Source: Luteibacter rhizovicinus DSM 16549 (lineage in GTDB: Bacteria; Pseudomonadota; Gammaproteobacteria; Xanthomonadales; Rhodanobacteraceae). From it: DNA of 64,000 bases. Below are positions 1 to 64,000 of the stretch, in pieces (position 1 is the first letter of the stretch; each line of letters opens with the position of its first letter). A program made the translations under genes and the position numbers. The notes under the pieces were generated by a model, which had not been told where the DNA came from, searched no databases, and was given only the letters and a program-made list of their open reading frames with translations. The DNA lies in assembly GCF_001887595.1 (NCBI RefSeq), contig NZ_CP017480.1, positions 1,302,001 to 1,366,000 of the forward strand. Direction: 5' to 3'.

Positions 1-996
1 GTCGAGGCCGTGCGCGAATTGCGCCGCCCGCGGCTCGCTGGCCTGGTCAATGCGGTATTGCGGCGTTGGCAGCGCGAGCGCGAGACGCTCAATGTCGCTC
101 TGGATGCCACACCGGCGACGCGACATGCGCATCCGGCCTGGCTTGCCGCCGTGATCGCCCGCGACTGGCCCGGACAGGCGGAGGCGATCATGGCTGCGTC
201 CAACGTGGAACCGCCGCTCATGCTTCGCGTCAATCGCAACCGTGCGACCCGCGAAGACGTCGTCGAGCGCCTGACAGGCGCTGACCAGGCCGTCGAGCTT
301 CATCCCTGGCTCGCCGATGGCCTGGTGCTGCCACACAGCACCGATGTCACCCGGCTGCCCGGCTTTGCCCAGGGCGACTTCGCGGTTCAGGACGGCGCTG
401 CCCAGGTACCTGCGGATCTCCTCGGCCTCGCCAACGGCCAGCGTGTGCTCGATGCCTGCGCCGCGCCCGGCGGCAAGGCCTGCCATGCGCTGGAGCGGGC
501 CAATGTGCACCTGGTCGCCGTGGAGTCCGAAGCCAAACGGATCCCGCGCATTCGCCAGAATCTCGAACGCCTCGGCCTGCGGGCGACGGTCGTCACCGGC
601 GACGCCGGCGACGCGTCCGGCTGGTGGGATGGCAAGGCGTTCGACCGGGTCATGATCGATGCCCCCTGCTCGGCGACGGGCGTGATCCGGCGTCGACCGG
701 ACGTTCGCCTGCACCGACGCGAGGCCGACATCCCTGCGCTGATCGCGCAGCAGGCACGCATTCTGGCCGCGTGCTGGGAACTGCTCGCCCCGGGCGGCAG
801 CCTGCTGTATGTCACCTGCTCGATCCTCCGGGCAGAAAACGAAGGTGTCGTCGGTGCCTTCGTCGCCGAACGTGCCGATGTGGACCTCGTACCCCTTTCA
901 TTGCCCGTGGGTCAGGCAGCCGGCATCGGCTGGCAGATCCTTCCTGGCGAGGGCGACCTCGACGGCATGTACTACGCGTTGCTGCGCAAGCGGTGA
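1..996 (+). CDS. rsmB: 16S rRNA m5C967 methyltransferase RsmB, C-terminal part (5' end outside window)
   Basis: This reading frame is already open at base 1, so the gene starts upstream; 331 residues remain of a family usually about 430 long. It begins near the end of the NusB-like RNA-binding domain and continues into the Rossmann methyltransferase domain. Visible motifs are the SAM-binding loop LDACAAPGGKACH (about residue 150), motif IV DAPCSATGVIRRRPD with its cysteine (about 220), and motif VI TCSILRAENEG with the catalytic cysteine (about 272). The family methylates C967 of 16S rRNA using S-adenosylmethionine. It ends 35 bp before the next gene on the same strand. An internal ATG/GTG could be mistaken for the start, but the preceding residues also match the family. 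Confidence 0.93.
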   Translation, partial: VEAVRELRRPRLAGLVNAVLRRWQRERETLNVALDATPATRHAHPAWLAAVIARDWPGQAEAIMAASNVEPPLMLRVNRNRATREDVVERLTGADQAVELHPWLADGLVLPHSTDVTRLPGFAQGDFAVQDGAAQVPADLLGLANGQRVLDACAAPGGKACHALERANVHLVAVESEAKRIPRIRQNLERLGLRATVVTGDAGDASGWWDGKAFDRVMIDAPCSATGVIRRRPDVRLHRREADIPALIAQQARILAACWELLAPGGSLLYVTCSILRAENEGVVGAFVAERADVDLVPLSLPVGQAAGIGWQILPGEGDLDGMYYALLRKR

Positions 997-1031
997 TGTA
1001 ACATCTGAGCCAATTCGCATGGAAGTTATGC

Positions 1032-2306
1032 ATGACCGCAGCCACTCCGGCCGCTGATCCCACACGTTCCTGGCGAGCGCTTCTGCTCAGTGCGCTCGTG
1101 GCGATCATCCCGATTGCCGTGTCCGTTCCCTGGAAGGCCAAGGCGCTGCCGATCCTGGCGCTGGTGATCACCGGCGCCGTCATGCTGTTCACGCGCGCGG
1201 AAACCCGCCTGCGCTACCGGATCGCCTGGGCGATCGTGACCATCTGCGTGCTGCGTTTCGCCTACGCGGTGTTCAATATCGCCTTCCACCGCCTGGGCTG
1301 GAACGAACTCGATCTTCCCGCCCAGACGCTGGTATTCCTCGTCACGGCGGCGGCCTTCACCGGACGACTTCACTGGCGTGCCATCTGGACCTTCTTCGCG
1401 GTCACCACCCTCATTCTCGGTGGCTCCTGCATCGTCCAGCGCCACGTGTTGGGAGTGGACCGGGCCTATGGAATCAACGGGGGCGACTGGAGCGCGATCG
1501 AGTTCACGATGGTCACGCTGTGCATGACCCTGTTCTCGATCATCCGACTGATCCAGCCACGCATTACCCTGGGCGAGCGCTGGCTGCACGGCATCGCCGT
1601 CGCCATCGGCGCCTACGGCGCCATCCTGACGCACAGCCGCGGCCCCATGCTGGCCTTCCTGCCGGCCCTGCTCATCGTCATCGCGGTGCACATCCGCCGT
1701 ACGCGCCAATGGCGTGGCGCCCTGGTCTTCGTGGGCGTGCTCGTCGTCGGCGTCGTGACCGCCACGACCGCCCTCGACCACGAGGTGGTGCGGCGCTTCA
1801 GCGAGGTCAGCGGCGAGATGTCCACCTTCAGCAAGGACAACTCGGCCGGTCCGGTGCGCGAGCGCATGGCTATGTGGCAATCCGCCTGGGCGGCCTTCCG
1901 TGAGCACCCCCTCGTCGGCGTCGGCGTGGACCAGTTCGGCACGTACACGCGCGCCAGGGTCGCGACTGGCGAGGCGAGCGAATCGATCGCCAAGTACGAT
2001 CATCCGCATAACGAGTACCTCGAGGCGGCCGCGACCGGTGGCGTGCCGGCGCTTCTCATCGTGCTTCTGTTGTTCGCCTTGCCAGCGATCCACTTCGTCC
2101 GGCGCCTGGACGATCGCGACGAATGGACGTCCACGCTCGCCACCGCGGGGCTCGCCGTCATCACGATGTACGTTCTGTCGGCCATGACCGACAACGTGTT
2201 CTATCGCGCCATGCCGCATTCGTTCTTCCTCTTTCTAGTGCTCGGCTTCGTCATGGCCACCGCCTTGCCGCCGGCGGATCGGCGCGACGCGCTCGCGGAC
2301 GCCTGA
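1032..2306 (+). CDS. O-antigen ligase / polymerase family membrane protein (Wzy_C)
   Basis: A 424-residue polytopic inner-membrane protein with about ten hydrophobic segments and a large periplasmic loop in the second half, the layout of the WaaL/Wzy superfamily. The Wzy_C-type region includes HSRGPMLAFLP (about residue 198) and, after the loop, DHPHNEYLEAAATGGVPAL (about 323); the conserved arginine and histidine lie in these blocks. The family ligates or polymerises undecaprenyl-linked glycans on the periplasmic face. It sits two bases ahead of a glycosyltransferase gene, consistent with LPS or exopolysaccharide assembly. Ligase and polymerase cannot be told apart from sequence alone. Confidence 0.85.
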   Translation: MTAATPAADPTRSWRALLLSALVAIIPIAVSVPWKAKALPILALVITGAVMLFTRAETRLRYRIAWAIVTICVLRFAYAVFNIAFHRLGWNELDLPAQTLVFLVTAAAFTGRLHWRAIWTFFAVTTLILGGSCIVQRHVLGVDRAYGINGGDWSAIEFTMVTLCMTLFSIIRLIQPRITLGERWLHGIAVAIGAYGAILTHSRGPMLAFLPALLIVIAVHIRRTRQWRGALVFVGVLVVGVVTATTALDHEVVRRFSEVSGEMSTFSKDNSAGPVRERMAMWQSAWAAFREHPLVGVGVDQFGTYTRARVATGEASESIAKYDHPHNEYLEAAATGGVPALLIVLLLFALPAIHFVRRLDDRDEWTSTLATAGLAVITMYVLSAMTDNVFYRAMPHSFFLFLVLGFVMATALPPADRRDALADA

Positions 2307-2308
2307 TC

Positions 2309-3277
2309 GTGCGCATCCACCTGCTCGCCTGGGACAACCAGCGCGGCCTCTCGCACGACATCCGTGTGGTGGAAGATGCGCTGCGCGAACTCGGGCACGA
2401 GGTCACGGTGTCCCGGTTAGGTTCGCGCCGGCATGACGGTGCCTGGAAGCTACGCGGCATGCGCCTGCGCATGTGGCTCGGTGCGCCGCGTTTCGACATC
2501 AACCTTTCGCTCGAACATGTGCGTCCGGCGAGCTTCGGGCTGGCGCGACGCAACCTGCTCATGCCCAACCCGGAATGGGTGTCCGCGCGCGGCCAGCGCT
2601 ATCTCGGTCGCTATGACGCCCTGCTGACCAAGACCCATGAGGCGACCCGGATCTTCAGCGCCCTCGGCCTGCGCGCGAGCGAAGTCGGCTTTCGCAGCCG
2701 CGACCGTTACGACGCCAGCGTGCCGCGCGACCCCAGTGGGTTTCTCCATGCCGCCGGATCGAGCCAGCTGAAAGGCACCGCGCGGCTGATCGCGGTGTGG
2801 AAGCGTCACCCCGAGTGGCCCACGCTCACCGTGCTTCGCGGCGGCCCCACGGCGGACGACGAAGGCGGCGCGACCAACCTGCGCATCGTGCGCGAGCACC
2901 TGCCGGATGCCGAAGTGCGCCGGCTGCAGAACGCCTGCGCCTTCCACCTCTGCCTGTCGCAGACGGAAGGCTGGGGGCACTACCTGGTGGAGGCGATGAG
3001 CTGCGCCGCGGTCGTGCTGAGCTGTGACGGCGCGCCGATGAACCAGATGATCGACGCCAGCCGCGGCTTGCCCGTGCGGGCATCGGAGGGCGGGCCCTTC
3101 CATCTCGCGCGCACCTGGCGGTTCGACGAATCCGCGCTCGAGGAGGCCGTGGCGCGTGCGATCACCATGCCGGCCGCCGAGCGGGAAACGCTCGGCCACA
3201 ACGCGCGGCGCTGGTACCTCGACAACGAGGCGAGCTTCACGACGCGCCTGGGCGCGGCGCTGGACGCCCTAGGCTGA
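2309..3277 (+). CDS. Glycosyltransferase, GT4/GT1-like
   Basis: 322 residues when started at the GTG at 2309, two bases after the upstream stop; the longer in-frame extension would run through the membrane-protein gene. The N-terminus (MRIHLLAWDNQRGLSHDI) is the start of a GT-B fold, and the C-terminal half carries the E-x7-E type nucleotide-sugar motif EGWGHYLVEAMSC (about residues 220-232). It probably transfers a sugar in the cytoplasm during LPS core or O-chain synthesis, coupled to the preceding ligase-like gene. Its last nine bases overlap the end of the convergent gene on the minus strand. Donor and acceptor cannot be inferred. Confidence 0.82.
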   Translation: MRIHLLAWDNQRGLSHDIRVVEDALRELGHEVTVSRLGSRRHDGAWKLRGMRLRMWLGAPRFDINLSLEHVRPASFGLARRNLLMPNPEWVSARGQRYLGRYDALLTKTHEATRIFSALGLRASEVGFRSRDRYDASVPRDPSGFLHAAGSSQLKGTARLIAVWKRHPEWPTLTVLRGGPTADDEGGATNLRIVREHLPDAEVRRLQNACAFHLCLSQTEGWGHYLVEAMSCAAVVLSCDGAPMNQMIDASRGLPVRASEGGPFHLARTWRFDESALEEAVARAITMPAAERETLGHNARRWYLDNEASFTTRLGAALDALG

Positions 3278-4099
3278 GGCCGGGCGCTCGTCCAACGGCG
3301 GCGTGAAGAACTCCGCCAGATGCTGATCCACACCAAACTCGCAACGAACCAGGCCCAACCGACGCGTTTCGTCGAGGATGCGGTCGTTCGGATTGTCGAC
3401 GACATTCTTCCGGGTACGGTGATAGAGGTGGGTGGCGAGCGCACTGAAGCGCAGGTCGCGGCGGAGCAGCCCGGCATGGAAAGCACGCGTGACCATTTCG
3501 GTATCCTCGCGACCCCAACCCGTCATGCCCTCGTTGAAGCCGTTCAGCGCGAGCAGGTCCTCGCGCCAGAAACCCATGTTGCAACTCTTGATGCCGCGCG
3601 TCTTCTGGCTGGGCTTCGCATACCAGCGCGCCAGCGAGGGTATGCGCAGGGTGTGACGGCGACGTTCGATCCCCGGCGTGAAAAAACTGGCGCGGACCGA
3701 GCCGTCGGCGAGCATGCGGCGGGTCAGCGCTTCGTCGCTGAGCACGCGTGAGCCCTGCACGTAGCAACCGCGGGTCGCGAACGCCTCGTGGTCGGCGACG
3801 AAATGGGGTTCGGCCACCATGTCGCCATCCAGGATGATGACGTAGTCGCCCGTGGCGGCAGCGATCGCACGATTGCGCGCGCGACTCATCCGTGCCCCGT
3901 CGTCGGGCTGCCAGAGGTGAACCAGGCGCACGGGGAAGGTCGCGGCCACCCGTTCGATGACACGGCGCGTCTCCCCGGTCGAGCCGTCGTCGGTGACGAT
4001 GACCTCGTCGGGCAGACGGGTCTGCCGGGCCAGCGACTCGAGCACGCGCTCGAGGGCGGCGGGCCAGTTGTACGTGATGATGGCGACGGTGATGCGCAT
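3269..4099 (-). CDS. Family 2 glycosyltransferase with galactosyltransferase-type C-terminal region
   Basis: 276 residues on the minus strand, converging on the GT4 gene. The GT-A fold is clear: an N-terminal VAIITYNWPAALERVL, DDGST near residue 37, the metal-binding DGDM near residue 95, and a GWGREDTEMVTRAF block near residue 190 typical of the Glyco_transf_7C extension. The family transfers sugars from nucleotide donors. The isolated orientation between two plus-strand glycan genes means it has its own promoter in the 4100-4173 spacer, which it shares divergently with the next gene. Substrate unknown. Confidence 0.85.
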   Translation of the reverse strand: MRITVAIITYNWPAALERVLESLARQTRLPDEVIVTDDGSTGETRRVIERVAATFPVRLVHLWQPDDGARMSRARNRAIAAATGDYVIILDGDMVAEPHFVADHEAFATRGCYVQGSRVLSDEALTRRMLADGSVRASFFTPGIERRRHTLRIPSLARWYAKPSQKTRGIKSCNMGFWREDLLALNGFNEGMTGWGREDTEMVTRAFHAGLLRRDLRFSALATHLYHRTRKNVVDNPNDRILDETRRLGLVRCEFGVDQHLAEFFTPPLDERPASA

Positions 4100-4173
4100 G
4101 GGGGCGAAGGATAACGGGAACGCCTTAACCTTGCCGGTCCGGGCCCACGGGCCGATTCGGTTAGACTTTCCCG

Positions 4174-5007
4174 ATGGCGAGCCTCCCCCTGACCCTTGTA
4201 GTGATCACCTATAACGAGGCGCATACGATCGCCCGCTGCCTCGACAGCGTGCCGTTCGCGACCGAGAAAGTGGTGATCGACAGTGGCAGCACCGACGACA
4301 CGGTGGCGATCGCGCAGGCGCACGGCGCGCGCGTGGTTCACCAGGACTGGCTGGGCTTCGGTCCGCAACGCAACTTCGCCACCACCCAGGCCAGCCACGA
4401 CTGGCTGATCGCCCTGGACGCCGACGAATTCCTTTCGCCGGAACTCGCCGCCGAGCTGGAAGCGGCCTTGCCGTCGATCCAGGCCAGCCCGGACGCCGCC
4501 GTGTTCCTGCGCCGCCGCACCATCTACATGGGCGCACCGATGCGCTGGTACCGGCCGTCGGTCGGCGAGAAGATGGCCCGGCTGTGGCACCGCGACCGCG
4601 CGCGCTGGACCGATGCACGCGTGCATGAATCGCTGCGTTTCGATGGCGCCGCGCGGACGCTTCGCGCTCCCTTCGACCACGTGAACAACCCCAGCCTGGT
4701 CGAGAAGCAGCTGAAGGTGTTGCGCTATTCCGAATTGAAATGCCGGGACTGGTACGACAAGGGCAAGTCGCCACGCATGTGGCAGACGCCGTTCGTCTTC
4801 CTGCTCGCTTTCATCAAGGATTACGTCTTCCGCCTGGCCATGCTCGATGGCTGGCGCGGCTTCATCATCGCCCAGACCGCGGCCAGCTACGCCGTCTACA
4901 AACGCATGCGTTACTACGAAATGCAGCACAACCCTGCCTCGCGCGAGTCCGCCGCCACGGCCCTGCACCGTCACGGCCTGGACCGTGGCTCGGAAACCTC
5001 CTCATGA
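4174..5007 (+). CDS. Family 2 glycosyltransferase, WaaE/KdtX-like (LPS core)
   Basis: 277 residues with the compact single-domain layout of the WaaE/KdtX group: VVITYNEAHTIARCL at the N-terminus, DSGSTDDT near residue 35, ALDADEFLSPEL near 72 and a WHRDRARW.DARVHE block near 140. Members add glucose or a related sugar to the inner LPS core. The C-terminus carries a hydrophobic, membrane-associating stretch. The stop overlaps the start of the next gene (ATGA), so the two are translated together. Family assignment is firm; the exact sugar is not. Confidence 0.85.
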   Translation: MASLPLTLVVITYNEAHTIARCLDSVPFATEKVVIDSGSTDDTVAIAQAHGARVVHQDWLGFGPQRNFATTQASHDWLIALDADEFLSPELAAELEAALPSIQASPDAAVFLRRRTIYMGAPMRWYRPSVGEKMARLWHRDRARWTDARVHESLRFDGAARTLRAPFDHVNNPSLVEKQLKVLRYSELKCRDWYDKGKSPRMWQTPFVFLLAFIKDYVFRLAMLDGWRGFIIAQTAASYAVYKRMRYYEMQHNPASRESAATALHRHGLDRGSETSS

Positions 5008-6035
5008 AGAAGCACTACCTCCTCTACGGTTCGGAGCGCTATGCGCTGGCCATCCTGCGCCCGCTGCAGGACGCGATCCGCGCACGCGGCGACGAGGCGG
5101 CGTGGTTCTTCGACGGTCCCGGTGGCGAAGACCTCGTGGCCGGCGAGACATGGCTGCGCACGACCGAGGAAGTGCGTCATTTCAACCCCATTGCGGTGGT
5201 GACCTCGAGCAACGCCGTGCCGCATTTCTTTCCTGGCGTGAAGGTCGAAACCTTCCACGGTTTCAATGCAGGCAAGCCTCGGCACATCTATATCCGCGGC
5301 TTTTTCGATCTCTATTGCACCACCGGCCCGAAGGACACCAAGGCGTTCGGCGAGATCGCCGCGCAGATGGGCCACTTCGCGGTGAAGGAAACCGGCTGGC
5401 CCAAGCTCGATCCCTTCATGGGCGAGATGGGTGCGCGGCCGGTGCCGCCGGTGCGCCAGCCGCCGGTGATCCTCTACCACTCCACGTTTTCGCCCTCGTG
5501 GAGCGCCGCGGAGATTCTTTACGACAAGGTTCGCGAGCTGTCGCGCGACGGCCGCTACCGCTTCATCGTCACCTTCCACCCGAAGATGAACCCGGAAACC
5601 ACGGCCAAGTACCGCGCCCTGGCCAACGAGCACCTGCGCTTCGCAGACGACGACAACATCCTCGACCTCTTCGGCCAGGTCGACATGATGTGCTCGGATA
5701 CCTCGTCGGCGCTGAGCGAATTCCTGCTCACGGGCAAGCCGGTCGTGACCTTCAAGAACCGGGCGGCCGGCCCGCAGCTGATCGATATCGACGACCCGGC
5801 GCAGTTCGAGCCGGCCATCGAGCGCGCCCTGGCCCGTTCACCGGAACTGATGAAGGCGATCGACGACTTCGGCAGCAGCATTCACCCCTACCGCGACGGC
5901 AAGTCCAGCGAACGGGTGCTCGATGCGATCGATCAATTCATTGCCGAAGGTGGGCGTAACCGGCGGCGCAAGCCCCTCAATCTGTGGCGCAAACTGAAGA
6001 TTCGACGACGCATCGGCTATTGGGGCCCGGCCTGA
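5004..6035 (+). CDS. CDP-glycerol:poly(glycerophosphate) glycerophosphotransferase-like protein
   Basis: 343 residues starting at the ATG at 5004 that overlaps the preceding stop by four bases; longer upstream extensions lie inside the WaaE-like gene. The C-terminal half matches the Glyphos_transf family: FIVTFHPKMNPETTAKY, DNILDLFGQVDMMCSDTSS and the donor-binding SEFLLTGKPVVTF. In Gram-positives the family builds teichoic acid; in Gram-negatives relatives decorate LPS or capsule with glycerol phosphate. Its co-translation with an LPS core transferase supports a role in the outer core. The actual donor is not shown by sequence. Confidence 0.75.
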   Translation: MKKHYLLYGSERYALAILRPLQDAIRARGDEAAWFFDGPGGEDLVAGETWLRTTEEVRHFNPIAVVTSSNAVPHFFPGVKVETFHGFNAGKPRHIYIRGFFDLYCTTGPKDTKAFGEIAAQMGHFAVKETGWPKLDPFMGEMGARPVPPVRQPPVILYHSTFSPSWSAAEILYDKVRELSRDGRYRFIVTFHPKMNPETTAKYRALANEHLRFADDDNILDLFGQVDMMCSDTSSALSEFLLTGKPVVTFKNRAAGPQLIDIDDPAQFEPAIERALARSPELMKAIDDFGSSIHPYRDGKSSERVLDAIDQFIAEGGRNRRRKPLNLWRKLKIRRRIGYWGPA

Positions 6036-6132
6036 GGAGCCACGGCGTCTACGTTCTGGCGACGACCGGGGCGGTAGGAGTGGAGTAAGCCATTCCACCC
6101 ATCGTACGTTTAGAATTCATGATCCTTTAACG

Positions 6133-8091
6133 GTGACGACGCCCTTGTCCAATAGCGCCTATATCCGCTCGGAACACCTTCGTGCCCTCTGGCCGTGGCT
6201 GCCGCTGTGGTCAGTGATGGCCCTGCTCGCGATGTTCTCCCACGGCCCGATGCCGATGTTTTCCACGCGGACGCTCGCCGTGGCCTGGGAAATGTGGGCG
6301 CACGGCCATTGGCTGGTGCCGCACATCAATGGCGATCCGTACAGCGAGAAAGTGCCGCTGTTGTTCTGGATGATCCACGCCGGCTGGGCCGTGTTCGGCG
6401 TCAACGACGTCTGGCCACGCTTCCTCGAAGTGGCCTTCGGCGGCGTGCAGCTGGTCCTGGCCTCGGTCCTCGCCAGCCGGCTTTTCCCGACGCGTCCCTG
6501 GGTGGCCAAGGCCACGCCGTGGCTGCTGATGGCATTCGCCTACGCGTTCCTGTTCGGCCTGCAGATCATGTACGAGGTGCTCCTCGTCGTCTGGGTGTTG
6601 GCCGCTCTGCTTTGTCTCACCCCCACCGCCACTCGCGCCGAGCCGCGCTGGTGGCTGTTCGGCCTGATGGTCGGCCTCGGCCTGCTGACCAAGGGCCCGG
6701 TCATGGTGGTGCACGTCCTGTTCCCGTTCCTGCTCGGCCCGCTGTGGAACACCTGGGCGCGCGAGAACCGGGCGCGCTGGTACGGCTTCGGCCTGCTCGG
6801 CCTGCTGATCGGCTTCGCCATCCTGCTGGCCTGGGCGATTCCTGCCGGCCAGGCCGGTGGCGAGGCCTATCGTCAGCGCCTGTTCTTCACGCAGACCGCC
6901 GGTCGCGTGGTGTCCGAACGTACCCAGGGCCTGCAGAACCACGCGCGCCCTGCCTGGTATTACCTGGTCTTCCTGCCGGTGATCGTGTTTCCGCTCAGCG
7001 GCTGGCTACGCGGTATCGTCGCCTTGCCGATGACCCTGTTCCGCCGGCCCTGGCGTGCAGGCACCGGTGCGGCCCTCATCATCGCCGGCGCCGCCCTGCT
7101 CCTGTTGCTGATCTCGGCGGCCGGCGCGCACTTCAACGCGCATGTGGATCAGGCGCTGCTGGTGCTGGTGCTGGTGCCGCTGTTCGTGGCGCTGATGCGC
7201 CAGCCGCTCGAGTCCGGGCTGCAGTTCCTCGTCGTCTGGCTGCTGCCGGCCTTGCTGACGTTCTCGCTGATCGGCGGCAAGCAGCTCTACTACGTGTTGC
7301 CGGAGCTGGCTGGCGTGACCATGCTGGTGGCGGCCGCCGTGGCCGACCTGCGCGAACGCCATAAGGGGCTGGCCTCGAGCTACGCCCTCGGGACCTGGCC
7401 GCTCTCGCTCGGCGCCTTCCTGCTTGCCATCGTGTTGTTCGCCATGCCGTCGATCGTGCCGACGCACTTTCCCGACAACCTCTGGCTGACAGGGATGGCG
7501 CCGTTCTCGCGCTTCTTCGGTGTCATCTTCGTTGTCCTTGGTGCCCTGCTCCTGCTCCGCGGCCGCGGTGAAATGCGCCGGCTGGCCTTTGCCGGACTGA
7601 TCGGCACGGTGTCGCTCAATGCCTTGTTCACCCTCGGCCTCTGGTATCGCTACGACCTCGCACCGGCGTCGGCCTTCCTGGCCCAGGCCGACGCGGCCGG
7701 ACGGCCCATCGGCAACCTGGGCACCGAGTACAACGGCCAGTACCACTTCGCCGGGCGCCTGATGCACCCCATCGCGCGTCTCAACGAATTGACGGGCGCC
7801 GCCCCGCAGGCCGACGATGACGATGACGACACCACCGTCCACGACGGCGACAGCCTCGACGACTTCGCCCGGCACCATCCGGACGGCCTCGTGGTGTCGT
7901 ACGCCAAGCATCCACCGGCCAATGCCTTCCGCTTTGCGCGACTGATCCAGCCGTCGCGCACCGGATGGCTGATGATCTGGGACGCCCCCACGCTCAACGC
8001 GCTGCACATGGACCGCGTGCCGCCCGAGCCGAAGCAGCCCACCCTGCTGTACCCGCAGGACTACTGGCGCACGCGGACCGCGGTGCGATGA
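6133..8091 (+). CDS. ArnT-like GT39/GT83 family glycosyltransferase
   Basis: 652 residues from a GTG start. About twelve hydrophobic segments occupy the first 480 residues and a soluble C-terminal part follows, the layout of ArnT and other polyprenyl-phosphate-sugar-dependent transferases. The first periplasmic loop has DPYSEKVPLLFWM (about residue 74), the E..K.PLLFW block of the family. Members move 4-aminoarabinose or another sugar from undecaprenyl phosphate to lipid A or protein in the periplasm. Oddity: a run of six aspartates near residue 561. ArnT proper is usually about 550 residues, so this is a longer paralogue. It overlaps the next gene by four bases. Confidence 0.8.
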   Translation: MTTPLSNSAYIRSEHLRALWPWLPLWSVMALLAMFSHGPMPMFSTRTLAVAWEMWAHGHWLVPHINGDPYSEKVPLLFWMIHAGWAVFGVNDVWPRFLEVAFGGVQLVLASVLASRLFPTRPWVAKATPWLLMAFAYAFLFGLQIMYEVLLVVWVLAALLCLTPTATRAEPRWWLFGLMVGLGLLTKGPVMVVHVLFPFLLGPLWNTWARENRARWYGFGLLGLLIGFAILLAWAIPAGQAGGEAYRQRLFFTQTAGRVVSERTQGLQNHARPAWYYLVFLPVIVFPLSGWLRGIVALPMTLFRRPWRAGTGAALIIAGAALLLLLISAAGAHFNAHVDQALLVLVLVPLFVALMRQPLESGLQFLVVWLLPALLTFSLIGGKQLYYVLPELAGVTMLVAAAVADLRERHKGLASSYALGTWPLSLGAFLLAIVLFAMPSIVPTHFPDNLWLTGMAPFSRFFGVIFVVLGALLLLRGRGEMRRLAFAGLIGTVSLNALFTLGLWYRYDLAPASAFLAQADAAGRPIGNLGTEYNGQYHFAGRLMHPIARLNELTGAAPQADDDDDDTTVHDGDSLDDFARHHPDGLVVSYAKHPPANAFRFARLIQPSRTGWLMIWDAPTLNALHMDRVPPEPKQPTLLYPQDYWRTRTAVR

Positions 8092-8411
8092 CCGATCCCC
8101 TCGTCGAACGACTGCGCGCACAGATCGGCGGCGTTCGCGACGGGGCCTTGCTGCGTTTTTCCATCGGCAACGCACAGCTGGGCGACGGTCTTTATGCCGA
8201 AGCGGCCACGGCGTTCCGCGAGGCGCTCGGCTTCGACCCCGCCTACTCGGCGGCCTGGAAACTCCTGGGCAAGGCGCTGCTGGCGATGGATGACGAGCCC
8301 GGCGCCGCCGAGGCCTGGCGTCAGGGCATCGCCACGGCCACCGGTCGCGGCGACATGCAGGCGGCGAAGGAGATGACCGTCTTCCTCAACCGCCTTTCTC
8401 GGCGCGGTTGA
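8088..8411 (+). CDS. Small TPR-repeat protein
   Basis: 107 residues; the ATG at 8088 overlaps the preceding TGA, so translation is coupled to the ArnT-like gene. Two tetratricopeptide-type helix pairs are visible (GNAQLGDGLYAEAATAFREA and AAWKLLGKALLAMDDEPGAA), giving a short scaffold for protein-protein contacts. The end overlaps by 26 bases the convergent acyltransferase gene. The function is probably accessory to the membrane transferase; no enzyme motif is present. Confidence 0.75.
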   Translation: MTDPLVERLRAQIGGVRDGALLRFSIGNAQLGDGLYAEAATAFREALGFDPAYSAAWKLLGKALLAMDDEPGAAEAWRQGIATATGRGDMQAAKEMTVFLNRLSRRG

Positions 8412-9288
8412 TCCAGTACGGGTTGCGACCGGATGCGTTGAACCGCTTGTAGTGCCACTGGTACTGCTCGAACACGCGCTCCACGCACTGCTCCACGCCG
8501 CGATTGAGCGCGGCACAGGCCACATCGAGGTCAGCGTCGTCGATACCCTCGGGTGCCGGCAGGACATGAATGCGGAAACCGCCGCCGTCGGGCAACCGCT
8601 CGGCAAAGCTGAAGAGCACCGTCGCCCCCGTGCGTGCCGCCAGGCGCGGCAGGAGCACGCCGGTCAAGGCGTCCTCACCAAAAAAAGGGGCAAACACACC
8701 GTCGCCTTCGCGGGGCCGCTGGTCAGGCAGGATCCCGACCGTGCCGCCGGCGCCCAGGCGCTTGAACAGCGTGCGCACGCCCGCGCCCTCGGCGCGGACC
8801 TGCTCCGGCGCCAGCTTGCCGCGCACCTTGCGCAGCAGGCCTTCGATCGCCTGGATACGCGGCGGCCGATACAGGATGGCCATCGGCGTCTTGCTGCAGA
8901 GCCAGTAATTGAGCAACTCCCAGCAGCCGAGGTGGGGCGCGGCGACGATCACGCCCTTGCCCGAAGCCAGCGCGGCGTCGAACAGCTCGCCACCGACGAC
9001 CTCGCGAACCAGGCCGAGCGAGCGGTCGGCGCCGGCGCCCCAGATCGCCGCAACCTCGGTCACCGACTTGCCGGCTTCTTCCATCGTCCGCTGCAGCAGC
9101 GCCGCCCGCTCGGCCTCCGACAGCCCAGGCCGGGTGAGGCGCAGGTTGACGGCCGTGACGTGCGTGCTGTGCGAGCGGGCACGCAGCGCGCGCCGGCCGA
9201 GCCAGGCACCCACCGCATGGACCGTCCGCAGCGAAAAGAGACTGACCAGGCGGAGCAGGAGGTAAAGGAGGTAGATATCGGGACGCAT
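8386..9288 (-). CDS. Lipid A biosynthesis (lauroyl/myristoyl) acyltransferase, LpxL family
   Basis: 300 residues on the minus strand with an N-terminal hydrophobic anchor (IYLLYLLLRLVSLFSL). The LPLAT signature H-x4-E appears as APHLGCWELLNYW, followed by ILPDQRPREGDGVFAPFFG, which matches the second catalytic/binding block of LpxL/LpxM. The family adds a secondary acyl chain to lipid A from acyl-ACP at the inner membrane. Its placement beside LPS glycosyltransferases supports this. LpxL and LpxM-type chain specificity cannot be separated here. Confidence 0.88.
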   Translation of the reverse strand: MRPDIYLLYLLLRLVSLFSLRTVHAVGAWLGRRALRARSHSTHVTAVNLRLTRPGLSEAERAALLQRTMEEAGKSVTEVAAIWGAGADRSLGLVREVVGGELFDAALASGKGVIVAAPHLGCWELLNYWLCSKTPMAILYRPPRIQAIEGLLRKVRGKLAPEQVRAEGAGVRTLFKRLGAGGTVGILPDQRPREGDGVFAPFFGEDALTGVLLPRLAARTGATVLFSFAERLPDGGGFRIHVLPAPEGIDDADLDVACAALNRGVEQCVERVFEQYQWHYKRFNASGRNPYWINRAEKGG

Positions 9289-9355
9289 CCGGGGAAGTGT
9301 ACCGCCGGGTGCCGGCCTCCTTTAAGCTTGGCCGCCATCCGCCGTTAGACTATCC

Positions 9356-9799
9356 ATGATTGCAGTGATCCAGCGCGTGGAATCCGCACGTGTCGATGTC
9401 GAGGGGGAAACCGTGGGCGCCATCGGCGCCGGCCTGCTCGCGCTAGTCGCGATCGAGCCGGGCGATGGAGAAGCCCAGTGCGTCCGCATGCTCGAGCGCC
9501 TGCGCGGCTACCGCGTGTTCTCCGACAGCGAGGGAAAGATGAACCTGAGCCTGGCCGATACCGGCGGCGGCCTGCTCCTGGTCAGCCAGTTCACCCTTGC
9601 CGCCGATACCCGTAAGGGCATGCGCCCCAGCTTCACAACGGCCGCCGCTCCGGCGGAAGCGACGCTCTGGTTCGACCGCCTGGTCGCGCTGGCCCGCGCC
9701 GTTCATGTTCCGGGGGTGGAAACCGGACGCTTCGGTGCCCATATGAAGGTACATCTCATCAACGATGGCCCGGTCACCTTCCGTCTGGAGGTGCGCTGA
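9356..9799 (+). CDS. dtd: D-aminoacyl-tRNA deacylase
   Basis: 147 residues, the normal length for DTD. It starts [15 protein letters not shown] and carries both signature blocks: [17 protein letters not shown] near residue 78 and the C-terminal [11 protein letters not shown] with the Gly-cisPro element that gives chiral proofreading. The enzyme hydrolyses D-amino acids (and glycine) from mischarged tRNA in the cytosol. It stands alone between the divergent acyltransferase gene and rpoD. Confidence 0.96.
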
Positions 9800-9917
9800 G
9801 GCGTCCTTACAGGGTCCATGGCCCTCTCCTTCTCATCGCGACGCTCCACGCCTGGCCGGAAACGGCCATCTGGCGCGATTCTTGCGTCCCCTCGATGAGC
9901 CCGATCCACTTGAAAAC

Positions 9918-9946
9918 TGGTCAAAAAATCATCAAATGACTATACT
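9918..9946 (+). promoter_or_regulatory. Candidate sigma70 promoter of rpoD
   Basis: TGGTCA at 9918-9923 (4/6 to TTGACA), a 17-base spacer and TATACT at 9941-9946 lie about 30 bases upstream of the rpoD start in an AT-rich stretch that stands out from its surroundings. Found by eye; no transcript evidence. Confidence 0.5.
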
Positions 9947-9976
9947 GATCGGTTCCTGTAACCCGCGGCGGTCGGC

Positions 9977-11848
<1,872 letters not shown>

Positions 11849-11874
11849 TTGGTTGTCGCGTTGAGTTAAACGAG

Positions 11875-11903
11875 AACGCCCGCGCAAGCGGGCGTTTTCT
11901 TTT
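11875..11903 (+). terminator. Rho-independent terminator after rpoD
   Basis: Nine-base stem AACGCCCGC / GCGGGCGTT with a GCAA tetraloop followed by a T-rich run (TTCTTTT), 27 bases downstream of the rpoD stop. Confidence 0.9.
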
Positions 11904-12001
11904 GGGGATGCGATCGCTGAACGCTAATGCCCCGGAGCCCAGCTCATCGGTACACGCCGTCGCAGCGCAACGGAAGTCACCGACTTTTATCTAGCTTTCC
12001 G

Positions 12002-12048
12002 ATGAGTAGCATAAATGCTCGTTTCAAGTAGCACATTTGCTACTCGAT
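12002..12048. promoter_or_regulatory. Palindromic operator-like sequence ahead of the toxin remnant
   Basis: An AT-rich stretch containing AGTAGCATAAATGCT followed by the near-perfect palindrome AGTAGCACATTTGCTACT. The word AGTAGCA recurs three times, counting the inverted copy. Its position just upstream of a decayed toxin-antitoxin operon fits the autoregulatory operator bound by HigA-type antitoxins. Inferred from symmetry and context only. Confidence 0.45.
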
Positions 12049-12079
12049 GATATAGCATGGAGCGATCGGAGTAACCGAC

Positions 12080-12321
12080 GAGCGCATAGGTGGTGGCGTT
12101 GCAGAGTGGATTTTGGATTGGGGCCCAGGCGTGAGGGTCTACGTCCATGAAGACGGCGATACGCTGATCCTCTTGATGGGCGGGAGCTACGGAAAAGGTT
12201 CGCAGAGCACGGAATCGCCGATGCGAAGACGCTCGTCCGGGAATATAAAAGGCGGAAGAAAGCCTTGAGCCATTCTGTTTCCGCGGATGGCTGGCGACAC
12301 CGGCAGGACACCGGACGATGA
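12080..12321 (+). pseudogene. Decayed HigB/RelE-type (Gp49-like) toxin
   Basis: The stretch reads as the C-terminal two thirds of a HigB-like mRNA interferase: [20 protein letters not shown], then [14 protein letters not shown] in one frame. After about 12205 the match continues one frame over as [18 protein letters not shown] to a TGA at 12319-12321. About 50 N-terminal residues normally present in the family are missing, and there is a frame change of minus one (or plus two). The stop overlaps the first candidate start of the antitoxin (ATGA), preserving the original operon junction. The toxin should be inactive. Confidence 0.7.
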
Positions 12322-12332
12322 GGATTAGCCCT

Positions 12333-12674
12333 ATGAACACGACAATGACAGTAGACCCGCGCGAACGAATCCTGGCGCGCCTTCGTCGCGAGCCCGAATT
12401 TGCGATGGCCATGGTCGGCGAAGCCATTGAGCTGATCACTGAAGGCTATGCGGAGGAGGCCCGTTCGGTCCTTCGCACCCTGGCCAATGCCGTTGGATTC
12501 GAGGAGTTGGCACGCGCGACGGGAACCCACGCCAAAACGCTCCACCGCCAACTGTCACCCGCAGGCAATCCCACCATGAACGCTGTCGCGTTGATTCTCC
12601 ACGCACTCATGGCCCAGCTATCTCCAAAGCCCGTTCGAATGACGGTACGCTTTGAGGAAGCAGAAGCAGCCTGA
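12333..12674 (+). CDS. HigA-type antitoxin / addiction-module antidote (orphan)
   Basis: 113 residues from the ATG at 12333 (preceded by AGGATT); an alternative ATG at 12318 overlaps the toxin remnant's stop. The helix-turn-helix core GFEELARATGTHAKTLHRQLSPAGNPTMNAVALILHAL matches the probable addiction module antidote family that pairs with Gp49-like HigB toxins. It binds DNA and would neutralise and autoregulate its partner. Because the partner upstream is broken, this is an orphan antitoxin, possibly kept as a regulator or as protection against related toxins. Confidence 0.8.
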   Translation: MNTTMTVDPRERILARLRREPEFAMAMVGEAIELITEGYAEEARSVLRTLANAVGFEELARATGTHAKTLHRQLSPAGNPTMNAVALILHALMAQLSPKPVRMTVRFEEAEAA

Positions 12675-12719
12675 GCTGGAGCCGCGGGAGTGCGTCACGA
12701 GGGTTAGGGGGAATGCGGA

Positions 12720-13088
12720 ATGGACAGCTTGTCGACCAAGGACGTCGTGGGCGTAATCCTGCTGGGGATCGTCTTCCTGGCGATCTCCTTCTTCGCGCGG
12801 GTGGGCCCGGATTCCCGACGCCCACGCGAGAAGTCCTTCAACTGCTGGCGATGCAAAGCGCTGACACCGCACACCCAGCGGACAATCGAAGCGTGGCGAA
12901 ACGGCAAGACGCGGCTTTTCTGTGGGGCATGTCACGCCCACTGGCTGCAGTCGCATCCGCCACCGGCTAGCCAACCTCGACCGATCAGTCGCGGGAATAG
13001 ACCACGAAAAAGGTCGAGTCCGGTGGGGGCTCTCGTTGTGCTTGGAGTTGTCGTCGTGATGACCGTTCTCGGCCGTTCTTGCTCATGA
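12720..13088 (+). CDS. Small membrane protein with four-cysteine zinc-ribbon-like centre
   Basis: 122 residues: a transmembrane segment near residues 9-26 (VVGVILLGIVFLAISFFA), a soluble centre with CWRC and, 27 residues on, CGAC (a C-x2-C...C-x2-C metal site), a Pro/Arg-rich linker and a second hydrophobic segment near the end (VGALVVLGVVVVMTVL). No family recognised. It is not obviously operonic with the antitoxin, 45 bases upstream. Conserved cysteine spacing supports a real protein. Confidence 0.6.
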   Translation: MDSLSTKDVVGVILLGIVFLAISFFARVGPDSRRPREKSFNCWRCKALTPHTQRTIEAWRNGKTRLFCGACHAHWLQSHPPPASQPRPISRGNRPRKRSSPVGALVVLGVVVVMTVLGRSCS

Positions 13089-13144
13089 GGGAGAGCCCCT
13101 CTGCCGAAGAAACGACCGAGCCTATCGATGTCGCCAGGAGACAT

Positions 13145-13171
13145 AAAAAAACGCCCGCGAATGCGGGCGTT
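13145..13171 (-). terminator. Rho-independent terminator of the His-rich protein gene
   Basis: Eight-base stem ACGCCCGC / GCGGGCGT with a four-base loop. On the minus strand it is followed by a run of Ts (AAAAAA at 13145-13150 on plus), 25 bases beyond the stop of the minus-strand gene. Confidence 0.85.
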
Positions 13172-13195
13172 CTCAATGAAACTGTCACCCACCGC

Positions 13196-13417
13196 TCAGC
13201 GGTGGTGAACTGGACGATGCGCCGGGTAATGATGACGCGGCGGCGGACGGTGATACGGGCGGTGATGCACCGCGCGATGGTGGTAGTAATGGTGATGGAC
13301 CGGACGATGGTGCACCGGGTGGTGCACGACGACCACGCGACGCGACTGCGCCATCGACAATGCCGGCGCGGCCAGGGCCGCAACGGCCAGTGCCACCGAA
13401 ATGATCAGCTTCTTCAT
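13196..13417 (-). CDS. Small secreted histidine-rich protein
   Basis: 73 residues from the ATG at 13417, chosen because MKKLIISVALAVAALAAPALSMAQ is a textbook Sec signal peptide; the longer frame to 13516 adds no plausible protein. The mature part (about 50 residues) is nearly all His, Arg, Pro, Val and Tyr in HH and PVHHRP repeats. Such peptides bind metals such as Cu, Ni or Zn in the periplasm or may tune a copper response, but no defined family is recognised. It has its own terminator. Confidence 0.75.
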   Translation of the reverse strand: MKKLIISVALAVAALAAPALSMAQSRRVVVVHHPVHHRPVHHHYYHHRAVHHRPYHRPPPRHHYPAHRPVHHR

Positions 13418-13574
13418 GAAATCCCCTGTGGGTTGAACTGGGTCAAGCATGGGGTCTGCCGGCTGAACTGTCGACGTCCGCGCGCTTGGCTTCGTCACGT
13501 TTCCTTGGCTTTCCATGTGGGCGCCCGCCCATCGTCGAACGATCCCTCATTGGGTACACTTGGCCACCGCGCGC

Positions 13575-13650
13575 GGGCCTATAGCTCAATGGTTAGAGCA
13601 GAGGACTCATAATCCTTTGGTTCCAGGTTCGAGTCCTGGTGGGCCCACCA
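13575..13650 (+). tRNA. tRNA-Ile2 (anticodon CAU, lysidine-type)
   Basis: Complete cloverleaf: acceptor GGGCCTA pairs TGGGCCC, the anticodon loop CTCATAA places CAT at 13608-13610, T-arm CCAGG-TTCGAGT-CCTGG, and CCA is encoded at 13648-13650. CAT could mean Met, but the short D-loop (CAATGGTTAGAGC) and the overall sequence resemble E. coli ileX rather than elongator or initiator Met. In the mature tRNA the C34 would be changed to lysidine by TilS so that it reads AUA. Its 3' end is the integration site of the adjoining element. Confidence 0.93.
13637..13650. repeat. attL of the integrative element (tRNA 3' end)
   Basis: The 14 bases TGGTGGGCCCACCA end the tRNA gene and recur exactly at 25600-25613. 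The repeat is a perfect palindrome. The integrase gene begins 172 bases to its right, the standard arrangement for tRNA-targeted islands. Confidence 0.8.
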
Positions 13651-13766
13651 CACGTAATTATTTAAAGGTCGACTGACTTCTCGATCACGACTCATCTCGC
13701 TGATCTTAGAGGGTTTGTTTTTCTTTCAAGGTCCAAGGGAACGCTTGGGTAGCGCGCGGAGTTTGT

Positions 13767-13806
13767 GGATACCGATAGTGGATACGGGCCTGTATGATAG
13801 GGATAC
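13767..13806 (+). repeat. Candidate integrase arm-type sites, left end
   Basis: Three copies of GGATAC at 13767-13772, 13780-13785 and 13801-13806, within AGTGGATAC and AGGGATACTG contexts, just before the integrase start. Matching copies lie inside the right end. Confidence 0.45.
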
Positions 13807-13821
13807 TGATCCGAGGTCCGC

Positions 13822-15135
13822 ATGCCAGCAAGTCGATTGAATGCCGTTATTACCAATGTTCCCGATGACGCTGAGAATGACGACGACGGCGCGATAAAAA
13901 AGAACGTCCGGCTTACTGCAAAGCAGGTTGCAGATGCCAAGCCCCGAGACAAGGAATACAAGCTTAAGGACACGGAGAGCCTTTATCTAACCGTGTCGCC
14001 GGCAGGTAGCAAATGGTGGCGATTCCGATACCGTTTCCGTGGAAACGAGCGCAGAACGGGACTGGGCACCTATCCCGCCGTCTCCTTGAAAGAAGCGCGG
14101 ACGCGGCGCGATGAAATCCGAGCTCTAGCCCATCGCGGCATTGACCCCCGCGAAGAGACGCGCCGCGCTCAGGCGAAGGGCAAAGTCGCGGATGAAAACA
14201 CGTTCCAACAAGTAGCAACTCTTTTCATTGCGTCCCGAACAGCCAAATGGACAGCGAGTTACAGGGTCAAGCTCCAGCGCTCATTAGAAGCGGATGTCTT
14301 CCCGCACATCGGCAGTAAGCCTATCCGCGAGATCACTCGCACGGAACTTCTCGCGTGCCTGAAGCGCATCGAGACCGAGCGCGGTGCAATCGACATGGCC
14401 AGACGGGTTTGCCAACGCTGCTCTATGGTCTTCAAGTTTGCTATTGATAGCGAACTTTGTGAGCACAACATTGCTCGCGATCTACCGGGCTCTCTGTCCC
14501 ACAGGAAGGTCCGACATTATTCAGCGCTCAGAGCAACGGATCTTCCAGAGTTCATGGCAGCGATGCTCAGCTATGAAGGTGAGCAACAAACGAAACTCGC
14601 CATGAGGTTGCTCCTCCTAACCTTCGTTCGCACCAACGAGCTACGGTTCGCCACATGGGACGAGATGAGCTTTGAGCTAGCGCGGTGGGAAATTCCCGCA
14701 GAGAGGATGAAGGCAAGGGAGACGCACGTGGTCCCGCTATCAACTCAAGCGCTGGAGATCCTTAAAGAGTTGAAAGCGCAGAACGTTGACGGGAGCAAAT
14801 ATGTGCTTCCTCAGGCCGTCAACGCGAGGAAACCAATGTCTGAGAACACGATCCTGTTTGCACTATATCGGATGGGCTACAAAGGCCGGACGACAGGTCA
14901 CGGGTTTAGAACCCTTGCATCGACCACGCTAAATGAGGCCAGATTTCCGCCAGACGCGGTAGAAGCACAATTGGCACATCGCGAGCCTAACAGCTCCCGA
15001 GCAGCGTACAACCGGGCCAGCTGGCTCTTGGAGCGCGAAGTAATGATGCAAGCTTGGGCCGACTACCTCGACCACGTCGGTGACCTCGCTGAGGCGACCA
15101 GAGCGTTACGGATTGCCGCAAGAAAACTGGATTAG
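13822..15135 (+). CDS. Tyrosine-type site-specific integrase (P4 family, DUF4102 arm-binding domain)
   Basis: 437 residues. The N-terminal arm-binding DUF4102 region (LTAKQVADAKPRDKEYKLKD, SLYLTVSPAGSKWWRFRYRF) is followed by a SAM-like core-binding domain and the catalytic domain. Catalytic residues visible: Arg in LLTFVRTNELRFATW, HGFRTLAST (H-x2-R), LAHREPNSSRAAYNR with the second His and the nucleophilic Tyr. It recombines the tRNA 3' end with the element's att site. Start 13822 is the first ATG after the att and arm region; the acidic first 30 residues are unusual for the family, so a slightly later start is possible. Confidence 0.93.
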   Translation: MPASRLNAVITNVPDDAENDDDGAIKKNVRLTAKQVADAKPRDKEYKLKDTESLYLTVSPAGSKWWRFRYRFRGNERRTGLGTYPAVSLKEARTRRDEIRALAHRGIDPREETRRAQAKGKVADENTFQQVATLFIASRTAKWTASYRVKLQRSLEADVFPHIGSKPIREITRTELLACLKRIETERGAIDMARRVCQRCSMVFKFAIDSELCEHNIARDLPGSLSHRKVRHYSALRATDLPEFMAAMLSYEGEQQTKLAMRLLLLTFVRTNELRFATWDEMSFELARWEIPAERMKARETHVVPLSTQALEILKELKAQNVDGSKYVLPQAVNARKPMSENTILFALYRMGYKGRTTGHGFRTLASTTLNEARFPPDAVEAQLAHREPNSSRAAYNRASWLLEREVMMQAWADYLDHVGDLAEATRALRIAARKLD

Positions 15136-15410
15136 CGAAGTCAGAAAATCTTTTTTCGCAGCGCCACTCTCGATCGACGTCTGAAGAACTCCCTTCGCGA
15201 CCTACACCTTCTTTAATTAGAACGGCGGCGCGCACAGCCTTCCGGAGCTCAAGAACAACCGGCGACTATTTTTAACGTGATTTAAGCGAGATAACGCCAC
15301 ACAGTCACACGAATTAAAAGCTTTTTTATCATCGAAGCCTAGTCTAATCTTCGTTCCGCGCAGTCATGCGCCCCCGCTTGCAGCCGCACCGGGGTCACCT
15401 AGGAACCAAG
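15136..15410. other. AT-rich intergenic region with no gene
   Basis: 275 bases between integrase and alpA. It is AT-rich with several T runs, likely holding the integrase terminator region and the alpA promoter. No open frame with coding character and no clear hairpin was seen. Confidence 0.5.
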
Positions 15411-15623
15411 ATGAATAATGAAAGCAACAACTCCTCTCGCCTGATCCGCCGCTGGCATGTGCAAAGCATGATCGGCCTTTCAACCTCGCAGATTTACAAG
15501 ATGATGGCCGAGGGTACATTCCCTGAACCAGTACGTCTTACCAAGCGATCGGTCGCTTGGCGGGAAGCAGAGGTGGTCGACTGGATGGCGTCACGATCAG
15601 TCGTTTCCCGTCGGGCAGCGTAG
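15411..15623 (+). CDS. AlpA-family transcriptional regulator
   Basis: 70 residues from the ATG at 15411, preceded by AGGAA. The AlpA/CP4-57 regulator pattern is clear: RLIRRWHVQSMIGLSTSQIY, then MMAEGTFPEPVRLTKRSVAW and REAEVVDWMASR, a MerR-like winged helix that binds DNA. In P4-like islands AlpA activates excision or replication genes next to the integrase. Here the next genes are a small frame and the HUH-Rep-like gene, its likely targets. Confidence 0.88.
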   Translation: MNNESNNSSRLIRRWHVQSMIGLSTSQIYKMMAEGTFPEPVRLTKRSVAWREAEVVDWMASRSVVSRRAA

Positions 15624-15882
15624 CTCTTAGCGCATTTCCTTCTGCTTGGCAGAACGAGGTAACGCCGTTCGCATCTGGTCAAGTCGACCTCGCATGACCA
15701 AACAAAGGTTACGCTCCTAAGCGGGCACGCGGCGATTCTTCATCCGTGTCCGCAACGAACTTTGAAAATCGAACGAGGCTCTGACGCGACCGGAGCAGCG
15801 AAGCCGTGCGCCCTCATCAAGAGAATCGCACGCATTAGCAGCTCTAACCGCGACACCAATTAAGCATCAGCCATACATACCT
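15624..15882. other. Intergenic region between alpA and the rep unit
   Basis: About 260 bases with no convincing gene. Composition drifts from mixed to AT-rich toward the small frame at 15883. No hairpin terminator or clear promoter hexamers were seen by eye. Confidence 0.4.
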
Positions 15883-16029
15883 ATGACTACGAAAACGAAC
15901 TTGGGCAAAGGACCACTTTACGCTCGTCTAAAACAAAGACCTAAGCCTGACAGTTCTACTGCATCAGATTTAAAATATTACCTAAAGGAAATGAAAAATG
16001 AAGAACTTAAAGACACTAAACAAATATGA
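15883..16029 (+). CDS. Possible small protein overlapping the rep gene start
   Basis: A 48-residue frame beginning MTTKTNLGKGPLYARLKQRP and ending in a charged amphipathic helix (DLKYYLKEMKNEELKDTK). It ends at 16029, overlapping the first 32 bases of the rep-like gene in another frame, which would allow translational coupling. The protein is basic at the N-terminus and lysine/glutamate-rich at the end. No strong ribosome binding site precedes it and no family is recognised, so it may be chance. Confidence 0.35.
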   Translation: MTTKTNLGKGPLYARLKQRPKPDSSTASDLKYYLKEMKNEELKDTKQI

Positions 16030-16522
16030 AAAGGCCCTACAGCTCGTCGAGATGATGGGCCCATGGCGTTACTTCGTCACCGTTACGTTTCAGTATCGTA
16101 CCTCTGATGCAGAAGGCAAGAATCACATGTCTACCGTTGTAAAGCGCCTAAACAGAAATCTTTTGGGCAACAAGTGGAAGGACGGGTCGAAGATCGAAGG
16201 TCTTGCGACGCTAGAGCGCGCAAGCATTCAGCGCGGCGGCAAAGGCCATTTCGACAGTTGCCACTTTCACTGTTTGATCAAGGATCACCCGCGATTCAAT
16301 CCTGATGCTGACCTCGGCGTGAGGCAAATGCAAAAGGCGGTGAGGCGAGTAACTAAAGGTCTAAAGCATAGCAACGGGAAGGTACTCGTGAGCAAGAACG
16401 GCACCGACATCCAATCTGTGCGCGACGACGGCGTAATGCAATATATCCTCAAGGAAGCCAATCGTGGTGATTGGGCCTCTTCAGACCGTTTGTTCTATTT
16501 CGGCGCCGACGGGCTAGTCTGA
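15998..16522 (+). CDS. HUH-endonuclease-like replication initiator (Rep), single-tyrosine
   Basis: 174 residues from an ATG preceded by AAAGGA. Three features match HUH Rep proteins in order: the beta-strand motif FVTVTF (residues 26-31), the metal-binding H-x-H as H89-F90-H91 in SCHFHCLIKD, and a C-terminal Y149-x2-K152 (MQYILKE) with a possible nucleophilic tyrosine. HUH enzymes nick one DNA strand and start rolling-circle replication. At 174 residues it is short and has no helicase, as in small plasmid and satellite Reps. Placement after alpA in an integrative element suggests replication after excision. The call rests on motifs, not a search. Confidence 0.6.
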   Translation: MKNLKTLNKYEKALQLVEMMGPWRYFVTVTFQYRTSDAEGKNHMSTVVKRLNRNLLGNKWKDGSKIEGLATLERASIQRGGKGHFDSCHFHCLIKDHPRFNPDADLGVRQMQKAVRRVTKGLKHSNGKVLVSKNGTDIQSVRDDGVMQYILKEANRGDWASSDRLFYFGADGLV

Positions 16523-17010
16523 ATGGGACGCTACGTCTCCCGATTTAATGCAATCCATTGAGGATTGATTGTGCAATACCGTGAACGCGGCCAGCATCGC
16601 ACGTGCGATAATGCACGTGCGAGTTGCCTCAGTTGAAAAGCGTGTCCCGGTTGGGATTTTCTGTTCGTGAAACGAAGAAACAAGTTTGGCGATTTCTCGA
16701 CCCGACGGCGAACAGGCTTTTTTTGTCGTTGAACTAAAGCGCCATATCGGGAGCGCGCGTCGTGGACAAGGTGCGTTTTTCTTGAGGCTTCGGCCGATAA
16801 AGCCTGACCCGTCCAACTCATCCTTGAACCTATCCGTTTTTTAGGAGGGTAGATTCATGAGGGTTTAGCGCAGCGCAAGTGCACAATTAGGTGTACACAG
16901 AAATTTGTAGCCTTTCCTAATTTACGGCCTTGCGGTTGACAGCTATCGGGCGGCAGTTCGACGCCTTTACGTGTCCTATGATTTATCGCGGAAGAGCTAC
17001 CCTACGTGCT
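16523..17010. other. 488-bp non-coding region with a repeated palindrome
   Basis: No credible gene: the minus-strand frames here are Arg/Ser-rich and lack ribosome binding sites. The region contains GCACGTGCGA twice (16599-16608 and 16613-16622), each part of a self-complementary TCGCACGTGCGA-like site, and several AT-rich patches. It lies directly after the Rep-like gene, so it could hold its origin. Confidence 0.4.
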
Positions 17011-17355
17011 TCACGAAATGCCGAAAATTTTTCGAGCTTCGTCTTCCAGCTTTACGCGTTGAGCGCTGCTCGCCCGATGGTATCGCACGATAAAAAGCGC
17101 GAGATCATCATCATTTGCATAGAAATAAGCGACAGGTACGTTTAACTGCTTACCGACCTGCCCAAGCACCGCCGTATTCGGCACGTGCTTTCCCCGCTCG
17201 TACTGATTGATGCGGGGTGACGCCACGGATGCATCTAGACCAGCCCTGACGCCTAGCTCTCGTTGTGAAAGCCCAGCGGCTTCTCTGGCAAGCCGGAGCC
17301 TCTTCGCAACGATCCCGAAGTCCTCCTTTGGCTCGCTTTGTTTCGACTCCTGCAC
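17011..17355 (-). CDS. Xre-family helix-turn-helix repressor
   Basis: 114 residues. Residues about 14-75 form a Cro/CI-type helix-turn-helix: IVAKRLRLAREAAGLSQREL, then INQYERGKHVPNTAVLGQVG and KQLNVPVAYFYAND. The remainder is a short helical tail. It probably represses element genes, as such repressors do in phages and islands. It is transcribed away from the downstream plus-strand genes, with an intergenic region from 17356 to 17456 that could hold divergent promoters. Confidence 0.88.
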   Translation of the reverse strand: MQESKQSEPKEDFGIVAKRLRLAREAAGLSQRELGVRAGLDASVASPRINQYERGKHVPNTAVLGQVGKQLNVPVAYFYANDDDLALFIVRYHRASSAQRVKLEDEARKIFGIS

Positions 17356-17456
17356 CCTGTACGCCCGTGAAATGCACCGGCGTCAGGGTCGACCGTACCC
17401 GATTGACTGGATACTAAGTATTCCTTAGTGTTCGTCTCCTCACAGGGGGACGAGCT

Positions 17457-17918
17457 TTGAATAAGGGATGGTTCGTATATCTGCTCGTAGCGTCATTGGC
17501 ATTACCCGAGGCAGCGAACAATCAACCGGCGAGGGCAGATAGCGGGCCTTCGCACTCTGTTGGCTCCAGCGTCCAGCCCGACGGTGACCAAGCCCGAACT
17601 GCAATTCGGGCTGCGCCTGACAATCAGGCCAGTGCTATCGACTGTCCAATGGGGACCATGAAACTGATGAAAGAAGCTGCGCCTTATCCCTCACAGGCGA
17701 TACGTCTCGGACACGAGGGGGTGGTCACTCTTTTATTGACGTTCGGCAGGTCGGGCACACCGATAGACATTCAAATTGACGAAAGCAGCGGCTTTCGAGA
17801 GCTCGATAAGGCGGCGCAAGATTCAGCACGAAGTTGGCGCGTAACCAATGCAGAGTGCATGTCCGCGAAGAGTGCGATGGTTCGCGTCCCCGTCGACTTC
17901 AACCTCCATAAGCATTGA
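17457..17918 (+). CDS. Secreted protein with TonB C-terminal-like domain
   Basis: 153 residues. A signal peptide is likely at residues 1-20 (GWFVYLLVASLALPEAA), then a disordered linker and, from about residue 70, the TonB_C pattern: YPSQAIRLGHEGVVTLLLTF, then GTPIDIQIDESSGFRELDKA and AAQDSARSWRV. Unlike TonB it has no long proline-rich spacer and its start is not a clear uncleaved anchor, so it may be a stand-alone periplasmic TonB_C protein. It overlaps a weaker start of the next gene; a standard RBS precedes that gene's later ATG. Confidence 0.7.
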   Translation: MNKGWFVYLLVASLALPEAANNQPARADSGPSHSVGSSVQPDGDQARTAIRAAPDNQASAIDCPMGTMKLMKEAAPYPSQAIRLGHEGVVTLLLTFGRSGTPIDIQIDESSGFRELDKAAQDSARSWRVTNAECMSAKSAMVRVPVDFNLHKH

Positions 17919-17941
17919 CGCATTCTAATATAGGGGAACAC

Positions 17942-18445
17942 ATGGATCAGCAAGACACACGACGTCGTAGCCGCCCTTTACTCACGGCTGTAATTACTTT
18001 GGTAACGATATTTGGTGCGGCAGGATTGATGCTTGCGCTGGCAAACTCGGGGGTCAGCCTCTCCGCGCACGATGGTCCAAGATCGATGACGACTATCGGA
18101 CTAGTACGGTTTCAATCCTGCGTGTATCAGGGCGCGTTCGCAGGAGGTGCAGGATATGACTGCGTCGTCAAGAATGTATCGCGGGACGATCCCCGCGAAA
18201 CAAGCAACATGAGGTGCGCCGGCTTTGATGCGGAGAATCGCATGATAGGAGGTCCGGGACTCGCGAACCAACTCTACGGTCAGCTGATGGGGCCCGGTGA
18301 GGAGCGAGTAATCAGGTTGTACCTACCAGAGAATGCGTCGGTGGCCGTCTGCTCCGAAACGGGCGACGTCATATCGCCTGTCCGACTACAAGGCCTCATG
18401 GGCGAGCTCACAAAGAGCAATCTCATCGCAGAGATTCGTCTTTGA
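17942..18445 (+). CDS. Single-pass membrane protein of unknown function
   Basis: 167 residues from the ATG at 17942, preferred to an in-frame ATG at 17915 because AGGGGAA sits ahead of it. It is a basic N-terminus, a transmembrane helix at about residues 11-32 (LLTAVITLVTIFGAAGLMLAL), then an extracytoplasmic domain with four cysteines (CVYQG, DCVV, RCAG, VCSE) that could form two disulphides. No family recognised. It is the middle gene of three small envelope genes on the element. Confidence 0.6.
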   Translation: MDQQDTRRRSRPLLTAVITLVTIFGAAGLMLALANSGVSLSAHDGPRSMTTIGLVRFQSCVYQGAFAGGAGYDCVVKNVSRDDPRETSNMRCAGFDAENRMIGGPGLANQLYGQLMGPGEERVIRLYLPENASVAVCSETGDVISPVRLQGLMGELTKSNLIAEIRL

Positions 18446-18510
18446 CCGCCGTCCGACCAACATCTCACACTGCTCAGCTCTCAAACTTTTTTAGCCACCA
18501 GAGGGGAGCG

Positions 18511-18843
18511 ATGAAGATCTATTACACATGCGCGCTGCTACTAGCTGCGTCGTTCTTGCCATTTGCAGCTATCGCTTCGGAAAGAAGCTGGCAACAGTCT
18601 ACGGACACCCAGACCGAGCTATGGGTCCGCGATAAGAGCGAAGGGCCGAGCTTCGTAGTGACCTTCAGGATTACAACGCCTGAAGGAACTACCGTGGACA
18701 AGACAGTGGGGTCCAGCGGTGGCTTCGCATCCATCAAGTTTCCTAATGGGTTTGGCTTAAATACCCCGCTGCCTCATGGCATATACCAATGGAAAGGTCT
18801 CGTAGGATCGAAGCCGGTAGCGGCGGATGAGTTCACAAGATAG
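18511..18843 (+). CDS. Small secreted protein of unknown function
   Basis: 110 residues from the ATG at 18511, preceded by GAGGGGAG. The signal peptide is clear (YYTCALLLAASFLPFAAIA), and the mature domain of about 88 residues has no cysteines and looks beta-rich (FVVTFRITTPEGTTVDKTVG). No family recognised. It is the third in a row of element genes for exported proteins, so they may act together at the envelope. Confidence 0.6.
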   Translation: MKIYYTCALLLAASFLPFAAIASERSWQQSTDTQTELWVRDKSEGPSFVVTFRITTPEGTTVDKTVGSSGGFASIKFPNGFGLNTPLPHGIYQWKGLVGSKPVAADEFTR

Positions 18844-18909
18844 ACAGCGACTTCGTTCCTAATCCGGTTTGGAGTTGCTCACACGTCCGTCCCGGCGCAG
18901 GATTGCAGC

Positions 18910-19113
18910 ATGGAGAACTCCACCGCCTGCGGCTACTGGGTCTGCGTCCGATGTGGCTTGCCCGCGCTGCACGGCATTGCCGAAGTGAATGTGGATGACT
19001 TTGGCTGCTACTTCAGCTGCTCAAATTGTGGTCGCCGGAACAATCTCCGGTGCCTTCCGGGGATTGGCGATGAGCCAAGCGCGTTCGTGCAAGTGGACGA
19101 TCGGAAGAGGTGA
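18910..19113 (+). CDS. Small zinc-ribbon-like protein
   Basis: 67 residues with two C-x2-C pairs (CVRCGLP near residue 12, CSNCGRRN near 36), the spacing of a zinc ribbon. No signal peptide. No family recognised; a nucleic-acid-binding or regulatory role is plausible but unproven. The weak upstream ribosome site lowers confidence. Confidence 0.5.
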   Translation: MENSTACGYWVCVRCGLPALHGIAEVNVDDFGCYFSCSNCGRRNNLRCLPGIGDEPSAFVQVDDRKR

Positions 19114-19142
19114 CGTCAGCTACACGCAGGTAACCGCCTCAA

Positions 19143-19544
19143 CTAATTAAAGCCAATCGCGTTCGTACACTGCGGACAGTAGTGGTGCCGAACCCTCAAC
19201 CGTGCCGTTTTCATTGCCGTGTAGAAAGCCACGGGAGACGCGAAGAACCTCCGAACCTCGTCGATGTGGCGATCGTAGTACGGCATGGCGTCTTCAGGGA
19301 GGCCCGCAGCTCTGTAGTGCGTCTCGTGCCTAGCGCAGTATGCAAAGATGCCTGACATGACGGCGAGGGCGTAGATGGCTTCCTGCGCGGTCGCGGATTC
19401 TTTCATACGATCACCGAAGACTTCACATCCAGCATTGTTGAACCGTTGCCTCGCGAACTTTCTACCGGAGGCGAGGCCCATCACGCCGTCGCCTGACGGG
19501 CCGCATAGAAATTGCCAAGTGCGATTCCGCACGAGAACGGACAA
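19143..19544 (-). CDS. Hypothetical protein
   Basis: 133 residues, mostly helical, with a C-terminal CPQC pair (HHYCPQCTNAI) and three earlier cysteines. The first 20 residues are poorly coding in character, and MGLASGRKFARQRF (start near 19481) is an alternative beginning. Nothing recognisable. It lies on the minus strand downstream of the HNH gene and 33 bases from it, probably in the same transcript. Confidence 0.5.
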   Translation of the reverse strand: MSVLVRNRTWQFLCGPSGDGVMGLASGRKFARQRFNNAGCEVFGDRMKESATAQEAIYALAVMSGIFAYCARHETHYRAAGLPEDAMPYYDRHIDEVRRFFASPVAFYTAMKTARLRVRHHYCPQCTNAIGFN

Positions 19545-19577
19545 AAGACCGTTCCTCTTGTGCCGATTCTCTCGGAA

Positions 19578-20261
19578 TCAGGCAATCCGCTCCGCATTTT
19601 TTCCTGAGTAGAGGGGTGAAACCCCATTGTTTGTAACAAGCCAACGCCCGTAACCGTCGATCTCTCGTCCGCCTAGGTTGATCACCATCTCTGTACCGAA
19701 CAGCGAAATCACAAGGTAGATCTCCGAAGACTCGCTCATCAAGAGGTCAAATTCGTGAAGCACCTCAAAAAAACCGTCGCCCTCCTCAAAGACACCATTT
19801 ACGGGGTGTATTGCACGAACCGTAAAAGGCCAATCAGGTCCCTCGTTGTATCTGGCAAAGCGACGTAACTCGTCTAGCTCAGCCTGACCGACGAGATGCT
19901 CGTTCCATTTAGGCACCGAAAGTGTTCTCAGTGCGAGCACCTCAAGACCAACTTTGGCTAGGAATCTTCCCATCAACCTTTGGTCAGGTAGAGACGTTCC
20001 GTCTCCGGGTTGCCACGATGGAATAGTCCCGCGCTTGTTTGGAACACCAACGGCCGCCCTAAGCAATCGAAACATGGGTGACGCCAGCAGTGGCTGCTCG
20101 ACTTTTCTTGAGAAGTAGTTATTGCATCTGTCGCAAACAGCGCCGATGGGCAGGATATGCCTCACGTTTCCAAGCGACTCCGGAACGATGTGCTCGACCG
20201 ATTTATCTTCTGAGCAGAAGTTCTTGCAGAAGATGCAGCGCATCCGTACCTCAAGAGCCAC
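19578..20261 (-). CDS. HNH endonuclease-like protein
   Basis: 227 residues. The N-terminal 50 residues carry an HNH domain with paired metal cysteines: CIFC (9-12), EHIVPESLGN with His24, and VCDRCNNYFS (C43, C46). The remaining 175 residues have no recognised fold. Such proteins are often nucleases in phage or defence loci. MRCIFC at codon 7 is an alternative start. Its place among other defence-like genes of the island suggests a defence or competition role, an inference. Confidence 0.7.
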   Translation of the reverse strand: MALEVRMRCIFCKNFCSEDKSVEHIVPESLGNVRHILPIGAVCDRCNNYFSRKVEQPLLASPMFRLLRAAVGVPNKRGTIPSWQPGDGTSLPDQRLMGRFLAKVGLEVLALRTLSVPKWNEHLVGQAELDELRRFARYNEGPDWPFTVRAIHPVNGVFEEGDGFFEVLHEFDLLMSESSEIYLVISLFGTEMVINLGGREIDGYGRWLVTNNGVSPLYSGKNAERIA

Positions 20262-20375
20262 TGACAGATACCGACGAAAATACGAACGCTCGCAGTCGAG
20301 AACGGACGCATACGAATTCAGACCAGCCTTGTATGCGATCGGTCCGGGCCGATCGTCTCGCGCAACACCAGCCGA

Positions 20376-20750
20376 TCAGTGGAGGTAACAAAAGGACTGG
20401 GGCGGAATTCCGCTCGTCAACACCGATGACAGGTCGAGGGGTTTATCGTATCGCTTAGGGCTCTTGACCTTGATCGCATAAGCAGTCGTCCGACCTTCGA
20501 AGTATTCGTTGAAAAAACGTTTAGTTATTCCCGCGAACGCTGAGGTCATCGACCATATATTCCTAGGGCGCTCGGCGAGGATTCCGCCGACTTCGAACTC
20601 CCCCACAACCTTCCCCACCGGCATTGTGGCGTAAATCACGATGGTCCTCACAGCTGCGTTCTTTGGCACCGCCTTGCGGAACTCAAACCGTTTCTCACCA
20701 AGAAGTATCTTTTCTGCATACTCCGGCTTAATTGACAACAAGACTTTCAT
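20376..20750 (-). CDS. ASCH-domain protein
   Basis: 124 residues spanning one ASCH (PUA-superfamily) domain: LLSIKPEYAEKILLGEKRFE, then VIYATMPVGKVVGEFEVGGI and the C-terminal AYAIKVKSP.RYDKPLDLSS. ASCH domains bind RNA or nucleosides; E. coli YqfB is an ASCH enzyme that removes acetyl from N4-acetylcytidine. Its start overlaps by 23 bases the end of the upstream GNAT-PUA gene, so the two are co-translated. The pairing suggests a shared RNA or nucleoside substrate, which is untested. Confidence 0.78.
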   Translation of the reverse strand: MKVLLSIKPEYAEKILLGEKRFEFRKAVPKNAAVRTIVIYATMPVGKVVGEFEVGGILAERPRNIWSMTSAFAGITKRFFNEYFEGRTTAYAIKVKSPKRYDKPLDLSSVLTSGIPPQSFCYLH

Positions 20751-21783
20751 CTGCTTCTCCTAGCTGCAAGATCTTCTTAAATTGATCATGTGTAAGCTCA
20801 AGGAACCCTGCGTAGGCGGATTCGCTCACACCAGCCAGATCGATCATGTCGCCGCGCGTAACTCTTTTTTTCAGTGCAAAGTTGTACGTGAAGCGAATGA
20901 CGTGGTGATACTTCTTGACTTGCCAGAGGTAATCCAGTTCTGCATCGGTAAATACGCTATACGGCCTACAATAGGCTAGGAAGCTGGCTTTGTCCGCGAA
21001 GCTACCAAGGCTACGGTACTCTTCCATGACGCAGACAGACGTCGCGACAGAGCGATAGCGAGCAGGCGCCGCACCGTCACTTTTTCTATAGATAAGAATG
21101 ACGTCACCGCGCCGCAACTTCTCCATACCATGCATTCCAGCGAGGTAGACCTTGTGGATGCTATTTGTATGTGACACGTCTTCGACGATGGACGCGCTCT
21201 CGTTCCTCAGAATCGAGTCGGGGAACAGCTTAGTGTGCCACTTTGGCTCAATGGCGACCTGAAAGACTGTGCTGTTGCCTGTCTTCACCAACGGGTAGCT
21301 GGTGGTAACGTCTTTGAAAGGTGCATGAATGTTCCGCACCAATACTTGCTCAGTTCCATTTGCTGTGGTCTTGAACGCTAAGGCGTGGAAACCATACTCG
21401 GCAAACATGTTGATCAACTTAGAATGGTGTTCGAACACCGTGACGTAGATTTCTTCAACCTTTTTTGCTAGAGCATGGTCGAATATCTTCTTGATGAATC
21501 GCTCGCCCAATCGCGTCCCATGGGGATTGATCTTCATCGTCCCCACCTTCAAACGAGGCCGAGGCGGCAGCGCGGGAACTACGTCATTGAGCGCGCCATC
21601 CTCAACCTTTAGGTACAAGAAGCCATCGAGGCCTCCCGTATCACTCAAGAAAATGTACGCATCGTCACCCCCGGCAGCTTTCTTGGCGAACCAATCAGGG
21701 AACTCCTTGTAATCAGCCTTAAGTGAATCGAAGAATGGATCATTGAGATCGATATCCTTGAACGCTCTCATTTCCAAGCCCAT
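20728..21783 (-). CDS. GNAT acetyltransferase fused to a PUA-like domain
   Basis: 351 residues from the ATG at 21783, chosen because AAAGGAAG lies just ahead; the open frame reaches 21894 but the extra residues have no family character. Residues about 75-140 are a GNAT fold with the acetyl-CoA loop NPHGTRLGERFIKKIF and a YVTVFEHHSKLINMFAEYGF block. Residues about 205-345 resemble EVE/ASCH (PUA) RNA-binding domains (RRGDVILIYRKS, RYRSVATSVCVMEEY). It should transfer an acetyl group to an RNA-linked or nucleotide substrate, acting with the ASCH protein encoded next. GNAT toxins of TacT type are about half this length and use a different antitoxin. Confidence 0.7.
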   Translation of the reverse strand: MGLEMRAFKDIDLNDPFFDSLKADYKEFPDWFAKKAAGGDDAYIFLSDTGGLDGFLYLKVEDGALNDVVPALPPRPRLKVGTMKINPHGTRLGERFIKKIFDHALAKKVEEIYVTVFEHHSKLINMFAEYGFHALAFKTTANGTEQVLVRNIHAPFKDVTTSYPLVKTGNSTVFQVAIEPKWHTKLFPDSILRNESASIVEDVSHTNSIHKVYLAGMHGMEKLRRGDVILIYRKSDGAAPARYRSVATSVCVMEEYRSLGSFADKASFLAYCRPYSVFTDAELDYLWQVKKYHHVIRFTYNFALKKRVTRGDMIDLAGVSESAYAGFLELTHDQFKKILQLGEADESLVVN

Positions 21784-21903
21784 AGCTTCCTTTCGCCCCT
21801 GTAGTGTTGTCCTGACTGGCTGCGCACGCTGCGCCGCCGCATGCCCTTCATCCGGGGAGGTGACTCCGCAGTTCCCTACAACCGACATTAGCAAGAATCC
21901 AAG

Positions 21904-22470
21904 TTATCGAACAGCTCCTTGAAGTGCTCTATAAATTGTCGCAGGACCTACGCAAAACCGTTCGGCTAGCTGAGAGATGGAGAACTTTTCCTCTTCGCGC
22001 AGCGTTCTGATTTTCTCGCACTGCTCGGGGGTCAGCGCTCTTTTGCGACCAAAGGGAATTCCTTTCTCTTTCGCCTTCGCAATACCGTCAATTTGGCGCT
22101 CGGCGCGAATATCGTTCTCGAATTGCGCGAAGGCTCCAAGCAGGCTAAACATCAGCATTCCCTCTGATGTGCCGGTGTCGATCGCCTGATCAAGAACCTT
22201 CAGTACCACACCCTTCTTCTTGAGGAGATCCGAAATCTTAGACAGATCCAAGATCGACCGGGCCATGCGGTCGAGTCGCGAGATCACCAATGTGTCTCCT
22301 TCCCTAAGAAACTGTAGGCAAGCCTGTAACTCAGGGCGGCTGTCGGCCTGCCTACCAGACCGCTTCTCGGAGAAGATACGGGTGCAGCCGAAGGCGTCGA
22401 GCTTGTCGCGCTGGATGTCCAGCGACTGACCTGCGCTACTCACTCGTGCGTATCCAACGATCTCACTCAT
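21904..22470 (-). CDS. Serine recombinase (resolvase/invertase family)
   Basis: 188 residues from the ATG at 22470, eight bases after AAGGAG; the GTG six bases earlier is too close to that site. The catalytic domain begins IVGYARVSSAGQSLDIQRDK with the nucleophilic serine (S/S in RVSSAGQ), followed by the arginine-rich ISRLDRMARS block and GMLMFSLLGAFAQFENDIRA, then a C-terminal helix-turn-helix (FSISQLAERFCVGPATIYRA). It cuts and rejoins DNA for resolution or inversion. The gene lies between the GNAT/ASCH pair and the DUF262/HEPN pair and may shuffle or stabilise the island. Confidence 0.92.
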   Translation of the reverse strand: MSEIVGYARVSSAGQSLDIQRDKLDAFGCTRIFSEKRSGRQADSRPELQACLQFLREGDTLVISRLDRMARSILDLSKISDLLKKKGVVLKVLDQAIDTGTSEGMLMFSLLGAFAQFENDIRAERQIDGIAKAKEKGIPFGRKRALTPEQCEKIRTLREEEKFSISQLAERFCVGPATIYRALQGAVR

Positions 22471-22499
22471 TATCACATCTCCTTAGATGTTGTGATAAT
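22469..22499. promoter_or_regulatory. Inverted repeat at the serine recombinase start
   Basis: Nine-base inverted repeat ATTATCACA (22469-22477) and TGTGATAAT (22491-22499), with a 13-base centre. It covers the recombinase ribosome binding site and start codon, so it could be an autoregulatory operator or part of its recombination site. Confidence 0.45.
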
Positions 22500-22630
22500 A
22501 GCGTTTAGATAGGGGATTTGATAGGTGTTTGAGCGACTATCGCAAGGTATAGGTATTGATCGAAGCGGCCCATCGACTCGTCGCCATGGATCTGCCAACC
22601 TTGCAATGAGACGACAAAGACAGGACCAAC

Positions 22631-23851
22631 ATGGCTGCGCAAGACGGCTTCGAATTCAAAGAGGAGGTCGATGCCGAACTTGACCCCGCACAGACAAGAG
22701 CTTTTTCGGAAGCTGTACTTCATTCAGCCGACTGGACCGTCGAGACCATCGTTGCGCAGCTTGCAAAGGGCAACATCGAACTCAATCCTAGGTTCCAGCG
22801 TCGGGACGCGTGGTCGTCCCGACGAAAGAGCCTCTTCATTGAATCGTTGATCTTAGGGTTGCCGGTTCCTCAGATAGTTCTCGCGGAGAAGCAAGGACAT
22901 CGAGGCCGCTACATCGTGCTTGACGGAAAGCAACGTCTACTATCGCTGCTGCAATTTGCCGGGCTAGCCGATCCCGATGCGCCGAATAATAGTTTCAGAC
23001 TGTCTGGCCTAGAGGCTCGGGCAGATCTCGCGCGTAAGTCGTATCGAGATCTCACTGATGACCCCGCCCTCGACGCAGATCTAAATGCGTTCTCGAACTA
23101 CACGATTCGAACAGTCGTAATTCGAAACTGGCCAAGCTTCGACTTCCTGCACTTAGTCTTCCTAAGACTGAATACGGGGAGTGTCAAGCTGTCGCCTCAG
23201 GAGCTGCGACAAGCACTTTTCCCGGGAGCCTTCTCCGATGCCGTTGATGACGCGGCAGGCGAGTCTCCCATCTTGCGCATCCTGCTATCACGAACCAGTC
23301 CCGACCCGAGAATGCGTGACGTCGAGCTACTGGTGCGGTATCTAGCATTTCTGATGTTTCTGCCGACATATGCAGGAAGAATGAAAGATTTCTTGGATTC
23401 TGCCTGCGGCACGTTGAATGCAGAATGGGATGAGCGCAGTGCAGCAGTTGAGGCCGCCATCGAGAGATTCGAGCAAGCCGGCACTCTTTTGATCGAAATC
23501 TTCGGCGCAAACTCCATCGCGCGGAAGACCGGCAGCCGATCGTTCAACAGGGCAATCTTCGATACCCTCCTTTTTTATACTGTGGACGAGCGCATTGCTG
23601 ACGCCATGGCGGCTGACACGCAAGGCGTACGTGAGACGTACGCAAGAGTCCTAGAGGACGCTGGATTCTTGGATGCAATCGACAGCGATACGGCAGGCGT
23701 TCCGCATACCCTCGATCGCCTTCGGATCTGGGGCGAAGCACTGCGGCAACAGCTCGCTCTCGACTTCCGCATCCCAGAAGCCGCAGTCATTCAACTAGGT
23801 GACGGGAGGACCCGGGCGGGCATCACATTCGATGGGTTTTGGGCCGATTAA
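22631..23851 (+). CDS. DUF262 domain protein (ParB/Srx-like, GmrS-type N-domain)
   Basis: 406 residues. The DUF262 core is clear: IELNPRFQRRDAWSSRRKSL near residue 50, LILGLPVPQIVL, and YIVLDGKQRLLSLL with D98-G99-K100-Q101-R102, the nucleotide-hydrolysis motif of the family. There is no DUF1524 HNH tail. DUF262 proteins act in type IV restriction and other defence systems, using NTP hydrolysis to control an effector. The HEPN gene that follows overlaps its stop (TAATG) and is the likely effector. Confidence 0.85.
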   Translation: MAAQDGFEFKEEVDAELDPAQTRAFSEAVLHSADWTVETIVAQLAKGNIELNPRFQRRDAWSSRRKSLFIESLILGLPVPQIVLAEKQGHRGRYIVLDGKQRLLSLLQFAGLADPDAPNNSFRLSGLEARADLARKSYRDLTDDPALDADLNAFSNYTIRTVVIRNWPSFDFLHLVFLRLNTGSVKLSPQELRQALFPGAFSDAVDDAAGESPILRILLSRTSPDPRMRDVELLVRYLAFLMFLPTYAGRMKDFLDSACGTLNAEWDERSAAVEAAIERFEQAGTLLIEIFGANSIARKTGSRSFNRAIFDTLLFYTVDERIADAMAADTQGVRETYARVLEDAGFLDAIDSDTAGVPHTLDRLRIWGEALRQQLALDFRIPEAAVIQLGDGRTRAGITFDGFWAD

Positions 23852-24537
23852 TGCCGTCAGATCGCTTTACTCAGCTATCGGCCCAACTCGATGTGTTAAG
23901 AGAACACCTCCTGCCCGCCGAGTTCACAGATACCGGTCAATATGGTGACTCTCAAGACCGTGTCGAGACGTCCGCGCTCGCCTATCGAGTTCTGTGCCAT
24001 GCCGAGATCGAGACTTATTTTGAAGATCGATCTCTCGAGGCGATGAGTCGTGCCCGTGAGGCTTGGGATGCATCGCGGTTTGTCTCACACATAACGCTTT
24101 GCTTGCTCGCTTTCTCGGGTAAAGAGATGAAAGCGCCGCCGGACAGCCTCGAGGCTCCAAGCGACAATTTAAAGCGCAGCTGGCCAGCTCTCCTCGATAT
24201 CGGAGAAAAGCTCATACCGGCCATGACCGAGTTTTACAAGTTGGTTCGCAAGGATAACCACGGAATCAAGGAGAAGAATCTATTGGCACTGCTATTACCG
24301 ATTGGTATTGACCACAAGCAGCTTGACCCAATTTTCCTCACCGAGATCGACCAGTACGGCTCGCTGAGAGGCATGGCAGCCCATACGTCCTCGCGAAGTG
24401 CCGTGAGACAAGCCGTTGACCCAGCAGAGGAGTCTCGCCGAATCGACAACCTTCTGCCCGGCATAGCGGCAATTGACGGACTGGTCGAAGCACTGCTTGC
24501 CGATGTTCCGGCGAGCGCAGCCAGCAAACAACCTTAA
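23851..24537 (+). CDS. HEPN-family nuclease (MAE_28990/MAE_18760-like), probable toxin partner of DUF262
   Basis: 228 residues from the ATG at 23851, which overlaps the DUF262 stop by one base. It is mostly helical, as in HEPN proteins, with a candidate catalytic R-x4-H at R173-H178 (LRGMAAHTSS) near the C-terminus and a second HAEIETYFED block at about residue 50. HEPN proteins are metal-independent RNases that act as toxins or abortive-infection effectors. The coupling with DUF262 recurs in defence islands (recalled association). No antitoxin-type gene is adjacent, so the DUF262 partner probably controls activity. Confidence 0.65.
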   Translation: MPSDRFTQLSAQLDVLREHLLPAEFTDTGQYGDSQDRVETSALAYRVLCHAEIETYFEDRSLEAMSRAREAWDASRFVSHITLCLLAFSGKEMKAPPDSLEAPSDNLKRSWPALLDIGEKLIPAMTEFYKLVRKDNHGIKEKNLLALLLPIGIDHKQLDPIFLTEIDQYGSLRGMAAHTSSRSAVRQAVDPAEESRRIDNLLPGIAAIDGLVEALLADVPASAASKQP

Positions 24538-24541
24538 GTCT

Positions 24542-25375
24542 TCAGCCCTCCGGCTCGCGAAGAATAGGCTTAATTTTTATTGCTTTCGCGACTTCGGCAA
24601 GTCGCTTCTTCGAAAAGTTCCAAGCCTTACCACCACTTTTGAGAGGTATCCACTTACCGCCTAGTGAACGCAGCTTGTCTGCGAGCGGAAGCGTGTCGCC
24701 ACGAACTACAAATGACCTATCGGTATAATCTTCAAACCATACAGTTTGATCCGCCTTAGCGGATACCTTCGATGGCGCCTTCGCTGGCTTACCCGTCTCG
24801 GACGCCGGCTCGTCCTGTTCTGTAGATGCTTTTGCGGCCTTAACTACCCTTGCATCGACAACAGGACTCACGGACATATCCCGCATGACGATGGTTAGGT
24901 GCCGAAGCAACCTCTGCCTCAGATCATCGGGCGATACGTACTGGTCTTGAATTCCCTTGTCGCGGATCGACTTTTTGAAGTCCTTCAGTTTTTCAAGCTG
25001 GCCAGTGTCGATTGCATCAAGGTCCACACGTTGCTGCGAGTAATAGAGCATCACTGGTTTGCTCTGCTTGAGAAACCATCTGATCTCCTCGACGGTGCCG
25101 CTTTCTTCGACTCCAGTTGGAGATCCTAGTCGAGTCCAAAACGCGCCGATCAGCATGTCGCACGTGCGAGCCACACCATTGATGAGGGCCTGCGGCCTGT
25201 CTCCCATAGTGGGAGCCACATGAGATTCCCACATCACTGGAAGGAGGACATGCCCGGTTTCTTGAGAATTCAGGGCGTTCCAATCATGAAGAGTGCGAGC
25301 TATCGCCTCGCGTTCAGCCGGCACATCTGATGGCGATGCGATGAGAACGCTGAATACTGTTGCCGAATAAGGCAT
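24542..25375 (-). CDS. DUF4062 (TIR-like) protein with C-terminal DNA- or ligand-binding module
   Basis: 277 residues on the minus strand, ending four bases from the HEPN stop. Residues 10-165 are DUF4062: VLIASPSDVPAEREAI at the N-terminus, MWESHVAPTMGDRPQALING, LIGAFWTRLGSPTG and GTVEEIRWF (E96/E97 candidate catalytic). The fold is related to TIR and nucleoside deoxyribosyltransferase domains that often sense infection or degrade nucleotides. A disordered linker (about 175-210) leads to a small module (about 213-270; SFVVRGDTLPLADKLRSLGG, KW...GGKAWNFSKKR) that I recognise as recurrent but cannot name. It sits last in the element, before attR. Confidence 0.7.
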   Translation of the reverse strand: MPYSATVFSVLIASPSDVPAEREAIARTLHDWNALNSQETGHVLLPVMWESHVAPTMGDRPQALINGVARTCDMLIGAFWTRLGSPTGVEESGTVEEIRWFLKQSKPVMLYYSQQRVDLDAIDTGQLEKLKDFKKSIRDKGIQDQYVSPDDLRQRLLRHLTIVMRDMSVSPVVDARVVKAAKASTEQDEPASETGKPAKAPSKVSAKADQTVWFEDYTDRSFVVRGDTLPLADKLRSLGGKWIPLKSGGKAWNFSKKRLAEVAKAIKIKPILREPEG

Positions 25376-25478
25376 TGGACTTCCTTTTCACGGAACGGTT
25401 AGTTAGGACACAGTTCAGACTCGCGTGTCGCAGTGATCATAGCCGCCGGTGCGCGAGAAAGAGACCCATGTCTCAGTG

Positions 25479-25536
25479 GTATCCAGACGCACTTACAGAC
25501 TGACTGGAGTGCGAGAAGGGATACTGGCAGGGATAC
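25479..25536 (+). repeat. Candidate integrase arm-type sites, right end
   Basis: GGATAC occurs at 25519-25524 and 25531-25536, and inverted as GTATCC at 25479-25484. These mirror the three copies near the left end and lie just inside attR. Confidence 0.45.
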
Positions 25537-25599
25537 TAGTGTAGGCGTGTTTCGAATAACATTCGATACAACAGTATCTTATTGTTTCCATATGAGGGT

Positions 25600-25613
25600 T
25601 GGTGGGCCCACCA
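25600..25613. repeat. attR of the integrative element
   Basis: Exact 14-base copy of attL (TGGTGGGCCCACCA). It is a perfect palindrome, so its orientation alone cannot be judged, but an exact match beyond a 12-kb gap is very unlikely by chance. No cargo gene extends past it. Confidence 0.75.
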
Positions 25614-25637
25614 TTCTTCATGTCGTTCTTCTCCTCG

Positions 25638-25663
25638 TGTGCGGGAAACCATAAAGTGGCCGC
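25638..25663 (+). repeat. Left terminal inverted repeat
   Basis: 26 bases beginning TGTGCGGGAAACC and ending AAAGTGGCCGC; partner at 27040-27065. It is directly preceded by the CTCG target duplicate. Confidence 0.8.
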
Positions 25664-25800
25664 TTTGGACGCTTTATGGTTGACGTACAAGCATATTCTG
25701 TCCGGATTACATACTAGAGATTGGCGGTAGTGCGCTGAATGAGCGCCAGTCCTCCATTCGCAAACGGGCAAAGGTCATCCCCACACTCGGGAACCTGACC

Positions 25801-26793
25801 TTGCTCAACTTGAGTGTCAACCGGGAAGCTCAGAATAAGGCTTTCCCCATGAAGAAAAAGCTCCTGATCGAAAATACCAACTTAAGCCTCAACGTGAAGC
25901 TGATTGGCTTCGGTCAATGGGACGAAGAGGCGATCCTCCAACGTGGCAAGTGGTTACCCTATTTTACAGTGGGCACAGATTGCCCCCAACTACCATCGAG
26001 GCACAATTCTGCTAGGCAACGGGGCGAGCATTGCCGTAGCGTCGAGCTTCGGCTACCCGTGCTGATAACCAAGGCATTGGCAGACAATGGCTACGACTTG
26101 GTATCGGTGGCCAGTAACGACTGGTTCGTCGCCGGGATCAGCGGGTCACCCGCCAAGGTGCTGGTATGGGCTGACGAGGCAGGTGTGATGCTGGCCCTGC
26201 CGGAACCCAACATGGCGGCACGGATCGGCTTGACTCTGTCTGATCGAGCACCGCCCTTGGGAATGACCAGCATAGGGGTAGCAAGAGGTGCGGCGCAGGT
26301 TTACGAGGCCTTGCGCCTCCTCCATTCGCTTCAAACGCATCCTGCGACCGTTCTGTCTTCTCGACTTGAGGCGCGATTGGCGGCGATGCCCGCGACCGAA
26401 CGAACGCGCGAAGTGCGCCAACGGATCGGTCAGGACGTTTTTCGCGAAGCCCTGATGGATCTCTGGCAGGGCCGCTGTGCTGTGACCGGCCTAGCACCAC
26501 CGCCAGAGTTGCTGCGGGCCAGTCACGCTAAACCTTGGGCAAAGGCTAGTGATACTGAAAGGTTGGATCCGTTCAACGGCCTGCTGCTGTCCGTCCATTT
26601 GGACGCGATGTTCGACTCGGGCTTGATCGGCTTCAGTGACGAGGGAGCGCTGTTGTGCTCGCAACGCTTGGAGATGGTGGTCCGCCCACATTTCGGTATT
26701 GAAAGCGGGCTCCGACTTCGAGCACATACGCCGGGTCATTTGCCGTACCTCGCTTGGCATCGGGAGTTCATATTCCGCCGCGAGGGCGAGTAA
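25801..26793 (+). CDS. Chimeric frame: DUF1524 tail joined to an HNH endonuclease
   Basis: 330 residues from a TTG; the frame is open from 25684 with no ATG before 25849, so the start is uncertain. Residues 1-50 (with upstream codons giving VIPTLGNLTLLNLSVNREAQ) match the C-terminal tail of DUF1524, the HNH half of GmrSD-type type IV restriction enzymes. From about residue 82 (LPVLITKALADNGYDLV) it is a nearly full-length second family: VRQRIGQDVFREALMDLWQG, CAVTG, LRASHAKPWA and NGLLLSVHLDAMFD, a classic HNH nuclease. The join around 25970-26045 looks like a fusion or scar. The DUF262 half of the first enzyme is missing. The HNH part could still be active. Confidence 0.55.
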   Translation: MLNLSVNREAQNKAFPMKKKLLIENTNLSLNVKLIGFGQWDEEAILQRGKWLPYFTVGTDCPQLPSRHNSARQRGEHCRSVELRLPVLITKALADNGYDLVSVASNDWFVAGISGSPAKVLVWADEAGVMLALPEPNMAARIGLTLSDRAPPLGMTSIGVARGAAQVYEALRLLHSLQTHPATVLSSRLEARLAAMPATERTREVRQRIGQDVFREALMDLWQGRCAVTGLAPPPELLRASHAKPWAKASDTERLDPFNGLLLSVHLDAMFDSGLIGFSDEGALLCSQRLEMVVRPHFGIESGLRLRAHTPGHLPYLAWHREFIFRREGE

Positions 26794-27039
26794 CTGGTTC
26801 TCGGGCCATTCCAACCAAGGTGAGTGCCGAGAGAGCCGAACTTGAATTGTTCAGCTCAAGGGAGAACCAAGCCTATTTTATCAGGCCGCCACTCCTGGTC
26901 TTGCTTGGTCCGCTCACTTTTAAGCGTGCATGGGAGGGCCGCCGCACTGCACGCTAAGCCGTCAGCGTTGCGCGTCTCACCTGGTGTGCGCGCCAAAGCG
27001 ACACGTGGGGCGGTGGCGGCCACTTTATGCTTTATGGGC
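26794..27039. other. Inner right part of the insertion, non-coding
   Basis: About 250 bases between the nuclease frame and the right inverted repeat. No gene-like frame; near the end the inner copy of the ATAAAGTGGCC word is visible on the minus strand (27018-27028). Confidence 0.5.
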
Positions 27040-27065
27040 ACGGCCACTTTATCGTTTCCAGCACA
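27040..27065 (-). repeat. Right terminal inverted repeat
   Basis: 26 bases whose reverse complement begins TGTGCTGGAAACG and ends AAAGTGGCCGT; it pairs with 25638-25663 at 23 of 26 positions and is followed by CTCG. Confidence 0.8.
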
Positions 27066-27196
27066 CTCGAACTGGTGCAGGAGGCGAGGAACGAGGAATC
27101 GGTGACGGGTGTTCATTGCTGACAGTTTCTGACATAGCGCCGGACTACCTTTGATGGACGCACTCGCTATGCAGTGCCCTGCCAAAGGAGAAATGT

Positions 27197-27568
27197 ATGG
27201 TCTCGTTGTCACCTGCCGCCATTGATGCGTTCCTCAGCGAAGACGACGATTCATCCGTCGTCATGTTGAATCTCCTCCGGTTCGAGCCAGATGGCGGCCG
27301 CGAGAGGTACCTCGACTACCTGGCAATGGCTAAACCGGTCCTGGCTCGGTTTGGTGCAAAGATCCTTTTCGGCGGCGATGGGCTCGCTTTGCTTACGACG
27401 GGGCAAGCGCAGCAGTGGGACGCCGTCATTCTGGTGCAGTACCCCCGCCGGTCCGCCTTCAGGGAAATGGTTGGCGATGCGGAATACCAGGTCGCGTTTC
27501 AGGTAGGCCAGGCAGCCATTGCCGACATCGTGCTGCAGCCGTTGAAGTCCATGGACGGTCTTGCATGA
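27197..27568 (+). CDS. DUF1330 family protein
   Basis: 123 residues from an ATG preceded by AAAGGAGA. It shows the dimeric alpha-beta barrel pattern of DUF1330/EthD-like proteins: VVMLNLLRFEPDGGRERYLD, LARFGAKILFGGDG, WDAVILVQYPRRSAFREMVG and a C-terminal DIVLQPL. Function unknown for the family. It stands alone before the multicopper oxidase gene. Confidence 0.8.
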   Translation: MVSLSPAAIDAFLSEDDDSSVVMLNLLRFEPDGGRERYLDYLAMAKPVLARFGAKILFGGDGLALLTTGQAQQWDAVILVQYPRRSAFREMVGDAEYQVAFQVGQAAIADIVLQPLKSMDGLA

Positions 27569-27654
27569 CTCCCGACGATGACCTGGATTGAAACATCCTT
27601 GTCATTCGCCCGACCTACGGTTGACTGCTCGACAGGCAATCAGCGGTAACTCCC

Positions 27655-29298
27655 ATGGATCATTCCCGACGCCGTTTCCTGGGGGTCGCCGGCGGATTCG
27701 CCGGTGCATGCGTCTTCGTCGAACCATGGCGCGTCGCCCAGGCGATGGAGTCGCCGATGGCCATGCCGATGACGCAACGGATGGCCATGCCGGGCCTGGC
27801 CGCGCCGAACGTGCCGCTGGTGAACCCGGTAACCATGGCAAAGTTCGTCGATGCCCTGCCGGTGCCACCGATCGCCGTGCCTACGGGCACGCGTACCCAC
27901 GCCGCATTCGGAAGCCGGCCGTTGCCCTTCTATCGCATGCCGATGCGTGCCTTCAGTGCCAGGGTGCACCGGGATCTGCCGCCGACGCCGCAATGGGGTT
28001 ACGCAGGGTCCACGCCGGGCCCCACGATCGTCACGCGCCGCGGCGAGCCGGTACTGGTGGAATGGGCCAACGAGCTTCCCACACGGCATTTCCTGCCGAT
28101 CGATCACAACATTCATGGCGCGGAGACATCCAAACCCGACGTTCGCACCATCACCCATGTGCACGGCGCGCGCGTTTCCGCGCCGAACGACGGTTGGCCG
28201 GAAGACTGGTACGTGCCGGGTAAATCGCTGACCGCCCTGTACCCCGGTGACCAGGACGCCACCACCTTGTGGTACCACGATCACGCCATGGGCATCACGC
28301 GGCTGAACATCTACGCGGGCCTGTTCGGCGGCTTTCATGTGCACGACGACGACGAGCAGGCCCTGGGGCTGCCCTCGGGTGAATTCGATATTCCGTTGAT
28401 GCTTTACGACCGCCTGCTCGCCAAGAGCGGCAAGCTTTACTACCCGGTATCGGACGATCCCGAAGCACCCTGGGTGTCCGAATGCCGCGGCGACGCGGTG
28501 CTGTGCAACGGCAAGCTGTATCCATATCTCGACGTGGAGCCGCGCCGCTACCGTTTGCGACTGATCAACGCGGCCAATACCAGCTTCTTCAACCTGTCGC
28601 TGTCACATGGCAAGCCGTTCCAGCAGATCGGCAGCGACCAGGGGCTGCTGGCAGCACCCACCGATCGCCTGAACATCGAACTCTATCCGGCCGAACGTGC
28701 CGAGGTGATCGTCGACTTCAGTGCCTATGCGGGCCAGTCCGTGCAGCTACGCCACCAGGCCGACGGCATCGTCGAGTTCCGCGTTCGCGCCAAGGGTCGC
28801 CGCGACACCTCGGTGGTACCGGCGGCGTTGCGTCCGGTCCAGCGCATCGATCCTTCCACGGCGGTGCAGGACCGCGTGCTTGCACTGGGCGAGCAGGACG
28901 ATTCGGGCGGCAATCCGATGACGATGCTGCTCGATGGAAAGATGTGGAGCGATCCCATCAGCGAAAAACCCAGGAAGGGCACGGTGGAAACCTGGACGTT
29001 CGTCAATGTGACGGGCGACGCGCATCCCATCCACCTGCACCTTGTGCGCTTCCAGGTACTGGAGCGCCGTCCGTTCGATCTCTTCGCGTGGAACGCCCGC
29101 AAGGAACTGAAGTTCACCGGGCCATCGATACGGCCGGCCGCGCACGAAGCCGGCTGGAAAGACACCGTGCGCTGCGACCCCGGGATGGTCACCCGCATCA
29201 TCACGCGCTTCGACGGCGAGCCAGGTAAATACGTCTGGCATTGCCATTACCTCGAGCACGAAGACAACGAAATGATGCGCCCCTACGAACTGGTTTGA
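27655..29298 (+). CDS. Tat-exported multicopper oxidase (CotA/bilirubin-oxidase-like)
   Basis: 547 residues with a twin-arginine signal (SRRRFLGVAGGF at residues 4-15). Three cupredoxin domains are recognisable through the copper ligands: HNIHG near residue 153, HVHG near 168, WYHDHAMGI near 208, and the C-terminal HPIHLHLVRF near 459 and WHCHYLEHEDNEMM near 532 (type 1/trinuclear cysteine-histidine block). It oxidises phenolics, bilirubin or Cu(I)/Mn(II) with reduction of O2 to water in the periplasm. A methionine-rich N-terminus (MESPMAMPMTQRMAMPG) hints at copper contact. The substrate is not determined. Confidence 0.9.
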   Translation: MDHSRRRFLGVAGGFAGACVFVEPWRVAQAMESPMAMPMTQRMAMPGLAAPNVPLVNPVTMAKFVDALPVPPIAVPTGTRTHAAFGSRPLPFYRMPMRAFSARVHRDLPPTPQWGYAGSTPGPTIVTRRGEPVLVEWANELPTRHFLPIDHNIHGAETSKPDVRTITHVHGARVSAPNDGWPEDWYVPGKSLTALYPGDQDATTLWYHDHAMGITRLNIYAGLFGGFHVHDDDEQALGLPSGEFDIPLMLYDRLLAKSGKLYYPVSDDPEAPWVSECRGDAVLCNGKLYPYLDVEPRRYRLRLINAANTSFFNLSLSHGKPFQQIGSDQGLLAAPTDRLNIELYPAERAEVIVDFSAYAGQSVQLRHQADGIVEFRVRAKGRRDTSVVPAALRPVQRIDPSTAVQDRVLALGEQDDSGGNPMTMLLDGKMWSDPISEKPRKGTVETWTFVNVTGDAHPIHLHLVRFQVLERRPFDLFAWNARKELKFTGPSIRPAAHEAGWKDTVRCDPGMVTRIITRFDGEPGKYVWHCHYLEHEDNEMMRPYELV

Positions 29299-29501
29299 GC
29301 CACCGATTTTTTCTTGCGGTGATAAGGATTGTTCGCAAGATGTTGCGTTGACACGTGATGGTCATCGCAACCTCACGCATTGTCTCCCTTGTGCCAACGA
29401 TCCGTCACAAGCGAGGTGGAAGCTCAACGCGGTCGACGGGTCATCCACAACCTCAGTCGACATGCATCAGGGGGAAGACTTCCACTAGGGAGAGATTCAC
29501 A

Positions 29502-31538
29502 ATGGTTACATGGTTGCGCCGCACACGGCTTTCGCCGCTGTTGCTTGGCGCGCTTTCCGTCGGCCTCGCCGGCGTCGTCAGCGCCCAGGACACCACTCCG
29601 CCCGATCACGATGCACAGTTCCGCCAGAACGTGCCCGTGGCTCCCTTCAAGACCCAGTCTGGCCTTCCCGGCGGCATCGTCGTTCTGCACAAGCCGCCCA
29701 AGGGCCAGGACAACAGCGATAATACCGCCACTCCGATCAAGCACGTGATCCTGCTGATCGGTGAAAACCGCACGTTCGACCACGTTTATGGCACCTACAC
29801 TGCGCCCAAGGGGCAGTCGGTGGACAACCTGTTGTCCAAAGGCATCGTCAATGCCGACGGCACGCCGGGTCCGCACGTGGACCTTGCGACGCAGTTCATG
29901 GCCTCGAGCACCGGCAAGTACGACATGTCGCCGAAGAAGGCCGGCAAGTACAAGACGCTTCCGCAGATGAACACCGGTGGCGCACCCACCGCGGCACCCT
30001 TCGCTTCGGCGGCGCAGGCGCAGAGCATTGAACCGGCTCTACCCGATGGCAGCTACGACATGCTCGCTGCCGGTGGCACGGGCCTGCCCAACGGCGTGGT
30101 CGATACGCGTTTCCCGGCCAAGCTCGTCAACGCACCGGTGGATATGCATGCGTCGATCAGCTACGACGCTTACGCCAACAGCCCCGTGCACCGCTTCTTC
30201 CAGATGTGGCAGCAGCTCGATTGCGACACCAAGGTAGCCGCCGCCGCCAATCCCAGTGGTTGCCGCAACGACCTGTTCCCGTGGGTCGAAACCACGATGG
30301 GCGCAGGTAACAACGGCGCTCCGCTGCCGGCGAACTTCAACGACCAGACTACCGGTGAAGGCTCCACCGCCATGCAGTTCATGAACATGGCCCAGGGCGA
30401 TGCGCCTTACTTCAAGAAGCTGGCCCAGACGTATGCGCTGAGCGACAACTTCCACCAGTCGGTGATGGGCGGCACGGGTGCCAACCACATCATGCTTGGC
30501 TTCGGCACCTTGATCTACTACGCCGACGCCAACGGTAATCCGGCCACCCCGCCGGAAAACCAGATCGAGAACCCGGACGCGCAGTTCGGCACGAACAACT
30601 GGTGGGTGCAGGACGGCTACGGTGGTGGTTCGTACGTCAATTGCGCTGACGAAAGCCAGCCGGGCGTGAAGCAGATCAAGAACTACCTTCGCTCGCTGCC
30701 GTACCTGACGTTCAAGGGCACGGACTGCAAAGCCAAGGCGTACTACCTGGTGAACAACTACAACCCGGGCTACATGGGTGACGGCACGCCGGCTCCGCTG
30801 GGCGCCGACCAGTTCACCATCCCACCGACCACGCAGGAGAACCTGGCGCTGCTGCTGGAGAAGCACAAGGTGTCCTGGAAGTACTACGGTGAAGGCTTTG
30901 GTGGCGGCAAGGAAGACGGCGAGGCTGGCACCTTCTGCAACATCTGCGATCCGTTCCTGTACTCCACCCAGGTCATGACCAACCCGGAACTGCGCGCCAA
31001 GAACCAGGACATCAACGATCTGTACGACGACATCCAGAACAACACGCTGCCGGCCGTTTCCATCGCCAAGCCGGACGGCATCCTCGATGGCCATCCGGCC
31101 TCGTCGAAGCTGGATCTGTTCGAAGGCTACGTGCAGAAGATCGTCGACATGGCCAAGGCCAACCCGAAGGTGTGGGACGACACCGTCATCATGGTGACCT
31201 TCGATGAAGGCGGTGGCTACTACGATTCCGGCTACATCCAGCCGATCGACTTCTTCGGCGACGGCACGCGCATCCCGCTGCTGGTGGTGTCGAAGTTCTC
31301 CCAGGGCGGCAAGGTCGTGCACACGTACTACGACCATGTCTCGTTCGACAAATTCGTCGAGGCCAACTGGAATCTGAAGGACCAGATCTCTGCTCGCAGC
31401 CGCGACAACCTGCCTAACCCGGTGTCGTTCCGGGAGAACCCGTACGTACCGGTGAACGCGCCGGCCATCGGCAACCTCATGGACATGTTCAACTTCACCC
31501 GGAAGGATGTCAGCGATACCGCCGCGATCGCCGACTGA
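29502..31538 (+). CDS. AcpA/phospholipase C-like phosphoesterase (secreted)
   Basis: 678 residues from the ATG at 29502 (AGGGAGAG ahead); an earlier in-frame start at 29355 lacks a signal. A signal peptide is present (LSPLLLGALSVGLAGVVSAQ). The phosphoesterase signature IKHVILLIGENRTFDHVYGTY (about residue 80) and FDEGGGYYDSGY (about residue 567) are the metal-binding blocks of the phospholipase C/acid phosphatase AcpA family. It should hydrolyse phosphomonoesters or phospholipids outside the cytoplasm. Full length for the family, with a rho-independent terminator after the stop. Confidence 0.85.
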   Translation: MVTWLRRTRLSPLLLGALSVGLAGVVSAQDTTPPDHDAQFRQNVPVAPFKTQSGLPGGIVVLHKPPKGQDNSDNTATPIKHVILLIGENRTFDHVYGTYTAPKGQSVDNLLSKGIVNADGTPGPHVDLATQFMASSTGKYDMSPKKAGKYKTLPQMNTGGAPTAAPFASAAQAQSIEPALPDGSYDMLAAGGTGLPNGVVDTRFPAKLVNAPVDMHASISYDAYANSPVHRFFQMWQQLDCDTKVAAAANPSGCRNDLFPWVETTMGAGNNGAPLPANFNDQTTGEGSTAMQFMNMAQGDAPYFKKLAQTYALSDNFHQSVMGGTGANHIMLGFGTLIYYADANGNPATPPENQIENPDAQFGTNNWWVQDGYGGGSYVNCADESQPGVKQIKNYLRSLPYLTFKGTDCKAKAYYLVNNYNPGYMGDGTPAPLGADQFTIPPTTQENLALLLEKHKVSWKYYGEGFGGGKEDGEAGTFCNICDPFLYSTQVMTNPELRAKNQDINDLYDDIQNNTLPAVSIAKPDGILDGHPASSKLDLFEGYVQKIVDMAKANPKVWDDTVIMVTFDEGGGYYDSGYIQPIDFFGDGTRIPLLVVSKFSQGGKVVHTYYDHVSFDKFVEANWNLKDQISARSRDNLPNPVSFRENPYVPVNAPAIGNLMDMFNFTRKDVSDTAAIAD

Positions 31539-31563
31539 TCGTTTACGGTTTGCTCGATGCCGA

Positions 31564-31592
31564 CCCTGCCCGCGAAAGCGGGCAGGGTTTTC
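31564..31592 (+). terminator. Rho-independent terminator
   Basis: Stem CCCTGCCCGC / GCGGGCAGGG with a GAAA loop followed by TTTT, about 25 bases after the phosphoesterase stop and before the DUF3617 gene. Confidence 0.85.
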
Positions 31593-31610
31593 GTGTTCGC
31601 AAGGAGTCAG

Positions 31611-32051
31611 ATGATGATGAAGCTTTCCCTGCACCGATGGGCCGCCTTCGCCGCGTGTGCGCTGGCCATGACGGCAGTCACACCTGTCCACGCCGATCCC
31701 GGTGACTTCGGCGCCATGCCCGGACTGTGGAAGATCCTGCTGCGGCACGTGACCAACGGCAAGGCAGGTGCACCGGAAGTGCATTGGCATTGCGTGGATG
31801 AAGGCGCGGATCCCTGGACCACGTTCGCCGCGTGGACACCGGCCGAGGGCGATTGCACCGCCACGGACAAGCAACGCCACACTACGTCGCTGGCGTGGAA
31901 GCTCACCTGCAAGTTGGCCCCGTCGGCGTCGGCGCACGTGGATTTCGACAGCGCCAAGCACTACACAGGGAGCGTCACGGCCGAAGGCCGCGGCGAGGTT
32001 ACGCAGGTGGAGGGCAACCGGTATGCTGCCTGTACGAGTCCGCAAGATTAA
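31611..32051 (+). CDS. DUF3617 family secreted protein
   Basis: 146 residues with AAGGAG ahead; three consecutive ATGs make the start ambiguous by six bases. A signal peptide (RWAAFAACALAMTAVTPVHA) precedes a domain matching DUF3617: MPGLWKILLRH near the start, two central cysteines (HWHCVDEG, DCTATD), TCKLAP and a final AACTSPQD. The family is periplasmic with no known activity. Confidence 0.75.
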   Translation: MMMKLSLHRWAAFAACALAMTAVTPVHADPGDFGAMPGLWKILLRHVTNGKAGAPEVHWHCVDEGADPWTTFAAWTPAEGDCTATDKQRHTTSLAWKLTCKLAPSASAHVDFDSAKHYTGSVTAEGRGEVTQVEGNRYAACTSPQD

Positions 32052-32080
32052 CGCGGTGACGGCATGGAGGAACGGACGCG

Positions 32081-32683
32081 ATGGTAGATTCGTCAATCAC
32101 CAAGGAAGACGTGGCCGGTCGAGCGCGCGTGGCAAAGCTGGTGCTCACCGAGCCACGCGAAGCGCTGAAAATCGCGCGAGCCATTCGTCACCCTTGGTAT
32201 CGATGCCAATCACTTTCGATGGTCGCGGAGCACTGGGGAAACGCGGTGCAACGCAAGCATGTCCTCGCGGAAGCATTGCGGTCAGCTGAAGAACAGACTC
32301 AGATCAATCGAATCGTCACGGTTGCCAGCTGGCCGTTGCGGGTTATGGCATCTGTCGATAGAGATGCCGTCCCGCAACACTTGGGTCGATTTGTCGAATT
32401 GGCGAATCGGGAGCCCCATAGCCTGCGACGCGCCGATTCACTCTTTGCGCTGGCGAACTCCGTTTCTGGAAGTTCGGAACTATGGGTTCTGGTTATTCCG
32501 TCGTTGGTAGATGCGCTATCGCTGAGCTATGGCTGGAAGACCGACAGGCTAATCGCATGGTCAATCCCGATGGTAAGGACGGTCATGCCCGAAGCATTGG
32601 GGCCCCTCGTGGCACGTCACAGGCCAGGCAACAAGAAGCAACGTTTAGAGGAGTCGCTGGCTACCATGTTCGATACCCGGTAG
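32081..32683 (+). CDS. Hypothetical helical-repeat-like protein
   Basis: 200 residues, mostly alpha-helical with repeated leucine-rich helix pairs reminiscent of HEAT or TPR arrays (ALKIARAIRHPWYRCQSLSM, ALRSAEEQTQINRIVTVASW). No family name recognised and no signal peptide. It is separated by 29 bases from the DUF3617 gene. Start 32081 is the first plausible codon. Confidence 0.5.
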   Translation: MVDSSITKEDVAGRARVAKLVLTEPREALKIARAIRHPWYRCQSLSMVAEHWGNAVQRKHVLAEALRSAEEQTQINRIVTVASWPLRVMASVDRDAVPQHLGRFVELANREPHSLRRADSLFALANSVSGSSELWVLVIPSLVDALSLSYGWKTDRLIAWSIPMVRTVMPEALGPLVARHRPGNKKQRLEESLATMFDTR

Positions 32684-32740
32684 CTGGTTCCGCAAGGCGA
32701 AAACTCAACCGAGCTAGTGGTCGGCTTCCATTGATTCCCC

Positions 32741-33832
32741 TTAACCGGCCCTCATGTCCTTCAGCCACGCCTTGAGTCGCTCGACATCATCGAACGCACG
32801 CAGGTCATGCTCGAAGGCCCGGATGCTTTCGCGCACGTGGGTGATGTTCGTGGTGAGCGCCCGCTTGACCGTCTTCGGCGATACGGCCGTGGCCGGACTC
32901 ATACCGAACCGCCTCCGGTAATCCATCTCGATCTCGGCAAGCTCCTGGTCCAGCCCATGGAGTTGCTCCTTGAGAATCACGTTCCAGCGCCTGAGCCGGT
33001 CCTCGCCGATGTTCTCCAGTGCGGCCTGGTCGATATGCTCCAGCTCAAGCTGAAGTTCGAGGAGATCGAGCAGGCTCTTGTTGGCGTACGCCTGGTTCAC
33101 TCGCTGCATCAACGCGGCCTTGCGTTGCTGCTCGACGGGATCGCGCTCGCGGTCCGGGTGAAGCGCGCTGGCGAGCTTGCGATAGACCTCGCGGATCGAC
33201 AGATGGATCTCAGCCTGCTCGAGCCGCGCGCGTTCCTCCGTCGCAGTGCGCTTGGGCGTCTTCTTTCGCTTTGCGTGGTGCGCCTCGCGCGCCTCGCGAC
33301 GGAGGCGTTCTCGCGCCTCCTCCTGGTCCAGCTGTTCCTGTATGTGCCGGAGCACGTCGTCGGGCGAGCCGGGCTCGGCCTCGTCAGGGACCTCTATGGT
33401 GGACGCAACCGGCACTTCATCACGCGCCTCGACGGCATGAGCTACCTGGGTTTCGCCAGCTGATCCGTTGTAACGCCGATGGATCTCCGCGATATCAGGC
33501 TCGGCAACGGACGCGAGCACGTCGGCGGCAAACTGGCTGATCAGTTCGGCGATCGTCTGACGTTCGCCTTTGGTAAGCCCCCTCGTGTCATGTGACTGAT
33601 CGAGGCGATGGATCAGACGTATACGCACCGCATCGTAGCCCTGCCACAGCAGAACGAACTCATCGTTGTATTTACGCCGGAAGTCGGCGTCGAACGTTTC
33701 CCACTCGGCCAGGGCAGCGCGCCGCTTCTCTATGTGGCCGATCAGCGCGCTGAAGGATGCCTGGCCTTTGGACGGAAGCGGCGCGATGCCGTTCTCAGTC
33801 GTACCGATGGCGCTGAGGATTTTTTTCGCCAT
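32741..33832 (-). CDS. J-domain (DnaJ-like) protein
   Basis: 363 residues on the minus strand. A J-domain lies in the middle (about residues 205-260) with the HPD motif: IREVYRKLASALHPDRERDP and QRVNQAYANKSLLDLLELQL. The flanks are charged helical segments likely to form coiled coils; the N-terminus is not that of DnaJ, and there is no zinc-finger region. J-domains stimulate DnaK ATPase, so this probably recruits Hsp70 to an unknown client. No neighbour gives a clear context. Confidence 0.75.
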   Translation of the reverse strand: MAKKILSAIGTTENGIAPLPSKGQASFSALIGHIEKRRAALAEWETFDADFRRKYNDEFVLLWQGYDAVRIRLIHRLDQSHDTRGLTKGERQTIAELISQFAADVLASVAEPDIAEIHRRYNGSAGETQVAHAVEARDEVPVASTIEVPDEAEPGSPDDVLRHIQEQLDQEEARERLRREAREAHHAKRKKTPKRTATEERARLEQAEIHLSIREVYRKLASALHPDRERDPVEQQRKAALMQRVNQAYANKSLLDLLELQLELEHIDQAALENIGEDRLRRWNVILKEQLHGLDQELAEIEMDYRRRFGMSPATAVSPKTVKRALTTNITHVRESIRAFEHDLRAFDDVERLKAWLKDMRAG

Positions 33833-34089
33833 CGAACGCGTCTCATACGTAGCCAGAGGACCTGCGGCGCCATTTTACGCCAGATCGTCCGCGGGGCATG
33901 GCTTCGCCTGGTCAGGCGTCGCACTCAGCACGTGACGCTTCGATTCTCAGCAATCGCCTGATACTTCGCGCCTTGGTACCGCGTGACTCTGGCGGCGGGC
34001 GCATGGCCGTCGCGTCAGCCAGCCATCGTCCCGGCATGGGCTTCCCTTGCCGCCAATGGCTGCGCACGACACCACATCGAGGAACTCCC

Positions 34090-34491
34090 ATGAAGAACAC
34101 GATCATCACGGTCGCTCTCATCACCTGTCTGCTGGGCCTGGCTTGCCCCGTCTTCGCAAAGAACGGCGATCCCGCTCCGAAGGGGTGGCTGCTGGTCCGC
34201 AGCGGCGTAGCCAACGCCACGGCGAATTACGACAAGGAGGACAGCGACAGCGACGACAAGCTGCAGGGTGTGTCGGTTCTTTGTGCCGACATCACTGAGA
34301 CCGCTGCCAACGTGCAGAACCTGATCAACACCGATGGCACGCGGGTGTGGGGCGTCAACCGCGGCCTTACCCGGGCGTCCACGGTAATCAATCTCAAGGG
34401 TAACGTGGTCATCGACGCCATGCCGAACAATCCCAACCACTGCCTGATCAACGGCCTTACGGTGTCGCAGATCAAGGGCATCTGGCATTGA
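34090..34491 (+). CDS. Secreted hypothetical protein
   Basis: 133 residues from the ATG at 34090. A signal peptide (IITVALITCLLGLACPVFA) and a mature domain with an acidic stretch (DKEDSDSDDK) and two cysteines (VLCADI, NHCLI). No family recognised. Confidence 0.6.
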   Translation: MKNTIITVALITCLLGLACPVFAKNGDPAPKGWLLVRSGVANATANYDKEDSDSDDKLQGVSVLCADITETAANVQNLINTDGTRVWGVNRGLTRASTVINLKGNVVIDAMPNNPNHCLINGLTVSQIKGIWH

Positions 34492-34520
34492 TCCATCATG
34501 ACGTGATCGTCTGATCGGAC

Positions 34521-34542
34521 CCTCCCCTGCGTGCAGGGGAGG
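34521..34542. terminator. Hairpin between convergent genes
   Basis: Strong stem CCTCCCCTG / CAGGGGAGG with a four-base loop between the ends of two convergent genes; only a weak T run follows, so it may act on either strand. Confidence 0.5.
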
Positions 34543-34549
34543 CTTGCGT

Positions 34550-36121
34550 CTAGTCGACGCGCGCCTGCGGGCGCGCTCCGCTCAGCCACCGCTGGGCGCG
34601 TCGAATCCAACCCGCGGGAAGGTCCGGATCCCACACGAACGTCGCCACGCTTTCCGCCGGCATCGCGTACTCGAAACGGTTACGCCCGTCCGTTACCGAG
34701 AGACGGCGTTCGTCCTTATTGAGGTTCACCACCACCAGGACGAGCGAGCCATCGGACTCGTTCTGAAAAGCGACATTGGCGATGCCCCTGTCGTCGACAT
34801 CGGTATCGTTGGAATTCACCCGGAACGCGCCCGGTTCGACGAACCGGCTGAAGTGCGCCAGCGCGTAATACTCGTCGTTGCGTGTCACCTCGCCCGTTTC
34901 CGAATCGATGGTGACGACGCCGCGGCAACGCGAGCACCCGCCGAAATGCGGACCGTGGTTCTCGTCCAGCGCAAGGTTCCAGTAGACGACGCCGCGGGCC
35001 CACTGCCGGATGCCGGTGACCAGCAGGTTTCGTGAGAACCACAGCAATTCGCCGTTGACCGACAACGGCCAGTCGCCACCGGTGCATTCCGTGATGTAAG
35101 CATCTTTATCGGGGTGGGCACGATGGACGCGGCCCTGCTCGTGCTGGCTGCCGCCGTAGCAATGCCACGCCACGCCGTCGATGTAACGCGCGGCATCGGG
35201 GTCGGCCAAGACGGCCAGCGGCTCTTCGACAGGCGTCCAGTTGTGATCCCACTCGAGGATGGCTGTCCTGGGCTTTCGGTCAGCGAGCTTCGGTCCGAGG
35301 TACTTCGAGACCACGCGGGCCCGCGTCTCCGCACCCATCGTCATGCCGGGGTAGCTGATCGGTGCGTACGCGGGTTCGTTTTGCAAGGTCAGGGCAAAGA
35401 TGGGAATGCCGTGGCTGCGGTAGGCATCGAGATACTTGACGAGGTAGTCCGCGTAGACGCCCTCGTACTGCTCCAGCAGCTCGCCACCAAGCAGATTCTG
35501 GGTGGTGCGCATCCACGCCGGCGCGCCCCACGGCGAAGCGATCGTGAGCATGCCGGGATTGATGGCGAGGACTTCCCGCATCATCGGCACCACGTCCTGG
35601 AGGTTGGCCGCGATGTTGAAATGCTTTAACTGCGGATCGATCTGGCCGAACGGAATGTCGTCGAGCGTGTAAACGTTCAACGAGAAATCAGACGAGCCGA
35701 TCGTCAGCCGCATCATGTTGAAGTTGAGGTTCGGCGGCGGACCATACAACTCGCGCAACAGTGCCTGGCGCTCGGGCGCGCTCATCTTCGTATGGAGTAG
35801 CCACGCCGAGGAATCCGTCATCGCCGCGCCGAAACCCGTGATGCTCTGGTACCGGGTGGTGGGATCGATGACGATATCGGCGGTCGCCGAACCACGGGGG
35901 CTCACCGGGATATCGGGCTGCGGGGCCAGCTTCGACCGGTGATCGGTGGTGCTGAGCCAGACCGCGACAGAAGGCATGATCTGGCGCACCGGGGGAGCGG
36001 CATGGGCGCGCAGCACCGCCTTCTCGTACCGCGGCACGAAGAGCACGATAGCGGTGAGGAGAGCGATCAATCCAACGAACAGGGAGACCACGTAGTGGGA
36101 GGACGCCTTACGCTCATCCAT
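34550..36121 (-). CDS. GH30 family glycosidase (glucosylceramidase-like), membrane anchored
   Basis: 523 residues. One N-terminal transmembrane helix at about residues 10-29 anchors the enzyme, then a TIM barrel: ITGFGAAMTDSSAW near residue 93, LQNEPAYAPI with the general acid E249, and ITECTGGD with the nucleophile E345. A C-terminal beta-sandwich completes GH30. It should cleave beta-glucosides such as glucosylceramide or beta-1,6-glucans outside the cytoplasm. The neighbouring genes offer no pathway clue. Confidence 0.88.
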   Translation of the reverse strand: MDERKASSHYVVSLFVGLIALLTAIVLFVPRYEKAVLRAHAAPPVRQIMPSVAVWLSTTDHRSKLAPQPDIPVSPRGSATADIVIDPTTRYQSITGFGAAMTDSSAWLLHTKMSAPERQALLRELYGPPPNLNFNMMRLTIGSSDFSLNVYTLDDIPFGQIDPQLKHFNIAANLQDVVPMMREVLAINPGMLTIASPWGAPAWMRTTQNLLGGELLEQYEGVYADYLVKYLDAYRSHGIPIFALTLQNEPAYAPISYPGMTMGAETRARVVSKYLGPKLADRKPRTAILEWDHNWTPVEEPLAVLADPDAARYIDGVAWHCYGGSQHEQGRVHRAHPDKDAYITECTGGDWPLSVNGELLWFSRNLLVTGIRQWARGVVYWNLALDENHGPHFGGCSRCRGVVTIDSETGEVTRNDEYYALAHFSRFVEPGAFRVNSNDTDVDDRGIANVAFQNESDGSLVLVVVNLNKDERRLSVTDGRNRFEYAMPAESVATFVWDPDLPAGWIRRAQRWLSGARPQARVD

Positions 36122-36154
36122 GGCGATGGCAATACCGTTTGCTTGCGCGGCCGG

Positions 36155-37432
36155 TCATAGGTGTTTGACCACCTCGGCCAATCCCACGTCCGAAGGCCGC
36201 GGGAAAGCGGAACGGACTTGTTCGATCAACACACCCGGCACTCCAGCCTCTTCAAAGTACCCCATCCACTCGCGCGTCACGGAAGCGACGTCGTCGATAA
36301 GCGCGGCCGCCTGCCTGGTCGAGAGGCCGAACTGACCACATCCGCGCAGCGCATTCGACAGGTGTGAGGCCCGACCATCGGGGCCCACTCCGAGATGGAG
36401 GAATCGCTCGTGGGTGGACGAGGGTCGCGGCACAACGTCGTACAGCGGACTCAACCGCCATCCGTGATTTTCTGCGTCGTAGAGGAAGGCATGGTTGCGC
36501 AAGTGATCGTCATCGTTGGACACGAGAATGTTGAAGACCATTCGCTTGAATAGTTCGATGCGATCGTCGGCAACTCCGCCAGCGGTTCCGAACCGTTCTA
36601 TCGCGCGTGCAATGTCTGCGTAGCTCGATGTGTGTGATTGCTGCTCGTGCAAGCCAGTGGCCGTCAATGCGCTGATCATGTGGCGCTTCGAGAACGACTC
36701 GGCTTCCGTTCGCCTGTCGAAGCGTTGGATGAGCATGACATTGCGCTTGCCAGGCAACGACACGAGCCTGACGGAAGGAACGTTCAAGCCGGCTCTGCGT
36801 GCAAGTTCGAGAGTCGCGTATTCGAGCCACGCCATGTCCAGGACATCACCACGGGCCGGGAACTTGGCAATCCATTGATAGCCGTCGTCCACTATCAGCG
36901 CTTTCGGACGCGCGCCACCAAGGGACGGAGCTCCCGTGAAAAAGTGCTCCAGCTGTGCAGGCACCGGCAAGCCTTCTTCAACCCGGTCGGCAGCTTCCAT
37001 CAGGTACTCGAGTTCGATGTGCTTCGGAAGCGCACTGGGCAACGGCGCTCCTTTTTGATCTTTCTGTACATCGAGGGCACCGACGCGATTTGGCCCGGCG
37101 TGATCCAGGAATACCGACTCGGGGAGGGAACCTGGCACGGCCCTTAGTTTGTTCTCGATGACACGGCGCCCCCAGAAATCGGGCGTCGCATCTCGCAAAG
37201 CGCCGAAAAGCTCAAGGGCACCGTAGGGCGCCACGTCGATCAGGCTGCCACCCAGTGGCAGACTCATCGGGTCGACCGACATGGCATTGGGGCGGTCCAC
37301 ATAACGCAGGCCGTAGCTAAATCGAGAGAACGCCGTGGTCGCCCCGATTTCCTGCATGTCCAGAAGGCCAGCCGGGACCGGCTTCCGCTCGCCGGGCAAC
37401 TCGATCGTCACGATTCGTTCGACGTGCGCCAT
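36155..37432 (-). CDS. hipA: HipA-family serine/threonine kinase toxin
   Basis: 425 residues from the ATG at 37432, which overlaps the hipB stop as TGATG. HipA core motifs: a glycine-rich P-loop GAPSLGGARPKALI, WIAKFPARGD near residue 190, VMLIQRFDRR, and the catalytic/metal block FNILVSNDDDHLRNHAF with LSPLYDVVP following. HipA kinases phosphorylate aminoacyl-tRNA synthetases, causing growth arrest and persistence. The N-terminal subdomain is present, so it looks full length and active. Confidence 0.9.
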   Translation of the reverse strand: MAHVERIVTIELPGERKPVPAGLLDMQEIGATTAFSRFSYGLRYVDRPNAMSVDPMSLPLGGSLIDVAPYGALELFGALRDATPDFWGRRVIENKLRAVPGSLPESVFLDHAGPNRVGALDVQKDQKGAPLPSALPKHIELEYLMEAADRVEEGLPVPAQLEHFFTGAPSLGGARPKALIVDDGYQWIAKFPARGDVLDMAWLEYATLELARRAGLNVPSVRLVSLPGKRNVMLIQRFDRRTEAESFSKRHMISALTATGLHEQQSHTSSYADIARAIERFGTAGGVADDRIELFKRMVFNILVSNDDDHLRNHAFLYDAENHGWRLSPLYDVVPRPSSTHERFLHLGVGPDGRASHLSNALRGCGQFGLSTRQAAALIDDVASVTREWMGYFEEAGVPGVLIEQVRSAFPRPSDVGLAEVVKHL

Positions 37433-37758
37433 CAAAAATCCAGGTTTCTGGAAGGCTTACGCTTTCGAATTGGGCGATCCAGATTTGCCAGGGCGACGCT
37501 TTCAGTCAGCGGATCGTTTGAATCCGTGAACATGCTTAGCAGCCCCAGGACTTCGAACGCGTTGATCCACATGCCGAACGCCGTTCCAGAATCGCCCGCC
37601 TCCATGCGCACCAGCGTCGACAGGCTGATCCGGGCGCGAGCGGCGAGATCTGGCTGCGTATAACCGCGAGCCTGTCGCGCGGCCCGAAGCTTGCGGCCGA
37701 ACGATTGGGCGGCCGAGTGCCCCCGTGGGCTGAGGGAGTGAGTTGCAGACATCTTCAT
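37432..37758 (-). CDS. hipB: HipB-type antitoxin (Xre family)
   Basis: 108 residues; a second ATG at 37752 is possible. The helix-turn-helix lies at about residues 21-58 (FGRKLRAARQARGYTQPDLA, ISLSTLVRMEAG). HipB binds HipA and represses the operon. Its stop overlaps the hipA start. Two 43-bp palindromes upstream are its probable operators. Confidence 0.88.
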   Translation of the reverse strand: MKMSATHSLSPRGHSAAQSFGRKLRAARQARGYTQPDLAARARISLSTLVRMEAGDSGTAFGMWINAFEVLGLLSMFTDSNDPLTESVALANLDRPIRKRKPSRNLDF

Positions 37759-37759
37759 G

Positions 37760-37802
37760 GTCTAAAATGATCATTGAAAAGCTTTCAATTGTCAATTTAG
37801 AC
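37760..37802. promoter_or_regulatory. hipBA operator O1
   Basis: A 43-base imperfect palindrome starting GTCTAAAATGATCATTGAAA and ending TTTCAATTGTCAATTTAGAC, directly upstream of hipB. It is a near-copy of the palindrome at 37901-37943 in length and sequence. Likely HipB binding site overlapping the promoter. Confidence 0.7.
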
Positions 37803-37900
37803 TAGTTCATTAAGACGCTGATGCTCCGGATTAGCCGCCAGACGTGGATTTCGTTAGCCATCGACCGGTAAGCCCGAGACAGCCCCGGCTATAAAAAATA

Positions 37901-37943
37901 GTCTAATTTGACGATTTAAAAAGCTCGAATTGTCATTTTAGAC
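37901..37943. promoter_or_regulatory. hipBA operator O2
   Basis: A second 43-base palindrome (arms GTCTAATTTGAC and GTCATTTTAGAC), with its centre 141 bp from that of O1. Both lie in the AT-rich gap before hipB. The matched pair could allow DNA looping by HipB/HipA. Confidence 0.65.
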
Positions 37944-38035
37944 TATATCGATGCAACCGAGGTTTTTTCGCTGGCCTTGCGGCTCACCGGAGATGGGTGC
38001 CGAGCGGCCATACGATGGCGACGGGATATGTCGCC

Positions 38036-38269
38036 TCAGACATCGAGTCCTCGCCCGATCAGACGACCGACCGGCTTCGCCAGGGCGACGACTAGAACAC
38101 CTAGAACGATATAGCCGACGCTTGCGCCGATCATGTGCGCCGGATACCGCTGGACTTCGACGCCGAAGGCGAACTCCACGGCGTACAGCGCCCACGCGAA
38201 GGAGAAGAACGCTACCCAGAGGATTCCCACCAGCCGAAGGATGAAAACCGCCGTCTTTTGATACGTCAT
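38036..38269 (-). CDS. Small two-helix membrane protein
   Basis: 77 residues from the ATG at 38269 (MTYQKTAVFILRLVGILWVA); the longer frame upstream is out of character. Two hydrophobic helices (LRLVGILWVAFFSFAWALYA; MIGASVGYIVLGVLVVALAK) separated by a short loop, with a basic C-terminus. No family recognised. Confidence 0.65.
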   Translation of the reverse strand: MTYQKTAVFILRLVGILWVAFFSFAWALYAVEFAFGVEVQRYPAHMIGASVGYIVLGVLVVALAKPVGRLIGRGLDV

Positions 38270-38327
38270 CACGAACCCTTCCCCTGACCGCGTTAGAGCC
38301 ATCGATATGGCCGCGGCACAGCATACG

Positions 38328-39818
38328 TCACACGCTTGCGCGCACGACATCGGGCAGGACGTACGCACCGCCGGCGATCTCATCCGTGGGGACATACGCG
38401 CGAATGAGCAAGGCGAATTTCCCATCCGGCGCAGGCAACCAGTTCTTCCGCGCGGCGGCGTCTTCCGGCGGAGCGAACGACAGGTGCAACGTGAGTGATC
38501 CGTCCGGTGCGAAGTCGACTTCCTTCGCGTCCAGCGCCGCCGTACCGATGTTGGTCCGGCCGCCGTCCGGATGGGCAAGCATGTAGTAGTCCTCGTCGTA
38601 CATCGTCAACGACCAGAAGCCGCCGCGCGATCGATCGACAGCGGGCAATCCGTCCTTCGGAAAGGTTACCGTGTAGTGATAGCGACCCTCGAGCAACTGC
38701 CCTTTCGCATCGGTGCCACGAATGAAGTAGATCGCTTCGTGGAAGTCGTTAACGTAGATGTAGATGACCGCCGCCTGCGCGCGTCCGTACCAGTCGGCGC
38801 CCCATGCACCTGCGTTGCGTTGGCGTTGCCAGCCGTTTCCCGTGTCGACGCCGGTCTGGTAGTAACGCGCACCCTCCTGGAGTTCCGCGTCCGCCGCCAG
38901 CGCGACGTGATCGATGAGGCTTTTCAGCTCGTTGCTCGTTTTGCGCAACGCAAGCAGGGCACGCGCCTGGGCGGCCATCGGCGTGTCATCGGCACTCACC
39001 TTCGGGCTCGCATCCAGCGCCTTCTCGAGATCGTCCCAGAACGTCGCGGCATTCACCGGTCGAACCCGGAGAAGATCCGGGTCGGCCGTCACCATCTCGC
39101 GTGTCAGCCCGGGCGGAAAGACCGCGTTGCGCGCGCTCGCTTCGCAATCGAAGACGAGCGGACCGCGGTGATCGTTTCGCAGCGGGACGACACCGATCTG
39201 GTTGAGGATGCTGCGTGCAAGCGCCATGTCCTGTGCGCCGTGGCCCGCGAAGCTCCGGCCGAAGACTCCCGAGATATGAGTTGGCGAGTGCAACACCTCG
39301 ACGAAACCCTCGGGTTTTCGCCCCTCCCAATTGGGCCCGACCAAGAGGTACTTGCCCCCGGGCGTATGGGATGCCGAACCCAACTGGTGGATCACGGTAG
39401 TGAACAGGTCGACGATCTGGATCGTCCAGTAATGACCCGCAGGAACATTGTCCGGCGTCTGGATCACCACGGCATCCTCTGCGAGGTCCGCGAAACCTGC
39501 GCCGTAGATCGTGTCGCGGTTCGGCGTCACGACCTTGCGTTGAGCCGACGCCATGAGATCGTCCAGGTAGCCCATGGTGTTCTTGGGCGCGCCGGGAAAC
39601 AGACCCATCGTTGCTCCCGGGCCATCCCTCATGATCGCCCACGAGCTGGTCCGCCCGAACGTGTTGACCGCTGGGTAGCCCCAGTAATAAACGATGCGTG
39701 CAAGGGACTCGATATAGCTTTCCGCCGCGAGCCCCGCGGCGATACCGGCCCCGTTACTCAAACCCGGATGGGCAGGAATCAGGGATTGCGACAGGTACTC
39801 GGTGCTTTGGGTTGCCAT
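38328..39818 (-). CDS. DUF1254/DUF1214 domain protein
   Basis: 496 residues from the ATG at 39818 (a GTG two codons earlier is possible). The DUF1254 N-terminal part (YYWGYPAVNTFGR, VTPNRDTIYGAGFADL near residue 100) and the C-terminal DUF1214 part (DRSRGGFWSLTMYDEDYYML, NLPAPDGKF-like end) are in the usual order. The family is widespread and of unknown activity. No signal peptide is seen, although many relatives are periplasmic. Confidence 0.8.
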   Translation of the reverse strand: MATQSTEYLSQSLIPAHPGLSNGAGIAAGLAAESYIESLARIVYYWGYPAVNTFGRTSSWAIMRDGPGATMGLFPGAPKNTMGYLDDLMASAQRKVVTPNRDTIYGAGFADLAEDAVVIQTPDNVPAGHYWTIQIVDLFTTVIHQLGSASHTPGGKYLLVGPNWEGRKPEGFVEVLHSPTHISGVFGRSFAGHGAQDMALARSILNQIGVVPLRNDHRGPLVFDCEASARNAVFPPGLTREMVTADPDLLRVRPVNAATFWDDLEKALDASPKVSADDTPMAAQARALLALRKTSNELKSLIDHVALAADAELQEGARYYQTGVDTGNGWQRQRNAGAWGADWYGRAQAAVIYIYVNDFHEAIYFIRGTDAKGQLLEGRYHYTVTFPKDGLPAVDRSRGGFWSLTMYDEDYYMLAHPDGGRTNIGTAALDAKEVDFAPDGSLTLHLSFAPPEDAAARKNWLPAPDGKFALLIRAYVPTDEIAGGAYVLPDVVRASV

Positions 39819-39908
39819 GGCCACGGCCGAAGAAGGAGTCAGGCCTTCAGCCTGGAACCGACCACGGTGTTCGGAAACGGTAGATCCCTGAGTACGCGGC
39901 CCGCAAAA

Positions 39909-40835
39909 CTACTGGGGCATGCCGTTCGCCTTCGCGTAGCCGGTGCGCAAGCGAAGCGCGTCGAGCAGCACCCTCACCCGGGGCATCAACGTCCGGCCGC
40001 CGGATGTCACCAGGTTGACCTCGAGCGGCTCGGGCCTGAGCGTCGGCATGAGTTCGACCAGGCGCCCAACAGCCAGTGCGTCCTGCGCCATGAACTGCGG
40101 CACCTGCGCCAGCCCGCAGTCGGCAAGCATGGCATCGACCAGGGACTCGCCGTGGCTCAGCCACATCCGCGGCGTGAACGTCGGCGCGATCGTTTCGCCC
40201 TCCACGCGGAACTCGAGCGGACGATCCCTTCCGCTTCCCGGCATGCGAAAGGCGATGACGTCGTGGTCCGCGACATCGGCGGGTGTCGTCGGTGTACCGC
40301 GCTGCGCGAGGTAACCCGGGCTCGCGCAAAGCACGAGGGGCTGGCGATCGACCTCCCTGGCGATGAGGCTGGAGTCGGGCAACTTGCCGAAGCGCAGCGT
40401 GCCATCGAGACCGTCCCTCGCGAGATCGACACGCTCGTCACTCAGGCGAAGATCCGCGCGAAGCTTCGGATGCTGCGCGAGCAATGTCCCGATCACCGGT
40501 ATCACCACCTTGCCGCCATAACCGATGGGTGCGCTGATGCGCAGGATGCCGGTCGGTTCGCTGGAGCGTACGTCCGTCATCTCCTCGAGTTCGGTGACCT
40601 GCGCCAGCACGTCGCTGCATCGGCGGAACAGCTCCTCGCCATCCGCGGTGAGCTGGACCGAGCGCGTGGTGCGGACGAACAGGCGGACACCCATACGGGT
40701 TTCGAGCCGGGCCACGCTTTTCGCCACACTCGAGGGGGCGACCCCAAGTTCGCGCGAGGCCTGGGCGAAGCTGAGGTGCCGGGCGACGGCCGCGAATGCC
40801 ACGAATTGAGTCAGATTGACCATCATTGACGACAT
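39909..40835 (-). CDS. LysR-family transcriptional regulator
   Basis: About 308 residues from the ATG at 40835; an ATG at 40823 is also possible. The N-terminal winged helix is clear (FVAFAAVARHLSFAQASREL, GVAPSSVAKSVARLETRMGV), followed by a substrate-binding domain. It is divergent from the cupin gene with 92 bases between starts, the usual arrangement when LysR regulates its neighbour. Confidence 0.9.
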   Translation of the reverse strand: MSSMMVNLTQFVAFAAVARHLSFAQASRELGVAPSSVAKSVARLETRMGVRLFVRTTRSVQLTADGEELFRRCSDVLAQVTELEEMTDVRSSEPTGILRISAPIGYGGKVVIPVIGTLLAQHPKLRADLRLSDERVDLARDGLDGTLRFGKLPDSSLIAREVDRQPLVLCASPGYLAQRGTPTTPADVADHDVIAFRMPGSGRDRPLEFRVEGETIAPTFTPRMWLSHGESLVDAMLADCGLAQVPQFMAQDALAVGRLVELMPTLRPEPLEVNLVTSGGRTLMPRVRVLLDALRLRTGYAKANGMPQ

Positions 40836-40927
40836 GATGCCACGAGTATCGTGGCCCCGACGGTACTTATCCGGCCCGATCCGTCGCCCCATCCTTGGGA
40901 TTCCCCTCCCCCACGGATGCCCCCCCC

Positions 40928-41395
40928 ATGTCCCCGCTTCCTGTCGATACCGTGATCTTCACCGGCTCGCGCGTACGCGAGCTGATCGCCGGCCGCGAAA
41001 CCGGTGGCCGGTTCTGCATGCTCGAGTTCACCAGCCCCGCGGGGCGGGGCACACCCACGCACATGCACGAGCGGGAGACCGAGTCGGTCCATCTTCTTTC
41101 CGGCGAACTCGCGGTGATCGTTGGCGAAGAGACCTTTCATCTCTCGCCGGGTGACTCCATGGTGTTGCAACCGAACCAGCCTCACCGCCTCGTCACGGGT
41201 GAAAGCGAAGATGCCCGCTACATCGTCGTTTGCGCGCCGGCGGGCTTCGAGGACTTCGTAGCTTCTTGCGTCACGGACGATGACGGTGCGTGGCCACCCG
41301 CACCGCCGTCGAAGAACGATATCGACAAGCTGCTTGGCCATGCGCCACGCTTCGGCATAACGATCTTCCCTCCGGCCAAGGGACCCTCCGCTTAA
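40928..41395 (+). CDS. Cupin-domain protein
   Basis: 155 residues from the ATG at 40928. The cupin metal motif is complete: G.GTPTHMHERETESVHLLSGE, then PGDSMVLQPNQPHRLV, with four potential metal ligands (H, H, E, H). Resembles quercetin dioxygenase-like or small-molecule-binding cupins. It is the probable target of the divergent LysR regulator. Substrate unknown. Confidence 0.82.
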   Translation: MSPLPVDTVIFTGSRVRELIAGRETGGRFCMLEFTSPAGRGTPTHMHERETESVHLLSGELAVIVGEETFHLSPGDSMVLQPNQPHRLVTGESEDARYIVVCAPAGFEDFVASCVTDDDGAWPPAPPSKNDIDKLLGHAPRFGITIFPPAKGPSA

Positions 41396-41410
41396 GGAAC
41401 ACACCCACGC

Positions 41411-43048
41411 ATGAAGTCGCGCAACGCCATCTGGATCGCCGCCCTGATCGCGGTGGCGTTGATCGGCAGCGGCGTCGCCTTGCGCTGGCGTGCCAGCAGG
41501 ACGCCACCGATCGTCCTGGTGAAGCTCGACGGCGCCGCGACCCGGCCCGTGTCGGGTCGCCTGCTGGTCTTCGCCACGCCGGCCAAGGCGGCACGGGCGC
41601 AGGCGAAGGGTGGCAAGGTCACCCAGGTGGATGCGGATCCGTGGCATCCGAAGCGCACCGCCGTCGCGGCGCGGGAGATCTTCCGGCTGGCTCCCGGACA
41701 GACTACCGAGATCGATACCGATGCCATCGCCTTTCCGACGGGCTTCTCGGATCTGCCACCGGGCGAGTACCTGCTGCAGGCGGTGCTCGACAAGGATCAT
41801 GACTACAACTACTACGGCCGCGATGCGGGTGACCTGGTCAGTCCCGTGATGAGCGTACGGCTGCCCTTGATCATTCCGCCGACGCTGCCGCTGGTGCAGA
41901 TGCGCGCCAATCCCGATCCGTGGGTGCTGGATTGGGAGACGCCGGACATCCAGGCCGATGCAGCGGCCGCGCGCCGCAGCACGCAATCGCTCGATGTCAT
42001 CAGCCCACTGTTGTCGGGCTTCACCGGCCGGAGCATTCACACGCGCGGCTGGGTGTTGCTGCCGCCTGGCTACGAGAAGGGCGACGGCAAGCGCTATCCG
42101 ACGGTCTACTACACGCATGCCTATGGTGGCGACAAGGACAGCCTCGTCGACGATCTCGTCATCGTGCACCTGGCGACGAGCAAGGGCGAGATGCCACCGA
42201 TGATCTGGGTCTTTCTCGACCAGTCCGGCGCCACCGGAACGAACGAGTTCGCCAACTCGGTGAACAACGGCCCCTGGGGCGATGCCCTCACGCAGGAACT
42301 CATTCCGCAGCTCGAAGCGAAATACCGCATGGATGCCACGCCATCGGGCCGCCTGCTTACCGGGCACTCGTCCGGCGGCTGGGCGACGCTTTGGTTGCAG
42401 ACGAAGTACCCGAAGATCTTCGGCGGTACGTGGTCGACATCACCCGACCCCGTCGACTTCCACGACTTCTCCGGCGTGGATATCTACGCACATAACGCCA
42501 ATTTCTACCGGCGTCCGGATGGCCAGCCCTGGCCGATCAGCCGCGTGCATTTCCACGGTGAAGGCACCTTCGAGGATGCGGCGCGACTGGAGCGCGTGCT
42601 TGGCCCATACGGCGGACAGGTGTCGTCGTACGAGTGGGTGTTCTCGCCACGCAATCTCGACGGCACACCGATGCTCCTGTTCGATCGCTACTCGGGCCAG
42701 ATCGACCCGCAGGTCCAGACGTACTGGATCGAGCACTACGACATCTCGCGCTACATCCGCCTGAACTGGCCGACGCTCCAGCCCGATCTCGACGGCAAGA
42801 TCCACATCGCCGTGGGCACGGAAGACAGCTGGTACCTCGACGGCGCGGTGCACAAGCTGAAGGCCGTGCTCGATGAGCTGCACGCGACGTCGGACATCCG
42901 CTTCGTGCCCAACAAGGCGCATATGGATCTCTACGCGAAGGGTGACGACCCGAATGCGCTGCTCAAGGAAATGAGTCGGGAGATGTATAAGGTGGCGCGT
43001 CCCGACGAGGCGACGGCGGAGCCGAAGCGGGCCATCGAAGCAAAGTAA
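41411..43048 (+). CDS. Esterase-D-like alpha/beta hydrolase
   Basis: 545 residues with an N-terminal membrane anchor or signal (NAIWIAALIAVALIGSGVAL). An N-terminal beta-rich region of about 160 residues precedes an esterase domain with the nucleophile elbow GHSSGGW (about residue 317) and a final histidine in NKAHMDLY (about 503). It probably cleaves esters of carbohydrates or siderophores in the periplasm. It starts 15 bases after the cupin stop, so the two are likely in one transcript. Confidence 0.75.
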   Translation: MKSRNAIWIAALIAVALIGSGVALRWRASRTPPIVLVKLDGAATRPVSGRLLVFATPAKAARAQAKGGKVTQVDADPWHPKRTAVAAREIFRLAPGQTTEIDTDAIAFPTGFSDLPPGEYLLQAVLDKDHDYNYYGRDAGDLVSPVMSVRLPLIIPPTLPLVQMRANPDPWVLDWETPDIQADAAAARRSTQSLDVISPLLSGFTGRSIHTRGWVLLPPGYEKGDGKRYPTVYYTHAYGGDKDSLVDDLVIVHLATSKGEMPPMIWVFLDQSGATGTNEFANSVNNGPWGDALTQELIPQLEAKYRMDATPSGRLLTGHSSGGWATLWLQTKYPKIFGGTWSTSPDPVDFHDFSGVDIYAHNANFYRRPDGQPWPISRVHFHGEGTFEDAARLERVLGPYGGQVSSYEWVFSPRNLDGTPMLLFDRYSGQIDPQVQTYWIEHYDISRYIRLNWPTLQPDLDGKIHIAVGTEDSWYLDGAVHKLKAVLDELHATSDIRFVPNKAHMDLYAKGDDPNALLKEMSREMYKVARPDEATAEPKRAIEAK

Positions 43049-43069
43049 AGTGCTTCGGAAGGACGCGCG

Positions 43070-43450
43070 TCATTCGCCGCGCGTTCGCGCCTTTTTTGCC
43101 CGGGGACGCTTGCCGATGGTCGCCGCCTGCGGCACGTCGCGCGGGGCTGCCGGGCCGCTGTGACCCAGTTGCTCCAGTGACGAGAGATCGTCGACGTACG
43201 AGACGAAATGCTGCAGATAACCCGGCGACAGATCGCGCATCATTGCGATCGACCGGTGCACGAGGGCGCTGGAGTTGAGCGGACCCGCGTTCTCGGGCGC
43301 TTCCTGCAGGGACTGCCGCAGCTGGCTCTCCGTGCGCATGCGCGACCAGATCTTCTGGAACTCGTCGAGGACCGGCAGTACCGGATACGACGACGGGCGC
43401 GCCGCCAGTTCGTCCGCGATGCGGCCGAGTGGACCGCGCTCAGGGCGCAT
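43070..43450 (-). CDS. DUF2894 protein of the MotAB-like operon
   Basis: 126 residues. The family is known only through its operon with DUF802 and OmpA genes. It is helical (FQKIWSRMRTESQLRQSLQE, SALVHRSIAMMRDLSPGYLQ) with a lysine/arginine-rich tail. It overlaps the OmpA-like gene's end by 11 bases and is the last gene of the operon. No enzymatic motif. Confidence 0.75.
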   Translation of the reverse strand: MRPERGPLGRIADELAARPSSYPVLPVLDEFQKIWSRMRTESQLRQSLQEAPENAGPLNSSALVHRSIAMMRDLSPGYLQHFVSYVDDLSSLEQLGHSGPAAPRDVPQAATIGKRPRAKKARTRGE

Positions 43451-44090
43451 GGGGCGTCACCGCGGCCGAGGCAGGCTTCGGAATCGGCGCAATCTCCACG
43501 CGACGGTTCTTCGCACGCCCTTCCTCACTGTCGTTCGCACCGACCGGCTGTTCCGAGCCAAACGCTGCCGCGAAAACCGATGGCGCGGGCACGCCTTCGG
43601 CGATCAGGGCGCGCGTGACGGTCAGCGCGCGCTGGGCCGAAAGCTCCCAGTTGTCGGTGAAGTGACGATTGCTGTCGTGCACCTGCTGGTCGTCGGTGAA
43701 CCCACTGACCATGAGGACTTCGTCGCGTGAGGTGAGGTAGTTCGACAGCGGACCGGCGAGGCTCTTCAGCACATCGCGACCTTCGGGCTGCAGCTGATCG
43801 GAGTTCAGCGCGAACAACACGCTGCCACGAATGCCGATACGGCCGTTCACGAGCGTGACGCGACCGGCCGCGAGCGGCGCGGCCAGCGCCTGCTCCAGCG
43901 TCATACGCCGCTGTGCTTCAGCCTGACGCTGCTTCACTTCCTCATCCAGCCGGTGCGACAACTGCAACTGCACGCCGATCACGCCAACGAGGATGAGTAC
44001 GAAGGCGCCGAGCAGCACCGACATGAGATCGCCGAAGGCGGCCCAGATCGGCGCGACCGATTCCCCTTCGAACTCGATGTCGTCGCTCAT
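43440..44090 (-). CDS. OmpA/MotB-like peptidoglycan-binding stator subunit
   Basis: 216 residues. One N-terminal transmembrane helix with an aspartate at its start (AAFGDLMSVLLGAFVLILVG), as in MotB and ZorB, a short coil, and a C-terminal OmpA domain (VSGFTDDQQVHDSNRHFTDN, LSAQRALTVTRALI, AKNRRVEI) that binds peptidoglycan. With the DUF802 protein it should form an ion-driven stator-like complex. Its start overlaps the DUF802 stop by four bases. Confidence 0.85.
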   Translation of the reverse strand: MSDDIEFEGESVAPIWAAFGDLMSVLLGAFVLILVGVIGVQLQLSHRLDEEVKQRQAEAQRRMTLEQALAAPLAAGRVTLVNGRIGIRGSVLFALNSDQLQPEGRDVLKSLAGPLSNYLTSRDEVLMVSGFTDDQQVHDSNRHFTDNWELSAQRALTVTRALIAEGVPAPSVFAAAFGSEQPVGANDSEEGRAKNRRVEIAPIPKPASAAVTPHAP

Positions 44091-46183
44091 GCCGTTTCCG
44101 CCGTGGCGGAGACGCGCTGACGGGCAAGCTGCTGCATCTCCTCGATGATCTGCTTCTGCGAGAGCATGCTGAGATCGACCACCTCGCGTGCCTGCGCCAC
44201 GTAGTAGGCCAGCTGCTCGTCACTGCGAGCGAGCGAGTTGTCGAGGGCGGTGGCGATGACCTGCAGGCGCTCCATCAATGCCTCGTTCGACTGGCCGAAC
44301 AACTGCACGCCGGCGCCGAAGGTTTCGCCGAGGCTCGCCACATCGCCGGCACTCGCGGCGACCTGCGCGCCGACGACTTCGAGCTTGCCGGTCTCGGCTT
44401 CGATGTGATCGATGAAGCGGGTGCTCACGCGCTCGAGCAGGTCAGCCGACGTGGTGACCAGGGCATCGACCGCGACGCGCTGCTCGGTGGATGCGTGGTT
44501 CACCGCGTCGAGCAGGGTTTCCAGCGTGGCGAGCAGGCGGCTGCGTTCTTCGAGCATGGCGGTGTCGCGGACCATGCTCTCGGAAAGTTTCTGGCGCAGT
44601 TCGGCGACGATTTCAGCGGCGGCTTTCGGCGCCTCCGAGGCCGCGTCGACGAGGCGGGAGATCTCGGCGATGGTCTCGCTCGCGTGAGCCTGGGTCTGCG
44701 TGGCGATGTCGTCCGCCGTGCGTGCCAGCGTGTCACAGATGTCCTGTTGACGAATAGCGACGCCTTCGCCCGTTTCTTCCCACTGCGTCTTCAGTGCGGC
44801 GACCATCGCGGTAAGCGAGTCGGTCCAGGTCGTCAGTCGTGCTTCGTCGCGCGCCTGCAGCTTGGCCTGCAGATCGTCGTGCGAGGTTTGCACGACACGC
44901 ACCAGCGACGACGCATGCGCTTCGAAGACCGCCGAGGCGGCGACGAGCGCTTGCTCGTTGCGTGTCGCAAGGCCTTCGTGTGCGGAAGCTTGCTTCGCCA
45001 GTGCGTCGTTCCACGCCTCGGCGACGTTCCCGGCGGTCGTGTCCAGACGCGCTGCGACACGGTCGACCAGGGCGACCGAGCGCTCTTCGAACGTCCCGGC
45101 GAAACGGTCCTGGGATGCGCGTAGATCCTGCGCCAACGTTTCATTCGCGCGCTGCTGCTCGGCGACGGCCTTCGTCCAGACATCCGCAACGCGGGCCGTG
45201 CTGGTTTCAAACGCGTTCGTGAGGCCGTCGAGCTGCTGGGTCACGGCCTGGGTCACCGCGGCGTGCAACGAGGCGGTCTCGCGTGCCAGGCCCGCCATGG
45301 TCGATGCCATGACCGGCTGGAACGCGGCGCTGGCGGCGCGTGCGCTTTCGGTGACGCTGTCTTTCAGAGACTGCTCGACGGATGCCGCGAGCTTCGCGTA
45401 GATCTCGCTCGTCGAGGCGTGAAACGCGTCCTGGCTGATGCGCTGCCGCTCGCTGGCGTCCTCGCTGTGCTGCTCGATCCGGGCCACCATGGTCTGCAGG
45501 CGATCCATCAGCACAGGCATCGCTTCGGTCTGCTGCTGGAGCAGCTTGAATGCTTCCTCACGCTGGTGCGTCTGCGAATAGATGCGCAGCGTGCTCGCGA
45601 TCTTTACGTCGAGCAGCTGCACGGCGTCCAGCCGCTCGCGACGGCACAGCGCCGACAGCAGGCCCAGCATCGCCGAGGTGGCGACACCGGCGATGGAGGT
45701 TCCGAACGCGAAACCGAGACCCTTCACCGGCGCGGCGAGCGAACCGCGAATCGCCTGCAGATCCGTGGCGCTTTCCAGTGCCAGACCCGTGCCGCGCAGG
45801 GTCGCCATCATGCCGAGCAAGGTGCCGAGCATGCCGAGCAGCACAAGGAGGCCCACCAAGTAGGGTGTGAGCGACGGCGCGGGCAAGGCTACGCGCTCAC
45901 CCTCGACGCGCAGGCGCACCGCGTTACGCAGGCTGGGGTGGAGACGCTCGAGGAAGCTGCCCAGGCTCGACGGCGCGACGGACAGGTCGGCGACGGCGTG
46001 CTGGAGCGTGCTCGTCGCCTGGCGATAACGATGCAGTTCGAGCGCGCCGGCGACATAGCAGGCACCGATCAGGAGCGCGACGGCAGCACCCAGCGGGTTC
46101 GAGCCGACATAGCCCACGCCGATCCAGCACACGGCCACGAGGCCGACGACGAACACTGCAAGGTTGAGAAAATTTCTGAACAT
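44087..46183 (-). CDS. DUF802 MotA/ZorA-like membrane protein with long coiled-coil tail
   Basis: 698 residues from the ATG at 46183; an upstream open stretch belongs to the DUF3348 gene. N-terminal hydrophobic helices (FLNLAVFVVGLVAVCWIGVG, YLVGLLVLLGMLGTLLGMMA, GFAFGTSIAGVATSAMLGLL) resemble MotA/TolQ channel subunits. About residues 230-680 form a very long alpha-helical coiled-coil rich in Ala, Glu, Gln and Ser, like the cytoplasmic tail of ZorA. It should form an ion channel with the OmpA-like partner. DUF802 is the family name. Confidence 0.82.
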   Translation of the reverse strand: MFRNFLNLAVFVVGLVAVCWIGVGYVGSNPLGAAVALLIGACYVAGALELHRYRQATSTLQHAVADLSVAPSSLGSFLERLHPSLRNAVRLRVEGERVALPAPSLTPYLVGLLVLLGMLGTLLGMMATLRGTGLALESATDLQAIRGSLAAPVKGLGFAFGTSIAGVATSAMLGLLSALCRRERLDAVQLLDVKIASTLRIYSQTHQREEAFKLLQQQTEAMPVLMDRLQTMVARIEQHSEDASERQRISQDAFHASTSEIYAKLAASVEQSLKDSVTESARAASAAFQPVMASTMAGLARETASLHAAVTQAVTQQLDGLTNAFETSTARVADVWTKAVAEQQRANETLAQDLRASQDRFAGTFEERSVALVDRVAARLDTTAGNVAEAWNDALAKQASAHEGLATRNEQALVAASAVFEAHASSLVRVVQTSHDDLQAKLQARDEARLTTWTDSLTAMVAALKTQWEETGEGVAIRQQDICDTLARTADDIATQTQAHASETIAEISRLVDAASEAPKAAAEIVAELRQKLSESMVRDTAMLEERSRLLATLETLLDAVNHASTEQRVAVDALVTTSADLLERVSTRFIDHIEAETGKLEVVGAQVAASAGDVASLGETFGAGVQLFGQSNEALMERLQVIATALDNSLARSDEQLAYYVAQAREVVDLSMLSQKQIIEEMQQLARQRVSATAETA

Positions 46184-46193
46184 GACTTTCCAG

Positions 46194-46895
46194 TTAGCTG
46201 GCACGAAGCGCTGCAAGCAGGCCTTCGACCGGTTGAAAACGAACGTCCAGTTCGGCGAGCAATACGCTCTGCATGTCTTTGCGGAACACGTCCAGCCACA
46301 GGGCGGACGCGTCGGCGGGGGAGCCTTGGGTGCGCTGGCGCAAGCCATCGAAGTACTCACCCAACAGCGTCGGAACCTTGCCCAGGAGGGACTGCTCGCG
46401 GGGACTCAGCGCCATCTCCATCACCGCATCCACTTCCGCCAGCCGGGCCAGCTCGGGGGACGCCTGGGCGAGCATGTCGCGCAGGTTGCCGCGAAGGCTG
46501 CCCGTGGTCGCCTGGATCTTCCGTTGCAGCGCGATATAGCGCTGGCGGAGCGGCGCATAGTCGTTCGCGGCATCCAGGGTCGGCATGCCCTGGGCCTGAC
46601 GCTGCGCCGACGTCAGGAAGGCACGGTCGTTGGCAATGGCCTGGATCAGCGCATCGCGCGCGCCCCGGCACTCGTCCTCCACGGACTCCCCGAAGGCCGG
46701 AATGTCGTCGGCCGGCTCGGCGGGCATGCCGTCGAGCGCCGTCGACAAGGCGATCGCCTGCTTCCAGTCGAGCCAGTGGCTCAGCCGGTCCGGAAGGGAG
46801 GCGCCGGATTGTGGGGCGTCGACGTCGGTGAGGCGTGTCAGCAGGCGAATGAACGCCGGGCCCCGGACCGTCGACCGTAGAGGTGCTGCTTGCAC
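46194..46895 (-). CDS. DUF3348 protein of the MotAB-like operon
   Basis: 233 residues, helical, first in the operon: DUF3348 (FIRLLTRLTDVDAPQSGASL; SALWLDVFRKDMQSVLLAEL near the end). It ends 10 bases before the DUF802 start. The family has no known activity but tracks with DUF802 and OmpA genes. It likely supports or regulates the motor. Confidence 0.78.
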   Translation of the reverse strand: MQAAPLRSTVRGPAFIRLLTRLTDVDAPQSGASLPDRLSHWLDWKQAIALSTALDGMPAEPADDIPAFGESVEDECRGARDALIQAIANDRAFLTSAQRQAQGMPTLDAANDYAPLRQRYIALQRKIQATTGSLRGNLRDMLAQASPELARLAEVDAVMEMALSPREQSLLGKVPTLLGEYFDGLRQRTQGSPADASALWLDVFRKDMQSVLLAELDVRFQPVEGLLAALRAS

Positions 46896-47022
46896 GGTTC
46901 TGCCGGTTAAAAGACGACCATTTTACACGCGTAGGCCGACCGGGCCGTTTCACGAAGCTGACGGCGTCATTCCAGAAAACCCCGGGAATATCAAGGACTC
47001 GTGAGAATGGCTTGGCCGGTGA

Positions 47023-47553
47023 TCAGGCGCCGCTCGGCCGCGAGCTCGCAGGCTGGCTGCCATGGCCCTCGCGCGGTCGCATCGCCACCCGGACCAGGTA
47101 GATCACGATCAGCACGTTCGCCACGAGGATGGCCAGCTTGAGCCAGCTGAAGCGCTCGACGCACTCGTAGATCTCGACGGGCACCAGCGAGCCGGTCGCA
47201 ATGACGGTAAACCACTCCGCCCAGTACTTCCGCAACCACAGGCCGATGCCCTCGGTGGCGAAGATGGCCGCGTAGACCAGGGCGACGATGCCGACGGCGA
47301 CGAACTTCGCCGGACCCATGCCTTCGAGCAGGTGGACCAGGCTCCAGCGCATGCCGTTGCTTTCGGTCAGCTGCAGGTGCTCCAGCCACTGCACGAGGTG
47401 CTGGAAGCTTTCCTGCTCGTCCAGCCGGAACGCGGCGATGGCGATGAAAATCAGCCCGATGGTCTTCACCGCCTTGTACACCGCGATGATGCGCAGGCCG
47501 GCAGGGTAATGGGGCGTTGCTTCCGGATCGGTCGAGGTACTTTCAGAGGCCAT
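47023..47553 (-). CDS. DUF2127 membrane protein
   Basis: 176 residues with four hydrophobic helices (IIAVYKAVKTIGLIFIAIAA, FVAVGIVALVYAAIFATEGI, WFTVIATGSLVPVEIYECVE, LAILVANVLIVIYLVRVAM), matching DUF2127. Function unknown. It is encoded alone. Confidence 0.75.
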   Translation of the reverse strand: MASESTSTDPEATPHYPAGLRIIAVYKAVKTIGLIFIAIAAFRLDEQESFQHLVQWLEHLQLTESNGMRWSLVHLLEGMGPAKFVAVGIVALVYAAIFATEGIGLWLRKYWAEWFTVIATGSLVPVEIYECVERFSWLKLAILVANVLIVIYLVRVAMRPREGHGSQPASSRPSGA

Positions 47554-47687
47554 GCGCCGATCTTAGTCGACAAGGAGGTGCATCCGGTACAAGCCACGGC
47601 CCCGCCCCAGACATAGCCTCGACATGGGCCGGACTAGCTTGCAGCGTCCGCCTCAAGCACCTCCCGCCCCCATTGAGACACCTGCCC

Positions 47688-48125
47688 ATGAGCTATCGCC
47701 CTGCACCGCGTCGCTCCGTCGTGGCCAACGCCATCTACGGCCTTTTCAACCCGCTCCCCTTCGGCTTCTTCGTCGCCGCGTTGATCTTCGATGTCGTTTA
47801 CGACAGGAGTGGCGAGATCCTCTGGATGAAGGGGGCGGCGTGGCTGATCGTGATCGGCCTGCTCTTCGCGATCATTCCGCGCCTGGTCAACCTCGTGCAG
47901 GTGTGGATCACCTCGCGACGCACGACCGTGGCCACCGAGCGGTTCGATTTCTGGCTGAACCTGATCGCCATCGCCGTCGCCGTCATCAACGCCTTCGTGC
48001 ACAGCCGCGACGCCTATGCGGTGATGCCCGCCGGGGTCTGGTTGTCGGCCCTCACGGTCCTGCTCCTGGCCGTCGCCCATATCGTCATCGCCACGCAGCC
48101 GACCACGCCGGGGAACCTCGCATGA
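47688..48125 (+). CDS. DUF2231-like membrane protein
   Basis: 145 residues from the ATG at 47688 with about four transmembrane helices (NPLPFGFFVAALIFDVVYDR, AAWLIVIGLLFAIIPRLVNL, FWLNLIAIAVAVINAF, SALTVLLLAVAHIVIA). Resembles DUF2231. Its stop overlaps the next start (ATGA), suggesting joint function with the sugar dehydrogenase-like lipoprotein, perhaps as a redox or membrane partner. Confidence 0.75.
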   Translation: MSYRPAPRRSVVANAIYGLFNPLPFGFFVAALIFDVVYDRSGEILWMKGAAWLIVIGLLFAIIPRLVNLVQVWITSRRTTVATERFDFWLNLIAIAVAVINAFVHSRDAYAVMPAGVWLSALTVLLLAVAHIVIATQPTTPGNLA

Positions 48126-49432
48126 AGAAGACCCTCTACCGAAGCGTATTGGCCATGGCGTGTGTGGCCGTCCTCGGCGGCTGCGACGAGAAGGCCTCGC
48201 TCCAGCCGGACCAGCAATCGGGCGGCAACCCTCCCCTGCCCAAGGCGCAGAGCTTCCTCGTACCGCCCATGCAGGTGCCGGACAAGGCCGGCTGGAAACA
48301 GGGACAGACGCCCACCGTCGCCCCCGGGTTGAAGATCGAGGCAATGGCCTCCGGCCTGATGCATCCGCGCCAGCTCTACGTCTTGCCCAACGACGACGTA
48401 CTGGTCGTGGAGTCCAACGGGCCCGGTACCGAGCCGGTCACCACACCGAAGCAGCTGATCGCCGGCATGGTCAAGAACCAGTCGGGTAAGGGCGGCAAGG
48501 GAGGCAACCGGATCACCCTGCTGCGCAAGAACGCGAGCGGCGGATGGGACAAGCATGTCTTCATCGAGAACCTGAATTCGCCCTTCGGCGTGCAACTGAT
48601 CGGCGACACGCTTTACGTCGCCAACACCGACGGCATCGTGAGGTTTCCTTATGTGACCGGCGAGACCGAGATCAAGACGCCCGGCGTCGGCTTCACCGAC
48701 CTGCCCAACACGATCAACCATCACTGGACCAAGGCGCTGCTGGCCAGCCCCGATGGCAGCAAGCTTTACGTCGGCGTCGGTTCGAACAGCAACATCACCG
48801 AGAACGGCCTGGCCGTGGAATACCGCCGTGCCGACGTTCTCGAAGTGGATGTCGCCACCGGCGCCAGCCGTATCTATGCCTCCGGCCTGCGTAACCCGAC
48901 CGGCCTGCAATGGGAGCCGACCACCGGAAAGCTCTGGGCGATCGTCAACGAGCGCGACGAAATCGGTGCCGACCTCGTGCCCGACTACATGACCTCGGTG
49001 CACGAAGGTGCCTTCTATGGCTGGCCGTACAGCTACTACGGCCAGAACGTCGACACCCGCGTCAAACCGCAACGTCCCGACATGGTCGCCAAGGCGATCA
49101 AGCCGGACTACGCCATCGGCTCGCACGTCGCTCCGCTGGGCTTGCTGATGTCGGCCACCAACGCACTCCCCGCGACGTTCCAGGGTGGCGCCTTCATCGG
49201 TGAGCACGGTAGCTGGGATCGATCGCCATTGAGCGGCTACGAGGTGGTCTTCGTCGCCTTCAAGGACGGCACGCCGGTCGGCAAGCCGGTGTCCGTCGTC
49301 AGCGGCTTCTACTCGAAGGACGAGAAGCAGCTGTTCGGTGCCCCGGTGGGGATCGTGCAGGACAAGGAGGGAGCCATCCTGATCGCCGACGATGTCGGCG
49401 ATACGGTGTGGCGGGTCACGGCGGCCCAGTAG
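48122..49432 (+). CDS. Sorbosone/glucose dehydrogenase-like (PQQ-type beta-propeller) lipoprotein
   Basis: 436 residues from the ATG at 48122. A lipobox LGGC (about residues 18-21) marks a lipoprotein. The soluble domain is a six-bladed beta-propeller of the GSDH family: LMHPRQLYVLPNDDVLVVES, LNSPFGVQLIGDTLYVANTD, SGLRNPTGLQWEPTTGKLWA, VNERDEIGADLVPDYMTSV and FIGEHGSWDRSPLSGYEVVF. It may oxidise aldoses or sorbosone in the periplasm with PQQ. Co-translation with a DUF2231 protein supports an electron-transfer membrane partner. Confidence 0.8.
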   Translation: MKKTLYRSVLAMACVAVLGGCDEKASLQPDQQSGGNPPLPKAQSFLVPPMQVPDKAGWKQGQTPTVAPGLKIEAMASGLMHPRQLYVLPNDDVLVVESNGPGTEPVTTPKQLIAGMVKNQSGKGGKGGNRITLLRKNASGGWDKHVFIENLNSPFGVQLIGDTLYVANTDGIVRFPYVTGETEIKTPGVGFTDLPNTINHHWTKALLASPDGSKLYVGVGSNSNITENGLAVEYRRADVLEVDVATGASRIYASGLRNPTGLQWEPTTGKLWAIVNERDEIGADLVPDYMTSVHEGAFYGWPYSYYGQNVDTRVKPQRPDMVAKAIKPDYAIGSHVAPLGLLMSATNALPATFQGGAFIGEHGSWDRSPLSGYEVVFVAFKDGTPVGKPVSVVSGFYSKDEKQLFGAPVGIVQDKEGAILIADDVGDTVWRVTAAQ

Positions 49433-49439
49433 CAAGGTT

Positions 49440-49476
49440 GTGGGAGCCGGCTCCTGTGGGAGCCGGCTATGCCGGC
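49440..49476. repeat. REP-like hairpin repeat
   Basis: GTGGGAGCCGGCT occurs twice (49440-49452, 49456-49468) and the second unit folds with a following GCCGGC. Such GGGAGCCGGC repeats resemble REP elements of Pseudomonas and relatives. It follows the lipoprotein stop by 7 bases, where it may act as a terminator. Confidence 0.5.
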
Positions 49477-49489
49477 ATTGGGCCCCGGA

Positions 49490-49594
49490 TCAGCGGGCGT
49501 TCTTTTTCTTTTCGTCCTTGGCGGCCTTCTTTTCCTTCATGGTCTTCGCCGGCTTTTTCTTGTCGCTCTTCTTTGAATCCAAGCCCTTGCTCAT
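49490..49594 (-). CDS. Small lysine-rich protein (34 aa)
   Basis: 34 residues, beginning MSKGLDSKKSDKKKPAKTMK and ending KDEKKKNAR, with almost half the residues lysine. A GAGGAGG ribosome site lies four bases upstream of the ATG at 49594. Lys-rich short proteins of this pattern are common in proteobacteria and are often unannotated. Function unknown; nucleic-acid or membrane association is plausible. Confidence 0.6.
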   Translation of the reverse strand: MSKGLDSKKSDKKKPAKTMKEKKAAKDEKKKNAR

Positions 49595-49645
49595 AACGCC
49601 TCCTCGGTCAGGGTTGTCGCGCATGCTGCGCGCCTGGTACGAAGA

Positions 49646-50542
49646 TTACGCCAATCCGCGGTATCGAAGCGCATCGACGAAGAGCGTCAGTGCCGACGAG
49701 GTGTGCCGCCGGTTCGGGTAGTAGAGGTGATAACCCGGAAACGGCGTGCACCAGTCCTCGAGCACGGGCATCAACTCGCCCGCCTCGATGTGCGCGGCGA
49801 CCATGTCCTCCGGAACCCAGGCCAGGCCCAGACCGTCCAGCGCCGCGCGCAAGATGTGCGCCGTGCTGTTTAGCGTCAGCTGCCCGTCGACGCGAACCTT
49901 GATCTCGCGGCCATCCTTCTCGAACTCCCAGGGAAACAACGTGCCGTAGGTGGGCAGGCGGATGTTGATGCAGTTGTGCGCGGTGAGGTCCTGCGGCACC
50001 GCCGGGCGCGGACGGTGTTCGAAGTACGAGGGCGCCGCGACCACCATCATTCGAAAGTCCGGGCCGACGCGGACCGCGATCATGCCGTTACCCACCTGCT
50101 CGCCAAGACGGATACCGAAGTCGTAGCGTTCGGCAACGATGTCGACCAGTTCGTTGTTAGCCGACACCTCCACCTGGATATCCGGGTAGAGCGGCAGGAA
50201 CGTCGCCAGCATCGGCTGGAGCACGGCCTCGACGGCGTGGACCGACGTGCTGATGCGGATCGATCCGGCGGGCTTCTCCCGGAACGAACTCAGGCCGGTC
50301 AGTTCCGTCTCGATGTCCTCGAACATCGGGCCGATCCGGGTGACCAGTCGTTGGCCCGCTTCCGTCGTCGACACGCTGCGCGTGGTGCGGGCGAGCAGGC
50401 GCACGCCGAGACGGCCTTCGAGTTTGCGGATGGTGTGGCTGAGGGCCGACTGGGTGGTGTCCAGTTTCGCCGCCGCCCGGGTAAAGCTCCCCTCCCTGGC
50501 CACGGCAAGAAAGGCGACGAGATCGTGGAGATCCTTACGCAT
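49646..50542 (-). CDS. LysR-family transcriptional regulator
   Basis: 298 residues. The winged helix is at the N-terminus (LVAFLAVAREGSFTRAAAKL, DTTQSALSHTIRKLEGRLGV), followed by a substrate-binding domain. It is divergent from the aldo/keto reductase gene, which starts about 200 bases away, the arrangement expected if LysR controls it. Confidence 0.92.
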   Translation of the reverse strand: MRKDLHDLVAFLAVAREGSFTRAAAKLDTTQSALSHTIRKLEGRLGVRLLARTTRSVSTTEAGQRLVTRIGPMFEDIETELTGLSSFREKPAGSIRISTSVHAVEAVLQPMLATFLPLYPDIQVEVSANNELVDIVAERYDFGIRLGEQVGNGMIAVRVGPDFRMMVVAAPSYFEHRPRPAVPQDLTAHNCINIRLPTYGTLFPWEFEKDGREIKVRVDGQLTLNSTAHILRAALDGLGLAWVPEDMVAAHIEAGELMPVLEDWCTPFPGYHLYYPNRRHTSSALTLFVDALRYRGLA

Positions 50543-50568
50543 GACACGTGACGCCTGCTCATGAGTGA

Positions 50569-51726
<1,158 letters not shown>

Positions 51727-51780
51727 GTTCTACCGCACTGCAGCTTGAGCGCGTCAGCCACCACGCTACACTCGGCGGAT

Positions 51781-51974
51781 CACAGGTGTCCTGCCGCCGC
51801 ACACGCAGCGGGCAGGGTGAAACGGGAAGCCGGTGCGGATCGCGAGATCCCATGCCGGCGCTGCCCCCGCAACGGTAGGCGAGAACACCCGACGACGTAA
51901 CCACTGCGCGATGCGCGGGAAGGTGTCGGGGTGGTGCGGCATGCACCGCTCGCAAGCCCGGAGACCGGCCTGTG
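51781..51974 (+). promoter_or_regulatory. Cobalamin (adenosylcobalamin) riboswitch
   Basis: Closing stem CACAGG (51781-51786) / CCTGTG (51969-51974). Between them are the conserved aptamer blocks: GGGTGAAACGGGAAGCCGGT, GCTGCCCCCGCAACGGTA, CCACTG, GGGAAGGTGTCGG and GCAAGCCCGGAGACCGGCC. These match the B12-riboswitch consensus in order. It lies 137 bases upstream of mmsA on the same strand with no other gene between, so it should control the mmsA-led operon that ends in B12 transporter genes. The expression platform (51975-52111) has no obvious intrinsic terminator; a small hairpin near 52076-52092 could affect translation. Confidence 0.92.
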
Positions 51975-52111
51975 CAGGTGCCCCCAGGGGCGCCTCCTCG
52001 GGTGTTGCGGCGGGCAACCGGACGGGCTGATTCGGCGCGGCCACCCGCTGCTCCGCGTCCTCTTGTCTGCTTCGCCGCACCCCTTTCGCGGGTGAGCGTA
52101 CGGAGCAGGAC

Positions 52112-53635
52112 ATGAACAAGCTGGACTCAGTGGCGACCGATGTCGCGACCGTCAAATTGCTGATCGACGGCATCTTCGTCGAATCCCGATCCACCGAATG
52201 GCGCGATGTCGTCAATCCCGCGACCCAGGCGGTCCTGGCGCGCGTGCCTTTCGCGACCACCGACGAGGTGAACGCCGCGGTCGCCGCCGCCGCGCAGGCG
52301 TTCAAGAGCTGGCGCAAGACACCGATCGGCGTACGCGCGCGCATCTTCCTTAAGTACCAGCAGCTGATTCGCGAACACATGGGCGAGCTCGCCGCCCTGC
52401 TCAGCGCCGAGCAGGGCAAGACGCTTCCCGACGCCGAAGGCGACGTCTTCCGTGGCCTGGAAGTGGTCGAGCACGCCGCCGCCATCGGCAACCTGCAGCT
52501 GGGCGAACTGGCCAACAACGTCGCCGGCGGCGTCGACACGTTCACGCTTCTGCAGCCGATCGGGGTCTGTGCCGGCATCACGCCGTTCAATTTCCCCGCC
52601 ATGATTCCGCTGTGGATGTTCCCGATGGCGATCGCCACCGGCAACACCTTCGTGCTGAAGCCGTCCGAGCAGGATCCGATGGTGACGATGCGTCTGGTCG
52701 AACTGGCACTCGAAGCCGGCATCCCGAAGGGCGTGCTCAACGTGGTCCACGGCGGTGAAAACGTAGTCAATGCGATCTGCGATCACGTCGATATCAAGGC
52801 GGTCTCCTTCGTCGGCTCCACGCGCGTCGGCACTCACGTGTATCACCGGGCCTCGCAGACCGGCAAGCGCGTGCAGTGCATGATGGGCGCGAAAAATCAT
52901 GCTGTCGTGTTGCCGGATGCCAACAAGGAACAGACGCTCAACGCCCTCGCCGGCGCAGCTTTCGGTGCGGCAGGCCAACGCTGCATGGCAGCGTCGACCG
53001 CAGTACTGGTCGGCGACGCACAGAACTGGATTCCCGAGCTCGTGGCCAAGGCGAAGACGCTGAAGGTGGGCGCGGGCCATGCCGCCGGCACCGATGTCGG
53101 ACCGCTGATTTCCTGTGCGGCGCGCGAGCGTGTCGAGGCCTACATTGCCTCGGGTGTGGAGCAAGGTGCCACCCTCGAACTCGACGGCCGCAAGCCGGTG
53201 GTGCCCGGCTTCGAGGAAGGTAATTTCGTTGGACCGACCATCTTCTCGGGCGTGCGGCCGGGCATGCGCATCTATGACGAAGAGATCTTCGGACCCGTGC
53301 TGGTGATCCTGGCCGTCGACTCGCTCGACGAGGCGATCGACCTGGTCAACGCCAATCCAAACGGCAACGGCACGGCGGTGTTCACCCAGTCCGGCGCCGC
53401 GGCGCGACGTTTCCAGGAAGACATCGACGTGGGCCAGGTTGGCATCAACGTGCCGATTCCCGTACCGGTGCCGCTGTTCTCGTTCACCGGGTCGCGCGCG
53501 TCGAAGCTCGGCGACCTTGGCCCCTACGGCAAGCAGGTGGTCATGTTCTACACCCAGACCAAGACGGTGACGCAGCGCTGGTTCGATGACGACACGCTGC
53601 ACGTCGGCGTCAACACCACCATCAGTCTCAAGTGA
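52112..53635 (+). CDS. mmsA: CoA-acylating methylmalonate-semialdehyde dehydrogenase
   Basis: 507 residues. Aldehyde dehydrogenase fold with the catalytic cysteine C291 in [12 protein letters not shown], and the MMSDH-specific [20 protein letters not shown] and [19 protein letters not shown] blocks. It converts methylmalonate semialdehyde to propionyl-CoA with NAD+ and CoA in valine breakdown. It leads a run of valine catabolic genes and is directly downstream of the cobalamin riboswitch. Its stop overlaps the acyl-CoA dehydrogenase start (TGATG). Confidence 0.95.
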
Positions 53636-54825
53636 TGGCCGCGGTCATGGATATCCCGCGGATTCCCCCACCACAGACTGACCTGAGCGACGATCAACTG
53701 GCCTTCCGCGATGCGGCGCACGCGTTCGCCCTCGCCGAGCTCGCGCCGCACGCGGCACGCTGGGATGCCGAGAGCGAGTTCCCGCGCGAGGCGATCGGCA
53801 AGGCGGGCGACCTCGGTTTCTGCGGCCTTTATGTCGACGAGCAGGCCGGCGGTACCGGACTGACACGGCTCGATGCGGCGATCGTGTTCGAGGAACTCGC
53901 CGCCATCGATCCATCGACCGCCGCCTTCATCAGCATCCACAACATGGCCACCTGGATGCTGACCGCCCATGCAACGCCGGCGGTGCGCGACATGTGGGGC
54001 CCGCTTCTCGCCAGCGGTACGAAGCTGGCGTCCTACTGCCTCACCGAGCCGGGTGCGGGCTCGGATGCCGGCGCGCTGAAGACGCGCGCCGATCGCGACG
54101 GCGACACCTACGTGCTCAGTGGCAGCAAAGCGTTCATTTCCGGCGCGGGTGCGACGGACATGCTGGTGGTGATGGCGCGTACGGCCGAGGGTGGCGCGCG
54201 AGGCATCAGCGCGTTCGCCGTGCCTGCCCACCTGCAGGGCATCGGCTATGGGCGCAACGAAGAAAAGCTCGGCTGGCACAGCCAGCCCACCCGAAGCGTC
54301 AGCTTCGACGGTGTGCGCATTCCGGCCGACCATCGGCTGGGTAGCGAGGGTGAGGGATTCAAGATCGCCATGAAGGGACTCGACGGCGGCCGCCTGAATA
54401 TCGCCGCGTGTTCGCTGGGCGCCGCCCAGGGGGCGCTGGATGCGGCACGGCGCTACATGGGTGAGCGCAAGCAGTTCGGCAAGAAGCTCGGCGAGTTCCA
54501 GGCCCTGCAGTTCAAGCTGGCCGACATGGCGACGCAGCTGGTCGCGGCACGGCAGATGGTACACACGGCCGCACGCAAGCTCGACGCCGGCAGCAGCGAC
54601 GCCACCGTGTGGTGTGCGATGGCCAAGCGCTTCGCCACGGACGCCGGCTTCGCCATCTGCAACGACGCCCTGCAGATCCACGGTGGCTACGGCTATATCC
54701 GTGAATACCCCATCGAACGCCTGCTGCGTGATTCCCGCGTGCACCAGATCCTCGAGGGCACCAATGAAATCATGCGCGTTATCATCGCGCGTCACCTGCT
54801 CAATACCGAAGAGGAACTGCGATGA
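53635..54825 (+). CDS. Acyl-CoA dehydrogenase (isobutyryl-CoA dehydrogenase-like)
   Basis: 396 residues from the ATG at 53635. The FAD-dependent ACAD signature CLTEPGAGSDAGALKTRA and the catalytic glutamate E374 in ILEGTNEIMR are present, with HGGYGYIREYPIERLLRDSR before it. The valine-operon position suggests oxidation of isobutyryl-CoA to methacrylyl-CoA. It overlaps both neighbours by a few bases. Confidence 0.92.
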   Translation: MAAVMDIPRIPPPQTDLSDDQLAFRDAAHAFALAELAPHAARWDAESEFPREAIGKAGDLGFCGLYVDEQAGGTGLTRLDAAIVFEELAAIDPSTAAFISIHNMATWMLTAHATPAVRDMWGPLLASGTKLASYCLTEPGAGSDAGALKTRADRDGDTYVLSGSKAFISGAGATDMLVVMARTAEGGARGISAFAVPAHLQGIGYGRNEEKLGWHSQPTRSVSFDGVRIPADHRLGSEGEGFKIAMKGLDGGRLNIAACSLGAAQGALDAARRYMGERKQFGKKLGEFQALQFKLADMATQLVAARQMVHTAARKLDAGSSDATVWCAMAKRFATDAGFAICNDALQIHGGYGYIREYPIERLLRDSRVHQILEGTNEIMRVIIARHLLNTEEELR

Positions 54826-55616
54826 GCGACACCGCGACGCGCTATACCGGGCTTACGCTGGAGATCGACGGCCACGTGGCCGTCGTCACGCTCTCCAGCG
54901 CGCCAGCCAACGCCTGGACTCGCGACAGCCTGGTCGCCCTGCGGACCCTCGTCCACGACCTCGATGCCAACCGCGAGATCTATGCCCTGGTGATCACGGG
55001 CGAGGGCGAGAAGTTCTTTTCGGCCGGCGCCGACCTCAAGCAGTTCGCCGACGGCGACAAGGCCGTGGCCCGTGAAGCGGCACGTCGCTTCGGTGAGGCG
55101 TTCGAAGCGCTCTCCGCGTTCCGGGGCGTGAGCATCGCGGCGATCAACGGCTATGCCATGGGTGGCGGCCTCGAGTGCGCCCTGGCCTGCGACCTGCGCA
55201 TCGCCGAGGAGCAGGCGCAGATGGCCTTGCCCGAAGCCGGCGTGGGCCTGCTGCCCTGCGCAGGCGGCACGCAGAACCTCGCTCGTCTGGTCGGCGAAGG
55301 CTGGGCCAAGCGGATGATCCTGCTCGGCGAGCGGGTGGATGCAGCGACCGCGCAGCGCATCGGGCTGGTCGAAGACGTGGTACCGAAGGGCGAATCGCGT
55401 GCTCGCGCGATCGCCTGGGCACTTCAGGCCGGCAAGCAGAGCCCGACCAGTGTCGCGGCCTGCAAGCGCCTGGTCCAGGCCACGCGCACGCAGAGCCACG
55501 CCACGGCCCTGGTCAGCGAGCGCGAAGCCTTCGTCGACCTGTTCGATAGCCAGGACCAGAAAGAAGGTGTGCTGGCCTTTCTCGAGAAGCGCGCGCCGAC
55601 GTGGAAGAACGCATGA
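54822..55616 (+). CDS. Enoyl-CoA hydratase
   Basis: 264 residues of the crotonase fold: GEGEKFFSAGADLKQFA and AINGYAMGGGLECALACDLR with LPEAGVGLLPCAGGTQNLAR, both catalytic glutamates present. It hydrates methacrylyl-CoA to 3-hydroxyisobutyryl-CoA in valine catabolism. It overlaps both neighbours (ATGA). Confidence 0.9.
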   Translation: MSDTATRYTGLTLEIDGHVAVVTLSSAPANAWTRDSLVALRTLVHDLDANREIYALVITGEGEKFFSAGADLKQFADGDKAVAREAARRFGEAFEALSAFRGVSIAAINGYAMGGGLECALACDLRIAEEQAQMALPEAGVGLLPCAGGTQNLARLVGEGWAKRMILLGERVDAATAQRIGLVEDVVPKGESRARAIAWALQAGKQSPTSVAACKRLVQATRTQSHATALVSEREAFVDLFDSQDQKEGVLAFLEKRAPTWKNA

Positions 55617-56794
55617 GCGACACGACTCTCCCGCCGCCGCCCGAAGCACCGGTCCTGTTCGAGGAACGCGTCGCCGACAACGGCAAGCGCATCGGCATCG
55701 CGACACTCAACGCCGCGAAGACGCTCAACGGCCTTTCGCTGGAGATGGCACGACTCCTCGACGAGCGGCTGCGCGCGTGGGCCAGCGACGACGCCGTCGC
55801 CATGGTGGTGTTGCAAGGCGCGGGCGAGAAGGCATTCTGCGCAGGTGGCGATCTGCACAGCCTGTATCGGTCCATGCGCGACTACCAGGCAAGCGGCAGC
55901 ACCGACGTGCGCGACAACACGTATGCCAGCGACTTCTTTTCGGTCGAGTACCGGCTCGACTACCTGATCCATACGTTCCCGAAACCCGTCCTCTGCTGGG
56001 GTCATGGCATCGTCATGGGCGGCGGCATCGGCCTGATGGCGGGCGCGAGCCATCGCGTGGTCACCGAACGCTCGCGGCTCGCCTTCCCGGAGATCACCAT
56101 CGGACTCTATCCGGACGTGGGCGGGAGCTTCCTGCTTCATCGCGTACCGGCGCACGCGGGTGTCTTCCTCGCGCTGACCGGCGCACCACTGACCAGCGGC
56201 GACGCCATCCATGCCGGTCTCGCCGATGTGCAGCTTCCGGCAGACCGTCGTGACGATCTCGATGCCGCGCTGTTGCTCGCCGCATGGACGGATGACCGGC
56301 ACGCGAACGCCGACCTGCTCACGAAGGTGTTGGAGGGCTTCGCGGTGCCGGCTACGCCGGGTCCGCTGCAGGGTCATCGTGGCGCGATCGAGGCCGCCTG
56401 TGCCCACGACGATCTCGACACTGTACTGGCGGCTATCCAGGCCATGCCGGGCGACGATCCCTGGCTGGTCACGGCACGACAGACGCTGGAGGCGGGCGCA
56501 CCGGGGTCGGCACGACTGGCGTTCGCGCTGCAACAGCGCGTCGCGTCTCTTTCGCTGGCGGACACCTTCCGCCTGGAATATGTCGTTTCCCTGCACTGCG
56601 CGGCCTACGGCGATTTCGCCGAAGGCATCCGTGCGTTGCTGATCGACAAGGACCGCACGCCGCGCTGGCGTCCGGCCACCCTGACCAACGCCACGCAGGC
56701 CTGGGTCGAGCCCTTCTTCGTCGAACCCTGGAGCGCGGGCGGACATCCGCTGCGCGACCTGGGTAACGACACCGCACCGAGGACGGAACGATGA
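55613..56794 (+). CDS. 3-hydroxyisobutyryl-CoA hydrolase
   Basis: 393 residues from the ATG at 55613 overlapping the preceding stop. Crotonase fold with the HIBYL-CoA hydrolase pattern: GAGEKAFCAGGDLHSLYRSM, HGIVMGGGIGLMAGASHRVV and FPEITIGLYPDVGGSFLLHR. Longer than hydratases because of the C-terminal helical region (VEPFFVEPWSAG). It releases free 3-hydroxyisobutyrate for the next enzyme, MmsB. Confidence 0.9.
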   Translation: MSDTTLPPPPEAPVLFEERVADNGKRIGIATLNAAKTLNGLSLEMARLLDERLRAWASDDAVAMVVLQGAGEKAFCAGGDLHSLYRSMRDYQASGSTDVRDNTYASDFFSVEYRLDYLIHTFPKPVLCWGHGIVMGGGIGLMAGASHRVVTERSRLAFPEITIGLYPDVGGSFLLHRVPAHAGVFLALTGAPLTSGDAIHAGLADVQLPADRRDDLDAALLLAAWTDDRHANADLLTKVLEGFAVPATPGPLQGHRGAIEAACAHDDLDTVLAAIQAMPGDDPWLVTARQTLEAGAPGSARLAFALQQRVASLSLADTFRLEYVVSLHCAAYGDFAEGIRALLIDKDRTPRWRPATLTNATQAWVEPFFVEPWSAGGHPLRDLGNDTAPRTER

Positions 56795-57681
56795 GTCGCA
56801 TCGCTTTCATCGGCCTGGGCAACATGGGCGGCCCGATGGCCGCCAACCTGCTCAAGGCCGGGCACACGCTGCATGTTTTCGATCTTTCCGCCGATGCGGT
56901 GGCGCAAGCCGTCACCCACGGCGCCACGGCCGCGAACACGGCGATCGACGCCGTGCAAGATGCGGAGGTCGTGATTTCCATGCTGCCGGCGAGCCGCCAC
57001 GTCGAAGGGCTGTACCTCGGCGACGCCGGGCTACTCCGGCACATCGCCGAAGGCGCACTGGTGATCGACTGCAGCACGATCGCCCCGGCATCCGCGCAGA
57101 AGGTGGCTCGCGCCGCTGGCGAGCGTGGCCTCGCGATGATCGATGCGCCCGTGTCCGGCGGCACGGCCGGGGCAGCAGCCGGCACCCTCACCTTCATCGT
57201 CGGCGGTGAGGGCGATGCGCTGGAGCGTGCACGACCGTTGTTGGCCAGCATGGGCAAGAACATCTTCCATGTCGGCGCCAACGGCGCGGGCCAGGTGGCC
57301 AAGCTGTGCAACAACATGGCGCTCGGCGTCATCATGGCGGTGACCGGCGAAGCGATCGCACTCGGTGCGGCGCATGGTCTGGATCCGACCGTGCTGTCGC
57401 AGATGATGGCCGTGAGCACCGCGCGCAGCTGGGCCACCGAAGTCTGCAACCCCTGGCCGGGCGTGCTCGAGAACGCGCCCGCCTCGCGGGGTTACACCGG
57501 CGGCTTCGGCAACGACCTCATGCTCAAAGACCTCGGGCTCGCCGCCGAAGCGGCGATGGGTGTGGGCGCATCGATTCCGCTGGGCGAACTCGCACGCAAT
57601 CTCTATGCGATGAACAGCCAGGCCGGCAACGGCGGCCTGGACTTCTCCAGTGTCGTGAAACTCGTGGCGAAGACGCCTTAG
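56791..57681 (+). CDS. mmsB: 3-hydroxyisobutyrate dehydrogenase
   Basis: 296 residues. NAD-binding IAFIGLGNMGGPMAANLLKA at the N-terminus, the substrate block DAPVSGGTAGAAAGTLTFIV, and the catalytic lysine in GAGQVAKLCNNM. It oxidises 3-hydroxyisobutyrate to methylmalonate semialdehyde, the substrate of MmsA. It is the last valine gene; a short gap with a palindromic operator precedes the Fic gene. Confidence 0.95.
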   Translation: MSRIAFIGLGNMGGPMAANLLKAGHTLHVFDLSADAVAQAVTHGATAANTAIDAVQDAEVVISMLPASRHVEGLYLGDAGLLRHIAEGALVIDCSTIAPASAQKVARAAGERGLAMIDAPVSGGTAGAAAGTLTFIVGGEGDALERARPLLASMGKNIFHVGANGAGQVAKLCNNMALGVIMAVTGEAIALGAAHGLDPTVLSQMMAVSTARSWATEVCNPWPGVLENAPASRGYTGGFGNDLMLKDLGLAAEAAMGVGASIPLGELARNLYAMNSQAGNGGLDFSSVVKLVAKTP

Positions 57682-57692
57682 GTGGTGGCGAA

Positions 57693-57755
57693 TGAGCCGA
57701 TTAGCGGATATATTCGGCTCATTCCGTGAGCCGAATAGCTCCTTCATTCGGCTCA
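57693..57755. promoter_or_regulatory. Duplicated palindromic operator upstream of the Fic gene
   Basis: Two 29-base palindromic units of form TGAGCCGAAT-N9-ATTCGGCTCA (57693-57721 and 57727-57755) separated by five bases; the first unit has one or two mismatches. Four copies of the 10-base word alternate in orientation with centres 34 bp apart. They lie just before the Fic start at 57776. The Fic protein's winged-helix C-terminus is a natural candidate to bind them. Confidence 0.7.
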
Positions 57756-57775
57756 CCCGGCCCGAGAAAGGCGAG

Positions 57776-58921
57776 ATGACCGACCCCCGATGGATCTGGC
57801 AACACGCTGACTGGCCTGCCTTTCACTGGCAGGGAGACCGTGTGCCCGCCCTTTTGCGGGCCTGCCAGTTGGCCCAGGGGCGCCTCCTGGGTGCCGTCGG
57901 GTCGGCCGGTGCCGAGGCCGGACTCGAAACAGAGCTGGATGCGCTGCTGCAGAACATCATCACGTCATCGGCCATCGAGGGTGAGCAACTCAACGCGGGC
58001 TCGGTGCGCTCGTCGCTGGCACGCCGCCTCGGCATCGAGAGCGACGCGGACGGACGCAGCACGCCGCGCAGCGAAGGCCTGGCCGAACTGATGCTGGACG
58101 CGACCCAGCATTACAGGCAACCACTAAATCTCGAACGGCTGTTTCAGTGGCACCACTTGCTGTTCCCTGCCCGGGAGTCACTGCTTCCCGTACGAATCCG
58201 CGTAGGAGAACTTCGAGGTGACGAGCCGATGCAGGTCGTCTCCGGTCGACTCGATAGGCCGACCGTTCACTTCGAAGCACCGCCACGTGACGGCCTCGAG
58301 ACGCAGGTCGACGCATTCCTTAGGTGGTTCGAATCCAGCGTGCATACGTCGACACTGGACCCGCTCCTGCGTGCCGCCGTCGCGCATTTCTGGTTCGTCA
58401 CATTGCATCCCTTCGACGACGGCAACGGGCGCCTGACACGCGCGATCACCGATCTGGCACTGGCCCAGGCCGAACATCAGGCGATCCGCTTTTATACGAT
58501 GTCGGCCAGCATCCTTGCCGATCGTGCGGGCTACTATCGCGTGCTCGAGCACTGTCAGAAAGGCGATCTCGATATCACGGCATGGGTGCTGTGGTTCCTG
58601 CAGACCTTGCTCGATAGCCTGCAGCAGGCGCTGTTGCGTATCGAGCGCGTGCTCGGCAAGGCGCGTTTCTGGCGCGAGCATGGCGACCACGTGCTATCCG
58701 CGGAACAGCGCAAGGTGATCAACCGGCTGCTCGACGGTGGCGAACGTGGTTTCGACGGTGGCATCAACGCCTCGCAATACCAGGCCGTAGCCAAGGTCTC
58801 GAAGGCCACGGCCACGCGTCATCTGGGCGACCTCATGGACAAGGGCCTCCTGCGCAAACTGCCCGGTGGTGGCCGGAGCACGCGCTATGTCGTCGACTGG
58901 CCCATGCAGGCCACACGGTGA
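57776..58921 (+). CDS. Fic-family AMPylase-like protein with N-terminal DUF4172 and C-terminal winged helix
   Basis: 381 residues from the ATG at 57776. Domains in order: DUF4172 at about 1-75 (WIWQHADWPAFHWQ), including the auto-inhibitory helix S64-x3-E68-G69 (TSSAIEGE); Fic core with H211 in LHPFDDGNGRLTRAI; C-terminal winged helix (KVSKATATRHLGDLMDKGLL). The core transfers AMP or another nucleotide to a target protein; the inhibitory glutamate keeps it off by itself. It is inserted between the valine genes and the B12 transporter genes, and its stop overlaps the next start (GTGA). Confidence 0.9.
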   Translation: MTDPRWIWQHADWPAFHWQGDRVPALLRACQLAQGRLLGAVGSAGAEAGLETELDALLQNIITSSAIEGEQLNAGSVRSSLARRLGIESDADGRSTPRSEGLAELMLDATQHYRQPLNLERLFQWHHLLFPARESLLPVRIRVGELRGDEPMQVVSGRLDRPTVHFEAPPRDGLETQVDAFLRWFESSVHTSTLDPLLRAAVAHFWFVTLHPFDDGNGRLTRAITDLALAQAEHQAIRFYTMSASILADRAGYYRVLEHCQKGDLDITAWVLWFLQTLLDSLQQALLRIERVLGKARFWREHGDHVLSAEQRKVINRLLDGGERGFDGGINASQYQAVAKVSKATATRHLGDLMDKGLLRKLPGGGRSTRYVVDWPMQATR

Positions 58922-59952
58922 CGATCCGACGTTCTGCGGGAACACCGCGCATGGCTAGCTTCGGATCGGCCGTCCGTCTCTGGCTCGGCATGCTGATCGT
59001 CGGCGCCATCGCCCTGCTGGCATCCATCCTGCTGGGCGGAGGCGACTCGACCATCGCGGCGTCATGGCAGGGCCTGGTCTCGTCGGCAGACACGCCGATG
59101 CATTCGATCATCTGGGAGCTGCGCCTTCCGCGCTCCATCGCGGCCTACGGCGTGGGCGGCCTGCTGGCGATGTCGGGCTGCCTGATGCAGATCCTGGTGC
59201 GCAATCCCCTGGCCGATCCCTACACCCTCGGCCTTTCCGGCGGCGCCTCGGTCGGCGCCCTGGGTGCCATGTTGGGAGGGTTGGGGGCGGTACTGACGGC
59301 CGCGGGCGCGGCATCGGGCGCACTGCTCGCTTGCGTCGCGGTCTTCGTGCTCGGTCATCGTGACCTGCTTTCGCGGCAACGTGCGGCACAACGTGAGGAC
59401 TCCACCGACCTGATCCTGATCGGCGTCATGCTGGCCTCAGGCTTCGGTGCCATCGTCAGCATGATGCTGGTGCTGGCCCCGGACAAGAATCTTCGCGGCA
59501 TGCTGTTCTGGATGATGGGCGACCTCAGCGGCGTGGCCAATCCGTGGCTGCCCGTGATCAGTCTCCTGTTCGGCGTACTGTGCGTCGTACCGCTTGGGCG
59601 ACAGCTGAACCTGCTCGGTCGCGGTGAAGAATCCGCCAGTGCGCTCGGCGTCCGCCCCAACGTCGTGAAGTCCGCCATCTTCGTCATCGCTTCGCTGGCG
59701 ACCGCCGTGGCCGTGACCACGGCAGGCACGGTGGGCTTCGTCGGACTGGTGGTGCCGCATGCCTTGCGCCGGGTGATCGGCAACGACCAGCGCGTCCTCA
59801 TCCCGGCATGCGCGATCGGTGGCGGCATCGTCGTGGTCGTCGCCGACGCCATATCGCGCATCGTGGCCGATCCCATCCAGTTACCGGTGGGCGCGGTCAT
59901 GGCGGTGATCGGTGTCCCCACCTTCATGTTCCTGCTGGTGAAACGCCGATGA
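58918..59952 (+). CDS. btuC: Vitamin B12 ABC transporter permease, BtuC/FecCD family
   Basis: 344 residues from a GTG overlapping the Fic stop; an ATG at 58951 is an alternative. About ten transmembrane helices and the FecCD pattern (RLPRSIAAYGVGGLLAMSGC, NPLADPYTLGLSGGASVGAL, GTVGFVGLVVPHALRRVIGN). With the ATPase and binding protein that follow it imports B12. FecCD permeases also serve siderophores, but the cobalamin riboswitch supports B12. Confidence 0.85.
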   Translation: MTIRRSAGTPRMASFGSAVRLWLGMLIVGAIALLASILLGGGDSTIAASWQGLVSSADTPMHSIIWELRLPRSIAAYGVGGLLAMSGCLMQILVRNPLADPYTLGLSGGASVGALGAMLGGLGAVLTAAGAASGALLACVAVFVLGHRDLLSRQRAAQREDSTDLILIGVMLASGFGAIVSMMLVLAPDKNLRGMLFWMMGDLSGVANPWLPVISLLFGVLCVVPLGRQLNLLGRGEESASALGVRPNVVKSAIFVIASLATAVAVTTAGTVGFVGLVVPHALRRVIGNDQRVLIPACAIGGGIVVVVADAISRIVADPIQLPVGAVMAVIGVPTFMFLLVKRR

Positions 59953-60737
59953 GCAGCGTCCTCGCCACCGAGGCGGTCAGCCTCTCCGTACGCGAACGCC
60001 TGCTGGTGCAGCAGTTGAGCATGCGCGTCGATCCGGGGCAGGTCTGGTGTGTGCTGGGCCCCAACGGCGCCGGCAAGTCGACCCTGCTACGCACGCTGGC
60101 CGGCTTGCGCGAGCCCGACCAGGGCCGCGTGACCCTGGGTGAGCGCGACATACGATCGTATCGGCCCATCGAACTCGCCCGCTTGCGGGGCTTCCTGCCG
60201 CAATCCATCGTCGACGCCTTCAGCCTCACGGTCATGGAAGCGGTGATCGCCGCGCGTCATCCGCGCCTTCCGTTCTGGGCATGGGGCGATGAAGACCTCG
60301 AACCCGCGCGGAACGCCTTGCGGACCTTCGAACTCGAGGCACTCGCCGAACGCGACGTCACCACGCTGTCCGGCGGCGAACGGCAGCGGGTGAACATCGC
60401 CGCGTTGTTCACCCAGGACGTCGACGTGATGCTCCTCGACGAACCCCTGTCATCGCTGGACCTGCATCACCAGATGAAGACCTTGCACGAGTTGCTGCTG
60501 ACGGCGGAGCGCGAGAACAAATCCGTCGTCTACACCGTGCATGACATCAACCTCGCGTTCCAGCATGCGACGCATGCCGTACTGCTGGACGGCAGCGGCG
60601 GCGCACTCGCCGGCCTCAAGGACGAGGTGATCACCAGCGAGCATCTGTCTGCCGCTTTCCACCACCCCATCCACGGCGTGACTCTCGACGGCGAACGATT
60701 TTTCCGCGCCGGACGCCTTAACGGAATTTCCCCATGA
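59949..60737 (+). CDS. btuD: Vitamin B12 ABC transporter ATP-binding protein
   Basis: 262 residues from the ATG at 59949 overlapping the BtuC stop. Walker A GPNGAGKST, the Q-loop near RGFLPQS, signature LSGGERQRV, Walker B VMLLDEP and the H-loop VYTVHDINL are complete. It powers the permease by ATP hydrolysis. Confidence 0.88.
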   Translation: MSSVLATEAVSLSVRERLLVQQLSMRVDPGQVWCVLGPNGAGKSTLLRTLAGLREPDQGRVTLGERDIRSYRPIELARLRGFLPQSIVDAFSLTVMEAVIAARHPRLPFWAWGDEDLEPARNALRTFELEALAERDVTTLSGGERQRVNIAALFTQDVDVMLLDEPLSSLDLHHQMKTLHELLLTAERENKSVVYTVHDINLAFQHATHAVLLDGSGGALAGLKDEVITSEHLSAAFHHPIHGVTLDGERFFRAGRLNGISP

Positions 60738-61603
60738 TTCGCCGCCTCGCCCTGCTCGCTTTCTTCATCACCGGCGCCGCCAGCGCCGACGTCACGGTGA
60801 CCGACGACGCGGGTCGGGCTGTCGCGCTGAAAGCCCCGGCGCGACGCATCGTCAGCCTGGCACCGAACATCACCGATGCGCTCTTCGCCGCTGGTGCTGG
60901 TGCTTACGTGGTGGGCACGTCGCGTTTCAGCGACTACCCGGCCGAAGCGAAGAAGGTGGCCATCGTCGGCGACGCCACGATGATCGACCTGGAACGCATT
61001 GTCGGGCTCAAACCGGACGTCATCGTCGTCTGGCGCAGCGGGACACCGGCAGCGCAAGTGGAAAAGTTGAGCCGGCTCGGCATCCCGATTTTCTACTCGG
61101 AGACGACGCGGCTCGCCGATGTCGCGCCCGCCACACGCCGCTTCGGGACGCTGGCCGGCACGCAGGACGAAGCGAACAGGAACGCCGCCGCGTTCGACGC
61201 GTCGCTGGCGAAGCTTCGTGGCGAGTACGCGGGCAAGGCGCGCCTGAAGGTGTTCTACCAGATTTGGGACCGCCCCCTGATGACCATCGGGCACGCGCAG
61301 ATCATCGATGACGCCCTCGACCTCTGCGGTGGCGACAATATCTTCGCCGACCTCTCGCAAGCCGCTCCCACCGTGACGCGGGAGGCCGTACTGGCGCGCA
61401 ACCCCGATGTCATCGTCAGCGGCGATGGCGGCCACGATGCCCTGGCGAGCTGGCGGCAAAGCGGCTTCCTGAGCGCCGTGAAGCACGACAACGTCTTCAC
61501 CATCGACGCACCGACGCTTGCCCTGCCCTCGCCCTCGATCCTCGGCAGCGTCGACCTGCTCTGTCATCGGCTGGACGACGCCCGGCGCCGAAGCCAGCGC
61601 TGA
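60734..61603 (+). CDS. btuF: Periplasmic B12-binding protein, BtuF/FhuD-like
   Basis: 289 residues overlapping the BtuD stop. A signal peptide (MIRRLALLAFFITGAASA) then a periplasmic binding fold: RIVSLAPNITDALFAAGAGA, SDYPAEAKKVAIVGDATM, VIVVWRSGTPAAQVEKLSRL. Binds cobalamin and delivers it to BtuC. No TonB-dependent receptor gene is in the window, so outer-membrane uptake must be encoded elsewhere. Confidence 0.85.
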   Translation: MIRRLALLAFFITGAASADVTVTDDAGRAVALKAPARRIVSLAPNITDALFAAGAGAYVVGTSRFSDYPAEAKKVAIVGDATMIDLERIVGLKPDVIVVWRSGTPAAQVEKLSRLGIPIFYSETTRLADVAPATRRFGTLAGTQDEANRNAAAFDASLAKLRGEYAGKARLKVFYQIWDRPLMTIGHAQIIDDALDLCGGDNIFADLSQAAPTVTREAVLARNPDVIVSGDGGHDALASWRQSGFLSAVKHDNVFTIDAPTLALPSPSILGSVDLLCHRLDDARRRSQR

Positions 61604-61692
61604 CCCCGGTCGCGGAAGCCGCGCGGCCTTGCGGTCATCGTCACGTCCGCGTTTCTAGAATCCTGCCGACGCGCCTTTGCGGACCGGTTCCG

Positions 61693-63783
61693 ATGACCCA
61701 GATCACCCCATCCTTGCCCCATGACGACAGCGATCTTTCCTGGCTGGACGGGGGAGGCGAAGCTGGCGCGCTGATTCGTGCGTTCGATTGGACGCACACG
61801 CCGTTGGGACCCCTCGGCGCCTGGCCGCAGAGCCTTCGCACCATCACCAGCATGCTGCTGCTATCGCCGATTCCCATCGTGCTGCTTTGGGGTCCCCAGG
61901 GCCGCATGATTTACAACGATGCCTACTCCGTTTTCGCCGGCGGCCGACATCCGCATCTCCTCGGGTCCGAGGTGCGTAAAGGCTGGGCCGAGATCGCGGA
62001 CTTCAACGATAACGTGATGCGCGTCTGCCTGGCCGGCGGAACCCTGGCCTACAAGGATCAGCAGCTCACGCTCGAGCGACACGGCAAGTCCGAGCCGGTA
62101 TTCATGAACCTGGACTACTCGCCCGTCCTCGATGAAAGCGGCACGCCCGGCGGCGTTATCGCCTTCGTCGTGGAGACCACCGATCGCGTCCGCGCAGAAG
62201 AGAACGTCCGCGAAGGCGAGCGTCGCTTTCGCGAACATCTCGAGGCGATGGTGGCCGAGCGCACGGTCGCGCTCGAGCGTAGTGAGGCCAACCTGCGCAC
62301 GATTTTCGAGACGTCCCATCTGTATCAGTACCTGCTCTCGCCCGACGGCGGCGTCCTCTACGCGAACGCCACCGCACTGGCCGGCATCGAAGCCACACTG
62401 GATGACGTGATCGGCCTGCCGTTCTGGCTCACGCCGTGGTTCGACGGCACACCAGGCATGCCCCAGGCCGTCGAAGCGGCAACGCGACGCGCCAGCACCG
62501 GCCGGAGCGAGGACATGAGCATGGCCTTGAACCTGCCGACGGGCGTGCGCTCGTTCGACTTCTCGATGCGTCCCGTGATGAACGAGGCAGGCGATATCGT
62601 CGCCATGGTTCCCGAAGCCGTCGAGAAGACAGCCCGCATCCAGGCCGAACAGGCGCTGCTTCAGGTGCAAAAAATGGAAGCGCTCGGCAATCTCACGGGT
62701 GGGATCGCGCACGACTTCAACAACCTGCTGATGGCCGTGCAAGGCAGTCTCGAGCTGCTGCGTGAGAGCATGCCGGAGCAACCACGGCTGACGCGCCTGG
62801 TGGCCAATGCCATCGCCGGCGCCGAGCGCGGCAGCGCACTGACACGCCGCATGCTCGCCTTCGCGCGGCGTCAGGACCTGACGACCGAGCGCATCGATCT
62901 GCGTCGTCTCGTCGAGGACATGACCGAACTGCTGCGCCGTTCACTCGGACCGACGATCGCCCTGGAGACGTACTTCGGCGCGCGCGTTCCGCCCATCCAG
63001 GCGGACGCCAACCAACTGGAGACCGCGCTGCTCAATCTCGCGGTCAACGCGCGCGATGCGATGGACGGTGCGGGTCGGCTCGTGATCGCCACGGACGAAG
63101 CCTGGGTGCAGAACGGCCATGCGTCGCTTGCGCCAGGTCGCTATGTTCGCCTCTCCGTCTCCGATTCGGGTGCGGGCATGGACGACGCCATGCTCAAGCG
63201 GGCGATCGAACCCTTCTTCACGACCAAGGGCGTCGGCAAAGGGACGGGCCTCGGCTTGTCCATGGTGCATGGACTGTCCGAGCAACTCGGTGGCGCGCTG
63301 ATTCTGCGCAGTCGCGTGGACGAAGGCACGACGGCCGAGATCTGGTTGCCTGCGGCTCCGGAACATGCGGGCACCGCCCCAGGCGAACCGCGACACGAAC
63401 CGGTAATGGCGCGCTGTGCACCCGAATCGACCCTCAGCATCCTCATGGTGGACGACGACGACCTCGTTCGCACCACCACGGTCGACATGCTGGAAGCGCT
63501 CGGTTACCAGGTCATCCCCGCACGATCGGGCTACGAAGCGCTGCAGGTGCTCGAAGCAACATGCGTGGATCTCGTCATCACCGATCACGCGATGCCGCAG
63601 ATGACCGGTACCCAGCTCGCCGAGCGCATACGCGAGCGCTGGCCGGACCTGCCGATGATCATGGCGACCGGGTACGCCGACCTTCCCGCCGGCCCCCAGA
63701 TCGAGATACCGCGCTTGGCCAAGCCGTACTCCCAGGCCACCTTGGCCGACGCCGTGCAACGCGTGGTGTCGCGATCACGCTGA
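61693..63783 (+). CDS. Hybrid sensor histidine kinase/response regulator
   Basis: 696 residues with no transmembrane helices, so cytosolic. PAS/GAF-type regions (WTHTPLGPLGAWPQSLRTIT near residue 33 and a second PAS near 210) precede a HisKA domain with H340 in GGIAHDFNNLL, an HATPase_c domain (NLAVNARDAMDG, GTGLGLSMVHGLSEQLGG) and a C-terminal receiver (MVDDDDLVRTTTVDML, D631 in LVITDHAMPQMTG). It senses an internal signal and passes phosphate to its own receiver. No output gene is adjacent. Confidence 0.92.
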   Translation: MTQITPSLPHDDSDLSWLDGGGEAGALIRAFDWTHTPLGPLGAWPQSLRTITSMLLLSPIPIVLLWGPQGRMIYNDAYSVFAGGRHPHLLGSEVRKGWAEIADFNDNVMRVCLAGGTLAYKDQQLTLERHGKSEPVFMNLDYSPVLDESGTPGGVIAFVVETTDRVRAEENVREGERRFREHLEAMVAERTVALERSEANLRTIFETSHLYQYLLSPDGGVLYANATALAGIEATLDDVIGLPFWLTPWFDGTPGMPQAVEAATRRASTGRSEDMSMALNLPTGVRSFDFSMRPVMNEAGDIVAMVPEAVEKTARIQAEQALLQVQKMEALGNLTGGIAHDFNNLLMAVQGSLELLRESMPEQPRLTRLVANAIAGAERGSALTRRMLAFARRQDLTTERIDLRRLVEDMTELLRRSLGPTIALETYFGARVPPIQADANQLETALLNLAVNARDAMDGAGRLVIATDEAWVQNGHASLAPGRYVRLSVSDSGAGMDDAMLKRAIEPFFTTKGVGKGTGLGLSMVHGLSEQLGGALILRSRVDEGTTAEIWLPAAPEHAGTAPGEPRHEPVMARCAPESTLSILMVDDDDLVRTTTVDMLEALGYQVIPARSGYEALQVLEATCVDLVITDHAMPQMTGTQLAERIRERWPDLPMIMATGYADLPAGPQIEIPRLAKPYSQATLADAVQRVVSRSR

Positions 63784-63799
63784 CCGTGCAGGGAAAGCC

Positions 63800-64000
63800 T
63801 CAGGGCTTCCTGGCGGTCGCACCCGGCGGTAAGCGATAGCGCTGATTGCTGTACGCCCAGCTCGGCCACAGCGCATGCGCCAGCGCCTCCTTCTCCAGCG
63901 TGGGGTCGACCGGCTGAAGGTCGAGCTTCTCGCCGTCGATCAGGTAGTGGTACTGCGTGGCCGGCTGGTTCGGTCGAAGCACGATGAGGCGATCATTCTT
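63800..64000 (-). CDS. Unknown protein, C-terminal part (5' end outside window)
   Basis: A minus-strand frame is open from the window edge to a stop at 63800, giving the last 66 residues (ending WPSWAYSNQRYRLPPGATAR and KP). No family recognised. It converges on the histidine kinase gene with 16 bases between the stops. Confidence 0.55.
   Translation of the reverse strand, partial: KNDRLIVLRPNQPATQYHYLIDGEKLDLQPVDPTLEKEALAHALWPSWAYSNQRYRLPPGATARKP

Follow-up and report, generated by a model that had tools for sequence, protein, structure and literature searches.

Luteibacter rhizovicinus DSM 16549 carries a predicted cobalamin riboswitch just ahead of its mms operon for valine degradation, and it is likely that this operon constitutes a B12-independent route for isobutyryl-CoA and that a translational OFF riboswitch represses it in response to B12, with the B12-dependent mutase IcmF as the alternative. 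The proposed reason for repression by B12 is that IcmF can then take over isobutyryl-CoA. If adenosylcobalamin is present, it would be bound by the aptamer, the leader of the liganded aptamer would hide the Shine-Dalgarno (SD) sequence of mmsA, and isobutyryl-CoA derived from valine would pass through IcmF into ordinary β-oxidation. If B12 is scarce, IcmF would be idle and the leader would open; an acyl-CoA dehydrogenase (ACAD), an enoyl-CoA hydratase (ECH), 3-hydroxyisobutyryl-CoA hydrolase (HIBCH), MmsB, and MmsA would then convert isobutyryl-CoA to propionyl-CoA, which would be consumed by the methylcitrate route, usable without B12. Such logic would be that of the metE and nrdAB riboswitches of this same genome, extended to a whole catabolic branch. 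The OFF direction, the ligand, IcmF as physiological partner, and the flux are what we infer.

Coordinates refer to the window, i.e., the whole stretch of 64,000 nucleotides that was analyzed, and all features given with them lie on its plus strand. The aptamer (51767..51987) matches RF00174 over the complete model (1-189) with 93.8 bits (E 5e-22; gathering score 31.5) and contains CACTG, GGGAAG, and the B12 box; by this full-length match and these core motifs it is a cobalamin riboswitch, for which cobalamin binding is predicted. Among 31 comparison B12 riboswitch loci, mostly the best-scoring among the RF00174 matches listed and without L029, which is the mms riboswitch of genome G026 itself, GGGAAG occurs in all 31 and CACTG in 29. 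This agrees with the first-pass annotation, in which a complete B12 aptamer ending at 51974 had been placed 137 bp upstream of mmsA (start at 52112). It had also held that a promoter or terminator between aptamer and mmsA would speak against their connection; a consensus scan finds neither kind of site in this interval, although the scan also missed the likely upstream promoter.

The operon comprises mmsA for methylmalonate-semialdehyde dehydrogenase (52112..53635; TIGR01722, 729.1 bits, cut-off 448.5), the ACAD gene (53632..54825; PF00441, PF02770, PF02771), the ECH gene (54822..55616; subfamily model NF006566, 444 bits, cut-off 286), the HIBCH gene (55601..56794; NF004127, 326.9 bits, cut-off 274; PF16113), and mmsB for 3-hydroxyisobutyrate dehydrogenase (56791..57681; TIGR01692, 394.8 bits, cut-off 291.6). 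The ACAD, which matches NCBIfam models only below their cut-offs, is probably an isobutyryl-CoA dehydrogenase, a substrate suggested by its place in the operon. The genome encodes a second MmsA (G000:C1:2414519), for which the role of a redundant valine copy was weighed and rejected; its gene is grouped with iolE, iolD, and iolC and is therefore probably iolA.

Downstream of mmsB follow fic (57777..58921; PF13776, PF02661), encoding a Fic/DUF4172 protein outside the conserved unit, and btuC-btuD-btuF (58918..61603). The start/stop overlaps noted earlier are found from mmsA through mmsB and again from fic through btuF, but not between mmsB and fic if the latter begins at position 57777, the likely start, which lies 95 bp past the mmsB stop (an alternative start of the reading frame is 57692). 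The gap contains palindromic repeats, i.e., the inverted repeats GAGCCGAAT/ATTCGGCTC with TATATT (57693..57760), and similar repeats occur 5' of fic in genomes G006, G019, and G021, in the last of which the fetched stretch is devoid of mms genes. The repeats are a probable promoter/operator of fic and lie outside the riboswitch unit. The btuCDF genes encode a candidate corrinoid importer, likely but not certainly for B12, since BtuC, BtuD, and BtuF score below the equivalog cut-offs of the B12-transporter models (196/334, 139/281, and 183/234 bits, respectively).

The first-pass annotation places the importer in the same regulon as riboswitch and valine genes, with B12 uptake increasing upon valine breakdown in order to process propionyl-CoA via methylmalonyl-CoA mutase, a reading that we consider highly improbable. 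Control of the catabolic genes is well in line with the riboswitch lying just 5' of mmsA in 20 of the 22 Rhodanobacteraceae genomes with an mms operon. Inclusion of the importer, however, is not supported: co-oriented btuCDF genes are located behind the operon in 3 of 22 genomes (this one, G006, and G019), while among the remaining 19 there is one that allows no judgment because its contig ends about 1.4 kb downstream; the conserved linkage of riboswitch and btuCDF expected of a B12 uptake operon is lacking. Moreover, fic is preceded by its own repeats, and an RF00174 scan of five btuCDF loci elsewhere in the genus gives no match. The supposed link to methylmalonyl-CoA mutase is not borne out either, as a PF01642 search, which covered the genome of the window, yields no canonical methylmalonyl-CoA mutase, IcmF being the sole PF01642 protein, and prpE-prpB-prpC are present. 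No gene for 2-methylcitrate dehydratase was identified adjoining prpC, which counts against the explanation favored here. Finally, what the riboswitch senses is B12 and not valine, so that it has no means of tracking valine flux, and as an OFF switch it would stop valine degradation at plentiful B12; the claim that a demand for cofactor in valine breakdown increases its uptake is thus unsupported.

The other three B12 riboswitches of the genome are situated 5' of metE, nrdAB, and btuB, and both MetH and NrdJ are encoded as well. IcmF, the B12-dependent isobutyryl-CoA/n-butyryl-CoA mutase, is recognized by NF045497 (1690 bits, cut-off 1500) and aligns to solved IcmF chains over nearly its full length. 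Its substrate residues Phe and Gln, which we take to be residues 598 and 742 of Cupriavidus IcmF, seem to be conserved when the alignment is inspected by eye. The genomic facts agree equally with a biosynthetic IcmF that in the presence of B12 converts butyryl-CoA to isobutyryl-CoA as primer of branched fatty acids, the mms operon being shut in order to spare the pool. For such a role cinnamonensis, cited in PMC7238569, might be invoked, but the neighbors of icmF (assigned to the esterase, M50 peptidase, DUF3014, and cyclophilin families, and one without a family) include no recognized fatty-acid genes, and we regard this reading as unlikely.

Within the family, the distribution of riboswitch and mutase is consistent with IcmF as partner of the mms operon. 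IcmF matches occur in 182 of 195 Rhodanobacteraceae genomes (E 1e-150). The aptamer with its GGGAAG core is kept in 19 of 19 family genomes possessing operon and IcmF, whereas an intact core is found in none of the three with the operon and no IcmF match (G016, G017, and G020), an absence called with the IcmF model, whose cut-offs a split isobutyryl-CoA mutase or a methylmalonyl-CoA mutase could escape. In the sister genomes G016 and G017 the aptamer has been lost between promoter-like site and leader; alignment of G017 to the window shows one gap of 207 nt (51788-51994), flanked by the retained promoter-like site and leader. G020 retains a riboswitch devoid of the GGGAAG motif, and in the tree of operon proteins G016 and G017 stand apart from G020, so that at least two events must be assumed. 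It counts against the association that no more than two independent events in the family connect a lost IcmF with a damaged riboswitch. The mms riboswitch of G026, whose B12 box deviates at a single position, is still matched by RF00174.

Beyond the family, a riboswitch scoring 109.4 bits lies 5' of the mms operon of Undibacterium crateris, which also possesses IcmF; in the Undibacterium leader, designation of a hairpin as terminator is a guess, because it lies 6 nt from the U-run and its fold has a z of -1.41. Among 49 outside genomes with related mmsA, IcmF is present in five, and a riboswitch in one of these five; the four others, with IcmF and mmsA and no riboswitch near mmsA, count against the association, as does Stenotrophomonas mori, whose riboswitch scores 76.3 bits although no IcmF or MetH match is obtained at E 1e-100. 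This outside scan employed a B12-box pattern with up to 2 mismatches on 80 loci, of which 11 were analyzed with Rfam and the other 69 by the pattern alone; near matches close to mmsA in L111, L127, L160, and L163 are taken as chance, since none matched RF00174. With little more than even confidence we suggest that a B12-gated fork in valine catabolism exists more widely, and that its switch arose more than once (with an SD-type leader in Rhodanobacteraceae, perhaps with a terminator in Undibacterium, and as reported in Streptomyces griseus), the aptamer being removed or decaying once the mutase was lost.

A promoter-like site, TTGAGC-16-TACACT (51745..51772), ends 11 nt 5' of the AGGTG of the aptamer. 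It is not picked up by a stricter consensus scan; a -10-like hexamer 11-12 nt 5' of AGGTG is nevertheless among the two best matches in 20 of 21 leaders (in the other, G180, it is seen by eye), and the site is recognizable in the aptamer-less G016 and G017. Behind the aptamer, a conserved hairpin GTTGC-GGCGG-GCAAC (52004..52018; 98.9% of cells paired in 19 leaders, four of five pairs invariant) is a candidate P13/L13 kissing L5, by analogy with the kissing interaction of L5 and L13 in PMC9600662. It is followed by GGACGGG (52020..52026), a candidate anti-anti-SD strand that in the RNAalifold consensus pairs with 52062-52068 (92.4% of cells paired, 19 leaders). The latter positions correspond to a CTTGTCT element (52062..52068) that can pair with the SD GGAGACAG in many relatives, and the best partner of the SD region in this genome is the anti-SD CTGCTCCG (52048..52055; duplex of -16.2 kcal/mol with ACGGAGCAGGACAT). 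The SD sequence GGAG of mmsA (52102..52105) is invariant in 19 leaders, partly by construction, because GGAG served to delimit the leaders.

Covariation of the two leader helices in these 19 leaders does not exceed that of column shuffles and gives no support beyond column make-up; when a helix partner is slid by 1-3 columns, pairing drops from 95% to 29-57%, which tells no more than that the register of the helices is right. Pairing of the SD is stronger within its own leader than in combination with leaders of other genomes (-15.8 versus -14.4 kcal/mol; 12 of 10,000 permutations as good), and pairing is weak in the aptamer-less G016 (-10.7) and G017 (-11.1). This signal stems from part of the leader set only: GGAGA-type leaders pair as well with the other SD type (-14.9) as with their own (-14.6), and contrary to the expected pattern pairing is normal in G020 (-16.3), which has no IcmF match, and as weak as in G016 in G130 (-10.6), which has IcmF. 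The element at mmsA might instead be a switch of the ON type or a relic that no longer has a function there, as its response to ligand is a prediction and Stenotrophomonas mori keeps it without an IcmF match. Such a reading seems very unlikely, given that promoter-like site, aptamer, and leader are conserved over several genera, that the core motif is retained in every IcmF-positive family genome with the operon, that SD pairing is favored within genomes, and that premature termination at the riboswitch of the same gene in S. griseus is read as repression (PMC8914203).

If a B12-gated fork exists, it would point to what IcmF does in Rhodanobacteraceae and explain the link of riboswitch and mmsA reported in S. 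griseus. Cobalamin riboswitches would then govern not just individual replacement enzymes but also which of two catabolic routes is taken, and the B12 supply by neighbors would decide how amino-acid carbon is burned. The aptamer-less G016 and G017 offer a natural control for this idea.

For mmsA, a riboswitch has been reported before: in S. griseus one is predicted for the methylmalonate-semialdehyde dehydrogenase gene SGR_RS05925, at which premature termination differs with growth phase (PMC8914203). There too, valine-degradation genes are located downstream; in contrast to the Luteibacter locus, control is of the termination type and the organism belongs to another phylum, and the available part of that paper names no partner enzyme. 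In S. albus, isobutyryl-CoA mutase is induced on valine and a by-pass via butyryl-CoA was proposed (PMC8176718), i.e., the same second route from valine, but a riboswitch link is absent from the portion of that work at hand. The btuB riboswitch, which this genome also has, shares the aptamer family, whereas in 19 of 22 genomes, including one truncated by a contig end, no btu genes were seen next to the mms riboswitch. "Isozymes of B12-dependent enzymes" form a regulon class in PMC3766115, whose main text contains neither "mmsA" nor "branched-chain". As with the riboswitches of metE and of Streptomyces nrdABS, RF00174 precedes a B12-independent function and a B12-dependent enzyme is encoded in the same genome, here IcmF with its 1690 bits; the mms case differs in that control is exerted over five genes of a catabolic route leading to a different end product and that IcmF would be the partner. 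By family assignment, the substrate isobutyryl-CoA is common to both routes and the product is not, and because their end products differ, mms route and IcmF are not isozymes, a point against the explanation favored here. We propose that the mms riboswitch might work like those of the metE/nrdAB class without isozyme status.

A cobalamin riboswitch matching the full RF00174 model (93.8 bits) occupies positions 51767-51987 of the window, which forms part of a complete genome of 4.77 Mb (G000:C1:1302001-1366000). It stands ahead of a five-gene operon for valine breakdown (52112-57681) consisting of mmsA, genes for an acyl-CoA dehydrogenase and an enoyl-CoA hydratase, HIBCH, and mmsB, in which all neighbouring gene pairs overlap, and this part of the first-pass annotation is thereby borne out. 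Among 195 genomes of the Rhodanobacteraceae, 24 contain a TIGR01722 match at E 1e-214 or better, and in 22 of the 24 a full-model match (1-477) lies within the five-gene operon. The comparison with relatives that had been proposed earlier agrees with the annotation as well, as the gene order is identical in 22 of 22 operons and RF00174 directly precedes mmsA in 20 of them. The B12 riboswitch on the valine operon is real and conserved. Other TIGR01722 matches start at model position 2 only (G154, G218, and second copies in G015 and G217), and at these loci no RF00174 match is found. A second MmsA at locus L090 (7469-14568) is encoded in an inositol cluster with iolE, iolD, and iolC and is probably IolA.

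RF00174 has four matches in the host genome G000. The other three precede metE (TIGR01371, 1066 bits, cut-off 930), nrdA (TIGR02506, 727 bits, cut-off 341), and btuB (TIGR01779, 568 bits, slightly below the cut-off of 599.7); beside nrdA lies a likely nrdB that scores under its model cut-offs. As MetH, in two adjoining matches, and NrdJ (580 bits, cut-off 400) are also present, two of these three riboswitches guard B12-independent counterparts of B12-dependent enzymes held by the same organism. The two MetH matches (G000:C1:283853-287472) cover model positions 1-324 and 323-1182, and the two-match form recurs in all seven other Rhodanobacteraceae genomes searched.

A candidate for the B12-dependent partner of the mms operon is the isobutyryl-CoA mutase IcmF, the sole PF01642 protein found in G000. 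It passes the NCBIfam cut-off for IcmF (1690 versus 1500 bits), and solved IcmF chains such as 4xc6, which are from Cupriavidus metallidurans, align to it over almost the entire length. In the established valine pathway, isobutyryl-CoA is likewise the expected substrate of the first step of the mms operon. Since prpE, prpB, and prpC are present in G000, propionyl-CoA would probably be usable without B12; neither of the two adjacent frames tested near the prp genes was identified as encoding 2-methylcitrate dehydratase.

IcmF is found in 54 of 61 relatives (E 1e-100) and in 182 of 195 family genomes (E 1e-150). Nineteen of the 22 operon-bearing genomes possess it, and three (G016, G017, and G020) give no match. 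In G016 and G017 the aptamer is missing, but both a promoter-like site and the leader as far as the mmsA start can still be recognised; G017 aligns to the window with a single 207-nt gap (51788-51994), and the alignment of G016 is less tidy with similar gap ends. In G020 the aptamer is still matched (70.7 bits), yet GGGAAG and CACTG are gone. Every leader from the 19 IcmF-positive family genomes keeps GGGAAG, as do 31 of 31 other B12 riboswitch loci that were compared, a set that is biased to intact riboswitches, consisting mostly of the best-scoring RF00174 matches among those listed and leaving out L029 (the G026 mms riboswitch) and L026 (box pattern not found). In a five-protein concatenated tree, which has weak deep nodes and a long Undibacterium branch, G016 and G017 form a sister pair (100% support) apart from G020, which indicates at least two events. 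If the genomes are treated as independent, a chance of 1 in 1540 results for the three damaged leaders coinciding exactly with the three genomes that lack IcmF, although the genomes are actually related and G020 was called damaged only after inspection. Judged from sequence, the mms riboswitch would most likely let B12 decide which of two routes isobutyryl-CoA takes.

A -10-like hexamer lies upstream of the aptamer in 20 of 21 leaders, its end 11-12 nt from the AGGTG, so transcription should begin at the aptamer. Downstream of it, 19 leaders share a hairpin whose GGNGG loop is a candidate for L13, the loop that forms a kissing interaction with L5 in cobalamin riboswitches (PMC9600662). A CTTGTCT strand can pair alternatively with a GGACGAG-like strand beside this hairpin (92% of cells) or with the Shine-Dalgarno (SD) region of mmsA. 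The leader-SD duplex energy is -15.8 kcal/mol within genomes versus -14.4 kcal/mol between genomes, and 12 of 10,000 permutations were as good, relatedness not being corrected for. This preference stems mainly from five genomes with GGAGCA, and leaders of the other SD type pair near-equally with both types (-14.9 and -14.6 kcal/mol). Pairing is weak in G016 (-10.7 kcal/mol), G017 (-11.1), and also G130 (-10.6); G020 pairs at normal strength (-16.3). Covariation counts for the leader helices are not above column shuffles. We infer that the mms leader would act as a translational OFF switch, its direction being adopted from other cobalamin riboswitches.

Downstream, a Fic/DUF4172 gene (likely start 57777, end 58921) begins 95 bp past mmsB and is followed by btuC, btuD, and btuF, which overlap as well. 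The first-pass annotation had joined this importer to the riboswitch and the valine genes in one regulon, by way of B12-dependent methylmalonyl-CoA mutase, and its inclusion is not supported. Linkage of btuCDF to the operon is seen in three of 22 genomes (G000, G006, and G019); in 18 btuCDF is not found within 5 to 9 kb downstream, and in G130, whose contig ends about 1.4 kb past the operon, linkage cannot be judged. Six of the eight other operon-bearing Luteibacter have btuC elsewhere in the genome, the remaining two (G015 and G020) give no btuC match at 1e-50, and five btuCDF loci located elsewhere in the genus show no RF00174 match. The importer is a neighbour in a few species. Directly ahead of fic, palindromic repeats GAGCCGAAT/ATTCGGCTC with TATATT (57693-57760) resemble repeats preceding fic in G006, G019, and G021; they probably constitute a conserved operator, perhaps used for autoregulation by the Fic protein. 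Fic itself shares only about 57% identity with the Fic proteins of G006 and G019, compared with about 90-95% for the adjacent mmsB and btuC, a pattern suggesting fast change or allele replacement.

A scan of genome contigs yielded the best 80 mmsA relatives, and in three of them a B12-box pattern picked up a riboswitch-like box at a distance of 160 to 328 nt upstream of mmsA. All three stand as riboswitches: L109 of Luteibacter OK325 (taken to be G006, from whose locus its Rfam support comes), L120 of Stenotrophomonas mori (9672-9874; RF00174, 76.3 bits), and L151 ahead of the mms operon of the betaproteobacterial Undibacterium crateris (9499-9830; 109.4 bits). U. crateris possesses IcmF, and its leader contains a long hairpin followed after 6 nt by UUUUUU, which may perhaps point to a different kind of control. 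In S. mori neither IcmF nor MetH is found at 1e-100, though the mms riboswitch is kept; its CACTG motif is changed. Among 49 genomes tested of the best 80 relatives, five are IcmF-positive, Undibacterium included, and a riboswitch precedes mmsA in one of five with IcmF versus one of 44 without (most of the 44 judged by pattern only), so that the association of IcmF and riboswitch is a good rule inside the Rhodanobacteraceae and a weak one outside. G057, from another family of the same order, carries the mms operon at 62-85% protein identity, and the 1500 nt upstream of its mmsA contain no riboswitch; one lies about 4 kb upstream in opposite orientation. A group formed by G057, Xanthomonas nasturtii, a Pseudoxanthomonas, and S. 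mori falls inside the Rhodanobacteraceae in the tree (support 75); none of the four has an IcmF match, and S. mori alone carries the riboswitch. At the Ralstonia locus L181, positions 18114-18191 are a fluoride riboswitch.

Within the open literature covered, we saw no paper tying an mmsA riboswitch to isobutyryl-CoA mutase; PMC6759758 contains both of the terms cobalamin riboswitch and isobutyryl-CoA mutase, and in PMC9600662 isobutyryl occurs once, in the title of a reference. Isobutyryl-CoA mutase was proposed as a second valine route in Streptomyces albus (PMC8176718), and in Streptomyces griseus a cobalamin riboswitch with growth-phase-dependent premature termination is reported on the gene for methylmalonate-semialdehyde dehydrogenase (PMC8914203). 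The link between riboswitch and mmsA is thus not new; within the literature covered, the explanation by IcmF and the evidence from natural deletions appear to be.
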